In this document: positions 1-64,000 of the stretch, in pieces | Layout of the letters: the number at the start of each line of letters is the position of its first letter | Position numbering within the stretch: position 1 is the stretch's first letter | Assembly: GCA_002726915.1 (NCBI GenBank) | Contig: PBSY01000012.1 | Span: forward strand, 1 to 64,000 | Source: Verrucomicrobiales bacterium | GTDB taxonomy: Bacteria; Verrucomicrobiota; Verrucomicrobiia; Verrucomicrobiales; DEV007 | DNA length: 64,000 nt | Direction of reading: 5' to 3' | The notes under the pieces: generated by a model | What the model saw: the letters and a program-made list of their open reading frames with translations, nothing else | What the model was told of the DNA's origin: nothing | The model's database searches: none | Program-made: the position numbers and the translations under genes

Positions 1-1
1 A

Positions 2-148
2 GTCGATGTATTTCCTGACCAAGTGTCGCTCTGGGCGACGGCTTGGGTTGCCAGCGATAAGAAGACGGAAACCAGAAATAATGTTTGGGTGCGGCAGAAA
101 CGGGAAGCGGTGGGCTCGTTCATTAGTATGACTGTGTTGAAAGGATGA
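2..148 (+). CDS. C-terminal fragment of an unidentified protein (cut by window edge)
   Basis: An open frame enters from the left edge and ends at a TGA at 146-148, giving the last 48 residues of a protein. The visible part contains a Trp-rich stretch (SLWATAWVASDKK) and a basic segment (VRQKREAVGSF). No family can be recognised from so short a tail. It converges on the thioredoxin gene at 239-661, with about 90 bp between the two stops. That the frame is coding is inferred from its sensible composition and from the otherwise empty region; the product is unknown. Confidence 0.5.
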   Translation, partial: VDVFPDQVSLWATAWVASDKKTETRNNVWVRQKREAVGSFISMTVLKG

Positions 149-238
149 CGCTTAACACATTTCGACAAACGTTAGCTATCCCCCCGACGCAGGATTTTTG
201 CAGGTAGAAGCGAAAAGAAAAGAAAAAAGTGTTCCGAC

Positions 239-661
239 TTAGGATCGCTTTGTTTTCTCGAGAATGCGCGCAAATTCATTCGCGGACATCCGACCTCGCA
301 GCGTTTTTAGAGACTTTCCATTACAGTCCTTAAGCGCAATATGAGGAATCGTAGTGACGCGATGCTGATTGACGACGGGTGCGTTGTCAGGATTGTCGAC
401 ATCGAGGTAGATCCAGATGAAGTCATCGTGGAAAGGGGCAACAAGTTGGCTTGGGTAGACGGACTGCTTCATCTGCTGGCAGGGACGACACCAAGCAGCT
501 GAAAATACGATAACCAGTGGTTTCTTCCCGGTCTGGGCTGCTGCAACGCCGCTGTGATAATCCTTGTGAAACCGCGGTGCAGCCACTGTCGCTGGAATGT
601 TTAGGGACAAAACGCTTGCCACTGCGATCGCAATCAAGAGGGAAGATTTCGTGTTAATCAT
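239..661 (-). CDS. exported thioredoxin-family protein
   Basis: 140 residues, ATG start. Residues 1 to about 28 form a signal peptide (basic MINTK, hydrophobic core, cleavage near ATVAA), so the mature protein should act in the periplasm. The redox site is W57-C58-R59-P60-C61 followed by QQ, and the cis-proline lies in TTIPH (P106), as in thioredoxin folds. The CxxC type with Gln after it resembles DsbD-gamma/thioredoxin-7 domains, which reduce or hold exported disulfides or serve as cytochrome maturation partners. It stands alone: the next gene on its strand, a J protein, is 334 bp upstream. The fold is clear; the physiological partner is not. Confidence 0.85.
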   Translation of the reverse strand: MINTKSSLLIAIAVASVLSLNIPATVAAPRFHKDYHSGVAAAQTGKKPLVIVFSAAWCRPCQQMKQSVYPSQLVAPFHDDFIWIYLDVDNPDNAPVVNQHRVTTIPHIALKDCNGKSLKTLRGRMSANEFARILEKTKRS

Positions 662-995
662 GCTTTCGGGAGGTGTTATTGTCTCTCTCCTTGTTTGACG
701 TTTTGAATTCCGAATCTTGGTGAATTTTTCAAAATTTTTTTAAATGGGGGGGTGAGGAAAGGCTCAATGCTTCGAGAAAGTAACCATCCTCAGTTAGACT
801 GTCTTTGAATGATCTTTCCCGGGGTTTGCTTTCTGTGGAGGCCTCAGCGAAGAAGCAATAGCGACTGACTGGGCCATTCAGTGGGTAATCTTAGGATGGT
901 TTGAGTTCTGGAATCTGCCGCCAACGAGATGGCTCCGCGGCGGTGCAGCGGGAGGCCTCAGACAAAAGAGGCGAGGAGGTCAGTGAGCCTCTGAT
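662..995. other. intergenic region, no gene seen
   Basis: 334 bp between the J-protein gene and the thioredoxin gene, both on the minus strand. No frame looks coding. A 10-bp palindrome-containing repeat, GAGGCCTCAG, occurs twice, at 838-847 and 952-961. The region presumably holds the thioredoxin promoter and the J-protein terminator, but no convincing -35/-10 pair is visible. Confidence 0.5.
964..992 (-). terminator. weak intrinsic terminator of the J-protein gene
   Basis: Read on the minus strand, AGAGGC (992-987) pairs with GCCTCT (972-967) across a 14-nt loop and is followed by a short T run (TTTTG). It starts 4 bp after the stop codon of the J-protein gene. The stem is only 6 bp and the T run is short, so termination may be inefficient. 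Confidence 0.35.
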
Positions 996-1958
996 CTAGT
1001 CTCGCGGTGAAAATTCGCTGATTTCAGCAAGTTTCTGCCAGAGCTCCTTTTCCTCGTCAGTGGGCAATTCGGGAAACTCAACAGCAATTTCCACGTAGAG
1101 ATCCCCGTATCCGTCCTCCCCCTTGGGAAGTCCTTTACCCCTTAGGCGCATGGTTGTGCCCGGCTGAGTGTTCGATTTGATCGATAACTTGACGCTACCA
1201 TGTGGCGTCGGGATGGTCACCGAGGTACCAAGAACAGCTTCCCAAGGAGCAAGAATAAGCTCGTTTGTGAGATCTCTGCCAGAAACCTGGTAATCGGGGT
1301 GGCGTTCCAGCCTGACTTTGAGGTAGAGGTCCCCATTGGGCCCGCTGTTTATGCCGGGATAACCAAGACCAGCGCAGCGGATCATCTGTCCTTCACCAAC
1401 TCCTTTGGGGACTTTGACGCGAATGGTTGATTCTTTGGTTGCGCCGCCGCCAGCGCCGGGGCGAGAGAGTCGAATCTGACGGCTGGATCCCTCCATGATC
1501 TCTTCAATCCTCACGAGAAGATCAGCTTCGATATCCTGACCCGCCAAAGGTTGATTGGAGGCTCGTCGCCCGCCACCGCCGAAGGCACCAAAAGGGTCGT
1601 TCGAGGCTCGCCCACCGAACATGCTTTCGAAGAAGTCGCTGAAGCCGGTGCTGCCACCAAAGTGATATTCGTGAGAGCCACCGCCTCCTCCAAAGTCGTT
1701 GTAGCCACCTCCCGGGAACCCCTGACTCTGATCCCAGTTAGGGCCGAGTGTATCGTATTTCTTTCGCTTTTCCGGATCGCCTAAAACTTCGTAGGCTTCG
1801 TTGACCTCCTTGAACTTCTCTTCTGCGTCAGCCTTTTCCGTGGCGACATCAGGGTGGTATTTACGCGCCAGCTTCTTAAAGGCGCGCTTGATGTCGTCCT
1901 GCGAGGCAGACTTATCAACAGCGAGGATTTCGTAATAGTCGCGATACTGAACGCCCAT
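996..1958 (-). CDS. J-domain co-chaperone of the CbpA / DnaJ type II kind
   Basis: 320 residues. An N-terminal J domain (about 5-72) contains the HPD tripeptide at residues 35-37 that stimulates DnaK ATPase. A Gly/Phe-rich linker (about 78-135) follows, then the two beta-sandwich substrate-binding domains (about 143-310, including the VPKGVGEGQMIR and LRGKGLP segments). The CxxCxGxG zinc-finger repeats of class I DnaJ are absent, which makes this a CbpA-type J protein. It is the last gene of a minus-strand run with M20 peptidase, purB and the DUF971 gene. The dnaK it may serve is 29 kb away. The role in delivering clients to DnaK is known for the family; the specific clients are unknown. Confidence 0.9.
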   Translation of the reverse strand: MGVQYRDYYEILAVDKSASQDDIKRAFKKLARKYHPDVATEKADAEEKFKEVNEAYEVLGDPEKRKKYDTLGPNWDQSQGFPGGGYNDFGGGGGSHEYHFGGSTGFSDFFESMFGGRASNDPFGAFGGGGRRASNQPLAGQDIEADLLVRIEEIMEGSSRQIRLSRPGAGGGATKESTIRVKVPKGVGEGQMIRCAGLGYPGINSGPNGDLYLKVRLERHPDYQVSGRDLTNELILAPWEAVLGTSVTIPTPHGSVKLSIKSNTQPGTTMRLRGKGLPKGEDGYGDLYVEIAVEFPELPTDEEKELWQKLAEISEFSPRD

Positions 1959-1994
1959 AATTCGTTGAAATGATCAGCAAAGATTGATCATTGT

Positions 1995-3323
1995 TCAATT
2001 TCGTAGTTCTTCAAGGAGAGCTCGATTTAAACGAATACCAGCTTCGAAGTTGGTCACCGTGAAATTCTCGTTAGGCGCATGAATCTGGCAATCCGGAAGA
2101 GCCAGACCCAGCAGGAGAGTATCCACTCCAATGATATCCTTAACTGATTGTATGATCGGAATGCTCCCACCTTCCCGGATCAAGCGCGGCTTGTCGGAAA
2201 AGGCCCGCTCAAGGGCTCGTTGAGCCGCTTGCCCGTAGCTGGAATGGGGGTCCATCACATAAGCAGGACCGTGGTGGCCCAACTCGATCTCAATGCGGCA
2301 GGAATCCGGGCAGTGCTTTTTAAGATGGGTGGAGGCTAGCTCAAGAATCTCTTCAGGTTCTTGTTCTGGCACGAGGCGGAAGCTGAGCTTGGCCATGGCT
2401 TCGCGAGGAATGACGGTTTTTGAACCTTCTCCTTGGTAGCCACCACCGACACCATTGACCTCGGCGGTTGGACGTCCCCAGCGCTGCTCAAGAGCGGTGT
2501 AGCCTGCCTCTCCAAGCAGTCCGGCAGCACCGGTCTCCTTGAGCGTTGTCGCGTTTCCGTCGGGCAGGGATGCCCACATGTCTCTTTCCCAAGTTTCGAG
2601 AGGAGTGACCGAATCATAAAATGCCGGAATCTGAATAATCTCTTTCTCGTCGTGAAGAGAGGAAATAATCCGAGAAACAATCGTGGCCGGGTTTGGGACC
2701 GCTCCACCGTAAACTCCTGAGTGGAGGTCCAGAGAGGGGCCGTGAATCTTGAAGTCGAGACAGGCAATACCCCGCAGTCCGTAGGTCAGGGTGGGTATGC
2801 CGGGGCCAATCATTCCAGTGTCTGAAACCGCGCAGATATCGCAAGCAAGTGATTCGCGGTGCTGTTCGAGGAAGGGAGCCAGATTCGGGCTGCCGATTTC
2901 CTCTTCTCCCTCGAGAAGAAAAACCACGTTAACCGGAAGGTCCCCGTGTTCCTTGAGGGTTTCTTCAACTCCTAGCATGTGAGCGAAATGCTGCCCCTTG
3001 TTGTCGGTGGCGCCACGGCAGTAAATTTTGTTCCCTTTGAGGGTTGGCTCGAACGGATCGGTCTCCCACTCGTTGACCGGATCAACTGGCTGAACGTCGT
3101 AGTGTCCGTAGATGAGAACAGTGGGTCGATCTGCCTTGGTCTCACTTCGCGCAATGACGACGGGATGGCCAGGAGTTTCATGCATCTCCGGCGTCAGCCC
3201 CATCGAGGTGAATTTATTTATTAACCAGTCGGCACACGAGCGAACATCGTCACGATATTTGCTGTCGGTAGAGACGCTTGGAATGCGAAGGAACTCGAAG
3301 AATTCGGTAAGCTGCGGGGACAT
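1995..3323 (-). CDS. M20-family metallopeptidase (dipeptidase)
   Basis: 442 residues from the ATG at 3323. A GTG at 3371 would add 16 residues but overlaps purB by 35 bp, so the ATG, which leaves 13 bp after purB, is preferred. Metal and catalytic motifs of the M20 clan are present in order: GHYDVQP (first metal His and catalytic Asp), RGATDNKG (bridging Asp), EGEEEIGS (catalytic Glu pair), SDTG (metal Asp) and the late IHAPNE (last metal His). A lid/dimerisation domain lies between, containing DLHSGVYGG. This is the CNDP/PepV-like subgroup, which hydrolyses dipeptides with two Zn or Mn ions in the cytoplasm. Close spacing to purB suggests co-transcription. The exact substrate cannot be read from the sequence. 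Confidence 0.9.
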   Translation of the reverse strand: MSPQLTEFFEFLRIPSVSTDSKYRDDVRSCADWLINKFTSMGLTPEMHETPGHPVVIARSETKADRPTVLIYGHYDVQPVDPVNEWETDPFEPTLKGNKIYCRGATDNKGQHFAHMLGVEETLKEHGDLPVNVVFLLEGEEEIGSPNLAPFLEQHRESLACDICAVSDTGMIGPGIPTLTYGLRGIACLDFKIHGPSLDLHSGVYGGAVPNPATIVSRIISSLHDEKEIIQIPAFYDSVTPLETWERDMWASLPDGNATTLKETGAAGLLGEAGYTALEQRWGRPTAEVNGVGGGYQGEGSKTVIPREAMAKLSFRLVPEQEPEEILELASTHLKKHCPDSCRIEIELGHHGPAYVMDPHSSYGQAAQRALERAFSDKPRLIREGGSIPIIQSVKDIIGVDTLLLGLALPDCQIHAPNENFTVTNFEAGIRLNRALLEELRN

Positions 3324-3336
3324 ATTTTTCAGAAAA

Positions 3337-4752
3337 TTAGAGGATGCTGCCAGGCTGATAGGTGTCGGCACCGTCTATTTGAGTGGTTTCGGAGACCTCA
3401 AGGATAAAAGCGTCGATCTGCGTTTGGACCGCGCCAGCGTTGGCTTTGCCCTCATCGAGGCAAGCCTGCAGTTCAATTTCGTTCATTCCCAGACTGCCGT
3501 CATCGGCGAGACGTTTCACCATGTCATTACGATCTGATTCGCCGTTTCGATAGGCTTGAGCTGCGGCAATGGCATGCTCTTTAATCACTTCGTGAGCCGT
3601 TTCGCGACCGATCCCGTTTTTTACGGCCGTCATCATGATCGTGGTGCTGAGTAGGAAAGGGAGGTAATGTTGATTTTCGCGCTCAATAACGGCGGGGTAA
3701 GCATCCATTTGGTCAAGGATTGTCACCATGGTCTCAAGGAGTCCGTCGACGGCGAAAAAAGCGTCGGGCAGCATGACACGACGAACAACAGAGCAGGAGA
3801 CATCGCCTTCATTCCATTGGTCTCCCGCGAGAGCCGAAGCCATGGCGAGGTAACCACCAAGGATCGTCTTAAATCCATTAATGCGTTCACAACTTCGACT
3901 GTTCATTTTATGGGGCATTGCGGAAGAACCCACTTGACCCTTAGCAAAGCCTTCGCTGGAAAGTTCATGGCCGGCCATGAGCCGTATTGTTTTGGCGAAG
4001 CTAGAGGGTCCAGAGGCAACTCCGTTCAGGGCAGACATTACCTGAAGATCGAGGCTGCGTGGATAAACCTGTCCCACATTCGTGAGGATGCGGGAAATGC
4101 CGAGGTGTCTTGCAACACGGGACTCGAGTTCGAGGACTTTACCAGCGTCACCCTCAAAGAGGCTAAGTTGGTCGAGTTGGGTGCCGACGGCTCCTTTGAG
4201 ACCGCGAACAGGGTAGTCTTCGATGAGGGTGTTGAGCTGGCGTTGTGCGACGATCAGTTCTTCGCCGAACATGGAGAGACGTTTGCCTAAAGTGGTGATC
4301 TGAGCAGCCACATTGTGAGTTCTCGCCGTGATCACTAAGTTACGGAAATCACCGGCTTTTCGAGAGAGTCGCTGGAGAACTGCTGCCGTCTTGAATCGAG
4401 TAACTTCGAGTGCCCGATATACCTGTAGCTGCTCGACATTTTCGGTGAGATCGCGCGAGGTCATGCCCTTGTGAATATGTTCGTGACCAGCAAGATCGCA
4501 GAATTCTTCAATTCGGGCTTTTACATCATGACGGGTAACGCGTTCGCGGGCATCGATAGATTCTAAATTGATCTGATCGACGGCGGCCTCGTAGGCATTA
4601 ATAGCTTCCTTGGGGATATCGAGACCGAGATCTTTCTGGCCTTTCATCACTGCGATCCATAGCTCGCGTTCGAGGCGGACTTTGCCTTCGGGTGACCACA
4701 CCGCTTTCATATCAGCGGTGGCGTAGCGTTCGGCGAGGATGTTCGGAATCAT
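3337..4752 (-). CDS. purB: adenylosuccinate lyase
   Basis: 471 residues, usual family length. It catalyses two beta-eliminations in purine synthesis: SAICAR to AICAR plus fumarate, and adenylosuccinate to AMP plus fumarate. The class II fumarase/aspartase signature is complete as GSSAMPHKMN, whose flexible loop carries the catalytic serine. The THNVAAQ segment holds another active-site position, and HKGMTSRDLTEN is the conserved substrate-binding region. It lies 18 bp downstream of the DUF971 gene and 13 bp upstream of the M20 peptidase, so it probably sits in a minus-strand operon. No other purine genes are nearby. Confidence 0.95.
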   Translation of the reverse strand: MIPNILAERYATADMKAVWSPEGKVRLERELWIAVMKGQKDLGLDIPKEAINAYEAAVDQINLESIDARERVTRHDVKARIEEFCDLAGHEHIHKGMTSRDLTENVEQLQVYRALEVTRFKTAAVLQRLSRKAGDFRNLVITARTHNVAAQITTLGKRLSMFGEELIVAQRQLNTLIEDYPVRGLKGAVGTQLDQLSLFEGDAGKVLELESRVARHLGISRILTNVGQVYPRSLDLQVMSALNGVASGPSSFAKTIRLMAGHELSSEGFAKGQVGSSAMPHKMNSRSCERINGFKTILGGYLAMASALAGDQWNEGDVSCSVVRRVMLPDAFFAVDGLLETMVTILDQMDAYPAVIERENQHYLPFLLSTTIMMTAVKNGIGRETAHEVIKEHAIAAAQAYRNGESDRNDMVKRLADDGSLGMNEIELQACLDEGKANAGAVQTQIDAFILEVSETTQIDGADTYQPGSIL

Positions 4753-4770
4753 TTGGAAGGATTGATAGGG

Positions 4771-5094
4771 TTAATTTGCTTCTGGGGCGATTTCCTGGAG
4801 ATAGTCGTAAGTGTAAATTCCGCTTTTGTGACCGTCGGAGAAGTGGAACTGAAGGGCATACCCTCCCACCGGTTGCCATCCTGTTACAGTGACACCAGAA
4901 AAATCCTTGCCCTTCTCGTTATCTGAAATCGGTTTACCTAAGAGGTCGTTTTCCCCCTGAGTTTCGGCGCTGGGGGAGAGGGCGCGGAGGCGGTCCATCT
5001 TGTAGAAACTGTCGGAGCCATCTGCCCAGCGGATGGCTACCTCATTCCCAATTATCTGGATGTCACTGATCCCTTTCATGTCTGTGGGGGTCAT
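4771..5094 (-). CDS. DUF971 (gamma-butyrobetaine hydroxylase N-terminal-like) protein
   Basis: 107 residues from the ATG at 5094; a GTG at 5103 is also in frame. The sequence fits DUF971: an N-terminal beta strand pair with IRWADGS, and a C-terminal part with GWQPVGGYALQ followed by FSDGHKSGIYTYDYL. The fold is the zinc-binding-like domain found at the N terminus of gamma-butyrobetaine hydroxylases. As a stand-alone bacterial protein it often sits near iron-sulfur or Mrp genes, and its function is not established. Here it precedes purB by 18 bp. The His-containing SDGH and YTYDYL region is the most conserved part of the family and is intact. Confidence 0.8.
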   Translation of the reverse strand: MTPTDMKGISDIQIIGNEVAIRWADGSDSFYKMDRLRALSPSAETQGENDLLGKPISDNEKGKDFSGVTVTGWQPVGGYALQFHFSDGHKSGIYTYDYLQEIAPEAN

Positions 5095-5284
5095 GGTTAG
5101 CACGGTCGTCAGTCCGTCGCAACAGGTGAAACTGTGGCAAATGGGTCGCGTGGTCTGTAAATAGCGGCGGACAATTCTTGCCGATAAAAGATCTGTTTAG
5201 TGGGTGTATCGCCTTTGCTTTTTTGAGGAAAGCAACCAGACTTCCGGATGGGCCAATTTAGTTGGAGCTTTTTGAGATTCCTAC

Positions 5285-6502
5285 ATGAAAATCGCAAAAG
5301 ACGGTATTCGATCCATCGTGAAAGTGGGTTACGACGGTCGTGTCTATAAAACTTTCCGGGGAAGCGACAAGGAGCAGCGGTTCGCGAATGAAGTGAGGGT
5401 GCTGAAGGTGCTTGAGGCCCGGGATTGTGATTATGTTCCCCGGTTGCTCGACAGCGACCCGCAGACGCTCACGATTGTGACGACCAATGCTGGATCGCCC
5501 GCCGAAAACAGCATCAGCAAGTCGAAGGCTGACGCCCTTTTTAAGGAACTGGCAGCGGAATACGGTGTGGTTCATGATGATCCCTTTCCTCGCAATATCA
5601 CCTACAACCAGCGGATGGGTCGGTTCTGCATCATCGATTTCGAACTGGCTGAAGTGGAGGCTGACCCGAAGCAACTCCATGAAGAAGAAGAGGCTCATCG
5701 CACGCTGGGTTGGTGTGGTTTGACTCGATCGGGTCGACGGAAGCCAGAAAATCAGGATGCGCTTTCGGTGTTTTCTTCTAGCGGCGGATGGGCGGATTCT
5801 GCGGAGCTCTGCGGAGACCAGTCAATCGACGACAACGGTCTCGTGTTTGCGGTTAGTGACGGCATGGGAGGGCCTGCTGGTGGAGCCGTAGCCAGTAGTC
5901 TAGTCGTAAGAGATCTGCGGCGATACCTTCCCGCCATGATGGGGGATTTTCACGGGGCGGCCGATCCCGAGAGTGTTTTGGAAGCATCAGTCAGATCATT
6001 GCACGATTTCGTGACTCGGACGGGGGACAATAATGACGATCTCCGTGGAATGGGCGCTACTGTGGTGTGCGGACTATTTTTTCGGACTAAGGTTTACTTT
6101 GCCCATGTTGGAGACAGCCGCTGTTACCAGTATCGAAAGGGTGAACTGACTCAGTTGACTCACGATCATACGTTTTTGGGAAGCCAATTCCGTCAGGGGA
6201 AAATAAACGAGCGCGAGATGCGAATGCATCCACGGCGGAACGTGCTCAATCAAGCTATCGGCGGGGGGTGCCAGTTTGTCAGTCCGCAGGTTGATTCCTC
6301 CACTCTAGAGTCGGGAAACTGGTTCCTAATTTGCTCCGACGGTGTTATCGACGGGCTCTGGAATAAGAATATCGAACGCTGCTTCGCGGAAGCCGATGAG
6401 AACGGTCACTCGGTCGAAGAAGTTGCCCATCGAATGCTCGATTGGTCTTTCGAGGAGTCAGGGCTTGATGATACCACCCTATTCGTGGTGAAGGTGGTTT
6501 GA
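5285..6502 (+). CDS. short kinase-like domain fused to a PP2C Ser/Thr phosphatase
   Basis: 405 residues. Residues 1 to about 135 look like a very compact protein-kinase or Bud32/RIO-like fold: V20-Y21-K22 in the position of the ATP-binding lysine, E36 as its salt-bridge partner, H97-x-D99-x4-N104 as catalytic loop, and D118-F119-E120 as metal-binding motif. Residues about 143-405 form a PP2C phosphatase: RSGRRKPENQDA, VSDGMGG (D192), GMGATVV, HVGDSRCY, ICSDGV (D352) and LDDTT (D395/D396), covering the metal-binding aspartates. The kinase part lacks room for a full C-lobe and lies before, not after, the phosphatase. A self-opposing kinase/phosphatase switch is inferred; it could instead be a degenerate sensor domain. 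The gene diverges from the DUF971-purB group. Confidence 0.8.
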   Translation: MKIAKDGIRSIVKVGYDGRVYKTFRGSDKEQRFANEVRVLKVLEARDCDYVPRLLDSDPQTLTIVTTNAGSPAENSISKSKADALFKELAAEYGVVHDDPFPRNITYNQRMGRFCIIDFELAEVEADPKQLHEEEEAHRTLGWCGLTRSGRRKPENQDALSVFSSSGGWADSAELCGDQSIDDNGLVFAVSDGMGGPAGGAVASSLVVRDLRRYLPAMMGDFHGAADPESVLEASVRSLHDFVTRTGDNNDDLRGMGATVVCGLFFRTKVYFAHVGDSRCYQYRKGELTQLTHDHTFLGSQFRQGKINEREMRMHPRRNVLNQAIGGGCQFVSPQVDSSTLESGNWFLICSDGVIDGLWNKNIERCFAEADENGHSVEEVAHRMLDWSFEESGLDDTTLFVVKVV

Positions 6503-6509
6503 GTAATGG

Positions 6510-7784
6510 TTAGGCGGAAGCCGTGCGAATAAGGAGAAGCGCATTGCGTCCATTCTCTTCCCATTTTTTACGACGGCTTCGGGGCAGCTGACCAAGATTA
6601 TCGATTCTCTTAAAGCCCTCTCGTTCGAGGAAGCCAGCTGCCTGAGTCGAAAGGGCGAAGATCTGTTCGGCTTTCAGGTTTTCGGAATGCTGAATAGCCG
6701 CGCTGACGAGGGCGCGTCCATAGCCTTGGTCGGTGTGCCCCTTTTTGACAAATAAGCAGGCGAGTTCTGCTTGAGTCTCTTCCGGGTAAAAATGTACGGC
6801 GACACAACCAACGACGTTGCCATCGACTTCCATTACGATGTAGTCATCGATTTGACTGATGATTTCGGCTCGGGTCCGCGTGACCAGTTGGTCCTCTTCC
6901 ATGGCTCGGTGTATGAGCAGGTAGAGTTCGTCGACATCTGATCTGGTGGCCTTTCGAATCTGCCGGTAGTCATCAGAATAGATCATGACGCCGACGCCTT
7001 CGTTGCTGAAGAGTTCGGCGAGCAACGCATCATCGCTGCGAGACCCGATCATGTGGACACGGGTGACACCGTCTCGAGTCGCATGTGCTCCATGGTTTAA
7101 TTTGGATGCCAGCCCAGGAGGAAGGGATCCGGACTTAATGAATGTTAGGGCGCTCTCGCTGGAAAATTGGCGCTCCTCGGTAATGTGGATGCGAGGGTTT
7201 TCCGTTGAGATAAAAAGCATCTTTGCTGCACCAAGCGCGGTGGCCACTTCGCGTGCTACGGCGTCGGAATTGACTCGCAGGGTCTGTCCGTCCGCGTCAA
7301 ACCCCAGAGGAGGAACCACCGGTAGGATATCCTGGTCGATAAAACTCTGTAAGACGCCGGCATCAATGCGATCAATCGTGCCGGTAAGGCCGGCGTCGAT
7401 CCCTCTAATGATTCCGGCGGGATGAGCGTGGATCGCGTTAGCCGTTGCTGCTTTCAACTTTACAGTGGTCAGGCTTTGCATGACCGAACTGCTCAATCGT
7501 GAAATAGCATCGATACTCACTTCAAGAGTTGATTCGTCGGTTATACCGGTGCCGTCCACATTAGAGAGTTCGACGTCCCGTTTCTTTCCCAAAGACTCGA
7601 TTTGAAAAGCGGCTCCGTGGACGAGCACTACTTTAATGTTGAGAGAGCGCAGAACAGCGAGATCGAGCAGGATGTTCGAGAAATCAGGCGAATCGACGAC
7701 CGCTCCGTCAAGCGCGACCACAAAGGTGCTCCCCCGAAAGTGCGGGACATACTGAAGAATGGCTCTCAGGTCGCTGAAATTCAT
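6510..7784 (-). CDS. argA: N-acetylglutamate synthase (amino-acid kinase plus GNAT)
   Basis: 424 residues with the two-domain layout of classical ArgA. An amino-acid-kinase fold (about 1-270) carries VVALDGAVV and VVLVHGA nucleotide or allosteric-site segments, and the NSDAVAREVA region is typical of NAGK/NAGS. A GNAT acetyltransferase domain (about 280-424) includes IRKATRSDVDEL at its start and the acetyl-CoA-binding GHTDQGYGRALVSAA loop. It transfers acetyl from acetyl-CoA to glutamate, the first step of arginine synthesis, and in the family is feedback inhibited by arginine through the kinase-like domain. It converges with the PP2C gene, 8 bp apart. No other arg genes are in the window. 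Confidence 0.9.
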   Translation of the reverse strand: MNFSDLRAILQYVPHFRGSTFVVALDGAVVDSPDFSNILLDLAVLRSLNIKVVLVHGAAFQIESLGKKRDVELSNVDGTGITDESTLEVSIDAISRLSSSVMQSLTTVKLKAATANAIHAHPAGIIRGIDAGLTGTIDRIDAGVLQSFIDQDILPVVPPLGFDADGQTLRVNSDAVAREVATALGAAKMLFISTENPRIHITEERQFSSESALTFIKSGSLPPGLASKLNHGAHATRDGVTRVHMIGSRSDDALLAELFSNEGVGVMIYSDDYRQIRKATRSDVDELYLLIHRAMEEDQLVTRTRAEIISQIDDYIVMEVDGNVVGCVAVHFYPEETQAELACLFVKKGHTDQGYGRALVSAAIQHSENLKAEQIFALSTQAAGFLEREGFKRIDNLGQLPRSRRKKWEENGRNALLLIRTASA

Positions 7785-7955
7785 CGAACGAAGGTGCCAA
7801 GGCGGTAAAAAGCACCTTGGCTAAGTTAGTCGAATCGCGACGAAATGCATGGGATTTCCTAACGAGGATAATGAGGGCGAAATCCTTTGATGCTGTGACA
7901 TCTCACCATTTGCCAACTTCGTATTCTATTGATACTGGTTCGACACCAAAGATCC

Positions 7956-8969
7956 ATGGAAGATTTCGCGTTCATCAAGCTGGATTCCAGCCGCTACCTT
8001 TGCGGCGCGGGACCGTTTGTGTCTGTGGACAAGCCGCCAGAGGATGGACAATCTGCTTTTTACCGAAATAATTTCGAACTGTCCGACGAATTGCCTTGGA
8101 AAATCCCCGCTAGGGTATTCGAGACGGCTGACCTCAGGGTGCTGCTTCCCGATAATGGCGCAACACCTCTGCCCGAGATCGCCTGGTCTGGTCTTGGTGA
8201 TGCTGACGTGCGTTTGGTGTTCGACGAAATCTTGGATCAGATTCAACGGGGCGTTCTGAAGAAATCAGTGCCCGTATTGACTGAGCGTGGAATTTTACAT
8301 CGAGGCGAACCGGCAGCCCTCGTGAAGGCGATTATTGGTGCGCCCGATAACCTCTGGGGATATGGCTACCGGGAGGGATTTGAGGGTATGATCGGCGCAA
8401 CACCAGAGCAATTATTTACCGTTGAAGATGGAGTGCTTGAAGCAATGGCTTTGGCGGGGACAGCCCCTCGGCATGAAGTCTCTGACTTTCCCAATGATCC
8501 CAAGGAGATTCGTGAACACGAGTTGGTGGCTGACTACCTTGAAGATCTTCTTGCCCCGTTCGGCAGTGTTGAACGGGATGAGCGCCGTTTGCTTGACTTG
8601 GGATCGATTGTTCACTTTATCACTCGTCTGAGTGTGGCGCTCGATAACGGGAGGGGCGATTTAAACGAGTTGATTCGCCGGATGCATCCGACTCCAGCCC
8701 TAGGAGCCTGCCCCCGCGGCGAAGGCGCCCTGCGCCAGTTGTATGTTTATCGCGAGCGGTTAGGTGTTCCCGAAGATTTTGGTGCTCCTTTCGGAGCATT
8801 GCACGAAGGTTATTTTCAGAGTCTTGTTGCCATACGCAACGTTTCCTGGGTCGGGAGGGCAGTGTCTCTGCCCAGTGGGGTTGGATTGGTCGAGGGGAGT
8901 CGATTTGATAGGGAATGGCGAGAGTTGGCATTGAAGCGAAATTCCGTAAAGTCTCTGCTCGGCGTATGA
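7956..8969 (+). CDS. menF: isochorismate synthase
   Basis: 337 residues from the ATG at 7956; a TTG at 7929 would add 9 residues. It converts chorismate to isochorismate, the entry step of menaquinone synthesis. The chorismate-binding fold is recognisable from GYREGFEGMIGATPEQLF, the LAGTAPR segment near the active site, KEIREHELV with a catalytic Glu, and the C-terminal HPTPALGACPRGEG and FGAPFG regions. At about 340 residues it is a short version of the family, lacking much of the N-terminal subdomain. It is the first gene of menF-D-H-B-A-C-E; its stop overlaps the menD start as ATGA. EntC/DhbC-type synthases are the alternative, but the context settles the role. Confidence 0.92.
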   Translation: MEDFAFIKLDSSRYLCGAGPFVSVDKPPEDGQSAFYRNNFELSDELPWKIPARVFETADLRVLLPDNGATPLPEIAWSGLGDADVRLVFDEILDQIQRGVLKKSVPVLTERGILHRGEPAALVKAIIGAPDNLWGYGYREGFEGMIGATPEQLFTVEDGVLEAMALAGTAPRHEVSDFPNDPKEIREHELVADYLEDLLAPFGSVERDERRLLDLGSIVHFITRLSVALDNGRGDLNELIRRMHPTPALGACPRGEGALRQLYVYRERLGVPEDFGAPFGALHEGYFQSLVAIRNVSWVGRAVSLPSGVGLVEGSRFDREWRELALKRNSVKSLLGV

Positions 8970-10516
8970 GTGGAAATTCGAAACTGGCCGCGGCTACCTT
9001 AGGACATCTCACGGGTTTGGGCATTAGTCAGTTCGTGGTCTGCGCCGGTGCCCGCAATGCGCCGCTGGTGACTTCGTTAATCGCCGCTAGAACCCGGATG
9101 GGGCTCAAGATATGGCATCATTTTGATGAAAGAACTGCAGCCTTCCTTGCATTGGGCCTTTCGAGGGCGGAAAACGGACCAGTGGCGGTCCTGACCACGT
9201 CAGGAACTGCTGCTGCGGAGCTATTGCCGGCTGCGATTGAAAGCTTCTACACTGGAACGCCACTAGTCCTCGTCACCGCAGATCGGCCGGAGTGTTATCG
9301 GGGGAGTGGCGCTCCGCAAGCCATTGAGCAGCGAGGGCTTTTTGGGATCTACGCTCCGCTGTCTGTCGACGTCCAGAATTGTGAAGACTTAAACTGGGCG
9401 GTGAGATGGGATCGGAGGTCGCCTCTGCACCTGAATATCTGCCTTGAAGAGCCGCAGGCTGATGATCACATCGATGACTTCGAGGGCGTAATCATTCCCG
9501 AACAAGAGTCTGAAAATGATGAAGGGATCCCTCGCCGCGTTGCTGAGTTTGTCAGGGTGTATCCAGAAACTGTCTGCTTACTCGGAGCTCTGCCTCATAA
9601 ATGGAGAAAAGCTGTGAGAGAGTTTTTAAAGCGGTCAGGGCTTGCCTTCTGGGCGGAGGCGACGAGCGGTTTGCGAGAGTGTGACGAGTTAAGAGGTCAG
9701 CAGGTGGTTCGAGAGAATGGTATCGCATCGATCGAGAGGGGGGCTGTCTTGCGAATCGGAGGGGTGCCCAGTGCGAGATTCTGGCGTGAGTTGGAAGCCC
9801 TACGGGGAGTCGACGTGCTCTCGATATCGCCGCATCCTTTTGCAGGTTTGGCGCGCCGAAGTGAGTTAATTGTATCGCCTGATTTTCCGTCGGAGATCGG
9901 GGTGCCTCGAGCGAAACGGGAGGTGGATCCAGTAACGAAGCAACTGGACGCGGCGCTCTCTAAATTTCCTTGTTCCGAACCGGCCATGATGAGGTTGGTA
10001 TCCGAACTTGTTCCGGAGAAGGCGATGGTTTTCCTTGGAAACAGCATGCCGATCAGGGAGTGGAACCTGGCGGCCACAATGTCACCACACCCCTATTGCT
10101 TCGCCAATCGCGGTGCCAATGGGATCGACGGGGAGGTGGCCACTTTTTTGGGATTGTCCCATAGAGAAAAAGATTCATGGGGGATATTTGGGGATCTGAC
10201 GGCGCTCTATGATCTCAATGCACCCGCAATTCTCTCACAATTGCCAAAGGGGCGCCGACGTTTCGTCGTAATGAACAACGGCGGCGGTCGGATCTTTTCC
10301 CGACTGCCTGCAATGTCACAACTTGATATTGAGGTGAAATCAGTGACAGAAAACCACCATTGCCATCGACTCAAAGCCTGGGCCGAAATGTGGAAAATGG
10401 ATTATGTGGAATGGCGGGCAGGTAAACCTGCGCCGGAGATCGAAGGAGATAACGTTGTGGTTGAAGTAGTGTTGGATAATTCAGCGACGGAATTATTCTG
10501 GAAAGAAATGGCATGA
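8966..10516 (+). CDS. menD: 2-succinyl-5-enolpyruvyl-6-hydroxy-3-cyclohexene-1-carboxylate synthase
   Basis: 516 residues from the ATG at 8966, which overlaps the menF stop as ATGA. A longer GTG-initiated version from 8915 would run 52 bp into menF and adds nothing family-like. MenD is a thiamine-diphosphate enzyme that joins isochorismate and 2-oxoglutarate with loss of CO2 and pyruvate. Visible features are the N-terminal pyrimidine-binding domain (VVCAGARNAPL, FDERTAAFLALGLSR with the activating Glu, TTSGTAAAELLPA) and the C-terminal diphosphate-binding domain (GNSMPIRE, FANRGANGIDG, FGDLTALYDLNA, NNGGGRIF with the Mg-binding Asn). Its stop overlaps menH as ATGA. Confidence 0.95.
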   Translation: MSGNSKLAAATLGHLTGLGISQFVVCAGARNAPLVTSLIAARTRMGLKIWHHFDERTAAFLALGLSRAENGPVAVLTTSGTAAAELLPAAIESFYTGTPLVLVTADRPECYRGSGAPQAIEQRGLFGIYAPLSVDVQNCEDLNWAVRWDRRSPLHLNICLEEPQADDHIDDFEGVIIPEQESENDEGIPRRVAEFVRVYPETVCLLGALPHKWRKAVREFLKRSGLAFWAEATSGLRECDELRGQQVVRENGIASIERGAVLRIGGVPSARFWRELEALRGVDVLSISPHPFAGLARRSELIVSPDFPSEIGVPRAKREVDPVTKQLDAALSKFPCSEPAMMRLVSELVPEKAMVFLGNSMPIREWNLAATMSPHPYCFANRGANGIDGEVATFLGLSHREKDSWGIFGDLTALYDLNAPAILSQLPKGRRRFVVMNNGGGRIFSRLPAMSQLDIEVKSVTENHHCHRLKAWAEMWKMDYVEWRAGKPAPEIEGDNVVVEVVLDNSATELFWKEMA

Positions 10517-11202
10517 GTGCTCCAACTGTCATTGCGCTGCACGGTAACCTAGGATCGACGAATGATTGGCAGCGGTTGGAGATCGAGGGGATGGTTGCGG
10601 TGGATCTCTGGTCATTTTCCGGTATGTCTCTCGAAGAGTTCGCGCGGGTCCTGACCGAGGAAATTCGCCCCAAGGGCGAGCGTCCGGTGATAGCCGGTTA
10701 TTCTCTAGGGGGGCGCCTTGCGCTTCAGGCGATGGCGTTATTCCCTGAGGCCTGGGCTGGGGCGGTGATTCTTTCAGCTCATCCCGGACTGCAGAGTGAT
10801 AAGGAAAGAGAGGAGCGACTGGATATTGACGACAATTGGGCCCGAAAGGCGCAGGTGATTCCTTGGCCCGAATTTCTCAAGGAGTGGAATTCGCATCCTG
10901 TTTTAGCAAGTTCGCCGTCTAGCGAAGAGCAGTTGGGTTTGGAAGGTCGACGAGCGGCAATTTCAAGGGCGTTTCACGGTTGGTCTCTGGGCACTCAGAG
11001 CGATCTCCGTGAACCTTTAAAGCGGTTTACTCACCCGGTCCTTTGGATAACTGGGGCTCGGGATGTTAAATTTCATAAGTTGGGAGAGGAGATGTCGGAA
11101 GTCTTTTCCAAGTTTGAACACATGGGTCTTCCGGAACGTGGTCATCGAGTTCTTGACCCTCTTGCTGCTATCAAGATTCAAGACTGGCTCGACCATCTCT
11201 GA
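10513..11202 (+). CDS. menH: 2-succinyl-6-hydroxy-2,4-cyclohexadiene-1-carboxylate synthase (alpha/beta hydrolase)
   Basis: 229 residues. MenH eliminates pyruvate from the MenD product to give SHCHC. The alpha/beta-hydrolase signs are LHGNLGSTNDW near the N terminus (oxyanion region), the nucleophile elbow GYSLGGRLAL with the catalytic serine, TGARD before the acid strand, and the late catalytic His in ERGHRVLDP. The start overlaps the menD stop as ATGA, so the two are translationally coupled. It is somewhat shorter than many family members but complete. Confidence 0.9.
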   Translation: MSAPTVIALHGNLGSTNDWQRLEIEGMVAVDLWSFSGMSLEEFARVLTEEIRPKGERPVIAGYSLGGRLALQAMALFPEAWAGAVILSAHPGLQSDKEREERLDIDDNWARKAQVIPWPEFLKEWNSHPVLASSPSSEEQLGLEGRRAAISRAFHGWSLGTQSDLREPLKRFTHPVLWITGARDVKFHKLGEEMSEVFSKFEHMGLPERGHRVLDPLAAIKIQDWLDHL

Positions 11203-11257
11203 AATCGCAGCGTAAACTCTTTGCGTGGGATGTGTTTCCCGCTAGGATTTGACTCTT

Positions 11258-12076
11258 ATGAACTGGATCTCTGCTCACGATTTCGAAGACCTCCGTTACG
11301 AAAAATCGGTGGATGGTCAGATTGCCAAAATCACGATCAATCGACCCGAAGTGCGCAATGCGTTCCGCCCGTTGACAGTCCGTGAGATGCTGGTGGCCTT
11401 TGAACTAGCTCAGGAAGATCCCGAGGTTGGAGTGATCATTCTCACAGGAGAGGGAGATCTGGCCTTTTGTTCAGGGGGTGACCAAAAAGTCCGAGGGCAC
11501 GCCGGTTATGTCGGTGACGATGGTATCCCGCGTCTTAATATTCTCGAAGTTCAGAAGAAGATCCGTTCTCTGCCCAAGCCCGTGGTGGCAATGGTCGCGG
11601 GTTACGCTATTGGTGGCGGTCATGTGCTTCACGTCGTTTGTGATCTATCGATTGCCGCCGACAACGCCCGATTCGGTCAGACCGGCCCGAAAGTCGGATC
11701 TTTCGACGGCGGACTGGGATCGAGTTATCTCGCGAGGATCGTCGGACAAAAGAAGGCCCGCGAAATTTGGTTTCTTTGCCGCCAGTATGATGCCCAGGAA
11801 GCTCTCGATATGGGGTTGGTCAACACGGTGGTCCCTTTAGAACAGTTGGAAGAAGAAACAGTCAAGTGGTGCCGCGAAATGCTGGATCACTCACCGATGG
11901 CCCTGCGCTGCCTCAAGACGGCGCTGAATGCCGACTGTGACGGTCAAATGGGACTATTGGATATGGCGGGTAACGCGACCTTACTCTACTATATGTCGGA
12001 GGAAGCAAAGGAGGGTAAGAATGCCTTTGTCGAGAAGCGTAAGCCAGATTTCTCGAAGTTTCCTAGACTGCCGTAA
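11258..12076 (+). CDS. menB: 1,4-dihydroxy-2-naphthoyl-CoA synthase
   Basis: 272 residues from the ATG at 11258, which has AGGA 10 nt upstream; a TTG at 11249 is also in frame. A crotonase-fold enzyme that closes the second ring, turning o-succinylbenzoyl-CoA into DHNA-CoA. Diagnostic stretches are [23 protein letters not shown] (oxyanion-hole glycines and substrate contact), [17 protein letters not shown], and [18 protein letters not shown] with the MenB-specific Asp. The C terminus [11 protein letters not shown] is a MenB hallmark. It lies about 55 bp after menH and 20 bp before menA. Confidence 0.97.
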
Positions 12077-12096
12077 GGCGAGATGTCCACTCGAAG

Positions 12097-12987
12097 ATGA
12101 AGGCCTGGATCCTCGCAGCCAGACCCAAGACGCTCCCCGCTGCGGTCGTTCCGGTTTGGGTTGGATCGATGCCGTTCCTTATCGACGGGACTGCCCAAAC
12201 CGGTTCTTGGCTTCTCTTCATATCAACGCTTGTCAGCTGCCTTTGTATCCAGGTCGCGACCAACCTATTCAATGACGCGATTGATTTTGATAAGGGGGCT
12301 GATACCAATGAGCGACTCGGGCCCAAGCGGGTCACAGCTTCGGGTTTGCTATCACGCAAGGCCGTCGTCGGTGGAGCCCTAAGTTTCTGTGGATTGGCAG
12401 CTATCATTGCTATCCCAATGATCGCAGAGCGCGGCTGGCTGATTGTGGTGATTGGTAGCGTTTCTCTGTTTTTCTCTTATGGATACACGGGTGGACCTCT
12501 TCCGCTCGCTTACAGGGGCTTAGGAGAGCTCTTTGTTATTCTTTTTTTCGGCTTTGCCGCCGTCCTCGGATCGTATTTCGTTCAGACAGGTAAATGGGGG
12601 AATACAGAGATGTGGCTGCTTGCGATTCAGTGTGGACTTTACTCTGCAGTGTTAATCGCAATCAACAATTTGAGAGACCGGGACGAGGACGAAACAACGG
12701 GAAAACGAACGCTTGCGGTTAGATTTGGAACGAAGTTTGCCCGCTACGAAATTGTTTTGATGGGAACGCTTGCTGCTATCCTCGTGATTCCGGTGGGCCT
12801 TCTTTCTGGCTGTAGTGCGCCACTCGCTGTTACCTTTGCGCTCCTTCTTGCTGGGTTTCACCTAACTCTATCGAGGCGAGTTTTTCGGACCGAGCCTTCG
12901 GCTGCTTACAACGTTTTTCTCGCCTGGGCAGCGTTACAGTTACTTTTATTTGCCACCCTAACAAGTATCATGTTTGCGTTGAAATGA
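12097..12987 (+). CDS. menA: 1,4-dihydroxy-2-naphthoate polyprenyltransferase
   Basis: 296 residues, UbiA family, with about eight or nine hydrophobic segments. It attaches a polyprenyl chain to DHNA at the cytoplasmic membrane, giving demethylmenaquinone. The two Asp-rich Mg-diphosphate-binding motifs are visible as NLFNDAIDFDKGAD (about 52-65) and NNLRDRDEDETTGKRTLAVRFG (about 187-208). The start ARPKTLPAAVVPVWVGS is typical of MenA rather than UbiA. Its stop overlaps menC as ATGA. Confidence 0.95.
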   Translation: MKAWILAARPKTLPAAVVPVWVGSMPFLIDGTAQTGSWLLFISTLVSCLCIQVATNLFNDAIDFDKGADTNERLGPKRVTASGLLSRKAVVGGALSFCGLAAIIAIPMIAERGWLIVVIGSVSLFFSYGYTGGPLPLAYRGLGELFVILFFGFAAVLGSYFVQTGKWGNTEMWLLAIQCGLYSAVLIAINNLRDRDEDETTGKRTLAVRFGTKFARYEIVLMGTLAAILVIPVGLLSGCSAPLAVTFALLLAGFHLTLSRRVFRTEPSAAYNVFLAWAALQLLLFATLTSIMFALK

Positions 12988-13904
12988 GCGACATTTACGT
13001 CTGGCACTATACGCTGAAGTCCGGGGGGAGCTTAAATGCCGCTTCGATGCGGTCGGACCATCCCGGAGCCTTGATTCGTGTAGGTGATGGGTTTGCCTGC
13101 CTGCATCCGTGGCCTGAACTCGGTGATCCGACCTTGGCGGACCACCTACTTCTCTTAAAAAACGGTGGTTCGTCGCCTTTGGTTTCGCAGGCCCTGCGGT
13201 GCGCTGCCATTGACGGAGAAGCGAGACGTGCAGGAAGGTCGCTCTTCGATGCCCCGGTCCCAGAAAGCCATTGGCTTGTTCTTCCGGGTGATGAGCCTGA
13301 TGAGGCAAGAAAAGAAGGGTTTTCGATTGCTAAGATCAAGGTTGGTCAGGAGCTTGCTGAGGTGGTTGAGCGGGTTATGCTTTGGGCTGGTAGCGGTTTT
13401 CGAATTCGCCTCGACGTCAACGAAAGCCTTTCGATGCCTGCTTTCCTCGAATTTTGGGCCTCGCTCAGGGCGGTCGAGACTTCAATTGATTGCATTGAAG
13501 ATCCCACGCCATGGAATCGTAAGCAGTGGTCTGTTTTGCATGAGTCAGCTATTCCCGTGGCTGTCGATCGTGATTTGAGGACGCGATTCGAATCGGGTTA
13601 TACTGCGGTGGTAAAGCCTGCTGTATCGAACTGGATACCTCCCGAGAGTGAGACTTTTTTTGTGACCTCATACATGGATCATGGAGTTGGACAGGCATGG
13701 GCTGCGGTAGAGGCTGCCAGATTGGCATCCTCATCAAGAGGTAGGCAGATGAGGGAAGGGGGGCTTCTGACCCATCGATGCTTTGAATCAGATGATTTTT
13801 TCGATCGTTGGTCTGTCAAAGACTGTCGGCTTCAGTCCCCCGGTGGGACGGGGCTTGGATTTGATGATTTACTGGAGGGATTACCATGGAAAAGGCTGGA
13901 TTAA
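12984..13904 (+). CDS. menC: o-succinylbenzoate synthase
   Basis: 306 residues, enolase superfamily (MenC/MLE subgroup). It dehydrates SHCHC to o-succinylbenzoate. Catalytic landmarks are the KxK motif in IAKIKVG, the metal ligands in RLDVNES and CIEDPTP, the third carboxylate in VDRD, and the second lysine in VVKPAVSN. The N-terminal capping domain is short. The start overlaps menA (ATGA) and the end overlaps menE by 19 bp, so expression is tightly coupled. Confidence 0.92.
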   Translation: MSDIYVWHYTLKSGGSLNAASMRSDHPGALIRVGDGFACLHPWPELGDPTLADHLLLLKNGGSSPLVSQALRCAAIDGEARRAGRSLFDAPVPESHWLVLPGDEPDEARKEGFSIAKIKVGQELAEVVERVMLWAGSGFRIRLDVNESLSMPAFLEFWASLRAVETSIDCIEDPTPWNRKQWSVLHESAIPVAVDRDLRTRFESGYTAVVKPAVSNWIPPESETFFVTSYMDHGVGQAWAAVEAARLASSSRGRQMREGGLLTHRCFESDDFFDRWSVKDCRLQSPGGTGLGFDDLLEGLPWKRLD

Positions 13905-15022
13905 ACAGCGCTGACTACTGGGAGTCAGCAGATGTTGATATTCGATTAAACCCAAAACGCTCGATCGATGACTCGGGGTTGAATGAATTTCTCACCGAAG
14001 ATTGCGGGATAGAAGCTGCCGTAGTCATGGCAACATCGGGCACTTCGGGCGGATTTAAGTTTGCCGTGCTCCCTAAGAAGGCACTGCTGAACTCGGCTGG
14101 CCGCGTCATTGGGCATTGCGGGCTGACTGGAGAAGATGTCTGGCTCGCTGGTTTGTCAGGCTTTCATGTTGGCGGGTTAGGTATCTATGCCCGCGCTTAC
14201 ATGGCAGGAAGCCGGTTGGTCGATTTTCCCGGACATTGGGAGCGTGATGGGCGTCGTTTGGTTTCAGTAATTGAGGAAAACGGTGCGACATTGACCTCGA
14301 TGACTCCGACTCATTTGCATGATCTTGTGAGTCACGGGATGAAGGCTCCATCGTCATTAAGAGGGCTATTGTTGGGTGGTGGAAAAATGGAACCGATTCT
14401 GGTCGATCGCGCGAGGCAACTTGGGTGGCCGGTTTGGCCGAGTTATGGGATGACCGAGGCCTGTTCTCAGATTGCGACGAGCACCGATGGATCGATTGAC
14501 CACTTACCTGTCCTTGAGGGTTGGGAACTGAGGACAGACGGAGAGGAAAGGTTGGCGATCCGTGGGGAGAGTCTTTTTGCTGGTTATGCTATCAAGGAAT
14601 CCGCTGGATGGCGTTTTGACGAAGCGAGAGACGGGGAGGGTTGGTTCGTTACTGGTGATCGGTGTGTGTTGGAGAAAGGGATTCTCCAGTTTCGTGGAAG
14701 GGTTGATGACTTGGTGAAAGTGTCAGGAGAACTGGTCTCCATATCGCGGCTAAACAGCCTCGCGGGACGGATTGCTCACGATCATGGCATGGACGTGGCT
14801 GTGGTCGCCGTGCCTGATGAGCGACGCGAGAACTCGCTCGTCCTCGTGGTCGAGGCATCACGCTCCGGAGGACGTGAGATGCTGAGCTGGATTAATGCGG
14901 AGCTTGATCCAATTGAACGTATTGGGCGGGCGGTTTCGGTGGAAAAGCTACCTCGTACGGAAATTGGCAAGCTGGACCGCGACACGCTCCAATCCGAGGC
15001 GATGGCCGCGCTGGATAACTAG
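13886..15022 (+). CDS. menE: o-succinylbenzoate-CoA ligase (short form)
   Basis: 378 residues, acyl-adenylate-forming family. It activates o-succinylbenzoate with ATP and CoA. Motifs: ATSGTSGGFKFAV (P-loop-like A3), SYGMTEACSQIAT (A5), GEGWFVTGDRCVLE (A7), FRGRVDDLVKVSGELVS (A8) and the terminal catalytic lysine in LPRTEIGKLDR (A10). The N terminus is about 80-100 residues shorter than in typical MenE, starting close to the P-loop; similar short MenE proteins occur when encoded in compact men operons. It is the last men gene. No thioesterase for DHNA-CoA and no menG/ubiE methyltransferase lies in the window, so those steps must be encoded elsewhere. Confidence 0.9.
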   Translation: MEKAGLNSADYWESADVDIRLNPKRSIDDSGLNEFLTEDCGIEAAVVMATSGTSGGFKFAVLPKKALLNSAGRVIGHCGLTGEDVWLAGLSGFHVGGLGIYARAYMAGSRLVDFPGHWERDGRRLVSVIEENGATLTSMTPTHLHDLVSHGMKAPSSLRGLLLGGGKMEPILVDRARQLGWPVWPSYGMTEACSQIATSTDGSIDHLPVLEGWELRTDGEERLAIRGESLFAGYAIKESAGWRFDEARDGEGWFVTGDRCVLEKGILQFRGRVDDLVKVSGELVSISRLNSLAGRIAHDHGMDVAVVAVPDERRENSLVLVVEASRSGGREMLSWINAELDPIERIGRAVSVEKLPRTEIGKLDRDTLQSEAMAALDN

Positions 15023-15199
15023 TCACCCGGCGGTAATTTTCATATCGTCGTCGTTGGTCTGGCTGGCGCGGGCGGTCGTGTCGACGACAAAGCCTTCGCA
15101 GAGACAGTGGGTTCGGGTGGGATCCTTGCAGTCGCCGGAGATATCCCCGTTTTGAACATGCGGGCAATACCCTACTGTTTTAGCCTGCTCTACCTCGAT
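15023..15199 (-). CDS. small Cys/His-rich open frame without a canonical start codon
   Basis: A 58-codon open frame on the minus strand ends 1 bp after the menE stop. It contains C-P-H, then D-C-K-D, then THCLCEGF, giving four Cys and two His within about 25 residues in a pattern that could bind a metal. Wobble positions are strongly C/G biased, as expected of real coding sequence here. The problem is the start: between the upstream in-frame TGA (15200-15202) and the Cys-rich part there is no ATG, GTG or TTG. It may use a rare start codon, be a remnant, or be a chance frame. No family was recognised. Confidence 0.35.
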   Translation of the reverse strand: MEVEQAKTVGYCPHVQNGDISGDCKDPTRTHCLCEGFVVDTTARASQTNDDDMKITAG

Positions 15200-15393
15200 T
15201 CAATTAGGTTCTCTTTCGGCCAACCGCGCACAGATTTGCCGGCCGGATGGTTTATACAATCGGAGTCCTCCACGAGTAGTTAGAGGGCTTCCTAGGTCAG
15301 TTTCGCGCGGGCTAGTTGTTAGTATTCCGTATCTGTATCGCTGCGCTAAGCTAGATCGGCAGATGGTCAATCACGCAGAACGGAGTTAGACCG
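15200..15393. other. intergenic region, unexplained
   Basis: About 194 bp between the small Cys-rich frame and hemW. The minus-strand frame before the TGA at 15200 is open back to about 15346 and reads like protein in places, but it has no ATG and uses CTA, ATA and AGA codons that are uncommon in neighbouring genes. I could not match it to a tRNA, tmRNA, SRP RNA or RNase P RNA. It may contain a small RNA or a decayed gene. Confidence 0.3.
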
Positions 15394-16482
15394 TTAGGCT
15401 AAGGCAGCTGCGATGGGGTCGGCAAGAGCTTTGCCGTGACGAGTTAGAAGCAAACGACCGCCCTTCTCTATGAGCAAACCCTGCTTGGCTAGTGTTTCAA
15501 CCGGATCCGCGGCCGCGATGAGACTGCGTGGGACTCCTTCCCTCGTGCGCAGTTGGAGCGCGAGCGCCTCGAGACGTTTGTCTTCATCGCTGAGAACTTC
15601 GATGTGAGTCCTGGTATCCAGTCCCGCAGCAGAGGCTTTGATGTAAGCGGCAGTGTCAGGGAGTGTTTTCCAGCGTTGTCCTTTCAATGTTGTAACGGCA
15701 CCGGGGCCAAGCCCGAGATAGTCAGCGCCGAACCAGTAGGCTCGGTTGTGCTGGGATTCTCCGCCTGGTCTGGCGTAGTTGGAAATCTCATAGTGGTGGT
15801 AGCCGTTCTTCTCGAGGTAGTCTAAGGCGAGGTAAAACTGGTCGGCGTCGCGATCTTCGTCGGTGTCAAGTTCCCCGGTCTCGTGGCGTTTCAGGAATTC
15901 GGTATCCTCTTCGTAGGTAAGGTTGTAAGCGGAGATATGATCAGGCGAGAGGGAAACAGCGGTCTCGAGATCCTCTCGCCATTGATCAAGTGACTGACCG
16001 GGGATTGAAAACATTAGATCGAGACTGACCTGATCAAAATTAGCCGTGCGAAGGGTTTTGAAAGCTTCGATAGCATTCTCCCTTGTATGATCTCGATCGA
16101 GGGTCTTGAGCGTTTCAGGGGTAAAGGATTGTATGCCGAGGCTCACACGGGAAATACCGAGTTCTCGTATCAGCTGTGCTTTCTTCAGGTCAAAGGTGGC
16201 CGGATTCGCTTCGATGGTCCACTCGCGGCAGTCCGAGAAATCAAAGAGGCTAGTGAGGCCTTTGCAGAGGCGGGTCAGATGAGAGCGAGAAAGCAGGGTG
16301 GGCGTGCCTCCGCCGAGGAAGGCGGTCTCAATTCTGCCGGAAACGTCGGGTAGACGTTTCTCCGCTTCGGAGAGAACGGCTTCAACGAAATCCTGATTTG
16401 CCAGTCGACTCGGAGTGTGTTTGTAGAATCCGCAGTAGGGGCAGATGTGATGACAGAAGGGTATGTGAACGTAGAGATGCAC
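15394..16482 (-). CDS. hemW: radical SAM haem chaperone HemW (coproporphyrinogen oxidase-like)
   Basis: 362 residues. The radical-SAM cluster motif CxxxCxxC appears near the N terminus in FCHHICPYCGFYK, and GGGTPTLL (SAM-binding GGGTP) follows. The C-terminal part has the HemW-like domain with NRAYWFGADYLGLGPGA. True HemN proteins carry a fourth cysteine as CxxxCxxCxC; here the residue after CG is F, so the motif is CxxxCxxCGF, as in HemW, which binds haem and inserts it into target proteins rather than oxidising coproporphyrinogen. It follows the NfeD and DUF3096-like genes on the same strand, 7 bp after the latter. Confidence 0.9.
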   Translation of the reverse strand: MHLYVHIPFCHHICPYCGFYKHTPSRLANQDFVEAVLSEAEKRLPDVSGRIETAFLGGGTPTLLSRSHLTRLCKGLTSLFDFSDCREWTIEANPATFDLKKAQLIRELGISRVSLGIQSFTPETLKTLDRDHTRENAIEAFKTLRTANFDQVSLDLMFSIPGQSLDQWREDLETAVSLSPDHISAYNLTYEEDTEFLKRHETGELDTDEDRDADQFYLALDYLEKNGYHHYEISNYARPGGESQHNRAYWFGADYLGLGPGAVTTLKGQRWKTLPDTAAYIKASAAGLDTRTHIEVLSDEDKRLEALALQLRTREGVPRSLIAAADPVETLAKQGLLIEKGGRLLLTRHGKALADPIAAALA

Positions 16483-16489
16483 GACGGGT

Positions 16490-16621
16490 TTACTTTTTCA
16501 GAATACCCAGCGCCCCGACAATCATGAGGTAGATGGCGAGAACGTTTTTCATCGACTCAAGGGGAACGAAAAAAAGGGCTATTCCAATAAGAAGGGTCAC
16601 AACGGGCGCGGCGAGGTTCAT
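16490..16621 (-). CDS. 43-residue DUF3096-like membrane peptide
   Basis: A small gene between the NfeD-like gene and hemW, with ATG at 16621 and TAA at 16490-16492. The product has two hydrophobic segments, about VVTLLIGIALFFV and VLAIYLMIVGALGIL, separated by PLESMKN and ending in KK. This matches the DUF3096 pattern: a Pro between the helices and a conserved AIYLxxxGxxG in the second helix. The function of the family is unknown. A TTG overlapping the end of the NfeD gene could extend it by 12 residues. The position 7 bp upstream of hemW and 25 bp after nfeD suggests one transcript. Confidence 0.75.
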   Translation of the reverse strand: MNLAAPVVTLLIGIALFFVPLESMKNVLAIYLMIVGALGILKK

Positions 16622-16646
16622 GCCTCGACGATAGCCAGTGGTCTCA

Positions 16647-17114
16647 TCAAGCGTCAAGCTTCCGGACGATGATTGAGGGCCCTCGGGTAGCAGTTACTTC
16701 AACTTGAGATCCTTTCGGAATCGAGGGGCCTTCCGTCATTACGTCGATTTTTTCGCCATCGAAGAGGGCGTGCCCAGAAGGAGTGATGTCGGTCACTGTG
16801 GTTCCGGTCTGCCCCATCATTTTTTGAAGTGAATCCCGGTTTTCATCACGACCTGTTTTGTCATTGAGAATGAGGCTGCGGGTGAGCGGAAGCTTATGGA
16901 AATATTTCATCCAGATGTTTAGTGTTGCCAGACCAAAAACAAAAAGCGCGGCGACACCAATCGTTCCGGCGGTCATACCGTATTCGGCAAAGGTCATGCC
17001 GACCGCTCCGAAAAGGCATAGCATTCCGACAATACCGAGGATTCCTCCGGGGAGGACGAGTTCCGCAATGACGGCGAGGATACCAACGGCGCTCAGTACG
17101 ATAATGGTAACCAT
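16647..17114 (-). CDS. NfeD-like membrane protein
   Basis: 155 residues. Three or four N-terminal hydrophobic helices (about 2-22, 28-50, 52-68) are followed by a C-terminal soluble OB-fold (about 85-155) with GxTGTTVTDITPSGHALFDGE and IPKGSQVEVTATRGPSIIVRK, the signature of NfeD C-terminal domains. Short NfeD proteins pair with stomatin/flotillin partners to organise membrane microdomains; no stomatin gene is next to it here. It lies 24 bp downstream of the secA stop, on the same strand. Confidence 0.85.
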   Translation of the reverse strand: MVTIIVLSAVGILAVIAELVLPGGILGIVGMLCLFGAVGMTFAEYGMTAGTIGVAALFVFGLATLNIWMKYFHKLPLTRSLILNDKTGRDENRDSLQKMMGQTGTTVTDITPSGHALFDGEKIDVMTEGPSIPKGSQVEVTATRGPSIIVRKLDA

Positions 17115-17138
17115 AGTAATCGTTTCGCTCGTTAAACT

Positions 17139-20100
17139 CTAGCCGTTACGGCCGCAACATTGCTTAAATTTCTTTCCACTTCCGCACGGGCAGGGGTCGT
17201 TCCGGCCGACTTTAGGCATTTCCCGTTTTACCGTCTTGGGAATCTGAATCTGGGGCGCAGTCGCTTCTTTGTCAGCTTCTAAACCTGCGAGAGCGTCAGG
17301 CCGGCTTGTCTGAATGCCCCGAAGAACGCGATTGTAGTCTTCGGGGCGAACTGTTGTTGTGCGGAAAAGATTGCCGAGAACCTCACTCTTGATGCGATCC
17401 ATCAAACCTACGAAGAGCTTGTAGGCGGAGTGCTTATACTCGACGAGGGGATCCTTTTGCGCATAACGGTAGTTTCCAATCGAGTCACGGAGGTTATCCA
17501 TTTCGTAAAGGTGTTCCTGCCAGAGTTGGTCAATGCTGTTAAGGATGACCCAACGTTCAAGTCCCTCGACACGCTCAGGATCCTCGTGAGCGGTCTTCAC
17601 CTCGTAAGCGCCTTTGACTTGATCGACAATGAAATCAAGAACTTCGTCAGGGGATTTGTCAGTAAAATCAGCGTCGCCTTGATTTAGTCCGAGGGGGAAG
17701 TGGGTGTTCACTTCGCTCACTACTGCATCGGTGTTGAGTTCCCCGGTTTCTGGATCGAAGCAGTCTTGAAGCATCGCAGGAAGTGCATCCTCGATAATTT
17801 CGACGACGAGGGCATGTGGGTTTTCTGTATTGAGAACATCGTTGCGGTAGCCATAAACTACGCTCCGCTGATTGTTCATCACGTCGTCATATTCGAGGAT
17901 GTGCTTTCGAGCGAGATAGTCACGCTGCTCAACTTTCTTTTGAGCATTCTCGACGGACTTATTGAGCCAGCTGTGTTCCAATTCCTGACCTTCTTCAAGG
18001 CCGAAACGGTCCATCATTTTAGTCATGCGCTCGGCAGCGCCAAACTGCATCATGAGTTCGTCTTCGAAGCTGACGTAAAAAACAGAGGCACCATTATCAC
18101 CCTGACGGGAACAGCGGCCCCGCAGCTGGCGGTCCACTCGGCGACTACGGTGGCGCTCAGTCGCGATGACCATTAGACCGCCTTTTTCGTTAATGCCTTC
18201 ACCCAGTTTAATATCTGTGCCTCGACCGGCCATGTTTGTGGCAACGGTTACCGCTCCCGGCTGCCCGGCCCGAGCCACGATTTCTGCTTCCTGCTCGTGG
18301 AACTTGGCGTTCAACACGGAGTGGGGGATTTTATCTCGCTTGAGCATGCGCGCCAGAATCTCTGATGATTCCACACTGGCCGTTCCGAGAAGGATCGGCT
18401 GGCCTTCAGTATGATATTCACGAACAAGATCGATGACAGCTTTATACTTCTCACGCTGTGTCTTGAAGATCTTATCGTTAAGATCGACTCGATTGATTTC
18501 TCGGTTTGTTGGCACAACAAGGACGTCGAGCTTGTAGATATCGCGGAATTCCGCTGCTTCAGTTTCCGCAGTACCGGTCATGCCGCCGAGCTTCTCATAA
18601 AGGCGGAAGAAATTCTGGATCGTAATAGTCGCGTAGGTTTGTGTCTCGCCCTCAATCTTAACGCCTTCCTTTGCTTCGACAGCCTGGTGAAGTCCGTCAG
18701 ACCAGCGACGTCCTGCCATCTTTCGTCCGGTATTCTCGTCAACGATCATGACGCGGTTATCTTCGACCACGTAGTGAACATCTTTCTCATAAAGCGTGTA
18801 GGCGCGCATTAACTGAGAAATGGTATGCATTTTTTCCGCTTGCGCCGACATCTGCTGCTGCAGTTCGCCTTTCTTTTCAGCTTTATTGCGATCGGAAAGT
18901 GAGTCGTCACCATCAATAATGGAGAAGGTATCGGACAGGTCTGGTAGGATGAACGCTTCGGGATCGTCGGGACTTAAAAACTGGCGCCCCTGTTCCGTGA
19001 GTTCCGCTTCGTGAGCCTTTGGATCAAGGGTGAAAAAAAGCTCTTCTTTGAGGGCAAAAAGTGCCGTCTTTTGGGGATCGCGATAAAATTCGAGCTCGGC
19101 TTTCTCCATGGCGCGGCGCACCTCGGCGTCTTCCATGGCACGAAGGAGCGCTCGGTTCCGCGGCATGCCTAGCTTCACCTTGTAATAAATCTCACCGGCC
19201 TCTGCCACGTTGCCGGCTTCCATCTCTTTTTTTCCTTCCTGGGCAAGATCGTTGACCAGCTTAGTCTGCTTGCGATAAAGATTCTGAATCGCGCCCTTGT
19301 AGGTGTCGAACTGTTGATCCTGTCGCTGCGTGACCGGACCGGAAATAATAAGGGGCGTCCTCGCTTCATCAACAAGAACAGAGTCGACCTCATCAATCAG
19401 GGCGAAGTAGTGATTACGTTGCACTTGGTCTTCGGCGCTTTGAGCCATTCCATTGTCGCGGAGGTAGTCGAAGCCAAATTCGCTTGCGGTACCGTAAGTG
19501 ATATCCTTCTGATATTGCTCTTTGCGGATCTCGCCACGTTGGTCGTTTTGGATGCAACCCACGGTGAGTCCAAGCCATTTAAAGAGATAACCCATCCATT
19601 CAGAGTCACGGCGAGCGAGATAATCGTTTACGGTGATAAGGTGGACCCCGAGCCCGGACAAAGCATTGAGGAAGACCGGTAGGGTCGCGACGAGGGTTTT
19701 TCCCTCTCCTGTAGCCATCTCGGCAATCATACCACGATGTAATCCGATGCCACCAATCAGCTGGACATCAAAGTGAACCATTTGCCATTTGGTCGGATGG
19801 TCACAGACATCCCATTCTTCGCCGCAAAGTCTGCGGGCAGCATTTTTGACAACGGCATAGGCTTCTGGGAGGATTTCTTCGAGGTATTCAGCTCGGGCTG
19901 CCGGAAACTCCTCCTTGAGTTCAGCAAAGAGGAGTTGAGCCTCAAGAATTTTAGCTGCCATTTCATCATTGTTGAGACTACCCACTTCGGCGGGTTTGAT
20001 GAAATCTGCGGCCTTCTTAAATTCCTCTGAGATGCGATCAAAGCGGTCAGCCCACCCGATCAATGTCTCGCGGTTTTCCTCGCCTTCGCGACTCAAAAGA

Positions 20101-20303
20101 ACGCGTTCGCTGAAACCCTCGATATCGAGGTTGTAGCGATCGAGATGTTCTTTCCACGAGGCAGTTTTGTCGCGCAGCACCTGCTCCGGCTCGTTCTGAA
20201 GCTGTTTTTCAATCTCGTTGATACGGTCTACGATTGGTGCGATCTGCTTGATCACACGCTGATTTCGGCTGCCAACGATGAGTTTTAGGAACCACTTAAG
20301 CAT
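17139..20303 (-). CDS. secA: preprotein translocase ATPase SecA
   Basis: 1054 residues. SecA drives unfolded preproteins through SecYEG. Visible landmarks are Walker A in MATGEGKTLVATLP, the DEVD Walker B in ALIDEVDSVLVDEARTPLIISG, TGTAETEAAEF, GRGTDIKLG, and HRSRRVDRQLRGRCSRQGD of the second nucleotide-binding fold. The C-terminal zinc motif CPCGSGKKFKQCC at the very end binds SecB or ribosomes in the family. It is about 150 residues longer than E. coli SecA because of charged insertions in the first nucleotide-binding domain (about 350-470). parA lies 101 bp upstream on the same strand. Confidence 0.98.
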   Translation of the reverse strand: MLKWFLKLIVGSRNQRVIKQIAPIVDRINEIEKQLQNEPEQVLRDKTASWKEHLDRYNLDIEGFSERVLLSREGEENRETLIGWADRFDRISEEFKKAADFIKPAEVGSLNNDEMAAKILEAQLLFAELKEEFPAARAEYLEEILPEAYAVVKNAARRLCGEEWDVCDHPTKWQMVHFDVQLIGGIGLHRGMIAEMATGEGKTLVATLPVFLNALSGLGVHLITVNDYLARRDSEWMGYLFKWLGLTVGCIQNDQRGEIRKEQYQKDITYGTASEFGFDYLRDNGMAQSAEDQVQRNHYFALIDEVDSVLVDEARTPLIISGPVTQRQDQQFDTYKGAIQNLYRKQTKLVNDLAQEGKKEMEAGNVAEAGEIYYKVKLGMPRNRALLRAMEDAEVRRAMEKAELEFYRDPQKTALFALKEELFFTLDPKAHEAELTEQGRQFLSPDDPEAFILPDLSDTFSIIDGDDSLSDRNKAEKKGELQQQMSAQAEKMHTISQLMRAYTLYEKDVHYVVEDNRVMIVDENTGRKMAGRRWSDGLHQAVEAKEGVKIEGETQTYATITIQNFFRLYEKLGGMTGTAETEAAEFRDIYKLDVLVVPTNREINRVDLNDKIFKTQREKYKAVIDLVREYHTEGQPILLGTASVESSEILARMLKRDKIPHSVLNAKFHEQEAEIVARAGQPGAVTVATNMAGRGTDIKLGEGINEKGGLMVIATERHRSRRVDRQLRGRCSRQGDNGASVFYVSFEDELMMQFGAAERMTKMMDRFGLEEGQELEHSWLNKSVENAQKKVEQRDYLARKHILEYDDVMNNQRSVVYGYRNDVLNTENPHALVVEIIEDALPAMLQDCFDPETGELNTDAVVSEVNTHFPLGLNQGDADFTDKSPDEVLDFIVDQVKGAYEVKTAHEDPERVEGLERWVILNSIDQLWQEHLYEMDNLRDSIGNYRYAQKDPLVEYKHSAYKLFVGLMDRIKSEVLGNLFRTTTVRPEDYNRVLRGIQTSRPDALAGLEADKEATAPQIQIPKTVKREMPKVGRNDPCPCGSGKKFKQCCGRNG

Positions 20304-20404
20304 GTTGAATGAGGGGAGGAAAAAAAGGGGAGGCGGGAGTATAGATCATCTCCACCGAATTTCAGTCGATTTTCCGGGTTGTCGCCGATGTTGGTAGGGG
20401 GGGG

Positions 20405-21172
20405 TCACGCGTGGCGCTGCAGGAATTCGTCGGCCAGAGCTCGGTAGGCGATTGCTCCGGAAGATGAGGGAGCGTAGTCGATGATAGTCTGCCCGTAAGA
20501 AGGCGCTTCTCCGAGACGAATGTTGCGGGGAATGATGGTTTGATAAGTCACTTCAGGAAAATACTCACGCACATCGTTGATGACCATGGACGTGAGATTG
20601 GTTCGGCTGTCTGCCATCGTCATAATGATGCCTTCCAGAACAACATCGGGATTGGCACCAGACTCTTTAATCTGTTGGTGCACACCAACAATTTTAGAGA
20701 GACCCTCGAGGCCAAAATATTCGCACTGGAGAGGAACGATGAGTTCGTCTGCGGCGGCAAGAGAGGACGTCATCAAAACGCCAAGTGACGGAGGGCAGTC
20801 AATCAGCAAGTAGTCCGCTGGATCTGACTGTCTGAATTCGGAGAGAATCTGGCGAAGTCGAATAAGGTGATCTTCCTCCCGGGCCATCTCGATTTCGCAG
20901 CCGGCGAGATCCATGTCACATGGACCCAGCGATAAATTCTCGTATTTGGTCGGTAAAATCAGGTCGGCCATGGGAGTGTCTCCCATCAAGGATTGGTAGA
21001 CGCCTGGATGGTCACCCGGGACAAAGTCAAGTGCACTAGTAGAGTTGGCTTGAGGATCCATGTCCAAGACGATCACCCGGACTCCTCGTTCGGCGAGGCA
21101 GGCACCCAGGTTGACAGAGGTCGTCGTCTTACCGACGCCTCCTTTCTGGTTTGCTATGGCTATGATCTTCAT
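20405..21172 (-). CDS. parA: ParA/Soj-type partition ATPase
   Basis: 255 residues. A deviant Walker A motif, KGGVGKTTTSVNL, with the signature first lysine, lies at residues 10-22, followed by VIVLDMDPQANST and LIDCPPSLG (Walker B). This is the Soj/ParA chromosome-partition class without an N-terminal HTH. Such proteins bind DNA non-specifically as ATP dimers and move ParB-parS complexes. No parB is adjacent: the next gene on the same strand is secA. A run of eight G lies just after its stop. Whether it serves the chromosome origin or another cargo cannot be told from here. Confidence 0.9.
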   Translation of the reverse strand: MKIIAIANQKGGVGKTTTSVNLGACLAERGVRVIVLDMDPQANSTSALDFVPGDHPGVYQSLMGDTPMADLILPTKYENLSLGPCDMDLAGCEIEMAREEDHLIRLRQILSEFRQSDPADYLLIDCPPSLGVLMTSSLAAADELIVPLQCEYFGLEGLSKIVGVHQQIKESGANPDVVLEGIIMTMADSRTNLTSMVINDVREYFPEVTYQTIIPRNIRLGEAPSYGQTIIDYAPSSSGAIAYRALADEFLQRHA

Positions 21173-21455
21173 GGAACGGACTTATCACGTGATGCGGCCG
21201 AAGTTTGCCTGATCCTGGCAAAGGCGAAAGGGAAAAAACGGGTTTGAGTAAATCTTGTCTCCGAAAATCCGTTTTTCGATCATTTGTTCGACAGGGTAAA
21301 AAGACGATTAACACCTGCAGATTAAAGAAACAGCTTGAGTAAAGTAAGCCGCCTCGTAATATCCAGCTTCTTCTGCAAATGGGAAATGCTTTTGATGCAA
21401 TAAGCTTAAGCCTGATGGCTTCTAGCAAGCGTCAGCCCCATGTGGAATAGGCCTC

Positions 21456-21530
21456 GCGCGATTAGCTCAGGGGTAGAGCACCTGCTTCACACGCAGGGGG
21501 TCGCTGGTTCAAATCCAGCATCGCGCACCA
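21456..21530 (+). tRNA. tRNA-Val (anticodon CAC)
   Basis: A complete cloverleaf: acceptor GCGCGAT pairs with ATCGCGC, D arm GCTC/GAGC, anticodon stem CCTGC/GCAGG around the loop TTCACAC with CAC in the anticodon position, T arm GCTGG/CCAGC around TTCAAAT, discriminator A and an encoded CCA. It reads GUG valine codons. The minus-strand frame across it gives the well-known tRNA-derived spurious peptide. Confidence 0.97.
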
Positions 21531-21674
21531 TTTGAGACCTGCTTTTGCCGCTTTTTTCCCACCGAGACAAAAGCCCTTTGGACCTGTGCCGGAAGCTCTC
21601 AACTTAGCTTGAGCCGAATAGTCCTCACAATGTTTGGTGTAGGCCAACGGCAGGGTTTTGTTGCCGTCGGTGGA

Positions 21675-21905
21675 TTAGTTCTGGCCGTGAACAACCGCAG
21701 AAAGAGACCCGTCCATTCCAAGAAGCAAATGAGCGAGGCTCGGATTGTGTTTCTCGATTTCCTTGGCGAGTTCGCGAACGCTGTCTTTAAAGGCGGCGCG
21801 GATCTCTGGATCTTTCTGAGAGAACGTGACGGGATCAGCAGCGGCGCTTTCAAGAAGGTCGAGAGCACGGGCGCTACTGCTGAGTGGCGATTTAGGGAGA
21901 TACAT
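21675..21905 (-). CDS. small hypothetical protein
   Basis: 76 residues, soluble, with a helical and charged middle part (DPEIRAAFKDSVRELAKEIEKHNP) and a hydrophobic tail. No family was recognised. It lies 51 bp downstream of the ribbon-helix-helix-like gene on the same strand and probably shares its transcript. A 9-bp imperfect hairpin at 21644-21670 lies just past its stop but is not followed by a T run. The plus-strand frame over the same DNA is less protein-like. Confidence 0.55.
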   Translation of the reverse strand: MYLPKSPLSSSARALDLLESAAADPVTFSQKDPEIRAAFKDSVRELAKEIEKHNPSLAHLLLGMDGSLSAVVHGQN

Positions 21906-21956
21906 GGTTGAAGAGGCGGCGGGAGCTCCTGTTGGGAGTGGTCGTTTTATTTGACG

Positions 21957-22160
21957 TTACTTTTTGGGGTAAGAGGGGCCAGGCGCCTGCCCATCCTTCT
22001 GAAGGTCACGAATCTTCTCTTTGAGAAGAGCATGCGCGGTATCGGCAGCATTTTTTCCGTAGAATCCGGATTTTGACAGATCCTCGAGAAGTTCCTTCAC
22101 CTGCTTCGTGGTCGATAGAGTGATCTGAACGGTCTCGGTCGTGTTCTTTGGTCTGGCCAT
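21957..22160 (-). CDS. small ribbon-helix-helix-like DNA-binding protein
   Basis: 67 residues. The N-terminal half has the look of a MetJ/Arc-type fold: a short strand (ETVQITLS), helix A (TKQVKELLEDLSKSG), and helix B in AADTAHALLKEKIRDL, ending in a basic Pro-rich tail. Its ATG is preceded by a good Shine-Dalgarno (GGGAGAG, about 6 nt away). An inverted repeat overlaps its own -10 box, which fits autoregulation. The assignment is by pattern only; the target genes other than itself and the following 76-residue gene are unknown. Confidence 0.65.
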   Translation of the reverse strand: MARPKNTTETVQITLSTTKQVKELLEDLSKSGFYGKNAADTAHALLKEKIRDLQKDGQAPGPSYPKK

Positions 22161-22189
22161 CTATCTCTCCCTTTTTTCAATAATAATGG

Positions 22190-22210
22190 CATTGTTATAC
22201 AAAAACAATG
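22190..22210. promoter_or_regulatory. inverted repeat, probable operator
   Basis: CATTGTT (22190-22196) and AACAATG (22204-22210) form a perfect 7-bp inverted repeat with a 7-nt spacer. It overlaps the -10 box of the promoter for the 67-residue ribbon-helix-helix-like gene, a position suited to repression. Confidence 0.45.
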
Positions 22211-22221
22211 GCAATGTGCAA
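22194..22221 (-). promoter_or_regulatory. sigma-70-like promoter of the small DNA-binding protein gene
   Basis: Read on the minus strand, TTGCAC (22221-22216) and TATAAC (22199-22194) are separated by 16 nt. The -10 box is about 34 bp upstream of the ATG at 22160. The match is good for a housekeeping promoter. Confidence 0.5.
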
Positions 22222-22346
22222 AGGTTTTGGCCGATTTTTCTCGGGAGTTCAAGATCAGCCACGTTTGTTCATCCGGAAATTTACCGGACTCGCGCCGTTC
22301 CAAAAGGATTGCGAAAATTCGGGACAAGGGGCACGATAGAGACGTC

Positions 22347-23006
22347 ATGCGATGCCATAGTTATCCTACCCTAATTCTAGTAATCACCTTCGCTGGATTT
22401 GTTGCCGCGTCGTCAGCAGCACAGGAGACAGCCAAGGCAGAAGCGGCAAACGTAAGTAAAGCTGGGAAAGAAGAGATGAGTGATTCAAAGAACCTTGAAG
22501 TCGCGACGATTGGAGGCGGTTGTTTCTGGTGCACAGAGGCTGTCCTTGAGCGTGTCGATGGAGTTGTCGATGTGGTTTCAGGCTACATGGGTGGGCATGT
22601 CGAGAACCCAACCTACGAGCAGATCTGCACGAAGACGACCGGGCATGCTGAAGTCATTCAAGTGACATACAACAAAACTGAGATTTCATTTGAGGAGATC
22701 CTCGACATTTTCTGGCAGGCTCACGACCCAACCACCCTCAACCAGCAGGGAGGTGACCGGGGCCCTCAATATCGTTCAGTAATTTTCTTCCACTCCCCGG
22801 AACAAAAGAACTTAGCGGAGAAGTCAAAAGAGGCTCTCAATGCCAGCAGCGCCTACTCTTCCCCAGCGGTCACCCAAATTTCCGAAGCTTCCACCTTTTG
22901 GGAAGCGGAAGATTATCACCAAGATTATTATCGCCTGAACAAAGATAAGAATCCTTATTGTCGGGTGGTGATCACTCCCAAGATGAAGAAGCTGGGCTTT
23001 GAATAG
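22347..23006 (+). CDS. msrA: peptide methionine sulfoxide reductase A, exported
   Basis: 219 residues from the ATG at 22347; upstream in-frame starts from 22227 add a stretch that does not fit a signal peptide. Residues 1 to about 25 form a signal peptide (MRCHSYPTLILVITFAGF..ASSAAQ), so it works outside the cytoplasm. The catalytic GGGCFWCTEAVLERVDGV motif holds the nucleophilic Cys, and GYMGG, GHAEVIQV, FWQAHDPT and EDYHQDYY are all family marks. It reduces methionine-S-sulfoxide in proteins, with reducing power usually from a periplasmic thioredoxin. It is divergent from the ribbon-helix-helix-like gene, with about 186 bp between. Confidence 0.95.
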   Translation: MRCHSYPTLILVITFAGFVAASSAAQETAKAEAANVSKAGKEEMSDSKNLEVATIGGGCFWCTEAVLERVDGVVDVVSGYMGGHVENPTYEQICTKTTGHAEVIQVTYNKTEISFEEILDIFWQAHDPTTLNQQGGDRGPQYRSVIFFHSPEQKNLAEKSKEALNASSAYSSPAVTQISEASTFWEAEDYHQDYYRLNKDKNPYCRVVITPKMKKLGFE

Positions 23007-23022
23007 TCCCGGCTCTTTATTT

Positions 23023-23703
23023 TTACGACTTGCCGTCAATCGGGCGGCAGCTTGACTCTTCGGTTTCCGAACAAGGTTCCGAGGGGTGTCCGATGTTGAA
23101 GAACACCACCGCACTGATGGCTCCGACGAGGCTTCCCGCAATGGGCAACCAAATCTGAGAAAGGCTTAATTTTCCAACCATGGTCAATGCGACGGCGACG
23201 GCCGGGTTGAGGACTGCCAATGATGTTTCGCCCACGGTGTAAATGGCAGCGATGACCGTGAATCCGATCGCGATACCATAGAATTGGTTCCCTGTGACCG
23301 CCTTAGCGGTGGCTACGTTCATGATGACCCAGACGAGGAGGAACGTAAAGATTACTTCACCAACAAGCGCCGGTCCGACAGAAAGCTGTGCCGCAGTGAC
23401 CTCGACTTCGCCTTTGAAGAGGGCAGAAGCTAGAAGCGCAGCGAGGAAGGCACCAAGGAACTGAACAGCCATGAAGCTGAACATTTCTCTTACCGAAATG
23501 TAGCATCCACGAATGAGGAAAGCCAAGCTAACAGCTGGGTTGTAGTGAGCCTTTGAGATGTGCCCCCCTGCGTAAACCACTGCCACCAAAACCGTTCCGA
23601 TTGCCAGCGGTCCATAGGCTCCTGCTTTTCCGTAGACGGAAGCGACACAGATCGTGAAAACCAGAAAGAAGGTGCCGATTAACTCGTGGGCGAGGCGATT
23701 CAT
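23023..23703 (-). CDS. aquaporin / MIP-family channel with altered selectivity filter
   Basis: 226 residues from the ATG at 23703; a TTG at 23721 is the upstream alternative. Six transmembrane helices and two half-helices are readable. The first NPA box is HYNPAVSLA; the second is LNPAVAVAL. In ordinary aquaporins and glycerol facilitators the second box is followed by Arg (NPAR), which forms the selectivity filter. Here that position is Val, so the pore should be wider or differently selective. The C-terminal tail is Cys- and Ser-rich (EPCSETEESSCRP). It converges with msrA 16 bp away. Substrate could be water, glycerol or another small neutral solute. Confidence 0.8.
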   Translation of the reverse strand: MNRLAHELIGTFFLVFTICVASVYGKAGAYGPLAIGTVLVAVVYAGGHISKAHYNPAVSLAFLIRGCYISVREMFSFMAVQFLGAFLAALLASALFKGEVEVTAAQLSVGPALVGEVIFTFLLVWVIMNVATAKAVTGNQFYGIAIGFTVIAAIYTVGETSLAVLNPAVAVALTMVGKLSLSQIWLPIAGSLVGAISAVVFFNIGHPSEPCSETEESSCRPIDGKS

Positions 23704-23842
23704 AACATGAGAGGGAGACAACTATCACACGACTCCGCTGGCGACGAAATTTTCGGGCGAAGGTCTATAGTTTAGGGATAAATGTGATAGCACGGTGGAA
23801 TGACGGTTTTTTCAAATTTGGGTTCTTCTAAACAAAACCTTC

Positions 23843-24748
23843 CTATTCGATCAGGTATTGCGACATAGCTGTATCAACGTCCATTCCGCCCCGGAGGAGT
23901 GTGTTACCTTCGAACAATTCTGTGGGATCAATGCCTTTCGAATCTTCCCAGTCAGACTCCTCAACCTGACCGCTTTGGCCATATGCTTTGAGGGGATTGT
24001 GATAGGTGACCTGCTCGATCTGCTCCTCGCTGATGCCCCGCTGTTTCATGAGGGCAGCAGTCTTTGGGACTGCTAGGGGATCAGAAATCCCCCAGTCGGC
24101 AGCGCTGTCGACTACGATATTTTCGGCGCCGTATTCGAGCATCAGTTCCACCATGCGCTCGTTACCGAGTTTGGTGTGGGGATAAATCGTGAAGGCGGTC
24201 CAATAACCCCGGTCGAGCACTTCTTTAACGGTTTCCTCGTTATTGTGATCGATGATAACTTTGGACGGTTCAATTCCGACATCTTCGAGAACATCCATGG
24301 TGCGAATGGTTCCTTTTTTCTTATCTCGGTGGGGCGTATGAATCTGGATGGGGAGGTCAGCCTCAAGCGCTAGTTCGGCCTGCTTAATTAAGTATTTTTC
24401 TTCAGCTTTGGTCTGGTCGTCATAGCCGATTTCGCCGATGCCGACAACGCCCTCCTTGCAGATGTAAAGCGGCATCATTTCAAGAACAGCTTCGGCAAGT
24501 TTCTCGTTGTTTGCTTCCTTAGGATTCAACCCGATCGTACAGTAGTGTTTGATGCCGAATTGGCTCGCCCGGAATCGTTCAAATCCAATGAGTGAATTGA
24601 AATAGTCCTTAAAAGTGCCCGGTTCGGTTCGAGGTTGCCCCTGCCAGAAAGAGGGTTCGATTATGGCCGCAACCCCGGCGGCAGCCATCCGCTGGTAGTC
24701 GTCAGTGGTGCGGGACACCATATGAACATGAGAGTCAAAGAAGCGCAT
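23843..24748 (-). CDS. TatD-like metal-dependent hydrolase, EboB-like
   Basis: 301 residues. An amidohydrolase/TatD-type barrel with FDSHVHM (HxH metal ligands) at the N terminus, GIGEIGYDD (Glu ligand), IQIHTPHRDK (His) and VIIDHNNEE (His), and VVDSAADWG with the late Asp. It is 15 bp downstream of an EboA-like gene, which is the arrangement of the ebo clusters, where EboB is a TatD-family member. Ebo clusters are known from cyanobacteria (needed to export a scytonemin precursor) and from Pseudomonas and algal endosymbionts. The other cluster members (prenyltransferase, cyclase, isomerase-like, phosphatase-like) are not adjacent here. Substrate unknown. Confidence 0.7.
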   Translation of the reverse strand: MRFFDSHVHMVSRTTDDYQRMAAAGVAAIIEPSFWQGQPRTEPGTFKDYFNSLIGFERFRASQFGIKHYCTIGLNPKEANNEKLAEAVLEMMPLYICKEGVVGIGEIGYDDQTKAEEKYLIKQAELALEADLPIQIHTPHRDKKKGTIRTMDVLEDVGIEPSKVIIDHNNEETVKEVLDRGYWTAFTIYPHTKLGNERMVELMLEYGAENIVVDSAADWGISDPLAVPKTAALMKQRGISEEQIEQVTYHNPLKAYGQSGQVEESDWEDSKGIDPTELFEGNTLLRGGMDVDTAMSQYLIE

Positions 24749-24762
24749 TGTTTGTGGGTGGG

Positions 24763-25617
24763 TTAGGTCAAGCTTTCGTGAACGAGTTGTTCTTCCATGG
24801 ACTGTCCGAGTGAATTCCAGGTAAGGTTGCCCGAATCGATCAAGGCGAGTTCTTTGGCGAGTGACTTCTGAAGATCGATGAGGGATTCTCCCGATTCCGA
24901 AACGACAAGGGATGCCGCGGCGTGGTCATTAGGATTTTCACTGCCTGCCACCTTTCTGATGTCGTCACTGTGACGCTTGTCAAGATAACCTGCGACACTT
25001 CGCCACGCTTCCGGTGTGATGACCCGGTCTGCGGCCCATCGTTCGTGTGCGAGGTCCGAAATTGCTTCAGCCAGAGGCTGGTTCTTGCGCTTCGCAACGC
25101 CATGGATACGATGAAGCGGACGAGTCATAAAGATCGCTTTCAGCATCATCTGGTTCCACGCTTCGTCGGTGAAGTGCATCTGGGGAAAAGGGTTGTCGAG
25201 GGCGATGGCATCGAAAATATCAACGATGTTCGTTCGGAGCCCATCCACCGCTGCTTCGATCAGTTCGTCTTGATGCGGCATCCATTGTAGGGCCGAGAAA
25301 AGTGCGATTTGCTCCCGAATATCCGCCGTGTTGAGAACCGAAAAAAAGGTTTCGAGAAAGATGGTCTTCTCCTGTTCGCCGAGGAAAAGAAGGAGAGCAA
25401 CTCTTGCGGCCCGATATTCATCCCAGCCATTGAAGGGAGAATCATCGGCACCTTTTATCTTCGCAGATTTATCAAATCGTCTGGAAACACCGCTGAATGA
25501 GTAATAGAAAGGGCGCTTCTCGAAAGTCGCCGAGAGGTTTGAAATAGTGTTTCGCAACCAGGAGACAGCGTCCCGATCTGCCGACTCCGCGAGGCTCTCG
25601 ATTAGTTTCTCACGCAT
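24763..25617 (-). CDS. EboA-domain protein
   Basis: 284 residues, soluble and largely helical. Family-like stretches are the N-terminal FYYSFSGVSRRF, the GWDEYRAARVALLLFL helix, the middle NQMMLKAIFMTRPLHRIHGVAKRKN, and HERWAADRVITPEAWRSVAGYLD, which together fit EboA. EboA has no assigned biochemical activity; in cyanobacteria and Pseudomonas it belongs to a cluster tied to secretion of a secondary metabolite. Here it forms a two-gene unit with the TatD-like gene 14 bp downstream. The assignment rests on memory of the family pattern and would need a profile search to be firm. Confidence 0.6.
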   Translation of the reverse strand: MREKLIESLAESADRDAVSWLRNTISNLSATFEKRPFYYSFSGVSRRFDKSAKIKGADDSPFNGWDEYRAARVALLLFLGEQEKTIFLETFFSVLNTADIREQIALFSALQWMPHQDELIEAAVDGLRTNIVDIFDAIALDNPFPQMHFTDEAWNQMMLKAIFMTRPLHRIHGVAKRKNQPLAEAISDLAHERWAADRVITPEAWRSVAGYLDKRHSDDIRKVAGSENPNDHAAASLVVSESGESLIDLQKSLAKELALIDSGNLTWNSLGQSMEEQLVHESLT

Positions 25618-25694
25618 GATCTATCTCTCATAAGATCAGAGGGTTTTGGTCTCTCGTCAATGGTCTTAGATGCCGAGGTGGAAGTCTTTTCAGC

Positions 25695-28600
25695 CTATCG
25701 GTCGCTAACTCGTTTTGGGTCTGGTCTCTTCCGTTTCTGGAAGGCGGAGATTTCGGTTTTGAGGACTTCAACTGCTTTTTCAATCTGGCGGTCTTTCCCT
25801 TTGGCCAGTTCCCCCGGTTCGTTCCAGACGAGAAAGTCAGGTTTAGCGCCGTTCATTTCCATGTCGGTTCCATCGCTGAGACGGAACCAACCGCGAAAGG
25901 GAATTCGGAGCGTGCCGACGTCCATGATTTGAGAGGAACCGGTTGAGATGACGCCACCGGACGTAGTGACTCCGACAAGTTTCCCACGATCGAGATGTTT
26001 CACCGCATGACTGAAAATCTCAGCGTTTGAAAAACTATTCTGATTGCAGAGAACCGTGATTGGTTTGCTCCAGGTTGCGTAGACGCGACGATCCTGAGGA
26101 TATCCCGCTGATCCACCGCGCGGAACCGTAAATGCATGATTAGGAGGAGTTAGGACAGTGAGCAAGTGATCTGCTGTAAACCCTCCACCATTGTTTCTTA
26201 CGTCAATAATGAGACCGCCTTTCCCGGCACCCTGGGCATAGATCTCTTCTTCGAATTTAATAAACTCATTCCACTGCATGCGCGGCACGCAGACATAGCC
26301 AATCTTTCCTTCGCTGAGCTTTTCGACCATCTCGCGATTTTGACGAATGAGGTCAGATTTCATTAAGTTTCGAATGGTGGTGTAGGTGGCGGGTCGCAAT
26401 GAGACTTCGCGATTTTCCTGTTTCTCCTTTTTGGGCTCTGGTTCCCGCTTCTCGGACTTTTTGGGAGGAAGAGTCTTAACCGTAAGCCGGATTTCGCGTT
26501 CCAGAGGCCCGTTGAGAAGAGTCGTTAGATCCGTCTTTCGATCCACTTTGGTTCCGTCGATTTCGAGAATAATTTCTCCAGGCTGAAGCCGACTACCCTC
26601 TTGGTCTGCCGGGCCCATGGAAACGACATTTTCGATCTTGAGGCCTGGGCCATCGAAGAAGGTATCCCAGGTTACTCCGAGGTGAGCAGTCGTGGGAGTC
26701 CAGCCTCCTGCTGGTTTCCATGGGGTCTCGCCAAAGGCATTCGAAGAGGCCGTAAATCCTAGATGCGATCCATTTAATTCTCCCAGCATCATACCGACGG
26801 CCCGATCAAAGACGTGATTGTCGGCAGCTCCCGCTGCGATGGGAGCGTACTTTTCGCCGATCTTCTCCCAGTCGAGGTTGTTCAGTTTCGGGTCATACCA
26901 GATTCTTCCCATGGTCCGCCAGATCTGGCGAAATGCGGTGTGGCGATATTCAGCGCGGTCGAGTTCCTGACGAGCGCGGAAAGAATATGATTTGGATGTG
27001 CCTTTGCTGAGAGAGGAGGGGACGCCATCAACGAGCCAAAGGATGGTATCGTCTCTTGCAATCCATTGAGCAAGGGAGCCACGCTTTGAAGATAGCGTTG
27101 CAGGCGTTGTGAGCTTGTCTGGGAAAGTGACGTAGTAGGTGGCATCGTTATTCTTGATCTTGGCACTGAAAGCAAGACGCTTGGAGTCGTGGGACCAGAA
27201 TATATTTTTCTCGGTCGAATCAGGTATCGAGATTCGGCGGATGCGCTCGTAGATTCCTTCGAAGTCAATCTTGACCTCCGGTAGTTTGGGTTCTGGCTTG
27301 GACGGAGGCTTGGCCGAAGACTCGGCTGGAGGCTTCTCTTCTTTCTTGTTTTCAGAGTTGGATGCTGTCTTCTCGCCTAATTCGTTCTTTTGCGTCGCTC
27401 CTTGCTTCTCGGGAACGGGTCTTTTCGAAGTGGCTGAATTCGGTTCGGGTGTCTTCTTTGTAGGGGCCGGTGGCGGCGCTTGTTCCGGATCAGAAGGTTT
27501 TCCCTTGGGAACAGGATTTACCCTCTTCGGTTCAGAAGAAGGGGCTCGCGGTTTCGGCGGAGTCGCCTTCTTGCGTTCCTTTGACATCTTGGTTAGAGCA
27601 TCTTTGAGGGCTCGGTCTCGGCTGTCTTCTTCTTCGTCAGATCGCGAGAGATAGACGTAATAGATGTCCGTTTCTTTTTCGAAGCGCCTCCCTGTAAAGG
27701 AGAGAATCTTCCCGTTTGGGGACCACTTGGGGTTGCTATCGGAATCTGGATGACGGGATAAATTGTAGGGCTCTCGTTTTCCATCTGCGGAAGCAATCCA
27801 GATATCGCGATTAAAATCTGAGTCGCTCTTGGCGTAGGCGATCCATTTTCCGTCTGGAGACCAGTCGTATTGCATGGAGCTCCAGGACTCGATGAGAAGT
27901 TTTGCATTCTTACCATCGGGATCGGAGGTCCAGAGATCTCCCCTCCCAACGTGATAGCAGATTCTCTTTCCTCCAGGAACAAAGGTTAGATCGTGTTTCG
28001 CCTTTCCATCGTTGGTGATCCGGGATTCGTTGAACTCGCGGTTCTGCCACCAGTAGCTTTCGGCCTCAGCTCTTTGGGCCGACCAGATATCTGCTGTTTG
28101 CCCATCATCCCGGATGAAGAGGACGGATTTTCCGTCGGGGCTCATGACCGGTTCTCGCTCCTCGGCCGCTGTTCTTGTCAGCGGGACGGGTTCTTTTAGC
28201 TCCGTATCCATGATCCAGATATCGCCTCCTGCAGCAAACGCCATTTCCAAGCCATCACGGCTGAAGCTTAGATTGGTCGCCTTTGTCAGAGTTCGTCGGA
28301 GGATAGGTTCTCTCATCAGGTCTCCACTGGGGAACAGAGAGATCTTTTGTGGTCTCGCTTTTTTGCCCTCTGACTTGGGGAATAAACCAAAGAATTCGAA
28401 TCCTGATCGATAGGCGATAGTCGAGCCGTCTTTAGAGATAGCGGGCAGCAGGGCTGGATCTTCTTTTTGAGGTGCTAATTCCTTTTCTTCACCCGACTTG
28501 AGGTCGTAGCTCCAGAGAGAAAAGAGGCCGCTTTCGCCATGATCTCCTGTGTAGTAGAATCCAGAGCCGTTCTCGTTCCAAACTGGTGAGCTTGCTCCCG

Positions 28601-29276
28601 TTTCGCGGGCAATAATCTCGGTGAATTTTGCTTGGTCGCTTTCGAGGTTTTCAGCCATCCATATCTGGGAAGAACGTGATCCTCGGTAGCCTCTTCGGTA
28701 GAGGTCTCGGCCTTCTCGTGTGAAAAGTAGCTTCTTGCCGTCGGGCGAGAGCGAAGCAGTTCCGAAACTGTGTTCCGCGTCGAATAGTAAAATTTCTGCG
28801 GTTCGAGCCTCGAGAGAGATGCGATAGAATCGATAGGCGCTCCGCGAATTGAAATCTCGCCGTCCACGGATCAGGATGGACTTACCATCAGGATACCAAT
28901 CGACCCCGCGCGACCCTTCGCTGTGAAAGGTCACTTGGCGGGGCAGGCCGCCTTTCAACGGAATGGTAAACACCTGATCTGCTCCGGTTCGCTCGCTCGT
29001 GAAAGCGATAGTTTCTCCGTCGGGAGAAAACAGAGGGAATCCGTCAACTGCGGGATGAGTCGTAATTCGCCGAGCATCTCCACCGTCGGAAGAGGCAATC
29101 CAGATATCTCCGGCCCACGCAAAAGACAGCTGGGAGCCGTCTGGAGAGAGGGCAGGCATTGTCGCAAGCCGTATTGGATCGGTGACTTCTGCCTCCTGAG
29201 CCAGAGAGAAGCTTTTGAATCCAGAAAGAAGCAAAAGCCAAAGTAAGAAACAGTGAGGCTTGGGAATATGACTCAT
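25695..29276 (-). CDS. tricorn-like S41 peptidase with beta-propeller, PDZ and Pro-rich linker
   Basis: 1193 residues. A signal peptide (1 to about 26) is followed by many PD40/WD40-like blades with repeated SPDGxxLxF and IWxxxxDG units (about 35-540), as in tricorn beta-propellers. A low-complexity Pro/Lys/Glu segment spans about 545-665. A tricorn core follows, with a PDZ domain (about 880-940, LQPGEIILEIDG) and a C-terminal S41 catalytic domain: GGLIIDVRNNGGG and the nucleophile region NQNSFSNAEIFSHA (Ser near residue 1080), then TSGGVISTGS. Tricorn proteases degrade short peptides; exported bacterial homologues probably act on peptides in the periplasm. Single gene, divergent from the solute-binding protein gene. 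Confidence 0.9.
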   Translation of the reverse strand: MSHIPKPHCFLLWLLLLSGFKSFSLAQEAEVTDPIRLATMPALSPDGSQLSFAWAGDIWIASSDGGDARRITTHPAVDGFPLFSPDGETIAFTSERTGADQVFTIPLKGGLPRQVTFHSEGSRGVDWYPDGKSILIRGRRDFNSRSAYRFYRISLEARTAEILLFDAEHSFGTASLSPDGKKLLFTREGRDLYRRGYRGSRSSQIWMAENLESDQAKFTEIIARETGASSPVWNENGSGFYYTGDHGESGLFSLWSYDLKSGEEKELAPQKEDPALLPAISKDGSTIAYRSGFEFFGLFPKSEGKKARPQKISLFPSGDLMREPILRRTLTKATNLSFSRDGLEMAFAAGGDIWIMDTELKEPVPLTRTAAEEREPVMSPDGKSVLFIRDDGQTADIWSAQRAEAESYWWQNREFNESRITNDGKAKHDLTFVPGGKRICYHVGRGDLWTSDPDGKNAKLLIESWSSMQYDWSPDGKWIAYAKSDSDFNRDIWIASADGKREPYNLSRHPDSDSNPKWSPNGKILSFTGRRFEKETDIYYVYLSRSDEEEDSRDRALKDALTKMSKERKKATPPKPRAPSSEPKRVNPVPKGKPSDPEQAPPPAPTKKTPEPNSATSKRPVPEKQGATQKNELGEKTASNSENKKEEKPPAESSAKPPSKPEPKLPEVKIDFEGIYERIRRISIPDSTEKNIFWSHDSKRLAFSAKIKNNDATYYVTFPDKLTTPATLSSKRGSLAQWIARDDTILWLVDGVPSSLSKGTSKSYSFRARQELDRAEYRHTAFRQIWRTMGRIWYDPKLNNLDWEKIGEKYAPIAAGAADNHVFDRAVGMMLGELNGSHLGFTASSNAFGETPWKPAGGWTPTTAHLGVTWDTFFDGPGLKIENVVSMGPADQEGSRLQPGEIILEIDGTKVDRKTDLTTLLNGPLEREIRLTVKTLPPKKSEKREPEPKKEKQENREVSLRPATYTTIRNLMKSDLIRQNREMVEKLSEGKIGYVCVPRMQWNEFIKFEEEIYAQGAGKGGLIIDVRNNGGGFTADHLLTVLTPPNHAFTVPRGGSAGYPQDRRVYATWSKPITVLCNQNSFSNAEIFSHAVKHLDRGKLVGVTTSGGVISTGSSQIMDVGTLRIPFRGWFRLSDGTDMEMNGAKPDFLVWNEPGELAKGKDRQIEKAVEVLKTEISAFQKRKRPDPKRVSDR

Positions 29277-29433
29277 GATGGCAAATGAGATTTCTCGCGG
29301 GGGACAGGGGATTGTGGACGACTCCTTATCGGCTGTCGAATCCTCATTGGAGATTCTGGGAACGCGAAGCGGCTAACCGAATTCTTTGAGGCGTGTAGTT
29401 GCCTCTCGGCTCATTTGATTGAAAGTAGTCCCC

Positions 29434-30249
29434 ATGACGCTCTTTCGATTCCTCCCCCATTCGGTTTTGCTTCTTTTTGGGGCTTTTGTTGCCATGACTG
29501 TTTTTCCGTCCTGCCAAAGAGATTCTGGAAGTGGGAATACGCTGGTTGTTGGAATGGAACTTGCCTATCCACCTTTCGAAATGCGTGGCCCAGACAATGA
29601 GCCCGACGGAATTAGCGTTCGGATGGCGGAGGCACTCGCTGCGTTCATGGGGAAGGAACTGGAAATCAGGGACGTGGAATGGAGCGGGATTATTCCTGCG
29701 CTCCAGTCCGGTAAGATCGATTTGATTATTTCATCCATGACCCGGACCCCGGAGCGTGAAAGGGCAATCGCCTTCTCCGACGGCTATGTTACTAATGGCC
29801 TGTGCATGCTGGTGGGTAACGATTCCTCAATCCAAACCATTGACGATCTTGAACCCGGAAAGACAAGGGTTGCCGTGAAAATGGCGACCACGGGTCATCA
29901 ATGGGCGACGTCCAATCTTAAGGGGGTCGAACTCATCAAACTTGACGAGGCTGCTAAATGCGTTCTTGAGGTAGTTCAAGGGAAAGCGGATGCGTTCATC
30001 TACGATCAAATTTCGATTTATCAGTTTTGGAAAAAAAATGAGGAGAAGACCCGTCCTATCCTCAAACCAATCCGCGAGGAGACATGGGCTATCGGGCTTA
30101 GGCAGGAAGATGAGGCTCTCTTGGGTGAGGTGAATGCTTTTCTTAAAAGCTATCGCGAAGCTGGAGAGTTCGACGAACTCGGATTGCAATACATGGCCGA
30201 ACAGAAGGCTGCCTTTGAATCGATGGGCGTGCCTTTCATTTTCCATTAA
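29434..30249 (+). CDS. family 3 solute-binding lipoprotein (amino-acid ABC transporter type)
   Basis: 271 residues from the ATG at 29434; a TTG at 29419 adds five. A lipoprotein signal peptide ends in the lipobox FPSC, so the mature protein should be anchored by a lipidated Cys. The body fits SBP family 3: VGMELAYPPFEMRGPDNEPDGISVRMAEALA, SSMTRTPERERAIAFSDGYV, and AVKMATTGHQWA, with the second lobe containing KADAFIYDQ. Such proteins bind polar amino acids. No permease or ATPase gene is adjacent, so it is an orphan receptor, perhaps served by a distant transporter. It ends 280 bp upstream of dnaK. Confidence 0.88.
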   Translation: MTLFRFLPHSVLLLFGAFVAMTVFPSCQRDSGSGNTLVVGMELAYPPFEMRGPDNEPDGISVRMAEALAAFMGKELEIRDVEWSGIIPALQSGKIDLIISSMTRTPERERAIAFSDGYVTNGLCMLVGNDSSIQTIDDLEPGKTRVAVKMATTGHQWATSNLKGVELIKLDEAAKCVLEVVQGKADAFIYDQISIYQFWKKNEEKTRPILKPIREETWAIGLRQEDEALLGEVNAFLKSYREAGEFDELGLQYMAEQKAAFESMGVPFIFH

Positions 30250-30285
30250 GCCAAAGTTCGGTGAGAAAGGGTCGGAAGTGCCATT

Positions 30286-30297
30286 TTGGCGCGCCAA
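30286..30297. promoter_or_regulatory. perfect 12-bp palindrome, candidate activator site
   Basis: TTGGCGCGCCAA is a perfect 12-bp palindrome. It lies about 118 bp upstream of the -24 box of the dnaK sigma-54-type promoter, the distance at which enhancer-binding activators usually bind. It could also be an incidental AscI-like palindrome. Confidence 0.3.
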
Positions 30298-30413
30298 TCT
30301 GACCGGAACTGAGCCAAATAGGCGCACTTTGGGGGGGTGTAGCTGGCAATTGGAGGGATCCAAAATCTCGTAAGGCGTTAATATACATAGATTTGTGATA
30401 AACTGAAATCGGT

Positions 30414-30429
30414 TGGCACATTGATTGCA
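30414..30429 (+). promoter_or_regulatory. sigma-54 type promoter of dnaK
   Basis: TGGCAC (30414-30419) and TTGCA (30425-30429) place GG and GC exactly 10 nt apart, matching the RpoN consensus TGGCAC-N5-TTGCA. The expected transcript start is near 30440, about 90 bp upstream of the dnaK ATG. No CIRCE element and no better sigma-70 pair was seen in this gap. Confidence 0.65.
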
Positions 30430-30439
30430 CTAATAGGAG

Positions 30440-30529
30440 GCAAATTAAAAAGCGGTATGCCATTCGCGGTTTCAGTTACCCGGCAGCCGTAAAAACCAGC
30501 CGAGTTCCTTCGGCGTAAAACAAAAAAAT
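30440..30529 (+). other. dnaK 5' leader with hairpin and short upstream frame
   Basis: The predicted leader contains a 12-codon upstream frame including its stop (ATG 30457 to TAA 30492), a GGTTT/AAACC pairing around it, and a hairpin GCCGA(30499-30503)/TCGGC(30510-30514). A strong AGGAGG at 30434-30439 lies too far from dnaK to serve it. The last bases before dnaK are A-rich with no Shine-Dalgarno. It matches no riboswitch class I could recognise. A thermosensor or leader peptide is possible. Confidence 0.35.
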
Positions 30530-32497
30530 ATGAGTAAAATTCTTGGAATTGACTTGGGAACGACAAACTCTTGTATGTCGGTGATGGAAGGTGGACAGCC
30601 GGCAGTTCTCGAGAATGCCGAAGGTGGCCGTACGACACCATCCGTGGTGGCATTCAGCAAAGACGGTGAACGCCTCGTTGGTCAGGCAGCAAAACGCCAA
30701 GCCATCACTAATCCAAAAAATACCATCTTCTCTGCGAAGCGTTTGATTGGACGAAAGTTTGATGAGTTGGGAGAGGATGAGAAAAAGACGCCATACGAAA
30801 TTGTCAAAGCCAGTAATGGCGACGCCCACATTCAAGTCGAAGTTGGCGGCGAGTCCAAAACCTACAGCCCGCAGGAAATTTCTGCTATGATTCTCAGCAA
30901 GCTAAAGGCTGATGCGGAGTCCAAGCTTGGCGAAACGATCACCGACGCAGTAATTACGGTGCCGGCCTATTTTAATGATTCTCAGCGAAACGCGACCAAG
31001 GCTGCAGGTGAAATCGCAGGCCTTGATGTGAAACGTATTGTCAACGAACCGACCGCTGCCGCGCTAGCCTATGGCCTCGAAAAAGAGGGGGAAGAAAAGA
31101 TCGCTGTGTATGATCTTGGTGGTGGAACTTTCGATATCTCAGTTCTCGAAATTGACGAGGGCTTCTTTGAGGTGCTCGCCACCGATGGAGATACCCAACT
31201 TGGTGGTGATGACTGGGATAATGCCATCATTGCTTCCATAGTGGATCAGTTTAAGTCAGACACTTCCATTGATCTCAACGGGCAGCCTGATGCACTTCAG
31301 CGTATCAAGGAGGAAGCCGAAAAAGCGAAGATCGCTCTCTCTTCAGCCCAGAATTATGAGATCAATCTCCCTTTCATCACGGCCGATCAGAGTGGCCCTA
31401 AGCATATCCAGCAGACGCTGACCCGTTCTCAGCTTGAGCAAATGACCGATCATCTTTTTGAGCGGACCAAGGGTCCTGTTACATCATGTCTGAAGGAAGC
31501 TGGCGTATCAGCCGGTGATATCGACGAACTCGTTCTTGTCGGCGGTATGACCAGAATGCCGAAGGTGGTGGACACTGCCAGGGAGTTGGCCGGTAAGGAT
31601 CCTCACCAAGGAGTGAACCCTGATGAGGTAGTTGCTGTGGGGGCTGCGATTCAGGGGGGGGTTCTCGCAAAGGACCCGACTCTCGGGGATGTGGTGCTAC
31701 TCGATGTGACCCCGCTCTCTCTCTCAATTGAAACGATGGGTGGTATTGCGACTCCGATGATCGAGCGTAACACGACAATTCCAGCGAAAAAATCCCAGGT
31801 GTTCTCTACTGCGGCTGACAGTCAGCCTTCGGTTGACATTGTCGTTTGCCAAGGAGAGCGCAAAATGGTTTCCGATAACAAGATGCTCGGTAATTTTCGG
31901 CTGGATGGCATCAATGCGGCTCCCCGCGGCGTGCCCCAAATTGAGGTGACTTTTGATATTGACCGCAATGGTATCCTCAAGGTTTCTGCAAAGGATAAGG
32001 AAACTGGTAAGGAGCAGAACATTTCCATTGAGGGATCGTCTGGTCTTAGTGATGACGAAATCGAGAAGGCTAAGCAGGAGGCTGAGCAGTATGCCGATGC
32101 TGATAAAGAAAGGGCTGAGGGCATCGAGATTCGCAATACGGCGGATAACGCGGTTTACACCGTGAAAAAGCAACTTGAGGAACTTGGCGACCAATTGCCC
32201 GCTGAGGCCAAAGCTGAGATCGAGCCACTTATCGCTGACGTTGAGGAGGCTCTTAAGGGAGATGACAACGATAAGATTAAGGAAGCCTCGGACGCCCTCC
32301 AGAACAAGTTCGGAGAATTGGCAGCCGCCGCTCAGCAAGCTGCTGGCGGATCTGGCGTTGACCCTGCTGCAGCAGCGGCCGCTGCTGCCGGCGCCGGTGG
32401 AGCTACCGCTGGTTCAGACGACAGTTCCGAAGAGCCTAAACAGGCAAAAGGAAACGTTGTGGATGCGGAATTTGAGGAAGTCAGTGAAGATAAGTAA
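30530..32497 (+). CDS. dnaK: molecular chaperone DnaK (Hsp70)
   Basis: 655 residues. The ATPase domain starts with [14 protein letters not shown] and includes [23 protein letters not shown], the [13 protein letters not shown] loop and [10 protein letters not shown]. The substrate-binding domain follows ([26 protein letters not shown]), then a helical lid and an Ala/Gly-rich tail ending in [13 protein letters not shown]. DnaK folds and protects client proteins with J and GrpE partners. Neither grpE nor a J-protein gene is next to it; a CbpA-type J gene is 29 kb away. It has a sigma-54-type promoter and is followed by groES-groEL on the same strand. Confidence 0.99.
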
Positions 32498-32610
32498 ATA
32501 AACCAATTTGCTTCGCATCTCGTAAGGGATGCGGGGCTCATAATACCGCGGATCGTCGGCCCGCTCCTGAAGAAAATCTTTCCAGAGGCGTGCCCAACGA
32601 ACTGCGGAAT

Positions 32611-32650
32611 TTCAACCAAAACAAAACCAAAACAAACCTAACCAATAATA
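32611..32650 (+). promoter_or_regulatory. G-free, A/C-rich leader of groES
   Basis: The 40 nt before the groES ATG contain no G (repeats of CAAAAC and ACCAAA). There is no Shine-Dalgarno. Such unstructured leaders favour S1- or A-rich-dependent initiation. A similar G-free stretch of about 50 nt precedes groEL. Confidence 0.5.
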
Positions 32651-32944
32651 ATGGCAACTAACATCACACCTCTCGGAACTCGCGTTCTCGTGAAGCGTAT
32701 TGAGCTCGAAGAGCAGAAGTCTGAAGGCGGTATTTTCCTCCCCGACACTGCTAAGGAAAAACCTCAGGAAGCTGAGGTTGTCGCACTCGGAAACGGCAAA
32801 AACGAAGACGGTGAAGTCGTCGAGTTTTCTGTCAGCGTGGGCGACCAAGTGCTCATCTCCAAATATGGAGGCACTGAAGTCAAAGTCGGCGGCGACGAAT
32901 GCGTCCTCGTTAACGAAAGCGATATTCTCGGTATCCTTTCCTAA
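32651..32944 (+). CDS. groES: co-chaperonin GroES (Hsp10)
   Basis: 97 residues, standard length. The start [15 protein letters not shown] and the mobile-loop region [20 protein letters not shown] are typical, with the IFL-type tripeptide that docks on GroEL. The roof-loop region and [26 protein letters not shown] complete the fold. It caps the GroEL cage. It lies about 150 bp after dnaK and 70 bp before groEL, with no strong terminator between, so the three may be co-transcribed. Confidence 0.99.
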
Positions 32945-33008
32945 TATCTAACCGGGTTCGGTGACCTACCTAACCCTCCTATATTTCAACAAACAAAAAA
33001 CCAAATAA

Positions 33009-34643
<1,635 letters not shown>

Positions 34644-34697
34644 TCATGTCCCTGGATTTCGGATTGGTGATTTCACGGTCTGAATCTAAATTTAAAG

Positions 34698-34728
34698 ACG
34701 GGCGCTTCGAGAGGGGCGCCCGTTTTTT
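34698..34728 (+). terminator. strong intrinsic terminator after groEL
   Basis: ACGGGCGC (34698-34705) and GCGCCCGT (34716-34723) form a perfect 8-bp GC-rich stem with a 10-nt loop, followed directly by a T run. It lies about 55 bp after the groEL stop. Confidence 0.9.
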
Positions 34729-34795
34729 CGTTACAGCCGCTTTTTCTGGCTGGTCGATTCATTTAGTTGAGAGAAATAAGGAGGGACCAGCGTGA

Positions 34796-34921
34796 TCAAA
34801 AATAGAGCTGCGGAGCGATCAAAAGGGTAATAATCCCGAAGCCCAAAGCTCGATACAAAGAAGGGGTATCTCCCAAATTCGGGTCAGCCGTGAACGTGAT
34901 TGGATCGGTATAGTTGCCCAT
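34796..34921 (-). CDS. 41-residue single-helix membrane peptide
   Basis: ATG at 34921, TGA at 34796-34798. A good Shine-Dalgarno (GGAAG) lies about 5 nt upstream of the ATG. The product has a polar N terminus (MGNYTDPITFTADPNLGDTP) and one hydrophobic helix (about residues 22-40, YRALGFGIITLLIAPQLYF). No family was recognised. It sits between the groEL terminator and the cyclase gene in a stretch of about 530 bp otherwise without genes. The longer frame over the same bases (34819-35106) is less protein-like. Confidence 0.55.
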   Translation of the reverse strand: MGNYTDPITFTADPNLGDTPSLYRALGFGIITLLIAPQLYF

Positions 34922-35176
34922 ATTTCTTCCCGCGTGTCTTTTATTTCCGCCGTCCGAAATATTTGCTCAAGACGCCAACATAGGTGGGATGGTGAGTTGA
35001 GTGCAGGTCTGGCTTGAAGAAAAGCTACTGAAAGTCTGCCTCGTTGAGGGAGTGATGTGATCGAAAATTCAGCCATGGAACTACTGCCGTGGCAAATTTT
35101 GGACAATGCACTGAATAATCACGACGCGACGACCAGAGCGACTGAGAGTAGCAGAGCCATCAATCTCACAGTGAGA

Positions 35177-37387
35177 TTATTTTGAAGTCATTTGGAACAC
35201 TCCGTCCCAGTCAAGGGGTGGAGGCGACGATTTGTAAATCCTGCATCGATCGATCATTACACTTGATGGATTAGTGAGTATTCCGTCCTTTTTGCTCGGC
35301 TGAAAGAGTTCGAGTTTTGCAGCTTGCTCAAATTTTGAGATTGCCTCGCTCCATTGCGACTTAAGATAGGCGTTGATGCCCTGCTCATAGAGATCAAGGC
35401 AATCGAGAGTTGCAGAAGAAGTCTCGCGCCTGAAGCCGACCACTTCATGGACTTTAACCGGTTGGGTTCTTCCCTTGACTATAATTTGATCGAGGTATCT
35501 ATAAATGATGTCATCCTTTGCTGAAACCGCGGCGGTTCTGGTGCGATCGGTGATCATCGTGTAGACGCCGTAGGATTTTGCCCCGGATTCGCAACGTGCG
35601 CCGAGATTTACGCTATCACCCATCATGGTGTAGTTAAAACGCCGGACGGATCCCATATTGCCGACAACGGCAGTGCCCGTATTTAACCCAATTCGGGTTC
35701 GCATGTTCTGGATAAGGTCTTTGCGCCCCTCGCTCTTCCATTTCTCTTGCAGTTCGATCTGCTTTTTCTGCATTCGGATCGTGGAGACGACCGCAACGTA
35801 GGCGTGGTTGTCGAGGAAAAGGGGGGCGCCATACATGGCATCAATAGCATCGCCGATATACTTATCCAAAGTGCCCCCGTCATCGGTAATGATATCAGTC
35901 ATTTCTGAAAGATACTCGACCATCAGGTCGACTAGTTCGACCGGGGAAAGTTGCTCGGAAAAAGTAGAAAAACCTTGTATGTCGCTGAAAAGTATTGAGA
36001 TATCAGCTTCTTCTCCTCCGAGCTCAGGCAACTTTCCTGAATCGACAATCTGTTCCACCACTTCTGGTGAAACGTAAGAGCCGAAGACCCCTTTGATGTA
36101 TCTTTTCTCCTGCAATTCGGCGATAAGACGGTCGCCAATCGCAGTGGTGTGGATCAGGATAAAGCCAGCAACGGGTAATACAAATGGAAGGATGAGCGAC
36201 TGATATTTAAAGATGTAAAAGGAGACTAAGCCATAAGCAGCCACGATCAGAAACGGAAAAATCATTTCCAAGGCAACGGGGGCTTTGCGCAGGAGGAAAA
36301 GAGTTAGCCATGCGACCAAAAGCCAGACCACAATTGAGGGGCCTTTTGGCGCTACAGAGATGTAGTCGCTCTGGAGGATATTGTTGAGTGCGGTTGCTTG
36401 CACTCGGAATAATGGATCTCGCGCACTATATGGAGTGGGTCCTAAGTCCTGAAGGCCCTCTGCACTTTGGCCAACAAGGACGATTTGATCGATTAGGGTT
36501 GGGTAACCAGCCGGCCAAGTGCCCGTTTCTTGGTAGCCCCCCAGTTCGCCCATGGTGGCTACATAGTCGGTGATCTCTAGCAATTCCGTATTGCGATAAT
36601 TGATTGCCATGGCGCCGCTTTTATCAATGGGTATTTCCCAGAAACTCCCGTTGATTTTTGGCACTTTGATTGAATCTCCCATGACGACTTCAATGTCTTC
36701 GGATGAAGCCCCCTCCAACTGCATGAGGATCTGGAGTACCAGAGATGGGTAGATATTGTCCTGTACGAGGCCTACCAACGGTATAGCTCGTCGCATTCCA
36801 TCTGATTTCGAAGCCGGGCAATTCACAAATCCGGTCCACGCAACCTCGGCGAGCAATCTAATTGGAGCGTTGGCTCTTGTGCCGTGAAGCATGGTCGATG
36901 TATCGCCGGTTACATTCGTGATGGGTCGTGTGCCTTGAAGATAAGGAGGAGGGAGAGGGTCATTCTCAATACGAGCGGTTGTTTCGTCGATCCTCATACC
37001 CGTGATAGCCCCGGGATGGAGTTCAAGAGCAAAAGCGAAAGCCTCGTCGTGAGACGGGTCTCGGCTCGGTTCTGAGAAGAAGAGGTCAAAAGCGATAATT
37101 TTTGGAGGCCTTGCTCCCAAGGCATCAGCAAACGCCCCATGTATGTTTCGCGTCCATTCCTCCCAGCGCCCTGCTTTCTTCAGAGAATGATCGCCTATGC
37201 CGATCAATGCAATACGTGGATCTGGAGCCGGGTCAGTGCTTGCTCGAGCGCGAAACCTCCGGTCAACTGTCACATTTTCGAGTTCGCTGACAAACCCTGT
37301 GGACCAGATTAGTGCCATAAGGCCGGCCGTCAGCACTGGTGTGACGAGCAGAGTCAGGAGTCTGCGGCGGGTTTCTTTCTGAGCCAT
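35177..37387 (-). CDS. CHASE2-sensor adenylate/guanylate cyclase with C-terminal TPR-like part
   Basis: 736 residues. An N-terminal transmembrane helix is followed by an extracytoplasmic CHASE2 domain (about 40-330, with IALIGIGDHSL, IIAFDLFFSEPS and DQIVLVGQSAEGLQD), then three membrane helices (about 345-425). A class III nucleotide cyclase domain spans about 465-640: ISILFSDIQGFSTFSE (first metal Asp), LDKYIGDAIDAMYG (second metal Asp), and RIGLNTGTAVVGNMGS. A short TPR-like helix pair closes the chain. It makes cAMP or cGMP in response to an unknown external signal. It diverges from fecR-tpsA-tpsB across a 128-bp gap holding inverted repeats, so the two sides may be co-regulated. Confidence 0.92.
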   Translation of the reverse strand: MAQKETRRRLLTLLVTPVLTAGLMALIWSTGFVSELENVTVDRRFRARASTDPAPDPRIALIGIGDHSLKKAGRWEEWTRNIHGAFADALGARPPKIIAFDLFFSEPSRDPSHDEAFAFALELHPGAITGMRIDETTARIENDPLPPPYLQGTRPITNVTGDTSTMLHGTRANAPIRLLAEVAWTGFVNCPASKSDGMRRAIPLVGLVQDNIYPSLVLQILMQLEGASSEDIEVVMGDSIKVPKINGSFWEIPIDKSGAMAINYRNTELLEITDYVATMGELGGYQETGTWPAGYPTLIDQIVLVGQSAEGLQDLGPTPYSARDPLFRVQATALNNILQSDYISVAPKGPSIVVWLLVAWLTLFLLRKAPVALEMIFPFLIVAAYGLVSFYIFKYQSLILPFVLPVAGFILIHTTAIGDRLIAELQEKRYIKGVFGSYVSPEVVEQIVDSGKLPELGGEEADISILFSDIQGFSTFSEQLSPVELVDLMVEYLSEMTDIITDDGGTLDKYIGDAIDAMYGAPLFLDNHAYVAVVSTIRMQKKQIELQEKWKSEGRKDLIQNMRTRIGLNTGTAVVGNMGSVRRFNYTMMGDSVNLGARCESGAKSYGVYTMITDRTRTAAVSAKDDIIYRYLDQIIVKGRTQPVKVHEVVGFRRETSSATLDCLDLYEQGINAYLKSQWSEAISKFEQAAKLELFQPSKKDGILTNPSSVMIDRCRIYKSSPPPLDWDGVFQMTSK

Positions 37388-37399
37388 GGTTGAAACAAA

Positions 37400-37418
37400 G
37401 ATTCAAAAAGTTTGAATC
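37400..37418. promoter_or_regulatory. 8-bp inverted repeat in the cyclase-fecR gap
   Basis: GATTCAAA (37400-37407) and TTTGAATC (37411-37418) form a perfect inverted repeat with a 3-nt spacer, 13 bp upstream of the cyclase ATG. A related TTGAA-AC-TTCAA repeat lies at about 37460-37471 on the fecR side. The shared TTGAA half-site suggests one regulator for both directions. Confidence 0.45.
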
Positions 37419-37515
37419 AGTTAACAAGCCTATTCGTCTATAACGCGGGACCTGATTGAGTTGAAACTTCAATTTGAAATCATACCAAAGCGAAAGCACT
37501 TTTTGAGGTGAAACC

Positions 37516-38055
37516 ATGAAAAAAATAGCCAACCTCCAATCTGCCGTGTCAAAAGCAGTGATATTAGTTATGTCCGTGGCTCTCGTCTTTGCGATTCCTG
37601 TGAATGCGGATCCTGAAAGTGGTGATGTCACTGTGGCAGTTGGTGACGTGCAGGCTGTGACGGCAAACGGGGTATCGAGACCGCTTAAAAAAGGTGATAA
37701 GGTTGTGGTCGGTAGCACGGTGAAAACTGGTGCGGATTCGAGAGCAGTGATTGTCATCACCCCAAGATCGGCGATTCGAATTTCTGAAAATTCTGAAGTG
37801 ATTATTGAAACGGTGAACGAAGACGTTCAGCCAGTTGACGTCACAATTAGTTTGAAAGACGGCAGTCTGGGAGCGCTCCTCAAACCAAATGCTGCTGATG
37901 AAATCGACTTCAAAGTTCGAACGCCGAGCGGAGTCGCCGCAGCGCGTGGAACTTTTTACGCCGTCGTAGTGAAGGACGGCAAAGGCTATGTTCAGGTGAA
38001 GGAAGGGCAGGTCGAAATTATCCCTAACGACGAAGAAGCTGACGGGGATCAGTAG
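37516..38055 (+). CDS. exported FecR-domain protein
   Basis: 179 residues. A signal peptide ends near residue 32 (AIPVNADPE). The FecR domain follows: VGDVQAVTANGVSRPLKKGDKVVVGSTVKTGADSRAV, SAIRISENSEVIIE, and VRTPSGVAAARGTFYAVVV, the last being the conserved TPxGxxxxRGT motif. Unlike the TonB-linked FecR sigma regulators it lacks a cytoplasmic N-terminal part and is wholly exported. FecR-like proteins of this short type often sit beside CHASE2 cyclases and secreted adhesins. It has a clear Shine-Dalgarno (GAGGTG) and is 31 bp upstream of tpsA. Confidence 0.85.
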   Translation: MKKIANLQSAVSKAVILVMSVALVFAIPVNADPESGDVTVAVGDVQAVTANGVSRPLKKGDKVVVGSTVKTGADSRAVIVITPRSAIRISENSEVIIETVNEDVQPVDVTISLKDGSLGALLKPNAADEIDFKVRTPSGVAAARGTFYAVVVKDGKGYVQVKEGQVEIIPNDEEADGDQ

Positions 38056-38086
38056 TTTCCAACCCAGGATTGACCGGTAGCCTCAG

Positions 38087-41000
38087 ATGCAAAATTCCTC
38101 CTCTCTCGGCAAGCTCGGGAGAGCTATAGCCTCAGGCCTAGCGTTAGGTTTTGGATCTGTGCCGCTGATGGCAAACCCAACTGGAGCTATTGTCCAGACC
38201 GGTGATATTTCCTTCGTTAGTCAAGGAACGACGCTCGAAGTCCACCAGGGGACTCAGAACGGGATCATTAACTGGGACACATTTTCTATTAATGACGGTG
38301 AAAAGACTCGGTTCATCCAGCCGGGACCTAATTCGGCAACGCTAAATCGTGTGACGGGATCCACTCGTTCAGTCATTAATGGAAACCTTTTCGCCAATGG
38401 CCGGGTTTTCCTACTCAACTCAAATGGAGTTCTCGTCGGGAGCGAGGGTTTCATTAATGTTGCTGGCTTTACGGCTTCGACCCTCGAGATGAGCGATGAG
38501 GACCTTCTTGGCGGCGGTGATATGAGTTTCCATGGTTCTTCTCAGGCGACCGTCGTCAACGAAGGGAGCATTCTCGCGTTTGACGGCGATGTTTTTCTGG
38601 TGGCTGCTCAGACAAAAAATTTGGGGAAGATAAATGCGGCGAATGGCACGGTGGGTTTGGTTTCCGGTAATGACGTCTTGATTTCTGAATCGGGATCCGA
38701 ACGAGTTTTCGTGCGGGCGGCAAGCGAAGGTGAGGCGGCAACCGAAACTGAGGCGGCCAGCGGAGTCGTCAATCAAGGTACGATTGACGCCAACGTGGCC
38801 GAATTGAAAGCACACGGCGGCAATGTCTATGGGATGGCGGTTAAAAACGAAGGGCGCGTTGTTGCAACTTCGATTTCCCGCGAAGGGGGTCAGATATTTC
38901 TTAGATCTGGGGCCGGTCAAGTCCAAGTAAACGGAATGCTTAAGGCAACACGTAGCGGCGAAGGCGGAAGCGTTGTTGTAGATGCCGGCTCAGGAGGCCT
39001 CGCCGAAGTTGGTGGTCATATTGATGTTTCGGGAACCACGGGGTTCGGTGGATCTGTTGCAGTAACCGGCGAACAGGTAGAGGTGTTGGAGGATGGTCTT
39101 ATTGTTGCCGATGGTGTTACCGGCGGTGGTGAAATTCGAATCGGTGGCGGCATGAGGGGTGCAGAGGTGGCCTATCAGAATGCTGCGACAACGAGCGTTG
39201 GTAGCGGAGCGGTTTTAAGCGCGAGCTCGCTCGCCACCGGAAATGGCGGAATGGTCATTGCTTTTGCTGATAAGGACCTTTTTTTCCAGGGGACGGCTAA
39301 AGCAAGAGGTGGTGTCTACGGAGGTGATGGAGGCTTTATTGAGCTCTCAGGAAAGAAGTCAGTGACCTTTCCCGGGTTTGTTGGGTCAGTGGATGCCGGA
39401 GCTTCGATGGGAGAAACGGGCCAAGTTCTTTTCGACCCAGTCAATATCGACCTGATGCCGGGTTACCAAGGTGGAGATAACACAGATCCGATTAACGCAT
39501 CTCCGGTCACCAGAAACACACTTTATGCGGGTGATATTAGTGATTTCTTAGCCTCTGAATTGGGAAACCTTACAGTCACGACTGATATTTTTGGCCATGA
39601 TCCCGGCACTATTAGCGTCTTTGATGGTGTCGACGTTTCCTGGAACTCGTCTAGTTCGCTCAACTTTTATGCTAATTCGGAGTTCCTTACTCAGGGGGCA
39701 GTCAGCTTCAAATCTGAAGGATCTGGTGGTCTCGAAATCTATGCAAAAGAGCGCATTCAACTTGGTGGCAGCCAGTCGACTCTCGGTGAGTCGACCCTCC
39801 AGACGAATAGTGGTCTGTTAAAACTTCAGACGGGATCTGGCTCGACGGCCCGCGGGATATTTTTGAAGGACGCCATACTTTCGACTAATACCGGGAATAT
39901 CGAGATTGTTGGTTACAATGCGGTGGGCGATGGAACAACCGTAGCAGAATCCCAAATCTTATCCACAGGTGGCGACATCACAATCGAGGGACACTCCACT
40001 GCTGCGAATGGTAATGGCCTCGCGTTTCTCTCGGACCTAGAAGATCGCTCCCAAGTAGCGAATACGGGGGGTATCATCAAACTTGCCGGACTAGGTCAGG
40101 GGACAGGGAAGGCTATCGTTTTCAATGACACTAACGCAGTCCACGCGGCTAACGACTTCTTAATCAATGGCGACTCTTCAACCGAGATCGAGCTTCGGTC
40201 TAACGGAGGCGATGTGATTCTCTCTCATTTGACCGGTGATCAGGTGCTTTTCGATTTGGGGAGCGGCGCTTCGGGTTCCTTGAATCTGGTAAATGCTGAT
40301 TTGCTCGGACAGTTCCAATCACCTTCTTCAAGTGGAATTTTTATTGAGAACTACAACACACTCTTTGTCGGCGATGTGAGCAGTTCCGGCCCGGTAAATC
40401 TGCAGGCTGGAACTGATCTTAAGGTTGAGGGCCAAATTAGCAGTCCACAACCGGTCATCCTAGCGGGAGGCTCTGGTATTGAGTTGGCAAAATCGGTCAA
40501 CGCGCCTGGGTTGAATCTTGTTGGAGGTATGGACGGGATTGATGTTAGTGTAGAGGGGATATTCAACCTCGAGGGAGTGACTTTCACAAACGTTGAGCGT
40601 GTATACGGTGACTCAGGGGGCATCGATGATGTCTTAATTGGTTCTGCGACTAATGAGGAAATCGGAGTCTCCACGAATTTAGAAGCAGAATTCCCAAGTG
40701 AGAATAGCAGCGGTTCTTCGCCAAACACGGTCGTCGAGACGACCTTCACCATCAGCGGAATTGACTTCGAAAGGTTCGATGAAGTGTCAGGTGGCGGAGG
40801 TAACGACACTTTCACTATCAATCTCGACGAAGAAGCGCCGTTTTTGGGCAGGATTGAGGGAGGTAGTGGCGATGATCGATTCGTCATAGCCCCCGGAGGA
40901 GATGTTTCCTTGATCGATGGGGGTGCTGGAATTGATGTTCTCGACTACTCCAATTTCACCGACCCGGTGGGCGTCAACTTCAGTCAAAATGACGCAACTC

Positions 41001-42127
41001 AGGTGGGTGAAGTGGCTAATCTTGAGAAGGTGGTTGGTGGATCAGGCCTTGATACTTTCAGTGGCACGGGGGGAAATGACCAGTTTCAGATTAATGGCTT
41101 GAATGCAGGAGTATTTAACGACACATCGTTCGATAGCTTTGAGTCATTACAAGGACTTGAAGGGGACGATACATTCCTCTTTCTGGGCGGAGGTTCTGTT
41201 GACGGCATTAACGGTGATTCAGGTTCTGATTCATTTATCCTGGACGATAGTGGTCTTGAGGGAATCCAGACATACAATGTTGCGAGCAACAGCGTCACTC
41301 GCAATATGACCTACGACTTCACTGGGATCGAGGTGGTCCAGCTCCTTCTTGGGCCAGGTAACGACACGGTTAATGTGATCGACAACGGAAAGACCAATTA
41401 TTTCGACGGTGGCGCTGGAATCGACACCTTAAATACCCTCGGAGGACCCCTTCAAGTTGGGACTCCTATCACTCTCGGTTCTTCCACGATCGCCACCACA
41501 AACTTCGAGTTCTCTGCTTCCAGCAGCGAAAATACCGCTGCAGTCGGTGCACTGCTGACGGCAGCAGCGAGCAATCAAGAGTCCAGTGATAGCAATGATC
41601 TCAGCCCGGGGACGGTAGAGAGTAATTTCTCGGTGTCTCCTAATCCGGGTGCTTTCGCCGCTTTGACAACGACGGCCACTATTCTGGGGCAAGCGGCCGT
41701 GATTCAGGCTGGTGGACAGGGGTCTCCACCGCTTAAGCTTGATGGTTCCGTCGGATACCCTCCTGTTATTGTTATCGATGAACTGATGACCAATTTGGAG
41801 TCAAGTGCGTGGATCGAACTGGCTAGTTCGATCCAGTTTTCCAGTTCCCTCGCCATTGTTATGCAGGACGGAGTGACGAGCCTTAATCTCGCGGATTTGC
41901 CACCCGAAGACTTGTTGCCGGTTCTTGTTGAAAACCTCCGCACGGGAGCTGCCGAGGAGCTTCTCGGAGCGCTCGAGTTGACGATGTTTATTCCGTTAAC
42001 CTCATTGGATGGTGCTGTTTCTATGTTGACAGTTCCAATACCCGTTGAGCCGCAAATCCTTGCTTTACTGACAGAGATTCTCGGAGAAGATGCCTTCTCC
42101 GAGCTGACGTTGGCGTTGGGAGGCTAA
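38087..42127 (+). CDS. TpsA-type filamentous-haemagglutinin-like secreted protein
   Basis: 1346 residues. After a signal peptide (1 to about 30) comes the TPS secretion domain (about 31-250): GAIVQTGDISF, QGTQNGIINWDTFSI, RVFLLNSNGVLVGSEGFINVAGFTAST. The N-S-N-G motif replaces the common NPNG. A long beta-helix-like region follows. At about 895-1000 there are Gly/Asp repeats similar to RTX calcium-binding nonapeptides (GGGGNDTF, GGSGDDRF, DGGAGIDVLDYS, GGSGLDTFSGTGGNDQF). The last 150 residues are non-repetitive. The adjacent tpsB encodes its outer-membrane transporter. An adhesin or matrix role is inferred; no toxin domain is seen. Confidence 0.9.
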   Translation: MQNSSSLGKLGRAIASGLALGFGSVPLMANPTGAIVQTGDISFVSQGTTLEVHQGTQNGIINWDTFSINDGEKTRFIQPGPNSATLNRVTGSTRSVINGNLFANGRVFLLNSNGVLVGSEGFINVAGFTASTLEMSDEDLLGGGDMSFHGSSQATVVNEGSILAFDGDVFLVAAQTKNLGKINAANGTVGLVSGNDVLISESGSERVFVRAASEGEAATETEAASGVVNQGTIDANVAELKAHGGNVYGMAVKNEGRVVATSISREGGQIFLRSGAGQVQVNGMLKATRSGEGGSVVVDAGSGGLAEVGGHIDVSGTTGFGGSVAVTGEQVEVLEDGLIVADGVTGGGEIRIGGGMRGAEVAYQNAATTSVGSGAVLSASSLATGNGGMVIAFADKDLFFQGTAKARGGVYGGDGGFIELSGKKSVTFPGFVGSVDAGASMGETGQVLFDPVNIDLMPGYQGGDNTDPINASPVTRNTLYAGDISDFLASELGNLTVTTDIFGHDPGTISVFDGVDVSWNSSSSLNFYANSEFLTQGAVSFKSEGSGGLEIYAKERIQLGGSQSTLGESTLQTNSGLLKLQTGSGSTARGIFLKDAILSTNTGNIEIVGYNAVGDGTTVAESQILSTGGDITIEGHSTAANGNGLAFLSDLEDRSQVANTGGIIKLAGLGQGTGKAIVFNDTNAVHAANDFLINGDSSTEIELRSNGGDVILSHLTGDQVLFDLGSGASGSLNLVNADLLGQFQSPSSSGIFIENYNTLFVGDVSSSGPVNLQAGTDLKVEGQISSPQPVILAGGSGIELAKSVNAPGLNLVGGMDGIDVSVEGIFNLEGVTFTNVERVYGDSGGIDDVLIGSATNEEIGVSTNLEAEFPSENSSGSSPNTVVETTFTISGIDFERFDEVSGGGGNDTFTINLDEEAPFLGRIEGGSGDDRFVIAPGGDVSLIDGGAGIDVLDYSNFTDPVGVNFSQNDATQVGEVANLEKVVGGSGLDTFSGTGGNDQFQINGLNAGVFNDTSFDSFESLQGLEGDDTFLFLGGGSVDGINGDSGSDSFILDDSGLEGIQTYNVASNSVTRNMTYDFTGIEVVQLLLGPGNDTVNVIDNGKTNYFDGGAGIDTLNTLGGPLQVGTPITLGSSTIATTNFEFSASSSENTAAVGALLTAAASNQESSDSNDLSPGTVESNFSVSPNPGAFAALTTTATILGQAAVIQAGGQGSPPLKLDGSVGYPPVIVIDELMTNLESSAWIELASSIQFSSSLAIVMQDGVTSLNLADLPPEDLLPVLVENLRTGAAEELLGALELTMFIPLTSLDGAVSMLTVPIPVEPQILALLTEILGEDAFSELTLALGG

Positions 42128-42147
42128 TAGCACTATTGTCTAAAAAT

Positions 42148-43902
42148 ATGGTAGTTCCGCCAAATATGTGCGTCTCAATGACTGCTCTGAGCCTCTGGGC
42201 CTTTGGTGCGGTTGACCTTCTGGCTCAAAATCGCCCTTTAGAGCGAGCTGTGAGAGAGCGAAACGAAATCTTAGGCGATGACTCTTTGAGTCAGAATAAA
42301 GGTTCAGTCAGTGATCAGAGGGAGAATGAACCAACGGGAGATAGCTCGTCGCTGGGAGTCAGCTTTGTTTCTATTGAGCTGATTTCGCATCAGGACAAGG
42401 TGACGAAGGGTGCGAAACCGAGTGGAGAGGGAGTGGTAATAGACCCGAGGTTGCCGGCCCCCGAGGCAATAACGGCTGCTGTGAAACCATACCTTGGCCG
42501 GGAGGTATCAATGGCGCTGCTCGGAGAATTAGGGAACAACATCGTGAAGGCGTGGAGAAAGAGTGACTATCCGCTTGTTGATGTTTATTTTCCCGAGCAG
42601 AACATCACCCAAGGGCGCATCCAGGTTGTCGTTCGCGAGGCGGTTTTGGGTAATCGGACCGTAAGTGGAGCAGTTCTCACTAGGGAAGATTACGTTCTGC
42701 AACAGTTTCGGTTGAATGCGGGAAATCGGGTGAACAGTCGGATGGTAGAAGCTGATCTTGATTGGCTAAATGAGAACCCCATTCGGGAGGTTAGAGTTGT
42801 CTACGAAAAAGGCGAAGAGGATGGGACGACCGACATTGGCTTAGAGATTGAGGAGCGAAAGCAAATCACATCTTACGCGGGGTTTGCAAATACCGGATTA
42901 AAATCTACGGGAGAAAGTGAGTTCTCGTTCGGTTTTAATATTGGCAATCCGTTAGGACTTGAGCACGCCTTTGGCTACAATTTCGGGGCAGATGAAGATT
43001 TTAAGTTTCTGCAGGCTCACTCACTGTTTTACCAAGCGTTTCTGCCGTGGCGACACACCCTGCGTTTTAGCGGAGCGCATGTCAGCAGCGAGGCTCGCAA
43101 CCAGGGGAATTTGGGGGTTAAGGGGTTGAGCAAGCAAATGACAACAGCTTATCGAATCCCATTGGAACGTCCTAAATTTAACCGCTCTTGGAAGCATCAC
43201 TTCACACTTGCTTTCGACTATAAGTCGACCGATACCGATTTGATTTTTGGGGGGGATAATCTGTTCGCCAGCGAACTTGAGGTAGGGCAATTCCGAGGGA
43301 GTTATGAGTTTGGCGTGCCTGATAGTCATGGATTTACCCGGGTGACTCTGGGGGTTGTCGTCTCTCCAGGTGGCATGTTTGGGGATAACGTTGACAGCAA
43401 CTTTATGGTGGCCCGCACCGGATCTACATCAGATTACTGGTATGGTTTTGGCGAGTTTGAGCGGAGCATTAGTCTTCCTCGCGATTTCTCATTCAGACTT
43501 CGGGCATCCGGAAAAGCAACAGCTCACCGACTTGCTGCAACCGAGCAGATTTTGGGGGGTGGATACGCGACTGTTCGGGGCTTCGATGAAAGCATCATCC
43601 GTGGTGACTCTGGTTTTCTGGGAACAGCAGAACTGATTTCCCCACCACTCGATTTTTGCGATACGCTTGACGACACGTTCCGTTTTTTCGCCTTCATCGA
43701 TACCGCTGCTTTCGATATCACCAATCCGCTCCCCGGCGAATCAAGTCCAGCTTTAACAGGTGCGGGTCTTGGAGTCAGCTGCCGATTGGGAGACTCTGGA
43801 TTCGCACGAGCTTCCTACGGATGGGCGCTCACTGATTGCGGGGTTAGCGCTTCGCTAGTAGACGACGGAAAGTTCCACTTCGGACTTAGTGTGAATTACT
43901 AG
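42148..43902 (+). CDS. TpsB / ShlB-FhaC-family outer-membrane transporter
   Basis: 584 residues from the ATG at 42148; a TTG at 42136 adds four. A signal peptide ends near VDLLAQ. A POTRA_2 domain (about 90-165: LPAPEAITAAVKPYLGREVSMALLGELGNNIVKAWRKSDYPLVDVYFPEQNITQGRIQ in the family pattern) recognises the secretion domain of TpsA. The rest is a 16-strand-type beta barrel ending in a terminal aromatic (SVNY). The RGF-like VRGFDES motif, conserved in loop L6 of FhaC/BamA proteins, is present. It is 20 bp after tpsA and forms a two-partner secretion system with it. Confidence 0.92.
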   Translation: MVVPPNMCVSMTALSLWAFGAVDLLAQNRPLERAVRERNEILGDDSLSQNKGSVSDQRENEPTGDSSSLGVSFVSIELISHQDKVTKGAKPSGEGVVIDPRLPAPEAITAAVKPYLGREVSMALLGELGNNIVKAWRKSDYPLVDVYFPEQNITQGRIQVVVREAVLGNRTVSGAVLTREDYVLQQFRLNAGNRVNSRMVEADLDWLNENPIREVRVVYEKGEEDGTTDIGLEIEERKQITSYAGFANTGLKSTGESEFSFGFNIGNPLGLEHAFGYNFGADEDFKFLQAHSLFYQAFLPWRHTLRFSGAHVSSEARNQGNLGVKGLSKQMTTAYRIPLERPKFNRSWKHHFTLAFDYKSTDTDLIFGGDNLFASELEVGQFRGSYEFGVPDSHGFTRVTLGVVVSPGGMFGDNVDSNFMVARTGSTSDYWYGFGEFERSISLPRDFSFRLRASGKATAHRLAATEQILGGGYATVRGFDESIIRGDSGFLGTAELISPPLDFCDTLDDTFRFFAFIDTAAFDITNPLPGESSPALTGAGLGVSCRLGDSGFARASYGWALTDCGVSASLVDDGKFHFGLSVNY

Positions 43903-43929
43903 ACGCTTTCGCTAAGGTGCCGCTCAAAA

Positions 43930-44505
43930 TCAGTTGATTGATTCTCCATCGAGAATTTTTTCAAGGTTTTCCACCGCTACATCTGGATTGAGGTAGAACC
44001 CGTTGTAGTCAACCTTACCCTCAGGATTAACAATCACCCACCACGGGGTTCCTCCCGTCTTGTAAGCCGTATTTACGGAATGGAAGCCTGGAGTTTTTAC
44101 AAGGTGACCGAAGGGTATTTTGAGACCAAACTTTTCCGCTGCAGATTGGATCTTGGACTCAGTATTGTCTGAAAATTCTTCAAAAGGCGTTTGAATCGAG
44201 AGGAAGGCTACTTTGTCACTGTCGCCAAACCTATCTGCCAAAATCTTTAAGGTCGGGAACGCCCGCTTGTGGCAAGCTTCGCAGGTGTTCTGAAAGAGCA
44301 GCATAACAACGGTTTTGCCCCGGTAGTCGAAGATATCTAGAGTCTCCTTGCCTTGTGGAAGCTGGATCCAGCTTTTGACGCCGAGAGGAGGGGCCTCGAG
44401 CCCCTGAATACCCTTCTGGGCCTGCTCACTGCCTAGGGCATTGAGCACAGGGGCAGATGTCGCGGTCAAAACCAGACAAAGAATTACCGAGTAAAAGAAT
44501 CTCAT
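43930..44505 (-). CDS. TlpA/redoxin-family thioredoxin-like protein, exported
   Basis: 191 residues. A signal peptide spans about 1-24. The thioredoxin fold is seen from FDYRGKTVVMLLFQNTCEACHKRAFPTLKIL, with active site C-E-A-C, then ILADRFG, and GGTPWWVIVNPEGKVDY with the cis-proline. TlpA-like proteins reduce disulfides in the periplasm, for example in cytochrome maturation. It converges with tpsB 27 bp away and diverges from the DUF1080 gene. Confidence 0.85.
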   Translation of the reverse strand: MRFFYSVILCLVLTATSAPVLNALGSEQAQKGIQGLEAPPLGVKSWIQLPQGKETLDIFDYRGKTVVMLLFQNTCEACHKRAFPTLKILADRFGDSDKVAFLSIQTPFEEFSDNTESKIQSAAEKFGLKIPFGHLVKTPGFHSVNTAYKTGGTPWWVIVNPEGKVDYNGFYLNPDVAVENLEKILDGESIN

Positions 44506-44590
44506 TGATCGAAAGTGACGGGTCCTTGTGGAAAAACTGACACAATATCGCTAGCTTGCGATGGAAATTTTTCCTCTTATCTTTAGCGCC

Positions 44591-45238
44591 ATGAAAAGTT
44601 CACTAATCTTTTGCTTGTTATTTGTATCCTTGGTTAAAACGATCCCCGCGAAGGATCCTGAGAGAAAATCCGCAGAATTCGTCACCATTTTTGATGGCTC
44701 GGATCTTTCGAAGTTGGAAACTGAGGGGAACTGGGTCATACAAAAGGACGGCTCGCTCTATTTGGAGCCTCGGGAAGGTGAAAAGGGCTGGAAGCGTTAT
44801 CACCACTACATATGGCTTAAGGATAGCTACGAGAATTTCATCTGCGAATTTGAATACAAACATCTGCCCGGCGGAAATTCGGGATTCTATTTTCGAGTGG
44901 CTGACAAAAGCGATCCTGTCTCGAGTGGATTTGAGGTTCAGATTAAGGACTCGGAGAAACTGAATGATGGTGAAATGGGGCCGCATGACCTTGGCGGCGT
45001 AATTAAAACCAAGGGAGCGACGGCGAACGCTGGAAAGCCTGCAGGGGAATGGAACCACATGAAAGTGACCATGGAAGGGAGCCATCTCACCGTTGAATTG
45101 AACGGCGCAATGATCCAAGACTTTGATCTAGCTGGCGCCAAGCCGGAAAGCAAGGCGTTGGCCAAGGAAGGTCTCATCACGATTCAGGATCACGGAATTC
45201 CCTTCTGGGTAAGAAATATCAGGGTGAGGCGCCTTTGA
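44591..45238 (+). CDS. exported DUF1080 (3-keto-disaccharide hydrolase-like) protein
   Basis: 215 residues from the ATG at 44591, chosen because a signal peptide (MKSSLIFCLLFVSLVKTIPA) starts there; an ATG at 44561 adds ten residues. The DUF1080 lectin-like jelly-roll is clear: FVTIFDGSDLSKLETEGNWVIQKDGSLYLEP, FICEFEYKHLPGGNSGFYFRV, GFEVQIKD, GEWNHMKVTMEGSHLTVELNG, and GLITIQDHGIPFWVRNIRVRRL at the end. The family cleaves 3-keto-glycosides in some members and is expanded in Planctomycetota and Verrucomicrobiota. No sugar oxidoreductase lies next to it. Confidence 0.88.
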   Translation: MKSSLIFCLLFVSLVKTIPAKDPERKSAEFVTIFDGSDLSKLETEGNWVIQKDGSLYLEPREGEKGWKRYHHYIWLKDSYENFICEFEYKHLPGGNSGFYFRVADKSDPVSSGFEVQIKDSEKLNDGEMGPHDLGGVIKTKGATANAGKPAGEWNHMKVTMEGSHLTVELNGAMIQDFDLAGAKPESKALAKEGLITIQDHGIPFWVRNIRVRRL

Positions 45239-45328
45239 ACTCTCAATCTAGGGAGTAAGTTCGTCTGAATTTGGGCGTTGCGAATTTCGCAATCATCGAC
45301 ACCTTATGAATCTCAATTCAAAACCATT

Positions 45329-45700
45329 GTGTCCGACTCACTCACACTAGCAACCGCCTGCGCCAAGCATGCGAACGAAATCCAGGCCGAGGCGATAGAG
45401 GTTCTTGATCTTCGCGGGATATCTTCATTGGCCGATTTCTTTGTCATTTGTTCGGCAACATCTCTGCCTCACCTCAAGGCTGTCAGCCGTGACGTCCGGC
45501 ACAACACTGAAAAGGAAACTGGGGAAGGCCCGCGTTCGTCTGAGGGTGAGGCCTCCAGCCAATGGTTGGTGATCGACTATGTGGACGTCGTGGTCCACAT
45601 TTTTCACGAGGAGAAGCGCGACTTCTATGCCCTCGAGGATCTTTGGTCAGATGCTCCCAGAGTGGAGTTAAAATTCACCTCGGAGAGCGCTTCGGAGTGA
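45329..45700 (+). CDS. rsfS: ribosomal silencing factor RsfS
   Basis: 123 residues from a GTG at 45329, where the family normally begins; a TTG at 45278 would add 17 residues. There is no in-frame ATG. The conserved core is EAIEVLDLRGISSLADFFVICSATSLPHLKAV and WLVIDYVDVVVHIFHEEKRDFYALEDLWSDA. RsfS binds L14 of the 50S subunit and blocks subunit joining in starvation. It is 3 bp upstream of cinA on the same strand. Confidence 0.92.
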   Translation: MSDSLTLATACAKHANEIQAEAIEVLDLRGISSLADFFVICSATSLPHLKAVSRDVRHNTEKETGEGPRSSEGEASSQWLVIDYVDVVVHIFHEEKRDFYALEDLWSDAPRVELKFTSESASE

Positions 45701-45703
45701 GCC

Positions 45704-46942
45704 ATGAGAATTGAGGTCATCAATACGGGCACCGAGCTTCTTCTTGGCAAGGTGGTCAATACGCATGTCAGCTATTTTGGGCAGGAGTTATTCAAGCTCG
45801 GACTGCGAATACAGCGGCAGCTCACCATCCCAGACGGGGAAGACATAAAGGACGCACTGAAAAGTGCTTTCCCGCGATCGGATGTCATTTTGATAACGGG
45901 AGGGCTCGGTCCGACGAGTGACGATGTAACCCGCGATGTGGTCGCCGGTTTGTTGGGACTAAAATTAGATCTGAGAGAAGAGGTGCTTGAGCAGGTTAAC
46001 GCCTTTTTTAAGGTTAGGGGCTTGGTTCCGAATCAATCAAACGATCGCCAGGCTATGGTTCCTGAGGGGGCGGAGGTGCTGACCAATCCTCATGGGACTG
46101 CCCCAGGACTGTATCTCCCTGCCGATGGTGGCTCGCCCCATCTTTTTCTTTTGCCCGGCCCACCGCGCGAACTTAAGCCAATGTTCAAGGATCTCGTTTT
46201 TCCTCGTATCGCTGATTTGCGAGAGGATGATAAGCCTCCCGGAGTGTGGCATAATTTTCGTATCTACGGTGTAGGAGAGTCCGCTATAGCAGGCGAATTG
46301 GACCCGCTGTTCGAAGCTGATGACAGCGTGGAGCTCGGTTATTGTGCTCGGCTGGGTGAAGTCGATGTGAGGTTGATCGGCGAGTCAGGTGCCGTCGAGA
46401 GAGCCGCCGAACAGGTCAGGAGGAGATACCGCGAAAACATTGTCGCTGAATCGGAAGAGCCAATGGAGAAGGTCTTAGTCGATTTGCTAACAGAACGTGG
46501 CGAAACCATTGCAACGGCAGAAAGTTGCACCGGAGGTGAAATCGCAAGCACGATTACCAATATGCCCGGATCCAGCAAGGTGCTGCTTTCGGGTTTTGTC
46601 ACCTATTCGAATGAAGCTAAAGCCTCCGTGCTGGGTGTGGACCCAGAATTAATTAGGGAACACGGAGCGGTAAGTGGCCCCGTAGTTGAGCAAATGGCCG
46701 AGGGGTGTCTACAGGTAAGTGGTGCCGATTATGCCGTCGCCGTAAGTGGAATCGCTGGTCCCGGAGGCGGATCCGAGGAAAAGCCAGTCGGGACCGTCTA
46801 TCTGGGGATTGCAAGTCAGGGCGGCGATACCTTTGTGAAGCGTTACTTTAGCCCTAGCGATCGCAAGAGTTTTAAGTTGAGAACGACCCGTCTCGCAATG
46901 GATCTAATTCGCCGCAGGTTGCTCGGGTTCGCACTCGATTAA
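45704..46942 (+). CDS. cinA: CinA-family nicotinamide-nucleotide amidohydrolase
   Basis: 412 residues. An N-terminal MoaB/MogA-like domain (about 1-170: INTGTELLLGKVVNTH, ITGGLGPTSDDVTRD, FLLPGPPREL) and a C-terminal PncC-type amidase domain (about 255-412: TIATAESCTGGEIASTIT with the catalytic Ser, SGIAGPGGGSEEKPVGTVYLGI). It recycles NMN to NaMN and can hydrolyse ADP-ribose. The full-length form is intact. It follows rsfS by 3 bp. Confidence 0.95.
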   Translation: MRIEVINTGTELLLGKVVNTHVSYFGQELFKLGLRIQRQLTIPDGEDIKDALKSAFPRSDVILITGGLGPTSDDVTRDVVAGLLGLKLDLREEVLEQVNAFFKVRGLVPNQSNDRQAMVPEGAEVLTNPHGTAPGLYLPADGGSPHLFLLPGPPRELKPMFKDLVFPRIADLREDDKPPGVWHNFRIYGVGESAIAGELDPLFEADDSVELGYCARLGEVDVRLIGESGAVERAAEQVRRRYRENIVAESEEPMEKVLVDLLTERGETIATAESCTGGEIASTITNMPGSSKVLLSGFVTYSNEAKASVLGVDPELIREHGAVSGPVVEQMAEGCLQVSGADYAVAVSGIAGPGGGSEEKPVGTVYLGIASQGGDTFVKRYFSPSDRKSFKLRTTRLAMDLIRRRLLGFALD

Positions 46943-47007
46943 AATCGTAAGCAAGTGTAGTATAAGCGGTGTGATGTCCCCAACCCGAGTTCGCGAGGCA
47001 GTTGAAG

Positions 47008-49131
47008 ATGGTTTTAATTTGGTTACAGGATCAGTCAAATTCCCTGAGGCCTTGGCCCGCGATTGTGGCTTTGGCGCTGACTTTATCTTGGCTACCGGCT
47101 GACGCGCAGGTCTTTGGCGAAAGGGGGCTCTTTAACCGAAACAAAAGAGAGCCTGGTCTGACCTCGGATCAGATTGGCGTGCCCAGTCCTAAGGCAGGAC
47201 GTGTTGAGGCATTAAAGGGACGTGAAATCAGCTTCGAAATCGCGGCAGATTCCAAGACTCCGGGGGCGACGGTTGAGTTCCTGATTCGGACCTTTCCCTC
47301 TGCTGGAAAAATTGTGTCGATGGTGAGTAAGCCTAGCGAGCGGAACAAGGCAGTGGTGACCTACTTCGCCGATCCAAGCTCTGGTGCGACATCGGACACA
47401 TTCGCTTTCGCGGTTCGCTACCGCGGTGGGCGTTACTCTGCTGCGGTGCGCTATGACATTGATCTTGTTAACCATAAAGCCGAAATCGTTGTAACCGGGG
47501 GCCTGGATTTTGGTGAGGTGATGATTGGTGAGGAGTCTTTGAGAGAGATCGTTGTCGCGAACAGCGGTGAAGCAACTTTTTCTCGCCAGCTGATTGTTAG
47601 CGCGCCGTGGCATATACTGAGCCCTTCGGACGGCAAGTTGGAGATAGGCCCTGGCACTCGTCGAGCGATCAAAGTTGCATTTCGCCCAGAGAAGAGCGGG
47701 GTAACTTCCTATGTCTTGGGATTCAATCGGAGTCGTCGGGGCTCGACAAAATTAGAGGGAATCGGCAGGCCCTCTTTTGAGTTGGTCAATCAGGAGTTAG
47801 AACTGGTGCTGAATGAGGAAGCTAATCAGCGGGAGGGCGAATTGATTCTTGTTAATCGCAGCTCTAAGCCTATCCGGGTCATTACTGCTGCTAGCGCTCG
47901 ATTGGAAGGGAGCCTTAAAGAAGATTACCTTCTGGCGCCGGGTAAGGAGACCCTTATCCCAGTAAGCCTTCCGAGGCCCGATCTGGCACCGTTTGACGGG
48001 GCTGTTCAGTTCCTAACCAAGGCCGGCGATAGTCAAACAGCAAAGGTGGTATCGAGTGTAGCGCCCGGAAGAATCGAGCTGACGGTCCAGAATGCCCTCT
48101 CAGCTGAGGTAATCAATTTTGGAAAGGTGCAGGGCGGAAGATCTGTGGAGAGGCAAATTACTGTCTCCAACATTGGAGGGCTGCCGGTTCCACTGGAGTT
48201 TCATATTCCGGAGCCATTTCGCCTTCTCAACCAACCTAGTTCGACCCTGACGCCGATGTCATCAGTTGATCTTTCACTGGGGCTTTATCCAACACAAAAG
48301 TTTCGAGGGCCAGTGGATGTCTTGATGAAAGTGTCGGCAAATGGTCAGTCAATTTCTACGCGATTGCTTGGCAATGTCATCAAACCGGAAGGGATGGCAA
48401 CCACTTCAGGAAGTGAGTGGCCTTCTGTGACCTCTCCGCTGAAAGGGTTGAGGTTAAGCTCCGGCATACCAAGACCCTCGCTCGTTGAGCCTGCACCATC
48501 GCGCGGAAGCGCAGAGGAAGCGCTTTCGGATGTGTCACTGGAGCCATTAATTGAGCAATTGAATGAGGATTCCGAAATGGATTCACAAAAGGGGGAGCCG
48601 TTGAGCGAAGAATTTGCTGCTGAGATGACGGCGCCTTCGGAGTTGGCGGCGCCCACTATGAAGGTGAGGAAGGTTCAAGAAAGTTTGCGTCGCCCGGAAG
48701 ATCTATCGTTATTTTCAGTGGAAAGTAACGAGATTACGATCGGCTGGACAGCACCGCGTGATTCAGAAAAGTGCACTTTCGAAGTGGAGGTGTTAGGTAT
48801 GTTTTTTGCAGAGGGTGGAGTAGGCCCGGTGGCGATGTGGATGCCTCACGAGGCTGTTGAAATGGAACGCGTTGGTCGGCTTTTAAAAGGCAGGATCCTC
48901 GATCTTAGCCCTGCTACCAGTTATGCAATCCGTGTTTTCATGGTTGATGAAAACGGTAGAAGTTCAGCGGCTTCTGAAGTGATAGAAGTGGGAACGAGTG
49001 CGTCCATGGATTGGACTTATATTTATCTCGCTCTGATCGTGTTCGGCCTGATCTGCCTCGCTTATGGCATCTACCGATTGACAAAGAATCGTGATCGTGA
49101 GGTTTACGAGACCGAGTGCGCAGACATCTAA
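47008..49131 (+). CDS. exported Ig-like / FN3 protein with C-terminal membrane anchor
   Basis: 707 residues from the ATG at 47008. A signal peptide ends at about ADAQ (residue 34). The body has repeated beta-rich segments of the ASPM-SPD2-Hydin type (for example LDFGEVMIGEESLREIVVANSGEATF and INFGKVQGGRSVERQITVSNIGG), then an acidic linker (about 490-550) and an FN3-like domain (about 575-660: ESNEITIGWTAPRDSEKCTFEVEV, LSPATSYAIRVFMVDENGRSS). One transmembrane helix (about 672-692) and a short basic/acidic tail follow. Probably a cell-surface or periplasmic scaffold; function unknown. Its stop overlaps the next, convergent gene by 4 bp. Confidence 0.8.
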   Translation: MVLIWLQDQSNSLRPWPAIVALALTLSWLPADAQVFGERGLFNRNKREPGLTSDQIGVPSPKAGRVEALKGREISFEIAADSKTPGATVEFLIRTFPSAGKIVSMVSKPSERNKAVVTYFADPSSGATSDTFAFAVRYRGGRYSAAVRYDIDLVNHKAEIVVTGGLDFGEVMIGEESLREIVVANSGEATFSRQLIVSAPWHILSPSDGKLEIGPGTRRAIKVAFRPEKSGVTSYVLGFNRSRRGSTKLEGIGRPSFELVNQELELVLNEEANQREGELILVNRSSKPIRVITAASARLEGSLKEDYLLAPGKETLIPVSLPRPDLAPFDGAVQFLTKAGDSQTAKVVSSVAPGRIELTVQNALSAEVINFGKVQGGRSVERQITVSNIGGLPVPLEFHIPEPFRLLNQPSSTLTPMSSVDLSLGLYPTQKFRGPVDVLMKVSANGQSISTRLLGNVIKPEGMATTSGSEWPSVTSPLKGLRLSSGIPRPSLVEPAPSRGSAEEALSDVSLEPLIEQLNEDSEMDSQKGEPLSEEFAAEMTAPSELAAPTMKVRKVQESLRRPEDLSLFSVESNEITIGWTAPRDSEKCTFEVEVLGMFFAEGGVGPVAMWMPHEAVEMERVGRLLKGRILDLSPATSYAIRVFMVDENGRSSAASEVIEVGTSASMDWTYIYLALIVFGLICLAYGIYRLTKNRDREVYETECADI

Positions 49132-49961
49132 GATTTCGCTTGCTGTGCCTCTTCAATTCGGCATTCACAGCAGAGTTCTCGGCCATCGGCCGTCACCCGA
49201 AATTCTCGCTTGGGGTGGGTAATCTCCGTTGCTTCACAGGACTCACAAAAGTGGAAGGCTTCGCCGTCAGTAGTCGAGGATTGTTGGAACTTGTGGCGAC
49301 GCACGGCCGCTTCGGTGTTCTGTTTTGCACCGTCGATGAACGCAGGAACGAAAGCTAGAAGGTAAGGAGCCATTCCAGTTAAAACAGCGAGGGCGACCCA
49401 GAAGGATTGGCTGCTCAGCACTGAAGAGAATAAAAGAAGGACGTTCGCCCATCCAAGCCATTTCGCTTTGATGGGGATGACCATCATTAAATGGATAATG
49501 TGATTAGGAAAGAGGGCGGCAAAAGCGAGAAATACCACGGAGTAGAATGTACCATTAAGGATGCCAAACAATCTCGGGTCCATGGGTAGGAATCCTACGA
49601 AAGCTAGGAGGAGAATCGTGGCAATAACATAAATGTTGAGACGAAAAGCACCCCAGTGACTTTCAAGGCTGTCGCTGATGAAGAACATGAAGAGGAGCGC
49701 GATCAAGACGATAAAAATTGCGATTGGAGAGTTGCCATCGATCACGGGGCTTAATACCCACGAGAAAAGTCGCCAAATCTGGCCTTCCAGAATAGCGCTG
49801 CGATTGAAAGCAATCAGCTCAAGGTATTCCTTGGAAAAGAGGCTGAGTCCCCAAGACATGGCCTGAAACCCAGCAATCCAGCGAAGGATTTGGGGGAGAG
49901 CGAATCGCCCCAAGGAGGGCTCTAATCGGTCTAGTATACGATTACCTAAATCGTGGATCAT
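49128..49961 (-). CDS. rhomboid-fold membrane protein without catalytic Ser, with C-terminal zinc ribbon
   Basis: 277 residues from the ATG at 49961; a TTG at 49994 lies upstream. Six or so hydrophobic helices have the rhomboid layout: EGQIWRLFSWVLSP in the L1 region, SHWGAFRLN after TM2, and GTFYSVVFLAFAALFPN where active rhomboids carry GxSG. Here the sequence is GILNGTFYS, so the serine nucleophile is missing, and no partner His is evident in the last helix. A cytoplasmic tail has two Cys pairs (C-E-S-C and C-C-E-C) separated by about 25 residues, a likely zinc ribbon. It is probably a non-proteolytic rhomboid-like protein. It lies 119 bp upstream of and divergent from gcvT. Confidence 0.75.
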   Translation of the reverse strand: MIHDLGNRILDRLEPSLGRFALPQILRWIAGFQAMSWGLSLFSKEYLELIAFNRSAILEGQIWRLFSWVLSPVIDGNSPIAIFIVLIALLFMFFISDSLESHWGAFRLNIYVIATILLLAFVGFLPMDPRLFGILNGTFYSVVFLAFAALFPNHIIHLMMVIPIKAKWLGWANVLLLFSSVLSSQSFWVALAVLTGMAPYLLAFVPAFIDGAKQNTEAAVRRHKFQQSSTTDGEAFHFCESCEATEITHPKREFRVTADGRELCCECRIEEAQQAKS

Positions 49962-50079
49962 GCTTGAAGGTGGTGGGGAATTGAAGGAATTCAAATATCA
50001 TCTTTATACGATTGTAAATGAAGCGAAGTGGATCACCTGTGGCGTTGACTTCCGGGCGGGGCCGTTGAACGTCTCGTAA

Positions 50080-51141
50080 ATGATTTCCTCTCCGCTTCAT
50101 GTTCGCCACTTGGAACTCGGGGCCCGTATGGCTCCCTTTGCCGGTTGGAACATGCCCATACAGTATTGTGGTATCGTCGCCGAGCACAAAGCTGTTAGAG
50201 AGAGTGGAGGAATATTTGATATTTCTCACATGGGTGAGTTTGAGGTCGTTGGCGCGGAGGCCGTCACTTGGCTCAATGGCTTGCTGACCAATGACCTTAA
50301 TTCGCTGAGCGATGGGGAAGGGCAATATACGCTCATGCTGAACCCAAGTGGAGGAGTTATTGATGATCTTATTGCTTATCGCATTAGTTCAGATCGTTTT
50401 TTTCTCGTCGTAAATGCTGCAAAGATTGAAGAAGATCGAGATTGGCTTGAGAGTCATCTTGTGTCTGGGATAGGCTTTGTTGATCGAAGCATGGACTTCG
50501 GCGCCGTTGCCGTGCAGGGGCCGGCGGTGACTGCTGCGTGGAATCGAATGGAATTGGACCGCCCCTTGCCGAAGCGAAACGGTATTTCGGAATACGAGGA
50601 CGGCGTCGTCGTATGTCGGACGGGTTATACCGGTGAGGACGGCTTCGAATTGTTCGCTCCTGTGGATGCTATCGGTCCGTGGTTTGACCGATTTGTTGAC
50701 GAGGGAGTCAGTCCGGCGGGTCTCGGAGCGCGGGACACCTTGCGGTTGGAGAAGTGCTACCCGCTTAATGGTTCTGATCTTGATGCGGAACACACGCCGC
50801 TTGAGGCCGGGCTCGGTTCTTTTGTTAAGCTCGATAAAGACACGGACTTTGTAGGAAGGGACGTGATCGTTTCTCAGAAAAAAGAGGGACTCAAGCAGCA
50901 TTTAGCCGCGATCGCTATGACTGGGAAAGCTCCGCCGATCCGGCATGGTTACGAAGTTCGTGATCCTGATGGAAAAATCGTCCTGGGTAAACTTTGCAGT
51001 GGTTCTTTGTCCCCTTCACTGGGAAGAGGAATCGGATTAGCTTACCTCGATGCGGAGGATTGCCGACCAGGGACGCGGGTTTCTGTAACAGTGCGGGAGC
51101 GCGCATTTCCCGCTGAAATCGTGAAAAAACCGTTTATTTAG
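50080..51141 (+). CDS. gcvT: aminomethyltransferase (glycine cleavage T protein)
   Basis: 353 residues. T protein moves the aminomethyl carbon from H protein to tetrahydrofolate, releasing ammonia. Marks: MAPFAGWNMPIQY at the start, GIFDISHMGEFEV, LTNDLNSLSDGEGQYTLMLNPSGGVIDDLI with the folate-binding Asp, TGYTGEDGFELF, and GLGARDTLRLEKCYPLNGSDL. It opens the gcvT-gcvH-gcvP group. I saw no glycine riboswitch in the 119 bp upstream. Confidence 0.95.
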   Translation: MISSPLHVRHLELGARMAPFAGWNMPIQYCGIVAEHKAVRESGGIFDISHMGEFEVVGAEAVTWLNGLLTNDLNSLSDGEGQYTLMLNPSGGVIDDLIAYRISSDRFFLVVNAAKIEEDRDWLESHLVSGIGFVDRSMDFGAVAVQGPAVTAAWNRMELDRPLPKRNGISEYEDGVVVCRTGYTGEDGFELFAPVDAIGPWFDRFVDEGVSPAGLGARDTLRLEKCYPLNGSDLDAEHTPLEAGLGSFVKLDKDTDFVGRDVIVSQKKEGLKQHLAAIAMTGKAPPIRHGYEVRDPDGKIVLGKLCSGSLSPSLGRGIGLAYLDAEDCRPGTRVSVTVRERAFPAEIVKKPFI

Positions 51142-51190
51142 GAAAACTTAGTTGTCAGAAGCGTAATTTTAGTATTGTTGCTTTCCGTAG

Positions 51191-51571
51191 ATGAATGTTC
51201 CCGACCACCTCTATTTTTCGGAATCCCACGAATGGGTTGACCCTGCCATCCCAGAGGCTGCTGTGGTTGGTATCAGTGACCACGCTCAAGCGGAGTTGAC
51301 TGACGTTGTCTATTTGGAACTTCCGGAAGTGGGGACATCTGTCAGCAAGGGTGAAGCAATCGCGGTGGTTGAGTCTGTGAAGGCAGCGAACGACATCTAT
51401 GCTCCTGTGAGTGGGGAAATCGTCGAAGTAAACGGGGCTCTCGCTGAGGGTCCGGAACCAGTCAATGAGGATCCCTACGGAGAAGGCTGGATGATCAAGG
51501 TAAGACTGGCCGACGCTGGCGAAGTCGAGGGGTTGATGAACGCTGCTGCATACCGTGAGACTATTTCCTGA
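51191..51571 (+). CDS. gcvH: glycine cleavage H protein
   Basis: 126 residues. It shuttles the aminomethyl group on a lipoyl arm. The lipoylation site is K64 in [12 protein letters not shown], in the middle of a biotinyl/lipoyl fold. [23 protein letters not shown]-type residues are all in place and the C terminus is intact. It lies 49 bp after gcvT and its end overlaps gcvP by 17 bp. Confidence 0.97.
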
Positions 51572-54416
51572 ATCCGACCCATCTTTTGCTTTTCGGCATA
51601 TCGGGCCAACTCTGGAAGAGCAGGCTGAAATGCTGGGCTCACTGGGCTGCGATTCTATCAGCCAGCTCACGGCTGAAGTGGTGCCGGAGACGCTTCCTGA
51701 TGAGCCGGTTCTCCCGCTTCCTCCTGCCCTCAATGAAAGGCAGGCTCTAGACCGTTTAGAGTCTATCTTTTCTGAAAATGAGGTGGTGGACAGCTTTATT
51801 GGCCGAGGGTATTACGGCACAATCACTCCACCCGTTATCCAGCGGAATATTCTTGAGAACCCAGGCTGGTATACCGCTTACACTCCGTATCAGGCGGAAA
51901 TTTCGCAAGGACGGCTCGAAGCTTTGTTAAACTTCCAAACACTGATCTGTGAATTGACCGGGATGCCAGTCGCGAATGCTTCGCTCCTCGATGAAGGAAC
52001 TGCTGCGGCGGAAGCCATGGCGTTGTCGGCAGCATCGAATCCGAAGGGAAAGATATTTTTCGTAAGCAGTGATTGTTTTTCTCAAACCATCGAGATTTTG
52101 AAAACCCGAGCTGAACCGATCGGAGTTGAGCTTGTTATCGGTGACGCCGATGATTTTGATTTCGAGGCCGCCGGTTCGGAGTTGATTGGACTACTGTTGC
52201 AGTATCCGGGCAACGAGGGTGTGGTGAAGGACTATTCTTCTTTGGTGGATCGGTGCCATAAGGCCAAAGGCCAAGTGATCGTCGCGGCAGATCTTTTGGC
52301 ACTCTGTCTCTTGAAGCCGCCCGGTGAATGGGGAGCTGACGTGGTCGTTGGAAGCGCACAGCGATTTGGCGTTCCGCTTGGTTTTGGCGGTCCTCATGCG
52401 GCTTACATGGCTTGTTCAAACAAACTGAAACGGCGGTTGCCCGGGCGACTCGTCGGTGTTTCGGTCGACGCCTCGGGCAAGCCGGGACTGCGGCTTTCTC
52501 TCCAGACAAGGGAGCAACACATTCGCAGGGAAAAAGCGACTTCGAATATTTGCACTGCTCAAGTTTTACTGGCGGTGATGGCCGGTTTCTACGCTGCTTA
52601 TCACGGGCGCGAAGGCCTGATTCGCATCGCTCAGAAAATTGCGTCGGTGACAGCAGTGTTTGCCGATGCTGCTAAAACTGGAGGTTTCAGTGTGGTCGGT
52701 GAAGTTCGATTCGACACTGTTGTTGTTCAGGTCGACGAGGGAGTTCGTAATGAGTTGATCTCAAAGTCACGGCAGTCGGGCGTGAATTTGCGTGAGGATT
52801 TGCCCGGTAAACTGGGCATCTCCTTCGATGAGGTCCTCATCGAGAGCGGGGCGTGGACTCAGGTCTTCAAGTTGTTTGGTTTCGAAGCTTCGGGCTCACC
52901 TGTGGAGGTAAAGTATTTAGATGTGTTTCGGCGGCAGAGTGAATTCCTCGATCAAGCTGTGTTTAATCGCTTTCACACTGAGACGGACATGATGCGCTAC
53001 ATCAGTCGTCTTGAAGAAAAGGATATTGCCCTAAACCGCAGTATGATTCCGCTCGGATCATGTACAATGAAACTCAACGCGGCGGCTGAGATGATGCCAA
53101 TGAGTTGGGACACGGTTGGTGGGATGCACCCCTTTGCACCACTTGGGCAAGTTGGTGGCTACCGATCAATGATCAGGGAATTGGAGAGATGGCTTGCCGA
53201 TATCACTGGTTTCCATTCGGTAAGCGTTCAGCCAAATGCTGGATCACAGGGTGAGTATGCAGGTCTAATTGCGATCAAACGATTCCATGAAGCTCGTAGC
53301 GAAGGTGAAAGAGATATTTGCTTAATTCCAATGTCCGCCCACGGGACAAACCCAGCCAGTGCGGTGATGGCTGGTTTTAAGGTGGTGCCGGTGGCCTGTG
53401 ACGAAGATGGCAACATTGACCTGTCAGATGTGAAGCAGAAGGCTGAGGAACACGGCAAGGAGCTTGGCGCGTTGATGATCACCTACCCGTCGACTCATGG
53501 AGTTTTCGAAGAAGGTATCGTCAACATCTGTGAAGTAATCCACCGAAATGGTGGGCAGGTTTACATGGATGGAGCGAATATGAATGCGCAGGTAGGCCTT
53601 TGTTCTCCGGGTCGCATTGGAGCCGATGTGTGCCACCTCAATCTGCATAAGACTTTTTGCATTCCACATGGAGGTGGTGGGCCTGGAGTCGGACCTATTG
53701 GAGTTGGAGAGCATCTGTCACCGTATCTCCCGGGGCATCTAGAGTGGCCCGAAAACCCCACCCATGCGGTCAGTGCGGCTCCGTTCGGTAGCGCCAGTAT
53801 TCTTACGATTTCGTGGATGTATATCGCAATGATGGGGCAGCGGCTCAAGGATGCGACTGAAGTTGCGATACTTAACGCTAATTACATGGCGGGCCGGCTC
53901 GATGATTTCTTTCCCGTCCTTTACAAGGGAGCGACGGGGCGAGTGGCGCACGAGTGTATAATCGACCTACGCTCCTTCAAGGAAAACGCAGGAATCGACG
54001 TTGAGGACGTGGCCAAGCGTTTGATTGATTTCGGATTTCATGCTCCCACGATGTCCTGGCCGGTGCCCGGAACTCTAATGATCGAGCCCACCGAGAGCGA
54101 GTCCAAAGCCGAGCTTGATCGCTTCTGTGACGCCATGATTCAAATTCATGGGGAAATTACTGCTGTAGCGAATGGTGACGTGGATGCCTGTGACAATGTA
54201 CTAAAAAACGCGCCTCACACGGCAGCGATTCTCTTGGCCGATGAGTGGGAGCACGCCTATTCGCGGGAAGACGCGGCTTACCCGCTGGATTGGGTGAGAG
54301 AGTCGAAGTATTGGCCTCCGGTGGGTCGTATTGATAACGTCTTTGGGGATCGCAACCTTGTGTGCACCTGTGAGGGAATGGAGGCCTTTCAATCTGGGGC
54401 TGGTTCAGCCGACTAG
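51555..54416 (+). CDS. gcvP: glycine dehydrogenase (decarboxylating), P protein, single-chain form
   Basis: 953 residues from a GTG at 51555 inside the end of gcvH. This is the fused alpha-beta form. Features: FAFRHIGPT at the start, [40 protein letters not shown], and in the second half [29 protein letters not shown] and the PLP-lysine K699 in [17 protein letters not shown]. It decarboxylates glycine and loads the remaining aminomethyl group onto H protein. Overlap with gcvH implies translational coupling. The L protein (lipoamide dehydrogenase) is not in the window. Confidence 0.97.
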
Positions 54417-54419
54417 ATC

Positions 54420-54920
54420 ATGGAGCCTACTATGTCTCTGACTGATTTCCCTGAACCTTGGGAGCCGAATATGGTGGCGAACCTTGTTTTTATTACGCGG
54501 GGAAAGGAAGTTCTCCTGATCCACAAGAAAACGGGTCTAGGCGCAGGAAAGATTAACGGGCCGGGCGGGAAACTCGAGCACGGTGAGACGGCCGAGGAGG
54601 CCGCTATTCGGGAAGTGCAGGAGGAATTACACGTGACTCCGAAAAACCTCCGGGAGATGGGGGAACTGCATTTTGACTTCGTTGATGGGCTTAAACTCCA
54701 TTGCACGGTGTTTCAGAGCGAGGGGTTTGATGGAGAGCCGACCGAGACACGCGAGGCAAAGCCTGAGTGGTTTCACTTTGATGAAATTCCCTACGATCGC
54801 ATGTGGGCCGATGACCGCTATTGGCTGCCAGAGATGCTTCAGGGAAAAGCTTTCCGGGCGTGGTTTCGATTTAACGGGGAGCAAATGTTGTCACGGAAGG
54901 TTCTCTTCCGGGATTGTTAA
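54420..54920 (+). CDS. Nudix hydrolase, 8-oxo-dGTP diphosphatase type
   Basis: 166 residues. The Nudix box is complete: G-G-K-L-E-H-G-E-T, then AAIREVQEEL, binding Mg for diphosphate hydrolysis. The features KKTGLGAGKINGPGGK, FHFDEIPYDRMWADDRYWLP and a Phe-rich end are those of the MTH1/8-oxo-dGTPase subgroup, which removes oxidised nucleotides. It starts 3 bp after the gcvP stop and may be co-transcribed with it, though the functions are not obviously linked. Confidence 0.88.
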   Translation: MEPTMSLTDFPEPWEPNMVANLVFITRGKEVLLIHKKTGLGAGKINGPGGKLEHGETAEEAAIREVQEELHVTPKNLREMGELHFDFVDGLKLHCTVFQSEGFDGEPTETREAKPEWFHFDEIPYDRMWADDRYWLPEMLQGKAFRAWFRFNGEQMLSRKVLFRDC

Positions 54921-54931
54921 TCTCTAAAGAG

Positions 54932-55909
54932 TCACCGCTTCTTTTTCGGTGGAGCATTCTTGTCCTGCTCACCTCCGTATTTCACGATATTAGATTCCAA
55001 GAAAGCGCGGGTCGGCTTTTCGGTTATTATGCCCGTTTCTGGGATTTCTAGACCGGCTGTCCACGCAACGCCATTGAGGACCGTCTTACGAAAGTTGTCG
55101 TTTTCAAAGTTCCAGTGGTAGTGCAACCCAGTGAAACCGAAACCACGACCGTTGTTGTAGTCCTCTGCTCGCTGGTAAGCCCATGCGACGTGCTGGGGTT
55201 CTCCGGCAGCGACTGCTTTCCTCACCGTTGGATTTCCGGAAACAGGACCATCTTTTCTCGCCATGGTAGATTCTGGTGGGGCGGTTGAAAGGACGGGTAT
55301 GATGCCCTTCTCGGCTCCGACAAATCGCATGTGAAAATACCATTCGTCATCGACTTCAAACGGCTTCAAACCCCTGGCGGTTGGGTGATTTTCAAACGTG
55401 TCGAAGCCTGCAATCCAATGAGGGTTTACTGACCAGTTATCTTCAAAATATCCTCCTAACCAGGCCAGCATACCTTTGGCTGAGGGGCCTATGTTGACGT
55501 GAACCGCATAATGCAGGCAGGCGAGTCCGGCCCCGGTTCGCATGACCTTATCAAACTCCGGAACATGATTGTTTACCACGTGCCGTGTTTTACCACTGCA
55601 GAAAAACACGACGGAGTCGGCGTCCTTAAAAAAAGCGTCGGGATTAGTAGGCCAATCGATTGAGTAGCGTGTCTCGATAGTCCGTTCCGGGTAGGCTTCG
55701 GTAAGCCATTGTCCAATGAGTCGGCAGCCGGCAGCGTATTCATGTTTCCCGAATCCGTGGGAAGTCTGGTGAGAAACAAGGCAAAAGACTGTTGTGTCCT
55801 CATCGGCGTCAGTGTTGGTGATCAAAAAAAGCGCCGCAAAAATAGGGAGAATCCACCGGAGCATCAAATTGGGGTATCTTGACATGTTTCTGATTTTGGC
55901 GGTTCCCAT
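54932..55909 (-). CDS. exported ThuA-domain protein
   Basis: 325 residues from the ATG at 55909; ATGs at 55885 and 55864 are also in frame, and the signal peptide (MLRWILPIFAALFLI) fits any of them. The ThuA class-I-glutamine-amidotransferase-like fold is seen from ADSVVFFCSGKTRHVVN, AGLACLHYAVHV with the nucleophile-like Cys position, FDVDDEWYFHMRF-type and GRGFGFTGLHYHWNFENDNFRKTVLNGVAWTAG at the end. ThuA-like proteins are linked with sugar metabolism (trehalose utilisation) and are expanded in Planctomycetota and Verrucomicrobiota. The mature C terminus is basic. Substrate unknown. Confidence 0.85.
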   Translation of the reverse strand: MGTAKIRNMSRYPNLMLRWILPIFAALFLITNTDADEDTTVFCLVSHQTSHGFGKHEYAAGCRLIGQWLTEAYPERTIETRYSIDWPTNPDAFFKDADSVVFFCSGKTRHVVNNHVPEFDKVMRTGAGLACLHYAVHVNIGPSAKGMLAWLGGYFEDNWSVNPHWIAGFDTFENHPTARGLKPFEVDDEWYFHMRFVGAEKGIIPVLSTAPPESTMARKDGPVSGNPTVRKAVAAGEPQHVAWAYQRAEDYNNGRGFGFTGLHYHWNFENDNFRKTVLNGVAWTAGLEIPETGIITEKPTRAFLESNIVKYGGEQDKNAPPKKKR

Positions 55910-56028
55910 CCCTAAGTCAAGATACGTTAATTTTTACCGCAGGGTCAGACTTTGGGATGGAAATCTGCTACAAATTAAAAGTCAGTTTGTAATGGGGACG
56001 CGCTAAAGATAAATTATCGCTTAATATA

Positions 56029-56973
56029 ATGGAATCGCCTTCAATTAGATACACGGTGCCCACTTCAATTTCGTGGTGGCGAATGAAACAAATACTTTTT
56101 AATCCCTTTGATATCGGGAAGTGGTTCGTTCTTGGATTCACGGCCTGGCTAGCAACTCTCGTGTCAGGTGCATCTCAGGGGACGGGCGGAACGGGTGGAG
56201 CGGGGGATACTGACGATCCTGAAATTCAGGAGGCTTTTAGGGAAACCAAGAACTGGGTCATGGAGAACTTGGAATGGATCGTCGGTGTCGGGGTGATCGT
56301 CGCTTCGATTATTGTGGTGGTCACGATAGTCCTCACCTGGGTTCAGTCTCGAGGAAAGTTTATGCTCCTAGATAATGTGGTCAACAATCGTGCGCTTGTC
56401 GGACAGCCTTGGAAAGAGTTTCGGAGTGAGGGTAATTCATTATTCCTTTGGAGCCTTGTCTTTTCTTTGATTGCTTTTTTTGTCTTCGGGGGCGCGATCG
56501 GGGGGCTTGGTTGGTTGATCTATCTTCAGTTAGACGCCAGCGATTTTGTCTGGACTGGGCCACTGATTGGCTATGGCGCTGGATTCGTAGGCTTTGTTTT
56601 CTTGTTGGGAGTGGGTTTCGCCTACATCGCGCGCTTGCTGGAGGATTTTGTGATTCCGCTGATGTATCTGCGCCGCCTTAAAACCACTGATGCTTGGCGA
56701 GTTTTTCTATCCCTACACTCTCAGAATGTCGGCAGCTTCATCGCTTACTTTCTTTGGATGATGCTCCTTGGATTCGCATGGAGTATTGTTATTTTTGCCT
56801 TTGTTCTTCTCACATGCTGTATCGGCGGTCTCCTTCTTGCTATTCCCTATCTAGGGACTGTCCTTCTGCTTCCGATGCTGGTATTTTTGAGAGCTCTTGG
56901 CCCAACTTTTCTCGGCCAGTTTGGAGACGATTTTAACCTTTGGAAGGGAACCCAGCTCGAGGTCCAACCGTAA
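56029..56973 (+). CDS. polytopic membrane protein of unknown function
   Basis: 314 residues. An amphipathic N terminus (ISWWRMKQILFNPFDIGKWFVLGFTAWLATL) is followed by a Gly/Asp-rich loop and about six hydrophobic segments (near 80-105, 135-165, 170-200, 225-250, 255-285). Architecture resembles DUF4013/DUF7544-like bacterial membrane proteins. No enzymatic motif is visible. It stands alone, with a strong intrinsic terminator 12 bp after its stop. Confidence 0.7.
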   Translation: MESPSIRYTVPTSISWWRMKQILFNPFDIGKWFVLGFTAWLATLVSGASQGTGGTGGAGDTDDPEIQEAFRETKNWVMENLEWIVGVGVIVASIIVVVTIVLTWVQSRGKFMLLDNVVNNRALVGQPWKEFRSEGNSLFLWSLVFSLIAFFVFGGAIGGLGWLIYLQLDASDFVWTGPLIGYGAGFVGFVFLLGVGFAYIARLLEDFVIPLMYLRRLKTTDAWRVFLSLHSQNVGSFIAYFLWMMLLGFAWSIVIFAFVLLTCCIGGLLLAIPYLGTVLLLPMLVFLRALGPTFLGQFGDDFNLWKGTQLEVQP

Positions 56974-56985
56974 TTACTGACACAG

Positions 56986-57011
56986 AAAGGCCCGGAAATT
57001 CCGGGCCTTTT
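56986..57011 (+). terminator. intrinsic terminator (possibly bidirectional)
   Basis: AAAGGCCCGG (56986-56995) pairs perfectly with CCGGGCCTTT (57001-57010) around AAATT, giving a 10-bp stem whose A and T ends can serve either strand. It lies between the membrane-protein gene and the convergent candidate selenoprotein gene at 57046. Confidence 0.85.
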
Positions 57012-57045
57012 ACCATTGTTTAGAAGTTAATCGGGTCTCGATACT

Positions 57046-57732
57046 CTACTCAAGGGAGTCAACCTTGTTGAAAATGGCGGATGATCCCGTCGCTACGACC
57101 TCTCCGGAGCTGTCCACCATGGTATAAAAAGGGACAGCATTGGAAGTTCGGTATTTCATTAATTTAGAACGTTCAACGTCTCCGGGAACTACGGTAAGCC
57201 AGGGGAAGCCGGCATCGGCGGCCCACTGCTCGGCCGCGTCCTCATCCGAATCTCGCGAAATGTGTATCATTTCTACTTTCGGATTATCGGCTATCGATGA
57301 GTTATATTTCTCCACCAACTGTGGAGCTGAAGATCGGCATGGGCCTCACCAAGATGCCGAGTAATAAAGGATGTAAAACTCCGGAGCTTTCTCCATTTCC
57401 GCGCTACGATAGCGTTTACCATCGAGGCGGTGCAGCTTTGTCTTTAAAACTTCTTTTCCAACAACGGAGGCGCTCACCGTCTCCAATGGATCAGGAGCGT
57501 CCTTGGATGCCTTCCATTCTTTGAGGTAGACAAGGTCCTTCTCGGATAGTTTGTCTTCGGTGAAGGTAAGGACGCGACCGGAGGACTGAACTGAAACGGT
57601 TTTCGTACCCTCATCGTAGGAACGAATTTCACCCTCAAATGTTCTAGATCCATCTGAACTTGTCCAAGTTCGCGCCATTGAACTGCCGATGAGTAGCAAA
57701 GAAATAGCAAATGCCAAAAAGGAATGCTTCAT
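57046..57732 (-). CDS. candidate selenoprotein: exported SHD1-thioredoxin with Sec (TGA) in the active site
   Basis: One gene of 229 codons interrupted by a single in-frame TGA at 57346-57348. From the ATG at 57732 there is a signal peptide (MKHSFLAFAISLLLIGSS), then an SHD1-like domain (RTWTSSDGSRTFEG to LSEKDLVYLKEW) and a thioredoxin-like domain. The active site reads SASW-TGA-GPCRSSAPQ, so the stop codon replaces the first Cys of WCGPC. Downstream the same frame continues with a normal thioredoxin C-terminal half (PWLTVVPGD, AVPFYTMVD with cis-Pro) to TAA. A SECIS-like hairpin follows the TGA. Selenocysteine is inferred; a nonsense mutation of TGC or TGT is the alternative. The product would be a redox protein in the periplasm. 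selA, selB, selC and selD are not in the window. Confidence 0.75.
57310..57326 (-). promoter_or_regulatory. SECIS-like hairpin downstream of the in-frame TGA
   Basis: On the minus strand CTCCAC (57326-57321), loop AGTTG (57320-57316) and GTGGAG (57315-57310) form a perfect 6-bp stem. The loop begins 25 nt after the TGA and has G in its second position. Bacterial SECIS elements are described with a loop 16-37 nt from UGA and a G in the first two loop bases, so it fits. Confidence 0.6.
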
Positions 57733-57856
57733 GAAAAGATTCAATAGCAAACCGACGAGGGGATGTCTCGAAAAATCGGATCACGTATATGTGATCGGCG
57801 ATCAGGCACTTGCTCTCCCTATTGAGTTGGGCTAAGTGGAGAATTGCGAAAAGTGA

Positions 57857-59338
57857 GTGGTGCGTTCTGGTCCGGAATCTGCTCCTTTGTTAGGACTTAA
57901 GTTCATTTTGAAAGACTACCGACACACCAAAATCATTGCAACACTTGGACCCGCCACGCAATCAAAGGAAATGCTGGCGAAGTTGATTCGTTCAGGGGTT
58001 GATATTCTGAGATTGAATATGGCTCATGCCTCGCACCAGTGGGTCGCCGATGCCATGTGGTTCGTGAGAGAGGTCTCTGAGGAAGTTGGTCGGCATGTCG
58101 CTGTAATGATGGATGTGAAGGGGCCGGAGATTCGTACTGGAGTAGTAGAGTCACCTATTCAGTTGGAATGTGGCTCGGAGATCGAGTTTCACGTGGAGGG
58201 GGTCGTGGCGAGTTCTGATGTGAATTCAGTCTCAATTAATTATGAGGGACTTCCTGCTGAGGTGAATATCGGTGATACCGTGCTTGTTGATAGTGGGCTG
58301 ATCCAACTCAAGGTGACTGCCAAAGACGATGTCCGTATTCGATTTGAGGCTTTGACCCCGGGAGAATTGACCTCTAGGCGTCACATTAATCTGCCCGGGA
58401 TTCAGGTTAAGCTTCCAGCGCTGACCAAAAAAGACAAAGAAGATTTGCAGGCGGGTGTGGAAGCCGGGATTGACTTTGTCGCCCTTTCTTTTGTTCGCGA
58501 ATCCGATGACGTCAAGATCCTGCGCGGTTATCTCGATAGCCTCGGCTCACCGGCCCGGATCATTGCCAAGATCGAGGATCAGGCGGGCGTACGCAACATG
58601 GAGCACATTGTTCGAGAAGCTGACGGCGTGATGGTCGCCAGAGGAGATCTCGGAATCGAGATAGACTATCACCGTCTCCCCCTGGTTCAGTCCCAACTCA
58701 TTAAAACCTGCCACGCTGAGGGTAAGCCGGTGATTATCGCGACCCACATGCTGGAGTCCATGATCCATTCACCCATGCCAACGCGCGCGGAGGTGTCTGA
58801 CGTTTCTCATGCCATACGAGAACAGGCGGATGCTGTTATGTTATCGGGGGAGACGACAACGGGTGCTTACCCGCTCGAGTCGGTTCAAGTTTTTAAAGAC
58901 ATCATTGGAAGTATTGAACCTTCGGTGAGTCAGGCGCTGAATGAACGGATCGTTTTAAAGGAACCCAAGGCGATGATGCTGCGTTCGGCTTCGGTCCTTG
59001 CCCAGGAGCTTGGTGAATCTGGTATCGTGGTCTTCAGTCGAAGCGGATTTCTGCCCTACGTTCTTGGGGCGCTGCGTCCTCATGGCATACCGATCTTTGC
59101 GTTCACCGATGACGAATCGATATTTCGTCAGTTGTTGCTTCCATGGGGGGTCGAACCGTTCCTGATTGAGTTCTCCGAAAATCCGGAAGAAACGATCCAG
59201 TCAGCGATGGATTGTCTCCGCAGCAAGGAATGGGTCGAGGTAGGCACTTGGCTTGTAGTTATCACCAACGCGTTGGCAGACGACAAAATTATCGATACAC
59301 TTCAACTAAGGAAGCTGGAAGCGGACGGGGACCTGTGA
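57857..59338 (+). CDS. pyk: pyruvate kinase
   Basis: 493 residues from the GTG at 57857. A TTG at 57908 with AGGA 12 nt upstream gives MKDYRHTKIIATLGPAT, closer to the usual family start, so the true N terminus may be there. Motifs: LRLNMAHASHQW, MMDVKGPEIRTG (K and E for phosphoenolpyruvate and metal), IAKIEDQAGVRNMEHI with the catalytic lysine, VMVARGDLGIEIDY, and SGETTTGAYPLESV. It makes ATP and pyruvate in the last step of glycolysis. The C-terminal allosteric domain is present. It diverges from the candidate selenoprotein gene. Confidence 0.95.
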   Translation: MVRSGPESAPLLGLKFILKDYRHTKIIATLGPATQSKEMLAKLIRSGVDILRLNMAHASHQWVADAMWFVREVSEEVGRHVAVMMDVKGPEIRTGVVESPIQLECGSEIEFHVEGVVASSDVNSVSINYEGLPAEVNIGDTVLVDSGLIQLKVTAKDDVRIRFEALTPGELTSRRHINLPGIQVKLPALTKKDKEDLQAGVEAGIDFVALSFVRESDDVKILRGYLDSLGSPARIIAKIEDQAGVRNMEHIVREADGVMVARGDLGIEIDYHRLPLVQSQLIKTCHAEGKPVIIATHMLESMIHSPMPTRAEVSDVSHAIREQADAVMLSGETTTGAYPLESVQVFKDIIGSIEPSVSQALNERIVLKEPKAMMLRSASVLAQELGESGIVVFSRSGFLPYVLGALRPHGIPIFAFTDDESIFRQLLLPWGVEPFLIEFSENPEETIQSAMDCLRSKEWVEVGTWLVVITNALADDKIIDTLQLRKLEADGDL

Positions 59339-59385
59339 TCCTTGAGTCTTTTGTCCCCTTAGAGAGCCGATGGGAAAGACTCGGA

Positions 59386-60903
59386 TTACTTCAAGAGTTT
59401 TGCCCGTTCTATCGCTCTCATCATTCCTTTCGCCTTATTGACGGTCTCATGGAACTCATTTTCAGGAATGGAGTCGGCAACAACTCCAGCGCCAGCCTGA
59501 ACATAGGCTTTTTGGTTTGCCAATACCACGGTGCGCAGTGCAATGCAGCTGTCATGATTACCATCAAAACCGAAGTAGCCGACTGCGCCTGAGTAAGGAC
59601 CGCGTTTCGATTTTTCCATTTCATCAATGATTTGCATCGCTCGGACTTTGGGACTGCCGCTGACCGTGCCTGCGGGGAATGTCGCCCTCATGACGTCGTA
59701 AGCGCTTTGGTCCGATTTCAGCTTTCCGACGACATTTGAAACGATGTGCATGACGTGGCTGTAGCGCTCGATGATCATCATTTCATCGACTTGGACGGAT
59801 TCAAACTCCGCGACTCTTCCGACATCGTTGCGTGCGAGGTCGATTAGCATGACGTGTTCAGCACGTTCCTTAGGATCAGCGAGCAGGTCTTCTGCCAATG
59901 TCTGATCTTCTTCCGGGGTTTTCCCTCTCCAGCGGGTGCCTGCGATGGGTCGAATTTTAATATTCCCATCGATAGTTTGGACGTGGACCTCTGGTGAGCT
60001 GCCTACAAGAGAGAATTCGTCGCCAAATTGAAGGCAGAACATGTAGGGAGAGGGATTCACGTGTCGAAGCGCGCGGTAGAGATCAATTGGACGGCCTCGA
60101 TAGTCCGTTTCAAATCGCTGAGAGGGCACGACCTGAAAGATGTCTCCAGCCAGTATATAATCTTTCGCTTTACGCACCATGCCTTCGTACTCCTCCTGCG
60201 TGGTGTTGCTATCGATTACGCCTGCATTTTCAGGCTCTTCCATGAGTGAGAAGGGGGCAACCGATTGTGGTTTAGATAGTCGGGTGATTATCGTCTTGAT
60301 TCTAGTTCGACCGGCTTCGTAGGCCGCTTCGATGGTGTCGAAATCGTCAGTACAGATATTAGCCACTACCTGAAGCTTACGGAACCGGTGATCAAAGATG
60401 ACAAGACTGTCAGTAACCAGAAAGACCATGTCGGGTAGGCCGAGGCCGTCATCAGGAGGCCCGGGAACGGTGGTTTCGAAAAATCGCACCATGTCGTAGC
60501 CGAGAAATCCCACCGCACCTCCGGTAAAAACAGGGAGCCCCTCTACTTCAACCGGTTTGAAGGGTGCCATCAGCCTTTCCACCTCGTGCATAGGATCTCC
60601 GTCAGACTCCGGGAGAAGGCGAGTTTCGAAGCTTGAAGCCCCCTTATCTCGAACTGAGATCTCCCGTCCGGTCGAGCGGATTTCAAGGCGGGGATCGGTT
60701 CCGAGAAACGAGAAACGACCTATCTGCTCACTATTCTCTGCCGATTCCAGCAGAAAGCATGGCTCGGTATGACCCTCGCTTAGTTTTTGGAAAGCGGAAA
60801 TCGGAGTCTCATAGTCGGCAGCAAGCTCCGTCCAGACCGGAATCATATTTCCGCTGGCGGTTAGTGTCGAGAATTCTTCAAAAGACGGTTTCAGCACAGT
60901 CAT
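59386..60903 (-). CDS. trpE: anthranilate synthase component I
   Basis: 505 residues from the ATG at 60903; the frame continues upstream but overlaps the metallo-beta-lactamase-fold gene. The N-terminal regulatory domain has LLESAENSEQIGRFSFLGTDP (tryptophan-binding LLES and S residues). The chorismate domain carries FQVVPSQRFE, PSPYMFCLQFG, IAGTRWRGKTPEED, DLLADPKERAEHVMLIDLARNDVGRV, TFPAGTVSGSPKVRAMQIIDE and the terminal PYSGAVGYFGFDG. It makes anthranilate from chorismate with a TrpG amidotransferase, which is not adjacent. pabB is the alternative, but the LLES motif favours TrpE. Confidence 0.93.
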   Translation of the reverse strand: MTVLKPSFEEFSTLTASGNMIPVWTELAADYETPISAFQKLSEGHTEPCFLLESAENSEQIGRFSFLGTDPRLEIRSTGREISVRDKGASSFETRLLPESDGDPMHEVERLMAPFKPVEVEGLPVFTGGAVGFLGYDMVRFFETTVPGPPDDGLGLPDMVFLVTDSLVIFDHRFRKLQVVANICTDDFDTIEAAYEAGRTRIKTIITRLSKPQSVAPFSLMEEPENAGVIDSNTTQEEYEGMVRKAKDYILAGDIFQVVPSQRFETDYRGRPIDLYRALRHVNPSPYMFCLQFGDEFSLVGSSPEVHVQTIDGNIKIRPIAGTRWRGKTPEEDQTLAEDLLADPKERAEHVMLIDLARNDVGRVAEFESVQVDEMMIIERYSHVMHIVSNVVGKLKSDQSAYDVMRATFPAGTVSGSPKVRAMQIIDEMEKSKRGPYSGAVGYFGFDGNHDSCIALRTVVLANQKAYVQAGAGVVADSIPENEFHETVNKAKGMMRAIERAKLLK

Positions 60904-60937
60904 GGCCGGGGTTGGCAGAAGAGTGTTCAGCCGGGGC

Positions 60938-61870
60938 TTAGAATGCCCACTCGGTCTGGCTCCATTCTTCGACAGAGACTTGCGGAGTGTCAGCTGAGAC
61001 AATGGTAGAGTCGCACACCTGATCGGGTTTAGCAGGTTTTTCTTCGCTAATGTGCTCAGAAGCGTTTTCGGCAGGATCGGATGATTCTAAGGCTGTTTTG
61101 CATAGTGGCAGAGGATCTTTTCGCATAGCGCACTCGACCTGAACGTTAGGATATCCGTCGGATTCAAGCTTCTTCAGGATGACTCGGCGCGCGAGATCGG
61201 GAGCGTTGCAGTCGCTGCTGAGATGACCCAGTATGACTCGAGTAAGATCCGAGGACGCCACCGCGCTTACAAGTCCTGCCGCCTGATCATTTGAGAGATG
61301 GCCATGGCGGTTGCTGATGCGCTGCTTTGTCGACCACGGGCGATGCGTATCATTCTGTAGCATCACTTCATCGTAGTTAGACTCAATAAAAAGAGTATTA
61401 ACGCCTTTGAGGCGATCGATAATCATGCGTGTAACGTGACCAACGTCACTGACAACCCCAACGCTGCTTTTGTTGCAGCGAAAGATGAAGCCAACGGGAT
61501 CCACAGCATCATGGGGAACTGAAAAGCTCTCGACGTTAACCCCTTCAATCATGAAATCATCTCCAGCCTCGAAATGGTGCCAGGGGACTTCAGATTTTAC
61601 GTTTTCTCTGACGATGGCACAGGTATGTGTCGTGCCATAGATAGGGATGGAACGTTTCCGGCAGAAAACATCAATCCCCCTGGTATGATCGCCGTGCTCG
61701 TGGGTCAAAACAATGGCACTTAGTTGGTCGGGAGCGACACCGAGATTTTCCAGTCGTAAGCATAGCTGGCGAGCGGAGAGTCCGGCATCGATTAGGATCC
61801 GGGTTTCTCCGAGACAAACAAGTGCACTGTTTCCTGAGCTTCCACTGCCCAGTACTGCCAACTCCAGCAT
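60938..61870 (-). CDS. metallo-beta-lactamase-fold hydrolase, WalJ/YycJ-like, with acidic C-terminal tail
   Basis: 310 residues. The fold is clear from LGSGSSGNSALVCLGETRILIDAGLSARQL, the metal-binding LTHEHGDHTRG, IYGTTHTC, FSVPHDAVDPVGF, VSDVGHVT and FIESNYDEVML, ending the domain at ILGHLSSDCN. WalJ-type proteins are 5'-3' nucleases or coordinate cell-wall and DNA-replication events in Gram-positives. Residues about 250-310 form an acidic, low-complexity tail not usual in the family. It lies 34 bp upstream of trpE and may be co-transcribed with it. Confidence 0.88.
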   Translation of the reverse strand: MLELAVLGSGSSGNSALVCLGETRILIDAGLSARQLCLRLENLGVAPDQLSAIVLTHEHGDHTRGIDVFCRKRSIPIYGTTHTCAIVRENVKSEVPWHHFEAGDDFMIEGVNVESFSVPHDAVDPVGFIFRCNKSSVGVVSDVGHVTRMIIDRLKGVNTLFIESNYDEVMLQNDTHRPWSTKQRISNRHGHLSNDQAAGLVSAVASSDLTRVILGHLSSDCNAPDLARRVILKKLESDGYPNVQVECAMRKDPLPLCKTALESSDPAENASEHISEEKPAKPDQVCDSTIVSADTPQVSVEEWSQTEWAF

Positions 61871-61932
61871 AATGACCAGCTTAGGTATTTAAGGGCTCCA
61901 AACAAACAAAAATTATCGCAAAATGTCTAAAA

Positions 61933-62451
61933 CTACTTTTTGAGTTGGGAAGCTGCTCCTGGGATGGGTGAGATAATGGGATCAAACACCCCAGTGTCAG
62001 GTAGTTGGCTGTGATGAACCCAGTAAGTCGTTCCGGCAATCGCACCTGAAGAGATTCTCACCTCAACTGCTTCGGCCTCTGTCCCGAGAATCGCGATCTG
62101 AACTTTACTCTGAAGTCTGCGGATATCCCACCCGTTTAGGTCGGCGCCGGAGCGAGAGGTTGCCGTTGGATGCTCCGAAAAGAAACGCCTCACAGTTTCA
62201 GGACTGTCTGCAAGGAAGATGGGGGAGTCGCCCAAACCCAGAGTCACGATTTCGGGACGGGTTGCTGAATCAGTTGTCCCGTTTTTTTCGGGAAGCCTCT
62301 GGCGAGCCATTTCTGCACCAAGTTTTGCGGAGGCAGTGATCAATGAGATCATCGATACAAAGGCGATAATCCAGACGAGCCATCTCAGATCAATAACTTT
62401 GCCGGCTTTTTTGCGAGCCTGGGATTGGGCTACGTCGTGCGTCATATTCAC
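61933..62451 (-). CDS. small protein with one N-terminal membrane helix, unknown family
   Basis: 172 residues. One transmembrane helix (about 25-45, WLVWIIAFVSMISLITASAKLGAEM) is followed by a soluble domain of about 110 residues with mixed strands (EIVTLGLGDSPIFLADSPETVRRFFSEHP; GAIAGTTYWVHHSQL). The latter resembles short SH3- or DUF-like beta domains in that it ends in AGTTYWVH. No family was firmly recognised. It overlaps the end of the rhomboid gene by 4 bp and is translationally coupled to it. Confidence 0.65.
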   Translation of the reverse strand: MNMTHDVAQSQARKKAGKVIDLRWLVWIIAFVSMISLITASAKLGAEMARQRLPEKNGTTDSATRPEIVTLGLGDSPIFLADSPETVRRFFSEHPTATSRSGADLNGWDIRRLQSKVQIAILGTEAEAVEVRISSGAIAGTTYWVHHSQLPDTGVFDPIISPIPGAASQLKK

Positions 62452-63383
62452 TGATCTTTATCGAGTCTCTTCGACAATCGGTTGCTCGATTTTTCGAGAA
62501 GCTTTTGCTCTTCCTTGCTAAGACTCTGAAAACCTTGGTCATTTATCTTATCAAGAATAGCATCGACATCGGCGCTGACAAAAGGTTCTGGGTTGGATGA
62601 ATGCTTATGGCTCTGGTCACTTATTTGGGCGTTTTTGATGCGGCGTATTCCGAAGCGCTCCATAAGGGTCTGGTTGCGCTTGCGGCTCGCTGGCGCTCTT
62701 TTGGAGCGTGTGAACCAGAGCTTGATGTAGGCCCATCCTGCCAACATTCCTCCGAAATGGGCGAAGTGAGCTACGACCGATCTGCTGCCTGTCGCATCTC
62801 TCGATGCAAAGAATCCGAAGAGAAGGCCGAGAACGTCGATGAAGATGACAATCATCACGATCTGCTTCATCTTCATTTTAATGGGAAAGATGAAGAAGAG
62901 GAGAAAGTTAAGGGTCTGATTAGGAATCAGTGTTGCCAGAGCGAGCAAGACAGCCATGACGGCTCCTGAGGCACCCATAATGAGTCCATCTTCTCGGGTC
63001 GCTAGATTGAAAAGCAGTTGGGAAACGCCTCCAAAAATTGCACCGGCAAAATAGATCTCAATGAATTGCCTTGGAGAGGCCATCTGAAGCAAGAGCCGCC
63101 CGATAAAAAAAAGGATCAGCATATTCCCGGCAACATGGAGAAGATGACCGTGAATGAATTGGTAAGTGAATAACGTCCAGACCTTGAAGGAGGCAATTCC
63201 GCTTAGGGAGAGAGACAAACTATCCGCCATGGGTTCCTTGGGAGGAACATCAATTAGGAGCGAAAGTAGATAGGCGGAGCAGTTAATCACGATCAACCAA
63301 GTGATCACGCTCCAACTGGAAGGATGCCCAGGAGAGGCGCCGCTCGGGTTCTCTTTCATGTATTCCCGGTTATAAATGCTCAT
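62448..63383 (-). CDS. rhomboid intramembrane serine protease
   Basis: 311 residues. Six transmembrane helices with FKVWTLFTYQFIHGHLLHVAGNMLILFFIGRLL (H and N of the TM2 region), the catalytic Ser in MGASGAVMAVLLA (GxSG) and the catalytic His in VVAHFAHFGGMLAGWAY. A basic linker and a C-terminal Glu/Lys-rich tail (about 240-311, with LDKINDQGFQSLSKEEQKLLEKSS) follow. Rhomboids cut membrane-spanning substrates. It is 4 bp overlapped with the downstream small membrane-anchored gene. Substrate unknown. Confidence 0.93.
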   Translation of the reverse strand: MSIYNREYMKENPSGASPGHPSSWSVITWLIVINCSAYLLSLLIDVPPKEPMADSLSLSLSGIASFKVWTLFTYQFIHGHLLHVAGNMLILFFIGRLLLQMASPRQFIEIYFAGAIFGGVSQLLFNLATREDGLIMGASGAVMAVLLALATLIPNQTLNFLLFFIFPIKMKMKQIVMIVIFIDVLGLLFGFFASRDATGSRSVVAHFAHFGGMLAGWAYIKLWFTRSKRAPASRKRNQTLMERFGIRRIKNAQISDQSHKHSSNPEPFVSADVDAILDKINDQGFQSLSKEEQKLLEKSSNRLSKRLDKDQ

Positions 63384-63462
63384 AAATCGTTGTGAAGAGG
63401 GAAAAGAAACAACATTTTAGGGTTGAAAGTATCTAAGAATTCTTGATGATCTTGAGTTGGAT

Positions 63463-64000
63463 ATGGATAAGATCGTTTACATAATTCTCATTGGGGCACT
63501 GCTCGTGCTCGCTGCATGGATGCTTTACGCGAGATTTGCGGCTCGTTCCAGAGAGAATTTGTTTGACCATGAGGCTTGCCAAACATCGGCTGAAGATAGC
63601 ACTGAGGCAATCAATGAAAACGAAATCCCATCCTCTGTCGTAGAAGACGTTTTGCCTAGCAGCGACGCGCCAGAGGTTGAGAACCGGGTTGCAGCGGAGT
63701 TTGTGGCTGATGACGAGGGCGGAGAAAAGAAGAGGGAAGGCGAATATTTTGACGAGCTTCAGGAGGCTGCTGCCGGCCTTGCCGTGTTGATGCGTTCCTC
63801 TCCAGTAAAGAACCGTAAAACCCCTGTTGTTTATGCTCCGGAAGATGATCCGGGTTCTCTGACCAGTGAAGCAGAGGATCTCGGTGCCGCCAACATGGTG
63901 TCAGAGCCGCTGGCTCCAGGCCCCGACATTGAGGGGGAAGCCGCCCAGCTTGGTGCTGAAGAAGTGGATGATCTAGCCAAAGACGCCAACGACGGAAGCG
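63463..64000 (+). CDS. acidic membrane-anchored protein, partial (cut by window edge)
   Basis: The open frame starts at ATG 63463 and continues off the right edge after 179 codons. An N-terminal transmembrane helix (about 4-22, IVYIILIGALLVLAAWMLYA) is followed by a long acidic, low-complexity part rich in Glu, Asp and Ala, with a central basic patch (KNRKTPVVYAP). No known domain is visible so far. It diverges from the rhomboid gene, 79 bp away. It may be a membrane-tethered scaffold; the missing C terminus is needed to say more. Confidence 0.65.
   Translation, partial: MDKIVYIILIGALLVLAAWMLYARFAARSRENLFDHEACQTSAEDSTEAINENEIPSSVVEDVLPSSDAPEVENRVAAEFVADDEGGEKKREGEYFDELQEAAAGLAVLMRSSPVKNRKTPVVYAPEDDPGSLTSEAEDLGAANMVSEPLAPGPDIEGEAAQLGAEEVDDLAKDANDGS

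Follow-up and report, generated by a model that had tools for sequence, protein, structure and literature searches.

The window analysed here is a stretch of 64,000 nucleotides from a Verrucomicrobiales draft genome (3.53 Mb, 102 contigs, completeness 92.5). Its minus strand carries, at positions 57046 to 57732, a probable exported thioredoxin-like selenoprotein gene of 228 residues ending in a TAG stop, as judged from translation and orthologues. The 228 codons contain a single internal TGA, at codon 129, around which the product of the window copy reads ...YYSASW, the TGA, and then GPCRSSAPQLVEKY.... As an earlier note on this DNA had stated, the TGA lies exactly at the first Cys of W-C-G-P-C (57348-57346, minus strand), and both halves are otherwise intact, with no further stop in the frame. 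Other frames of the window also end in TGA (10 of the 36 stop-to-stop frames of at least 250 codons, some of these frames not being genes). On the plus strand, the neighbour at 57857 to 59338 looks like a pyruvate kinase gene (named by inspection), and the neighbour on the other side (56029 to 56973) is a membrane-protein gene that converges on the thioredoxin-like gene. Between the converging genes lies a terminator-like 12-bp hairpin (56985 to 57011), with a U-rich tail on the plus strand only; two terminator-like sites were found in the region, against 1.0 expected from shuffles. A comparison of 12 regions yielded no functional partner from the gene neighbourhood, and the window's neighbours are common only to the nearest relatives, G011 and G031. 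Four other relatives carry related proteins near the gene (L180:6481-7086, L181:9361-12267, L182:6841-7425, and L185:3333-5798); one of these, judged by eye, has the beginning of a planctomycete-type cytochrome, with a C-A-D-C-H motif.

The protein begins with a probable signal peptide (residues 1 to 20, MKHSFLAFAISLLLIGSSMA; 57673 to 57732, minus strand), a hydrophobic leader recognized by inspection, and is probably exported; residues 1 to 17 are the sole listed segment with a pLDDT below 50 in the AlphaFold model. Residues 21 to 77 (57502 to 57672, minus strand) are predicted to form an SH3-like or SHD1-type barrel and a helix, with strands at residues 21 to 25, 31 to 40, 45 to 50, and 53 to 58 and the helix at 64 to 77. 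We read this domain as SH3-like from its predicted strand order and from weak SH3-type Pfam matches (DUF150_C). The SHD1 domain named in the earlier note holds for the family, as SHD1 (PF03983) exceeds its cut-off of 23.7 in the relatives L040 (26.8) and L044 (31.7) and matches 6 of the 17 members of alignment A1 at E ≤ 0.01, but Pfam does not detect it in the window copy, in which it is absent from the whole protein at E ≤ 1 and from the barrel taken separately at E ≤ 0.1. The putative SHD1-type label of the window copy is thus drawn only from the alignment and the predicted fold. Residues 100 to 226 (57055 to 57435, minus strand) correspond to a thioredoxin fold, tryparedoxin/ResA-like, which spans the TGA. 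The best Pfam match of the window copy is PF13905 (48.3 bits; cut-off, 27), a domain found in all 17 members of A1 at E ≤ 0.01. In the AlphaFold prediction, a single thioredoxin fold runs unbroken through residue 129, with a helix (residues 130 to 147) starting right after the putative Sec129. The residues x-P-C right behind the TGA show protein-level conservation in A1, in which the putative resolving Cys (TGC codon 132, 57337 to 57339, minus strand) and P201, a candidate for the cis-Pro loop position, are invariant. The rows of a PDB comparison span mainly model residues 87 to 228 and hardly cover the N-terminal barrel.

The earlier note had proposed a search of the genome for selA, selB, selD, and tRNA-Sec, and all of them are present on the window's own contig, within C12:76,314-89,378. 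The tRNA-Sec scores 55.4 bits (cut-off, 47) and has the anticodon TCA according to ARAGORN, selA scores 503.5 bits, the main piece of selB scores 287 bits (311.8 with its neighbours in frame), and a Sec-type selD scores 373.6 bits. The organism therefore very probably decodes Sec. The selD gene has one in-frame TGA of its own, in S-C-A-G-U-A-S-K, with a separate 6-bp hairpin (loop GGTCC) behind it. A scan of the contig for further selenoproteins by motif and hairpin gave seven candidates, of which only selD and the thioredoxin gene look real; the others were dismissed by eye.

Beyond the window, the same contig holds a selenium island (C12:74010-89393; L021:11-15394), in which mnmH (2-selenouridine synthase) and a NifS-like desulfurase gene accompany tRNA-Sec, the Sec-type selD, selA, and selB. 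The island also encodes a SenB-type selenosugar synthase (TIGR04348, 306.3 bits; cut-off, 300) and a putative selenate ABC importer, the SBP of which matches TIGR04553 (261.3 bits; cut-off, 250), with PhnC- and PhnE-like parts below their cut-offs. This gene content suggests that Sec, selenouridine, and perhaps selenoneine-type chemistry occur together. Selenate-type ABC importer genes come after selA in 8 of 12 chosen regions, 11 of which have selA (L166, L167, L169 to L171, L173, L174, and L177), and are followed by selB in L169, L170, L174, and L177, which makes the importer a candidate for a dedicated selenium uptake system of Verrucomicrobiales. The nearest relative, G011, has two tRNA-Sec matches above the cut-off, 0.7 kb apart (G011:C73:119883-119977 and 120585-120679).

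Matches to the protein were found in 93 of the 95 genomes searched, its own included, and among the matches listed, the strongest (to about E 1e-30) mostly contain one TGA. The active-site codon in 30 orthologue loci, where the earlier note had suggested looking for Cys or TGA, is TGA in 19 and TGC in 11, with nothing else, and most TGA forms have the hairpin described below. Close reading of 14 of the 80 loci from a GTDB scan gave 11 TGA and 3 Cys forms, some of the genomes repeating the earlier set. A frame script run over L023 to L132 (W-TGA/TGC/TGT-x-x-C, preceded by at least 40 codons and followed by at least 60, without duplicates) returned 30 TGA and 120 Cys frames. The TGA frame on the minus strand of L054, another thioredoxin, was set aside, leaving 29 TGA frames at 26 loci, including the window's own. 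All 29 contain W-U-x-x-C, which was a criterion of the script, and 24 contain the barrel motif (R-x-W-T-S type). The five without it are L039, L042, L043, the second L037 copy, and L064, the last of which resembles the members of a barrel-less sister Sec-thioredoxin family. Locus L026 (G014) fell to the length filter at a contig end, with both TGA and hairpin present. The L054 frame (position 2552 of the reverse complement) has its in-frame TGA in ...FWGHWUGPCRAMYPHG... and, by eye, no CAGTT loop. Side-by-side second copies of Sec-thioredoxin genes are seen in L036, L037, and L058.

Two cultured bacteria, Rubritalea marina DSM 17716 and R. profundi SAORIC-165, belong to the TGA set, and each has selA; selA was detected in four of the five named genomes searched, the exception being the MAG of L054, a draft. 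A search of 387 genomes of the phylum at E ≤ 1e-12 placed all the TGA matches listed in the same order (the window's own genome, G314, G317, G455, and a weak match in G298). A tree of 38 sequences (29 Sec and 9 Cys, without the near-copy L051) has six label changes, five of which are forced by well-supported branches, and 21 of 500 label shuffles were as low for Sec. The Cys forms L028 (from G030, which keeps selA and tRNA-Sec) and L033 (from G005, in which selA was not found) sit among Sec forms, which indicates that Sec and Cys have been swapped several times.

The perfect 6-bp hairpin with loop AGUUG that the earlier note had placed 20 nt after the TGA was confirmed as a putative SECIS element at 57310 to 57326 on the minus strand (stem CUCCAC/GUGGAG, loop at 57316-57320), with 19 nt between the UGA and the stem; the same nucleotides also encode A-P-Q-L-V-E. 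The hairpin by itself would not have been proof, since the folding energy of the isolated 52-nt stretch is unremarkable (z = -0.51; 49 of 200 shuffles fold as well). No Rfam SECIS model matches either; the evidence for a SECIS lies in conservation and not in energy. Synonymous re-coding of the window protein produced a 6-bp stem with the loop G in 129 of 20,000 draws. A strict pattern of the window hairpin matched the genome once, as did its reversed control, so that this search says little. One figure legend in PMC1794560 refers to a conserved apical-loop G of bacterial SECIS elements.

With a stem defined as at least 5 Watson-Crick pairs and a G within the first two loop bases, hairpins were found in 23 of the 29 TGA genes, compared with 0.54 expected when codons were redrawn among synonyms, and in 20 of the 24 barrel-bearing ones; L029, L041, L043, L061, L062, and L064 fall outside this definition, and at least 6 pairs form in 17 of the 29. 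The same definition applied to none of the 10 Cys relatives and to 5 of all 120 Cys thioredoxin frames, the ten included. When a 5-base loop was fixed at positions 28 to 32, the counts were 23 of 29 TGA genes, 1 of 10 Cys relatives, and 1 of 120 Cys frames, and without the loop rule, 8 of the 120 Cys frames have 5 bp somewhere. The hairpin is absent from the Cys orthologues, save for a stem in L044. This Cys relative (L044:1501-2151) has a perfect 6-bp stem at the SECIS place, CTCCGC-ATCTT-GCGGAG, with no G at the loop start; the stem may be left over from a SECIS or have arisen by chance. The codons of the stem and loop are nearly fixed in the TGA genes (CCA in 27 of 29, CAG and GTG in all 29), although synonyms exist. 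Among the 29 TGA genes, 92.5% of stem cells are paired, a value biased towards pairing by the definition of the stem from the window sequence, and five cells are two-sided, with none of 500 shuffles as high; two pairs show two-sided changes, a number matched in 33 of 500 shuffles. When 16 more distant TGA genes were added, the 45 sequences had 91.1% of cells paired and 33 two-sided cells, compared with 6.7 in shuffles, none of the 500 reaching that number, and two-sided changes affected five of the six pairs (matched in 25 of 500 shuffles). This covariation across all 45 sequences is the strongest single evidence for the hairpin.

The distribution of the TGA forms follows that of selA. Among the matches listed, all 32 genomes with TGA have selA, compared with 16 of the 63 others (Fisher p 1.5e-13, treating genomes as independent and ignoring kinship). 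The 32 include the window's own genome and more distant matches, G022 being counted only through frame L205, which was unconfirmed on reading; the selA threshold was E ≤ 1e-3, and G038 and G055 show selA only as fragments under the cut-off. All 19 genomes with the strongest TGA matches have selA. A tRNA-Sec above the cut-off is missing from four of these 19, G002, G004, G018, and G026 (drafts, with stricter filters), each of which has selA. The tRNA-Sec count is less telling than selA, since many genomes that lack selA also have weaker tRNA matches scoring close to the cut-off.

The Sec machinery, the conserved TGA and hairpin, the purifying selection described next, and the association of TGA with selA support the reading proposed by the earlier note, and it is very likely that the in-frame TGA is read as selenocysteine and that the gene encodes a selenoprotein. 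The UGA could instead be a leaky or regulated stop, giving mostly the short barrel protein and some read-through with Trp or Cys. A truncated product may indeed occur when selenium is scarce, as any selenoprotein may give one under such conditions, but TGC is the sole alternative to TGA across the 30 orthologue loci, TGA accompanies selA, and a covarying hairpin comes after it in the register of a SECIS, all of which makes a leaky stop very improbable. Still less probable is a pseudogene or sequencing error, the alternative raised in the earlier note, in which the protein ends at residue 128. A single change from TGC or TGT to TGA would suffice, and the C-terminal half appears as a separate ORF, but the same TGA recurs in 28 further frames from other assemblies, two cultured species included, and no other stop interrupts the 228 codons. 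Moreover, the codons downstream of the TGA are under purifying selection, with dN/dS values of 0.054, 0.076, 0.110, and 0.138 in those four pairs, out of eight, whose dS was unsaturated (0.124, 0.101, and 0.124 before the TGA in three pairs), and the pseudogene alternative therefore fails. A split into a barrel protein and a second protein, begun downstream at an internal TTG (57318), is scarcely credible. The mechanical ORF at 57046-57318 exists, but the split would cut the thioredoxin fold after its active site, x-P-C is conserved as protein, and each Cys relative has one uninterrupted frame.

The Sec reading extends to further thioredoxins. Among 18 stretches with weaker TGA matches that were read, 16 hold a W-U-x-x-C frame by the script criteria; L201 and L205 hold none, and an extra frame in L196 was dropped because it looked like chance. 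By eye, the barrel is absent from 14 of these 16 distant TGA genes, being present in L203 and L204, and 12 of the 16 read W-U-G-A/G-C. The loop register is occupied by AGUUG or AGUUA in 15 of the 16 (L200 differs), and the stem sequences vary, with CGAAGC/GCUUCG (as CGAAGC-AGUUG-GCUUCG in an unchanged register) and CUGCAC/GUGCAG among them. The genes at L190 to L199, L202, and L207 make up a barrel-less sister Sec-thioredoxin family with W-U-G-A/G-C, which shares the SECIS register and loop and has various stems. No NCBIfam model (June 2026) was passed by L193 and L198 of the sister family or by the look-alike L064. The pattern TGG-TGA-N6-TGY-N15-CAGTTR has 124 matches, which were not read individually, in 96 of 386 genomes of the order, and the reversed pattern has 13, which means that about one in ten of the 124 could be fortuitous. 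Three pattern matches lie in a row at G591:C58:49149-50546. A further group in G617, G035, and G667 (e.g., G035:C28:31065-31100; context, CCTCAGTTG) is possibly a third Sec-thioredoxin family.

Several known systems resemble the protein. Tryparedoxins of trypanosomatids are of the PF13905 type with a WCPPC motif; they are eukaryotic, use Cys instead of Sec, and, to our knowledge, have neither signal peptide nor barrel. ResA/StoA/DsbE-type oxidoreductases, which share 13 to 19% identity with the window protein, have a Cys active site, and we know of none with an N-terminal barrel. The Cys SHD1-type thioredoxins of the same order (L028, L033, L044, and L047 to L052) share the architecture of the Sec form and differ in having TGC for TGA and no hairpin with a loop G (0 of 10, counting the barrel-less L038), the stem itself recurring in L044. 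In known Sec-thioredoxins, the SECIS lies just after the UGA. Known UxxC Sec-thioredoxins have a thioredoxin fold and Sec at the N-terminal active-site position, as in the SHD1-type family. Table 1 of a 2026 review lists 119 prokaryotic selenoprotein families and subfamilies, several of them UxxC thioredoxin-like, and the Sec thioredoxins and thiol:disulfide oxidoreductases among these are Trx (PF00085), Prx-like (PF00578), Redoxin (PF08534), and isomerase-like (cd02966) (PMC13188914). Unlike in the Verrucomicrobiales family, SHD1 is named for none of the UxxC families in that table, and PF13905 takes the place of their domains as the best Pfam match. The TGA forms of the SHD1-type family occur only in Verrucomicrobiales among the genomes searched. 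The string "Verrucomicrob-" is absent from the main text of this review and from those of PMC12013277, PMC9312934, PMC5029168, and PMC1794560, and Sec use is mentioned for planctomycetes of a red alga (PMC4807772). No NCBIfam selenoprotein model (June 2026) reaches its cut-off in five proteins, L064 among them (e.g., NF053656, 13.9 bits; cut-off, 100). The literature searched, which left preprints and most subscription papers outside, contained no description of the family and no joint treatment of SHD1 and Verrucomicrobia, and for Rubritalea with selenocysteine it contained one paper, on naphthenic acid degradation. We regard the family as a new subfamily within a familiar kind of selenoprotein; the selenoproteome of the lineage seems to have been hardly described so far.

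In the proposed mechanism, UGA 129 would be decoded as Sec by SelB and tRNA-Sec under the direction of the SECIS hairpin 19 nt downstream, and the product would be exported with loss of its signal peptide and serve as a thiol-disulfide oxidoreductase of the cell envelope. The attacking selenolate would be that of Sec129, and Cys132 would resolve the mixed selenenyl sulfide, with electrons probably supplied by a DsbD-type membrane protein; two DsbD_TM proteins are encoded in the genome. The N-terminal SH3-like domain would probably position the enzyme on a partner. The conserved TGA, the hairpin, the machinery, the purifying selection, and the predicted fold come from sequence, whereas Sec incorporation, export, and reductase activity are inferred. 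The envelope-reductase part of this explanation is reasonably likely, and any reductant, substrate, or function of the barrel named here is a guess.

Genes of this sort are split or truncated by standard gene calling, and under the ordinary code the locus reads as two ORFs. With Rubritalea marina DSM 17716 and R. profundi in culture, the Sec family is open to direct tests. The repeated switches between Sec and Cys within one order, with some Cys forms in genomes that retain the Sec machinery, offer a natural experiment on the use of Sec in extracytoplasmic thioredoxins. On a wider reading, which we consider somewhat favoured, Verrucomicrobiales may possess an unrecognised envelope-directed selenoproteome of several Sec-thioredoxin families, with or without the SHD1-type barrel and some in tandem, that would share one SECIS type (an AGUUR loop at a fixed distance from the UGA) and be supplied with selenium by the selenate-type ABC importer encoded after selA. 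If this is true, much of the periplasmic thiol chemistry of the lineage would run on selenium.
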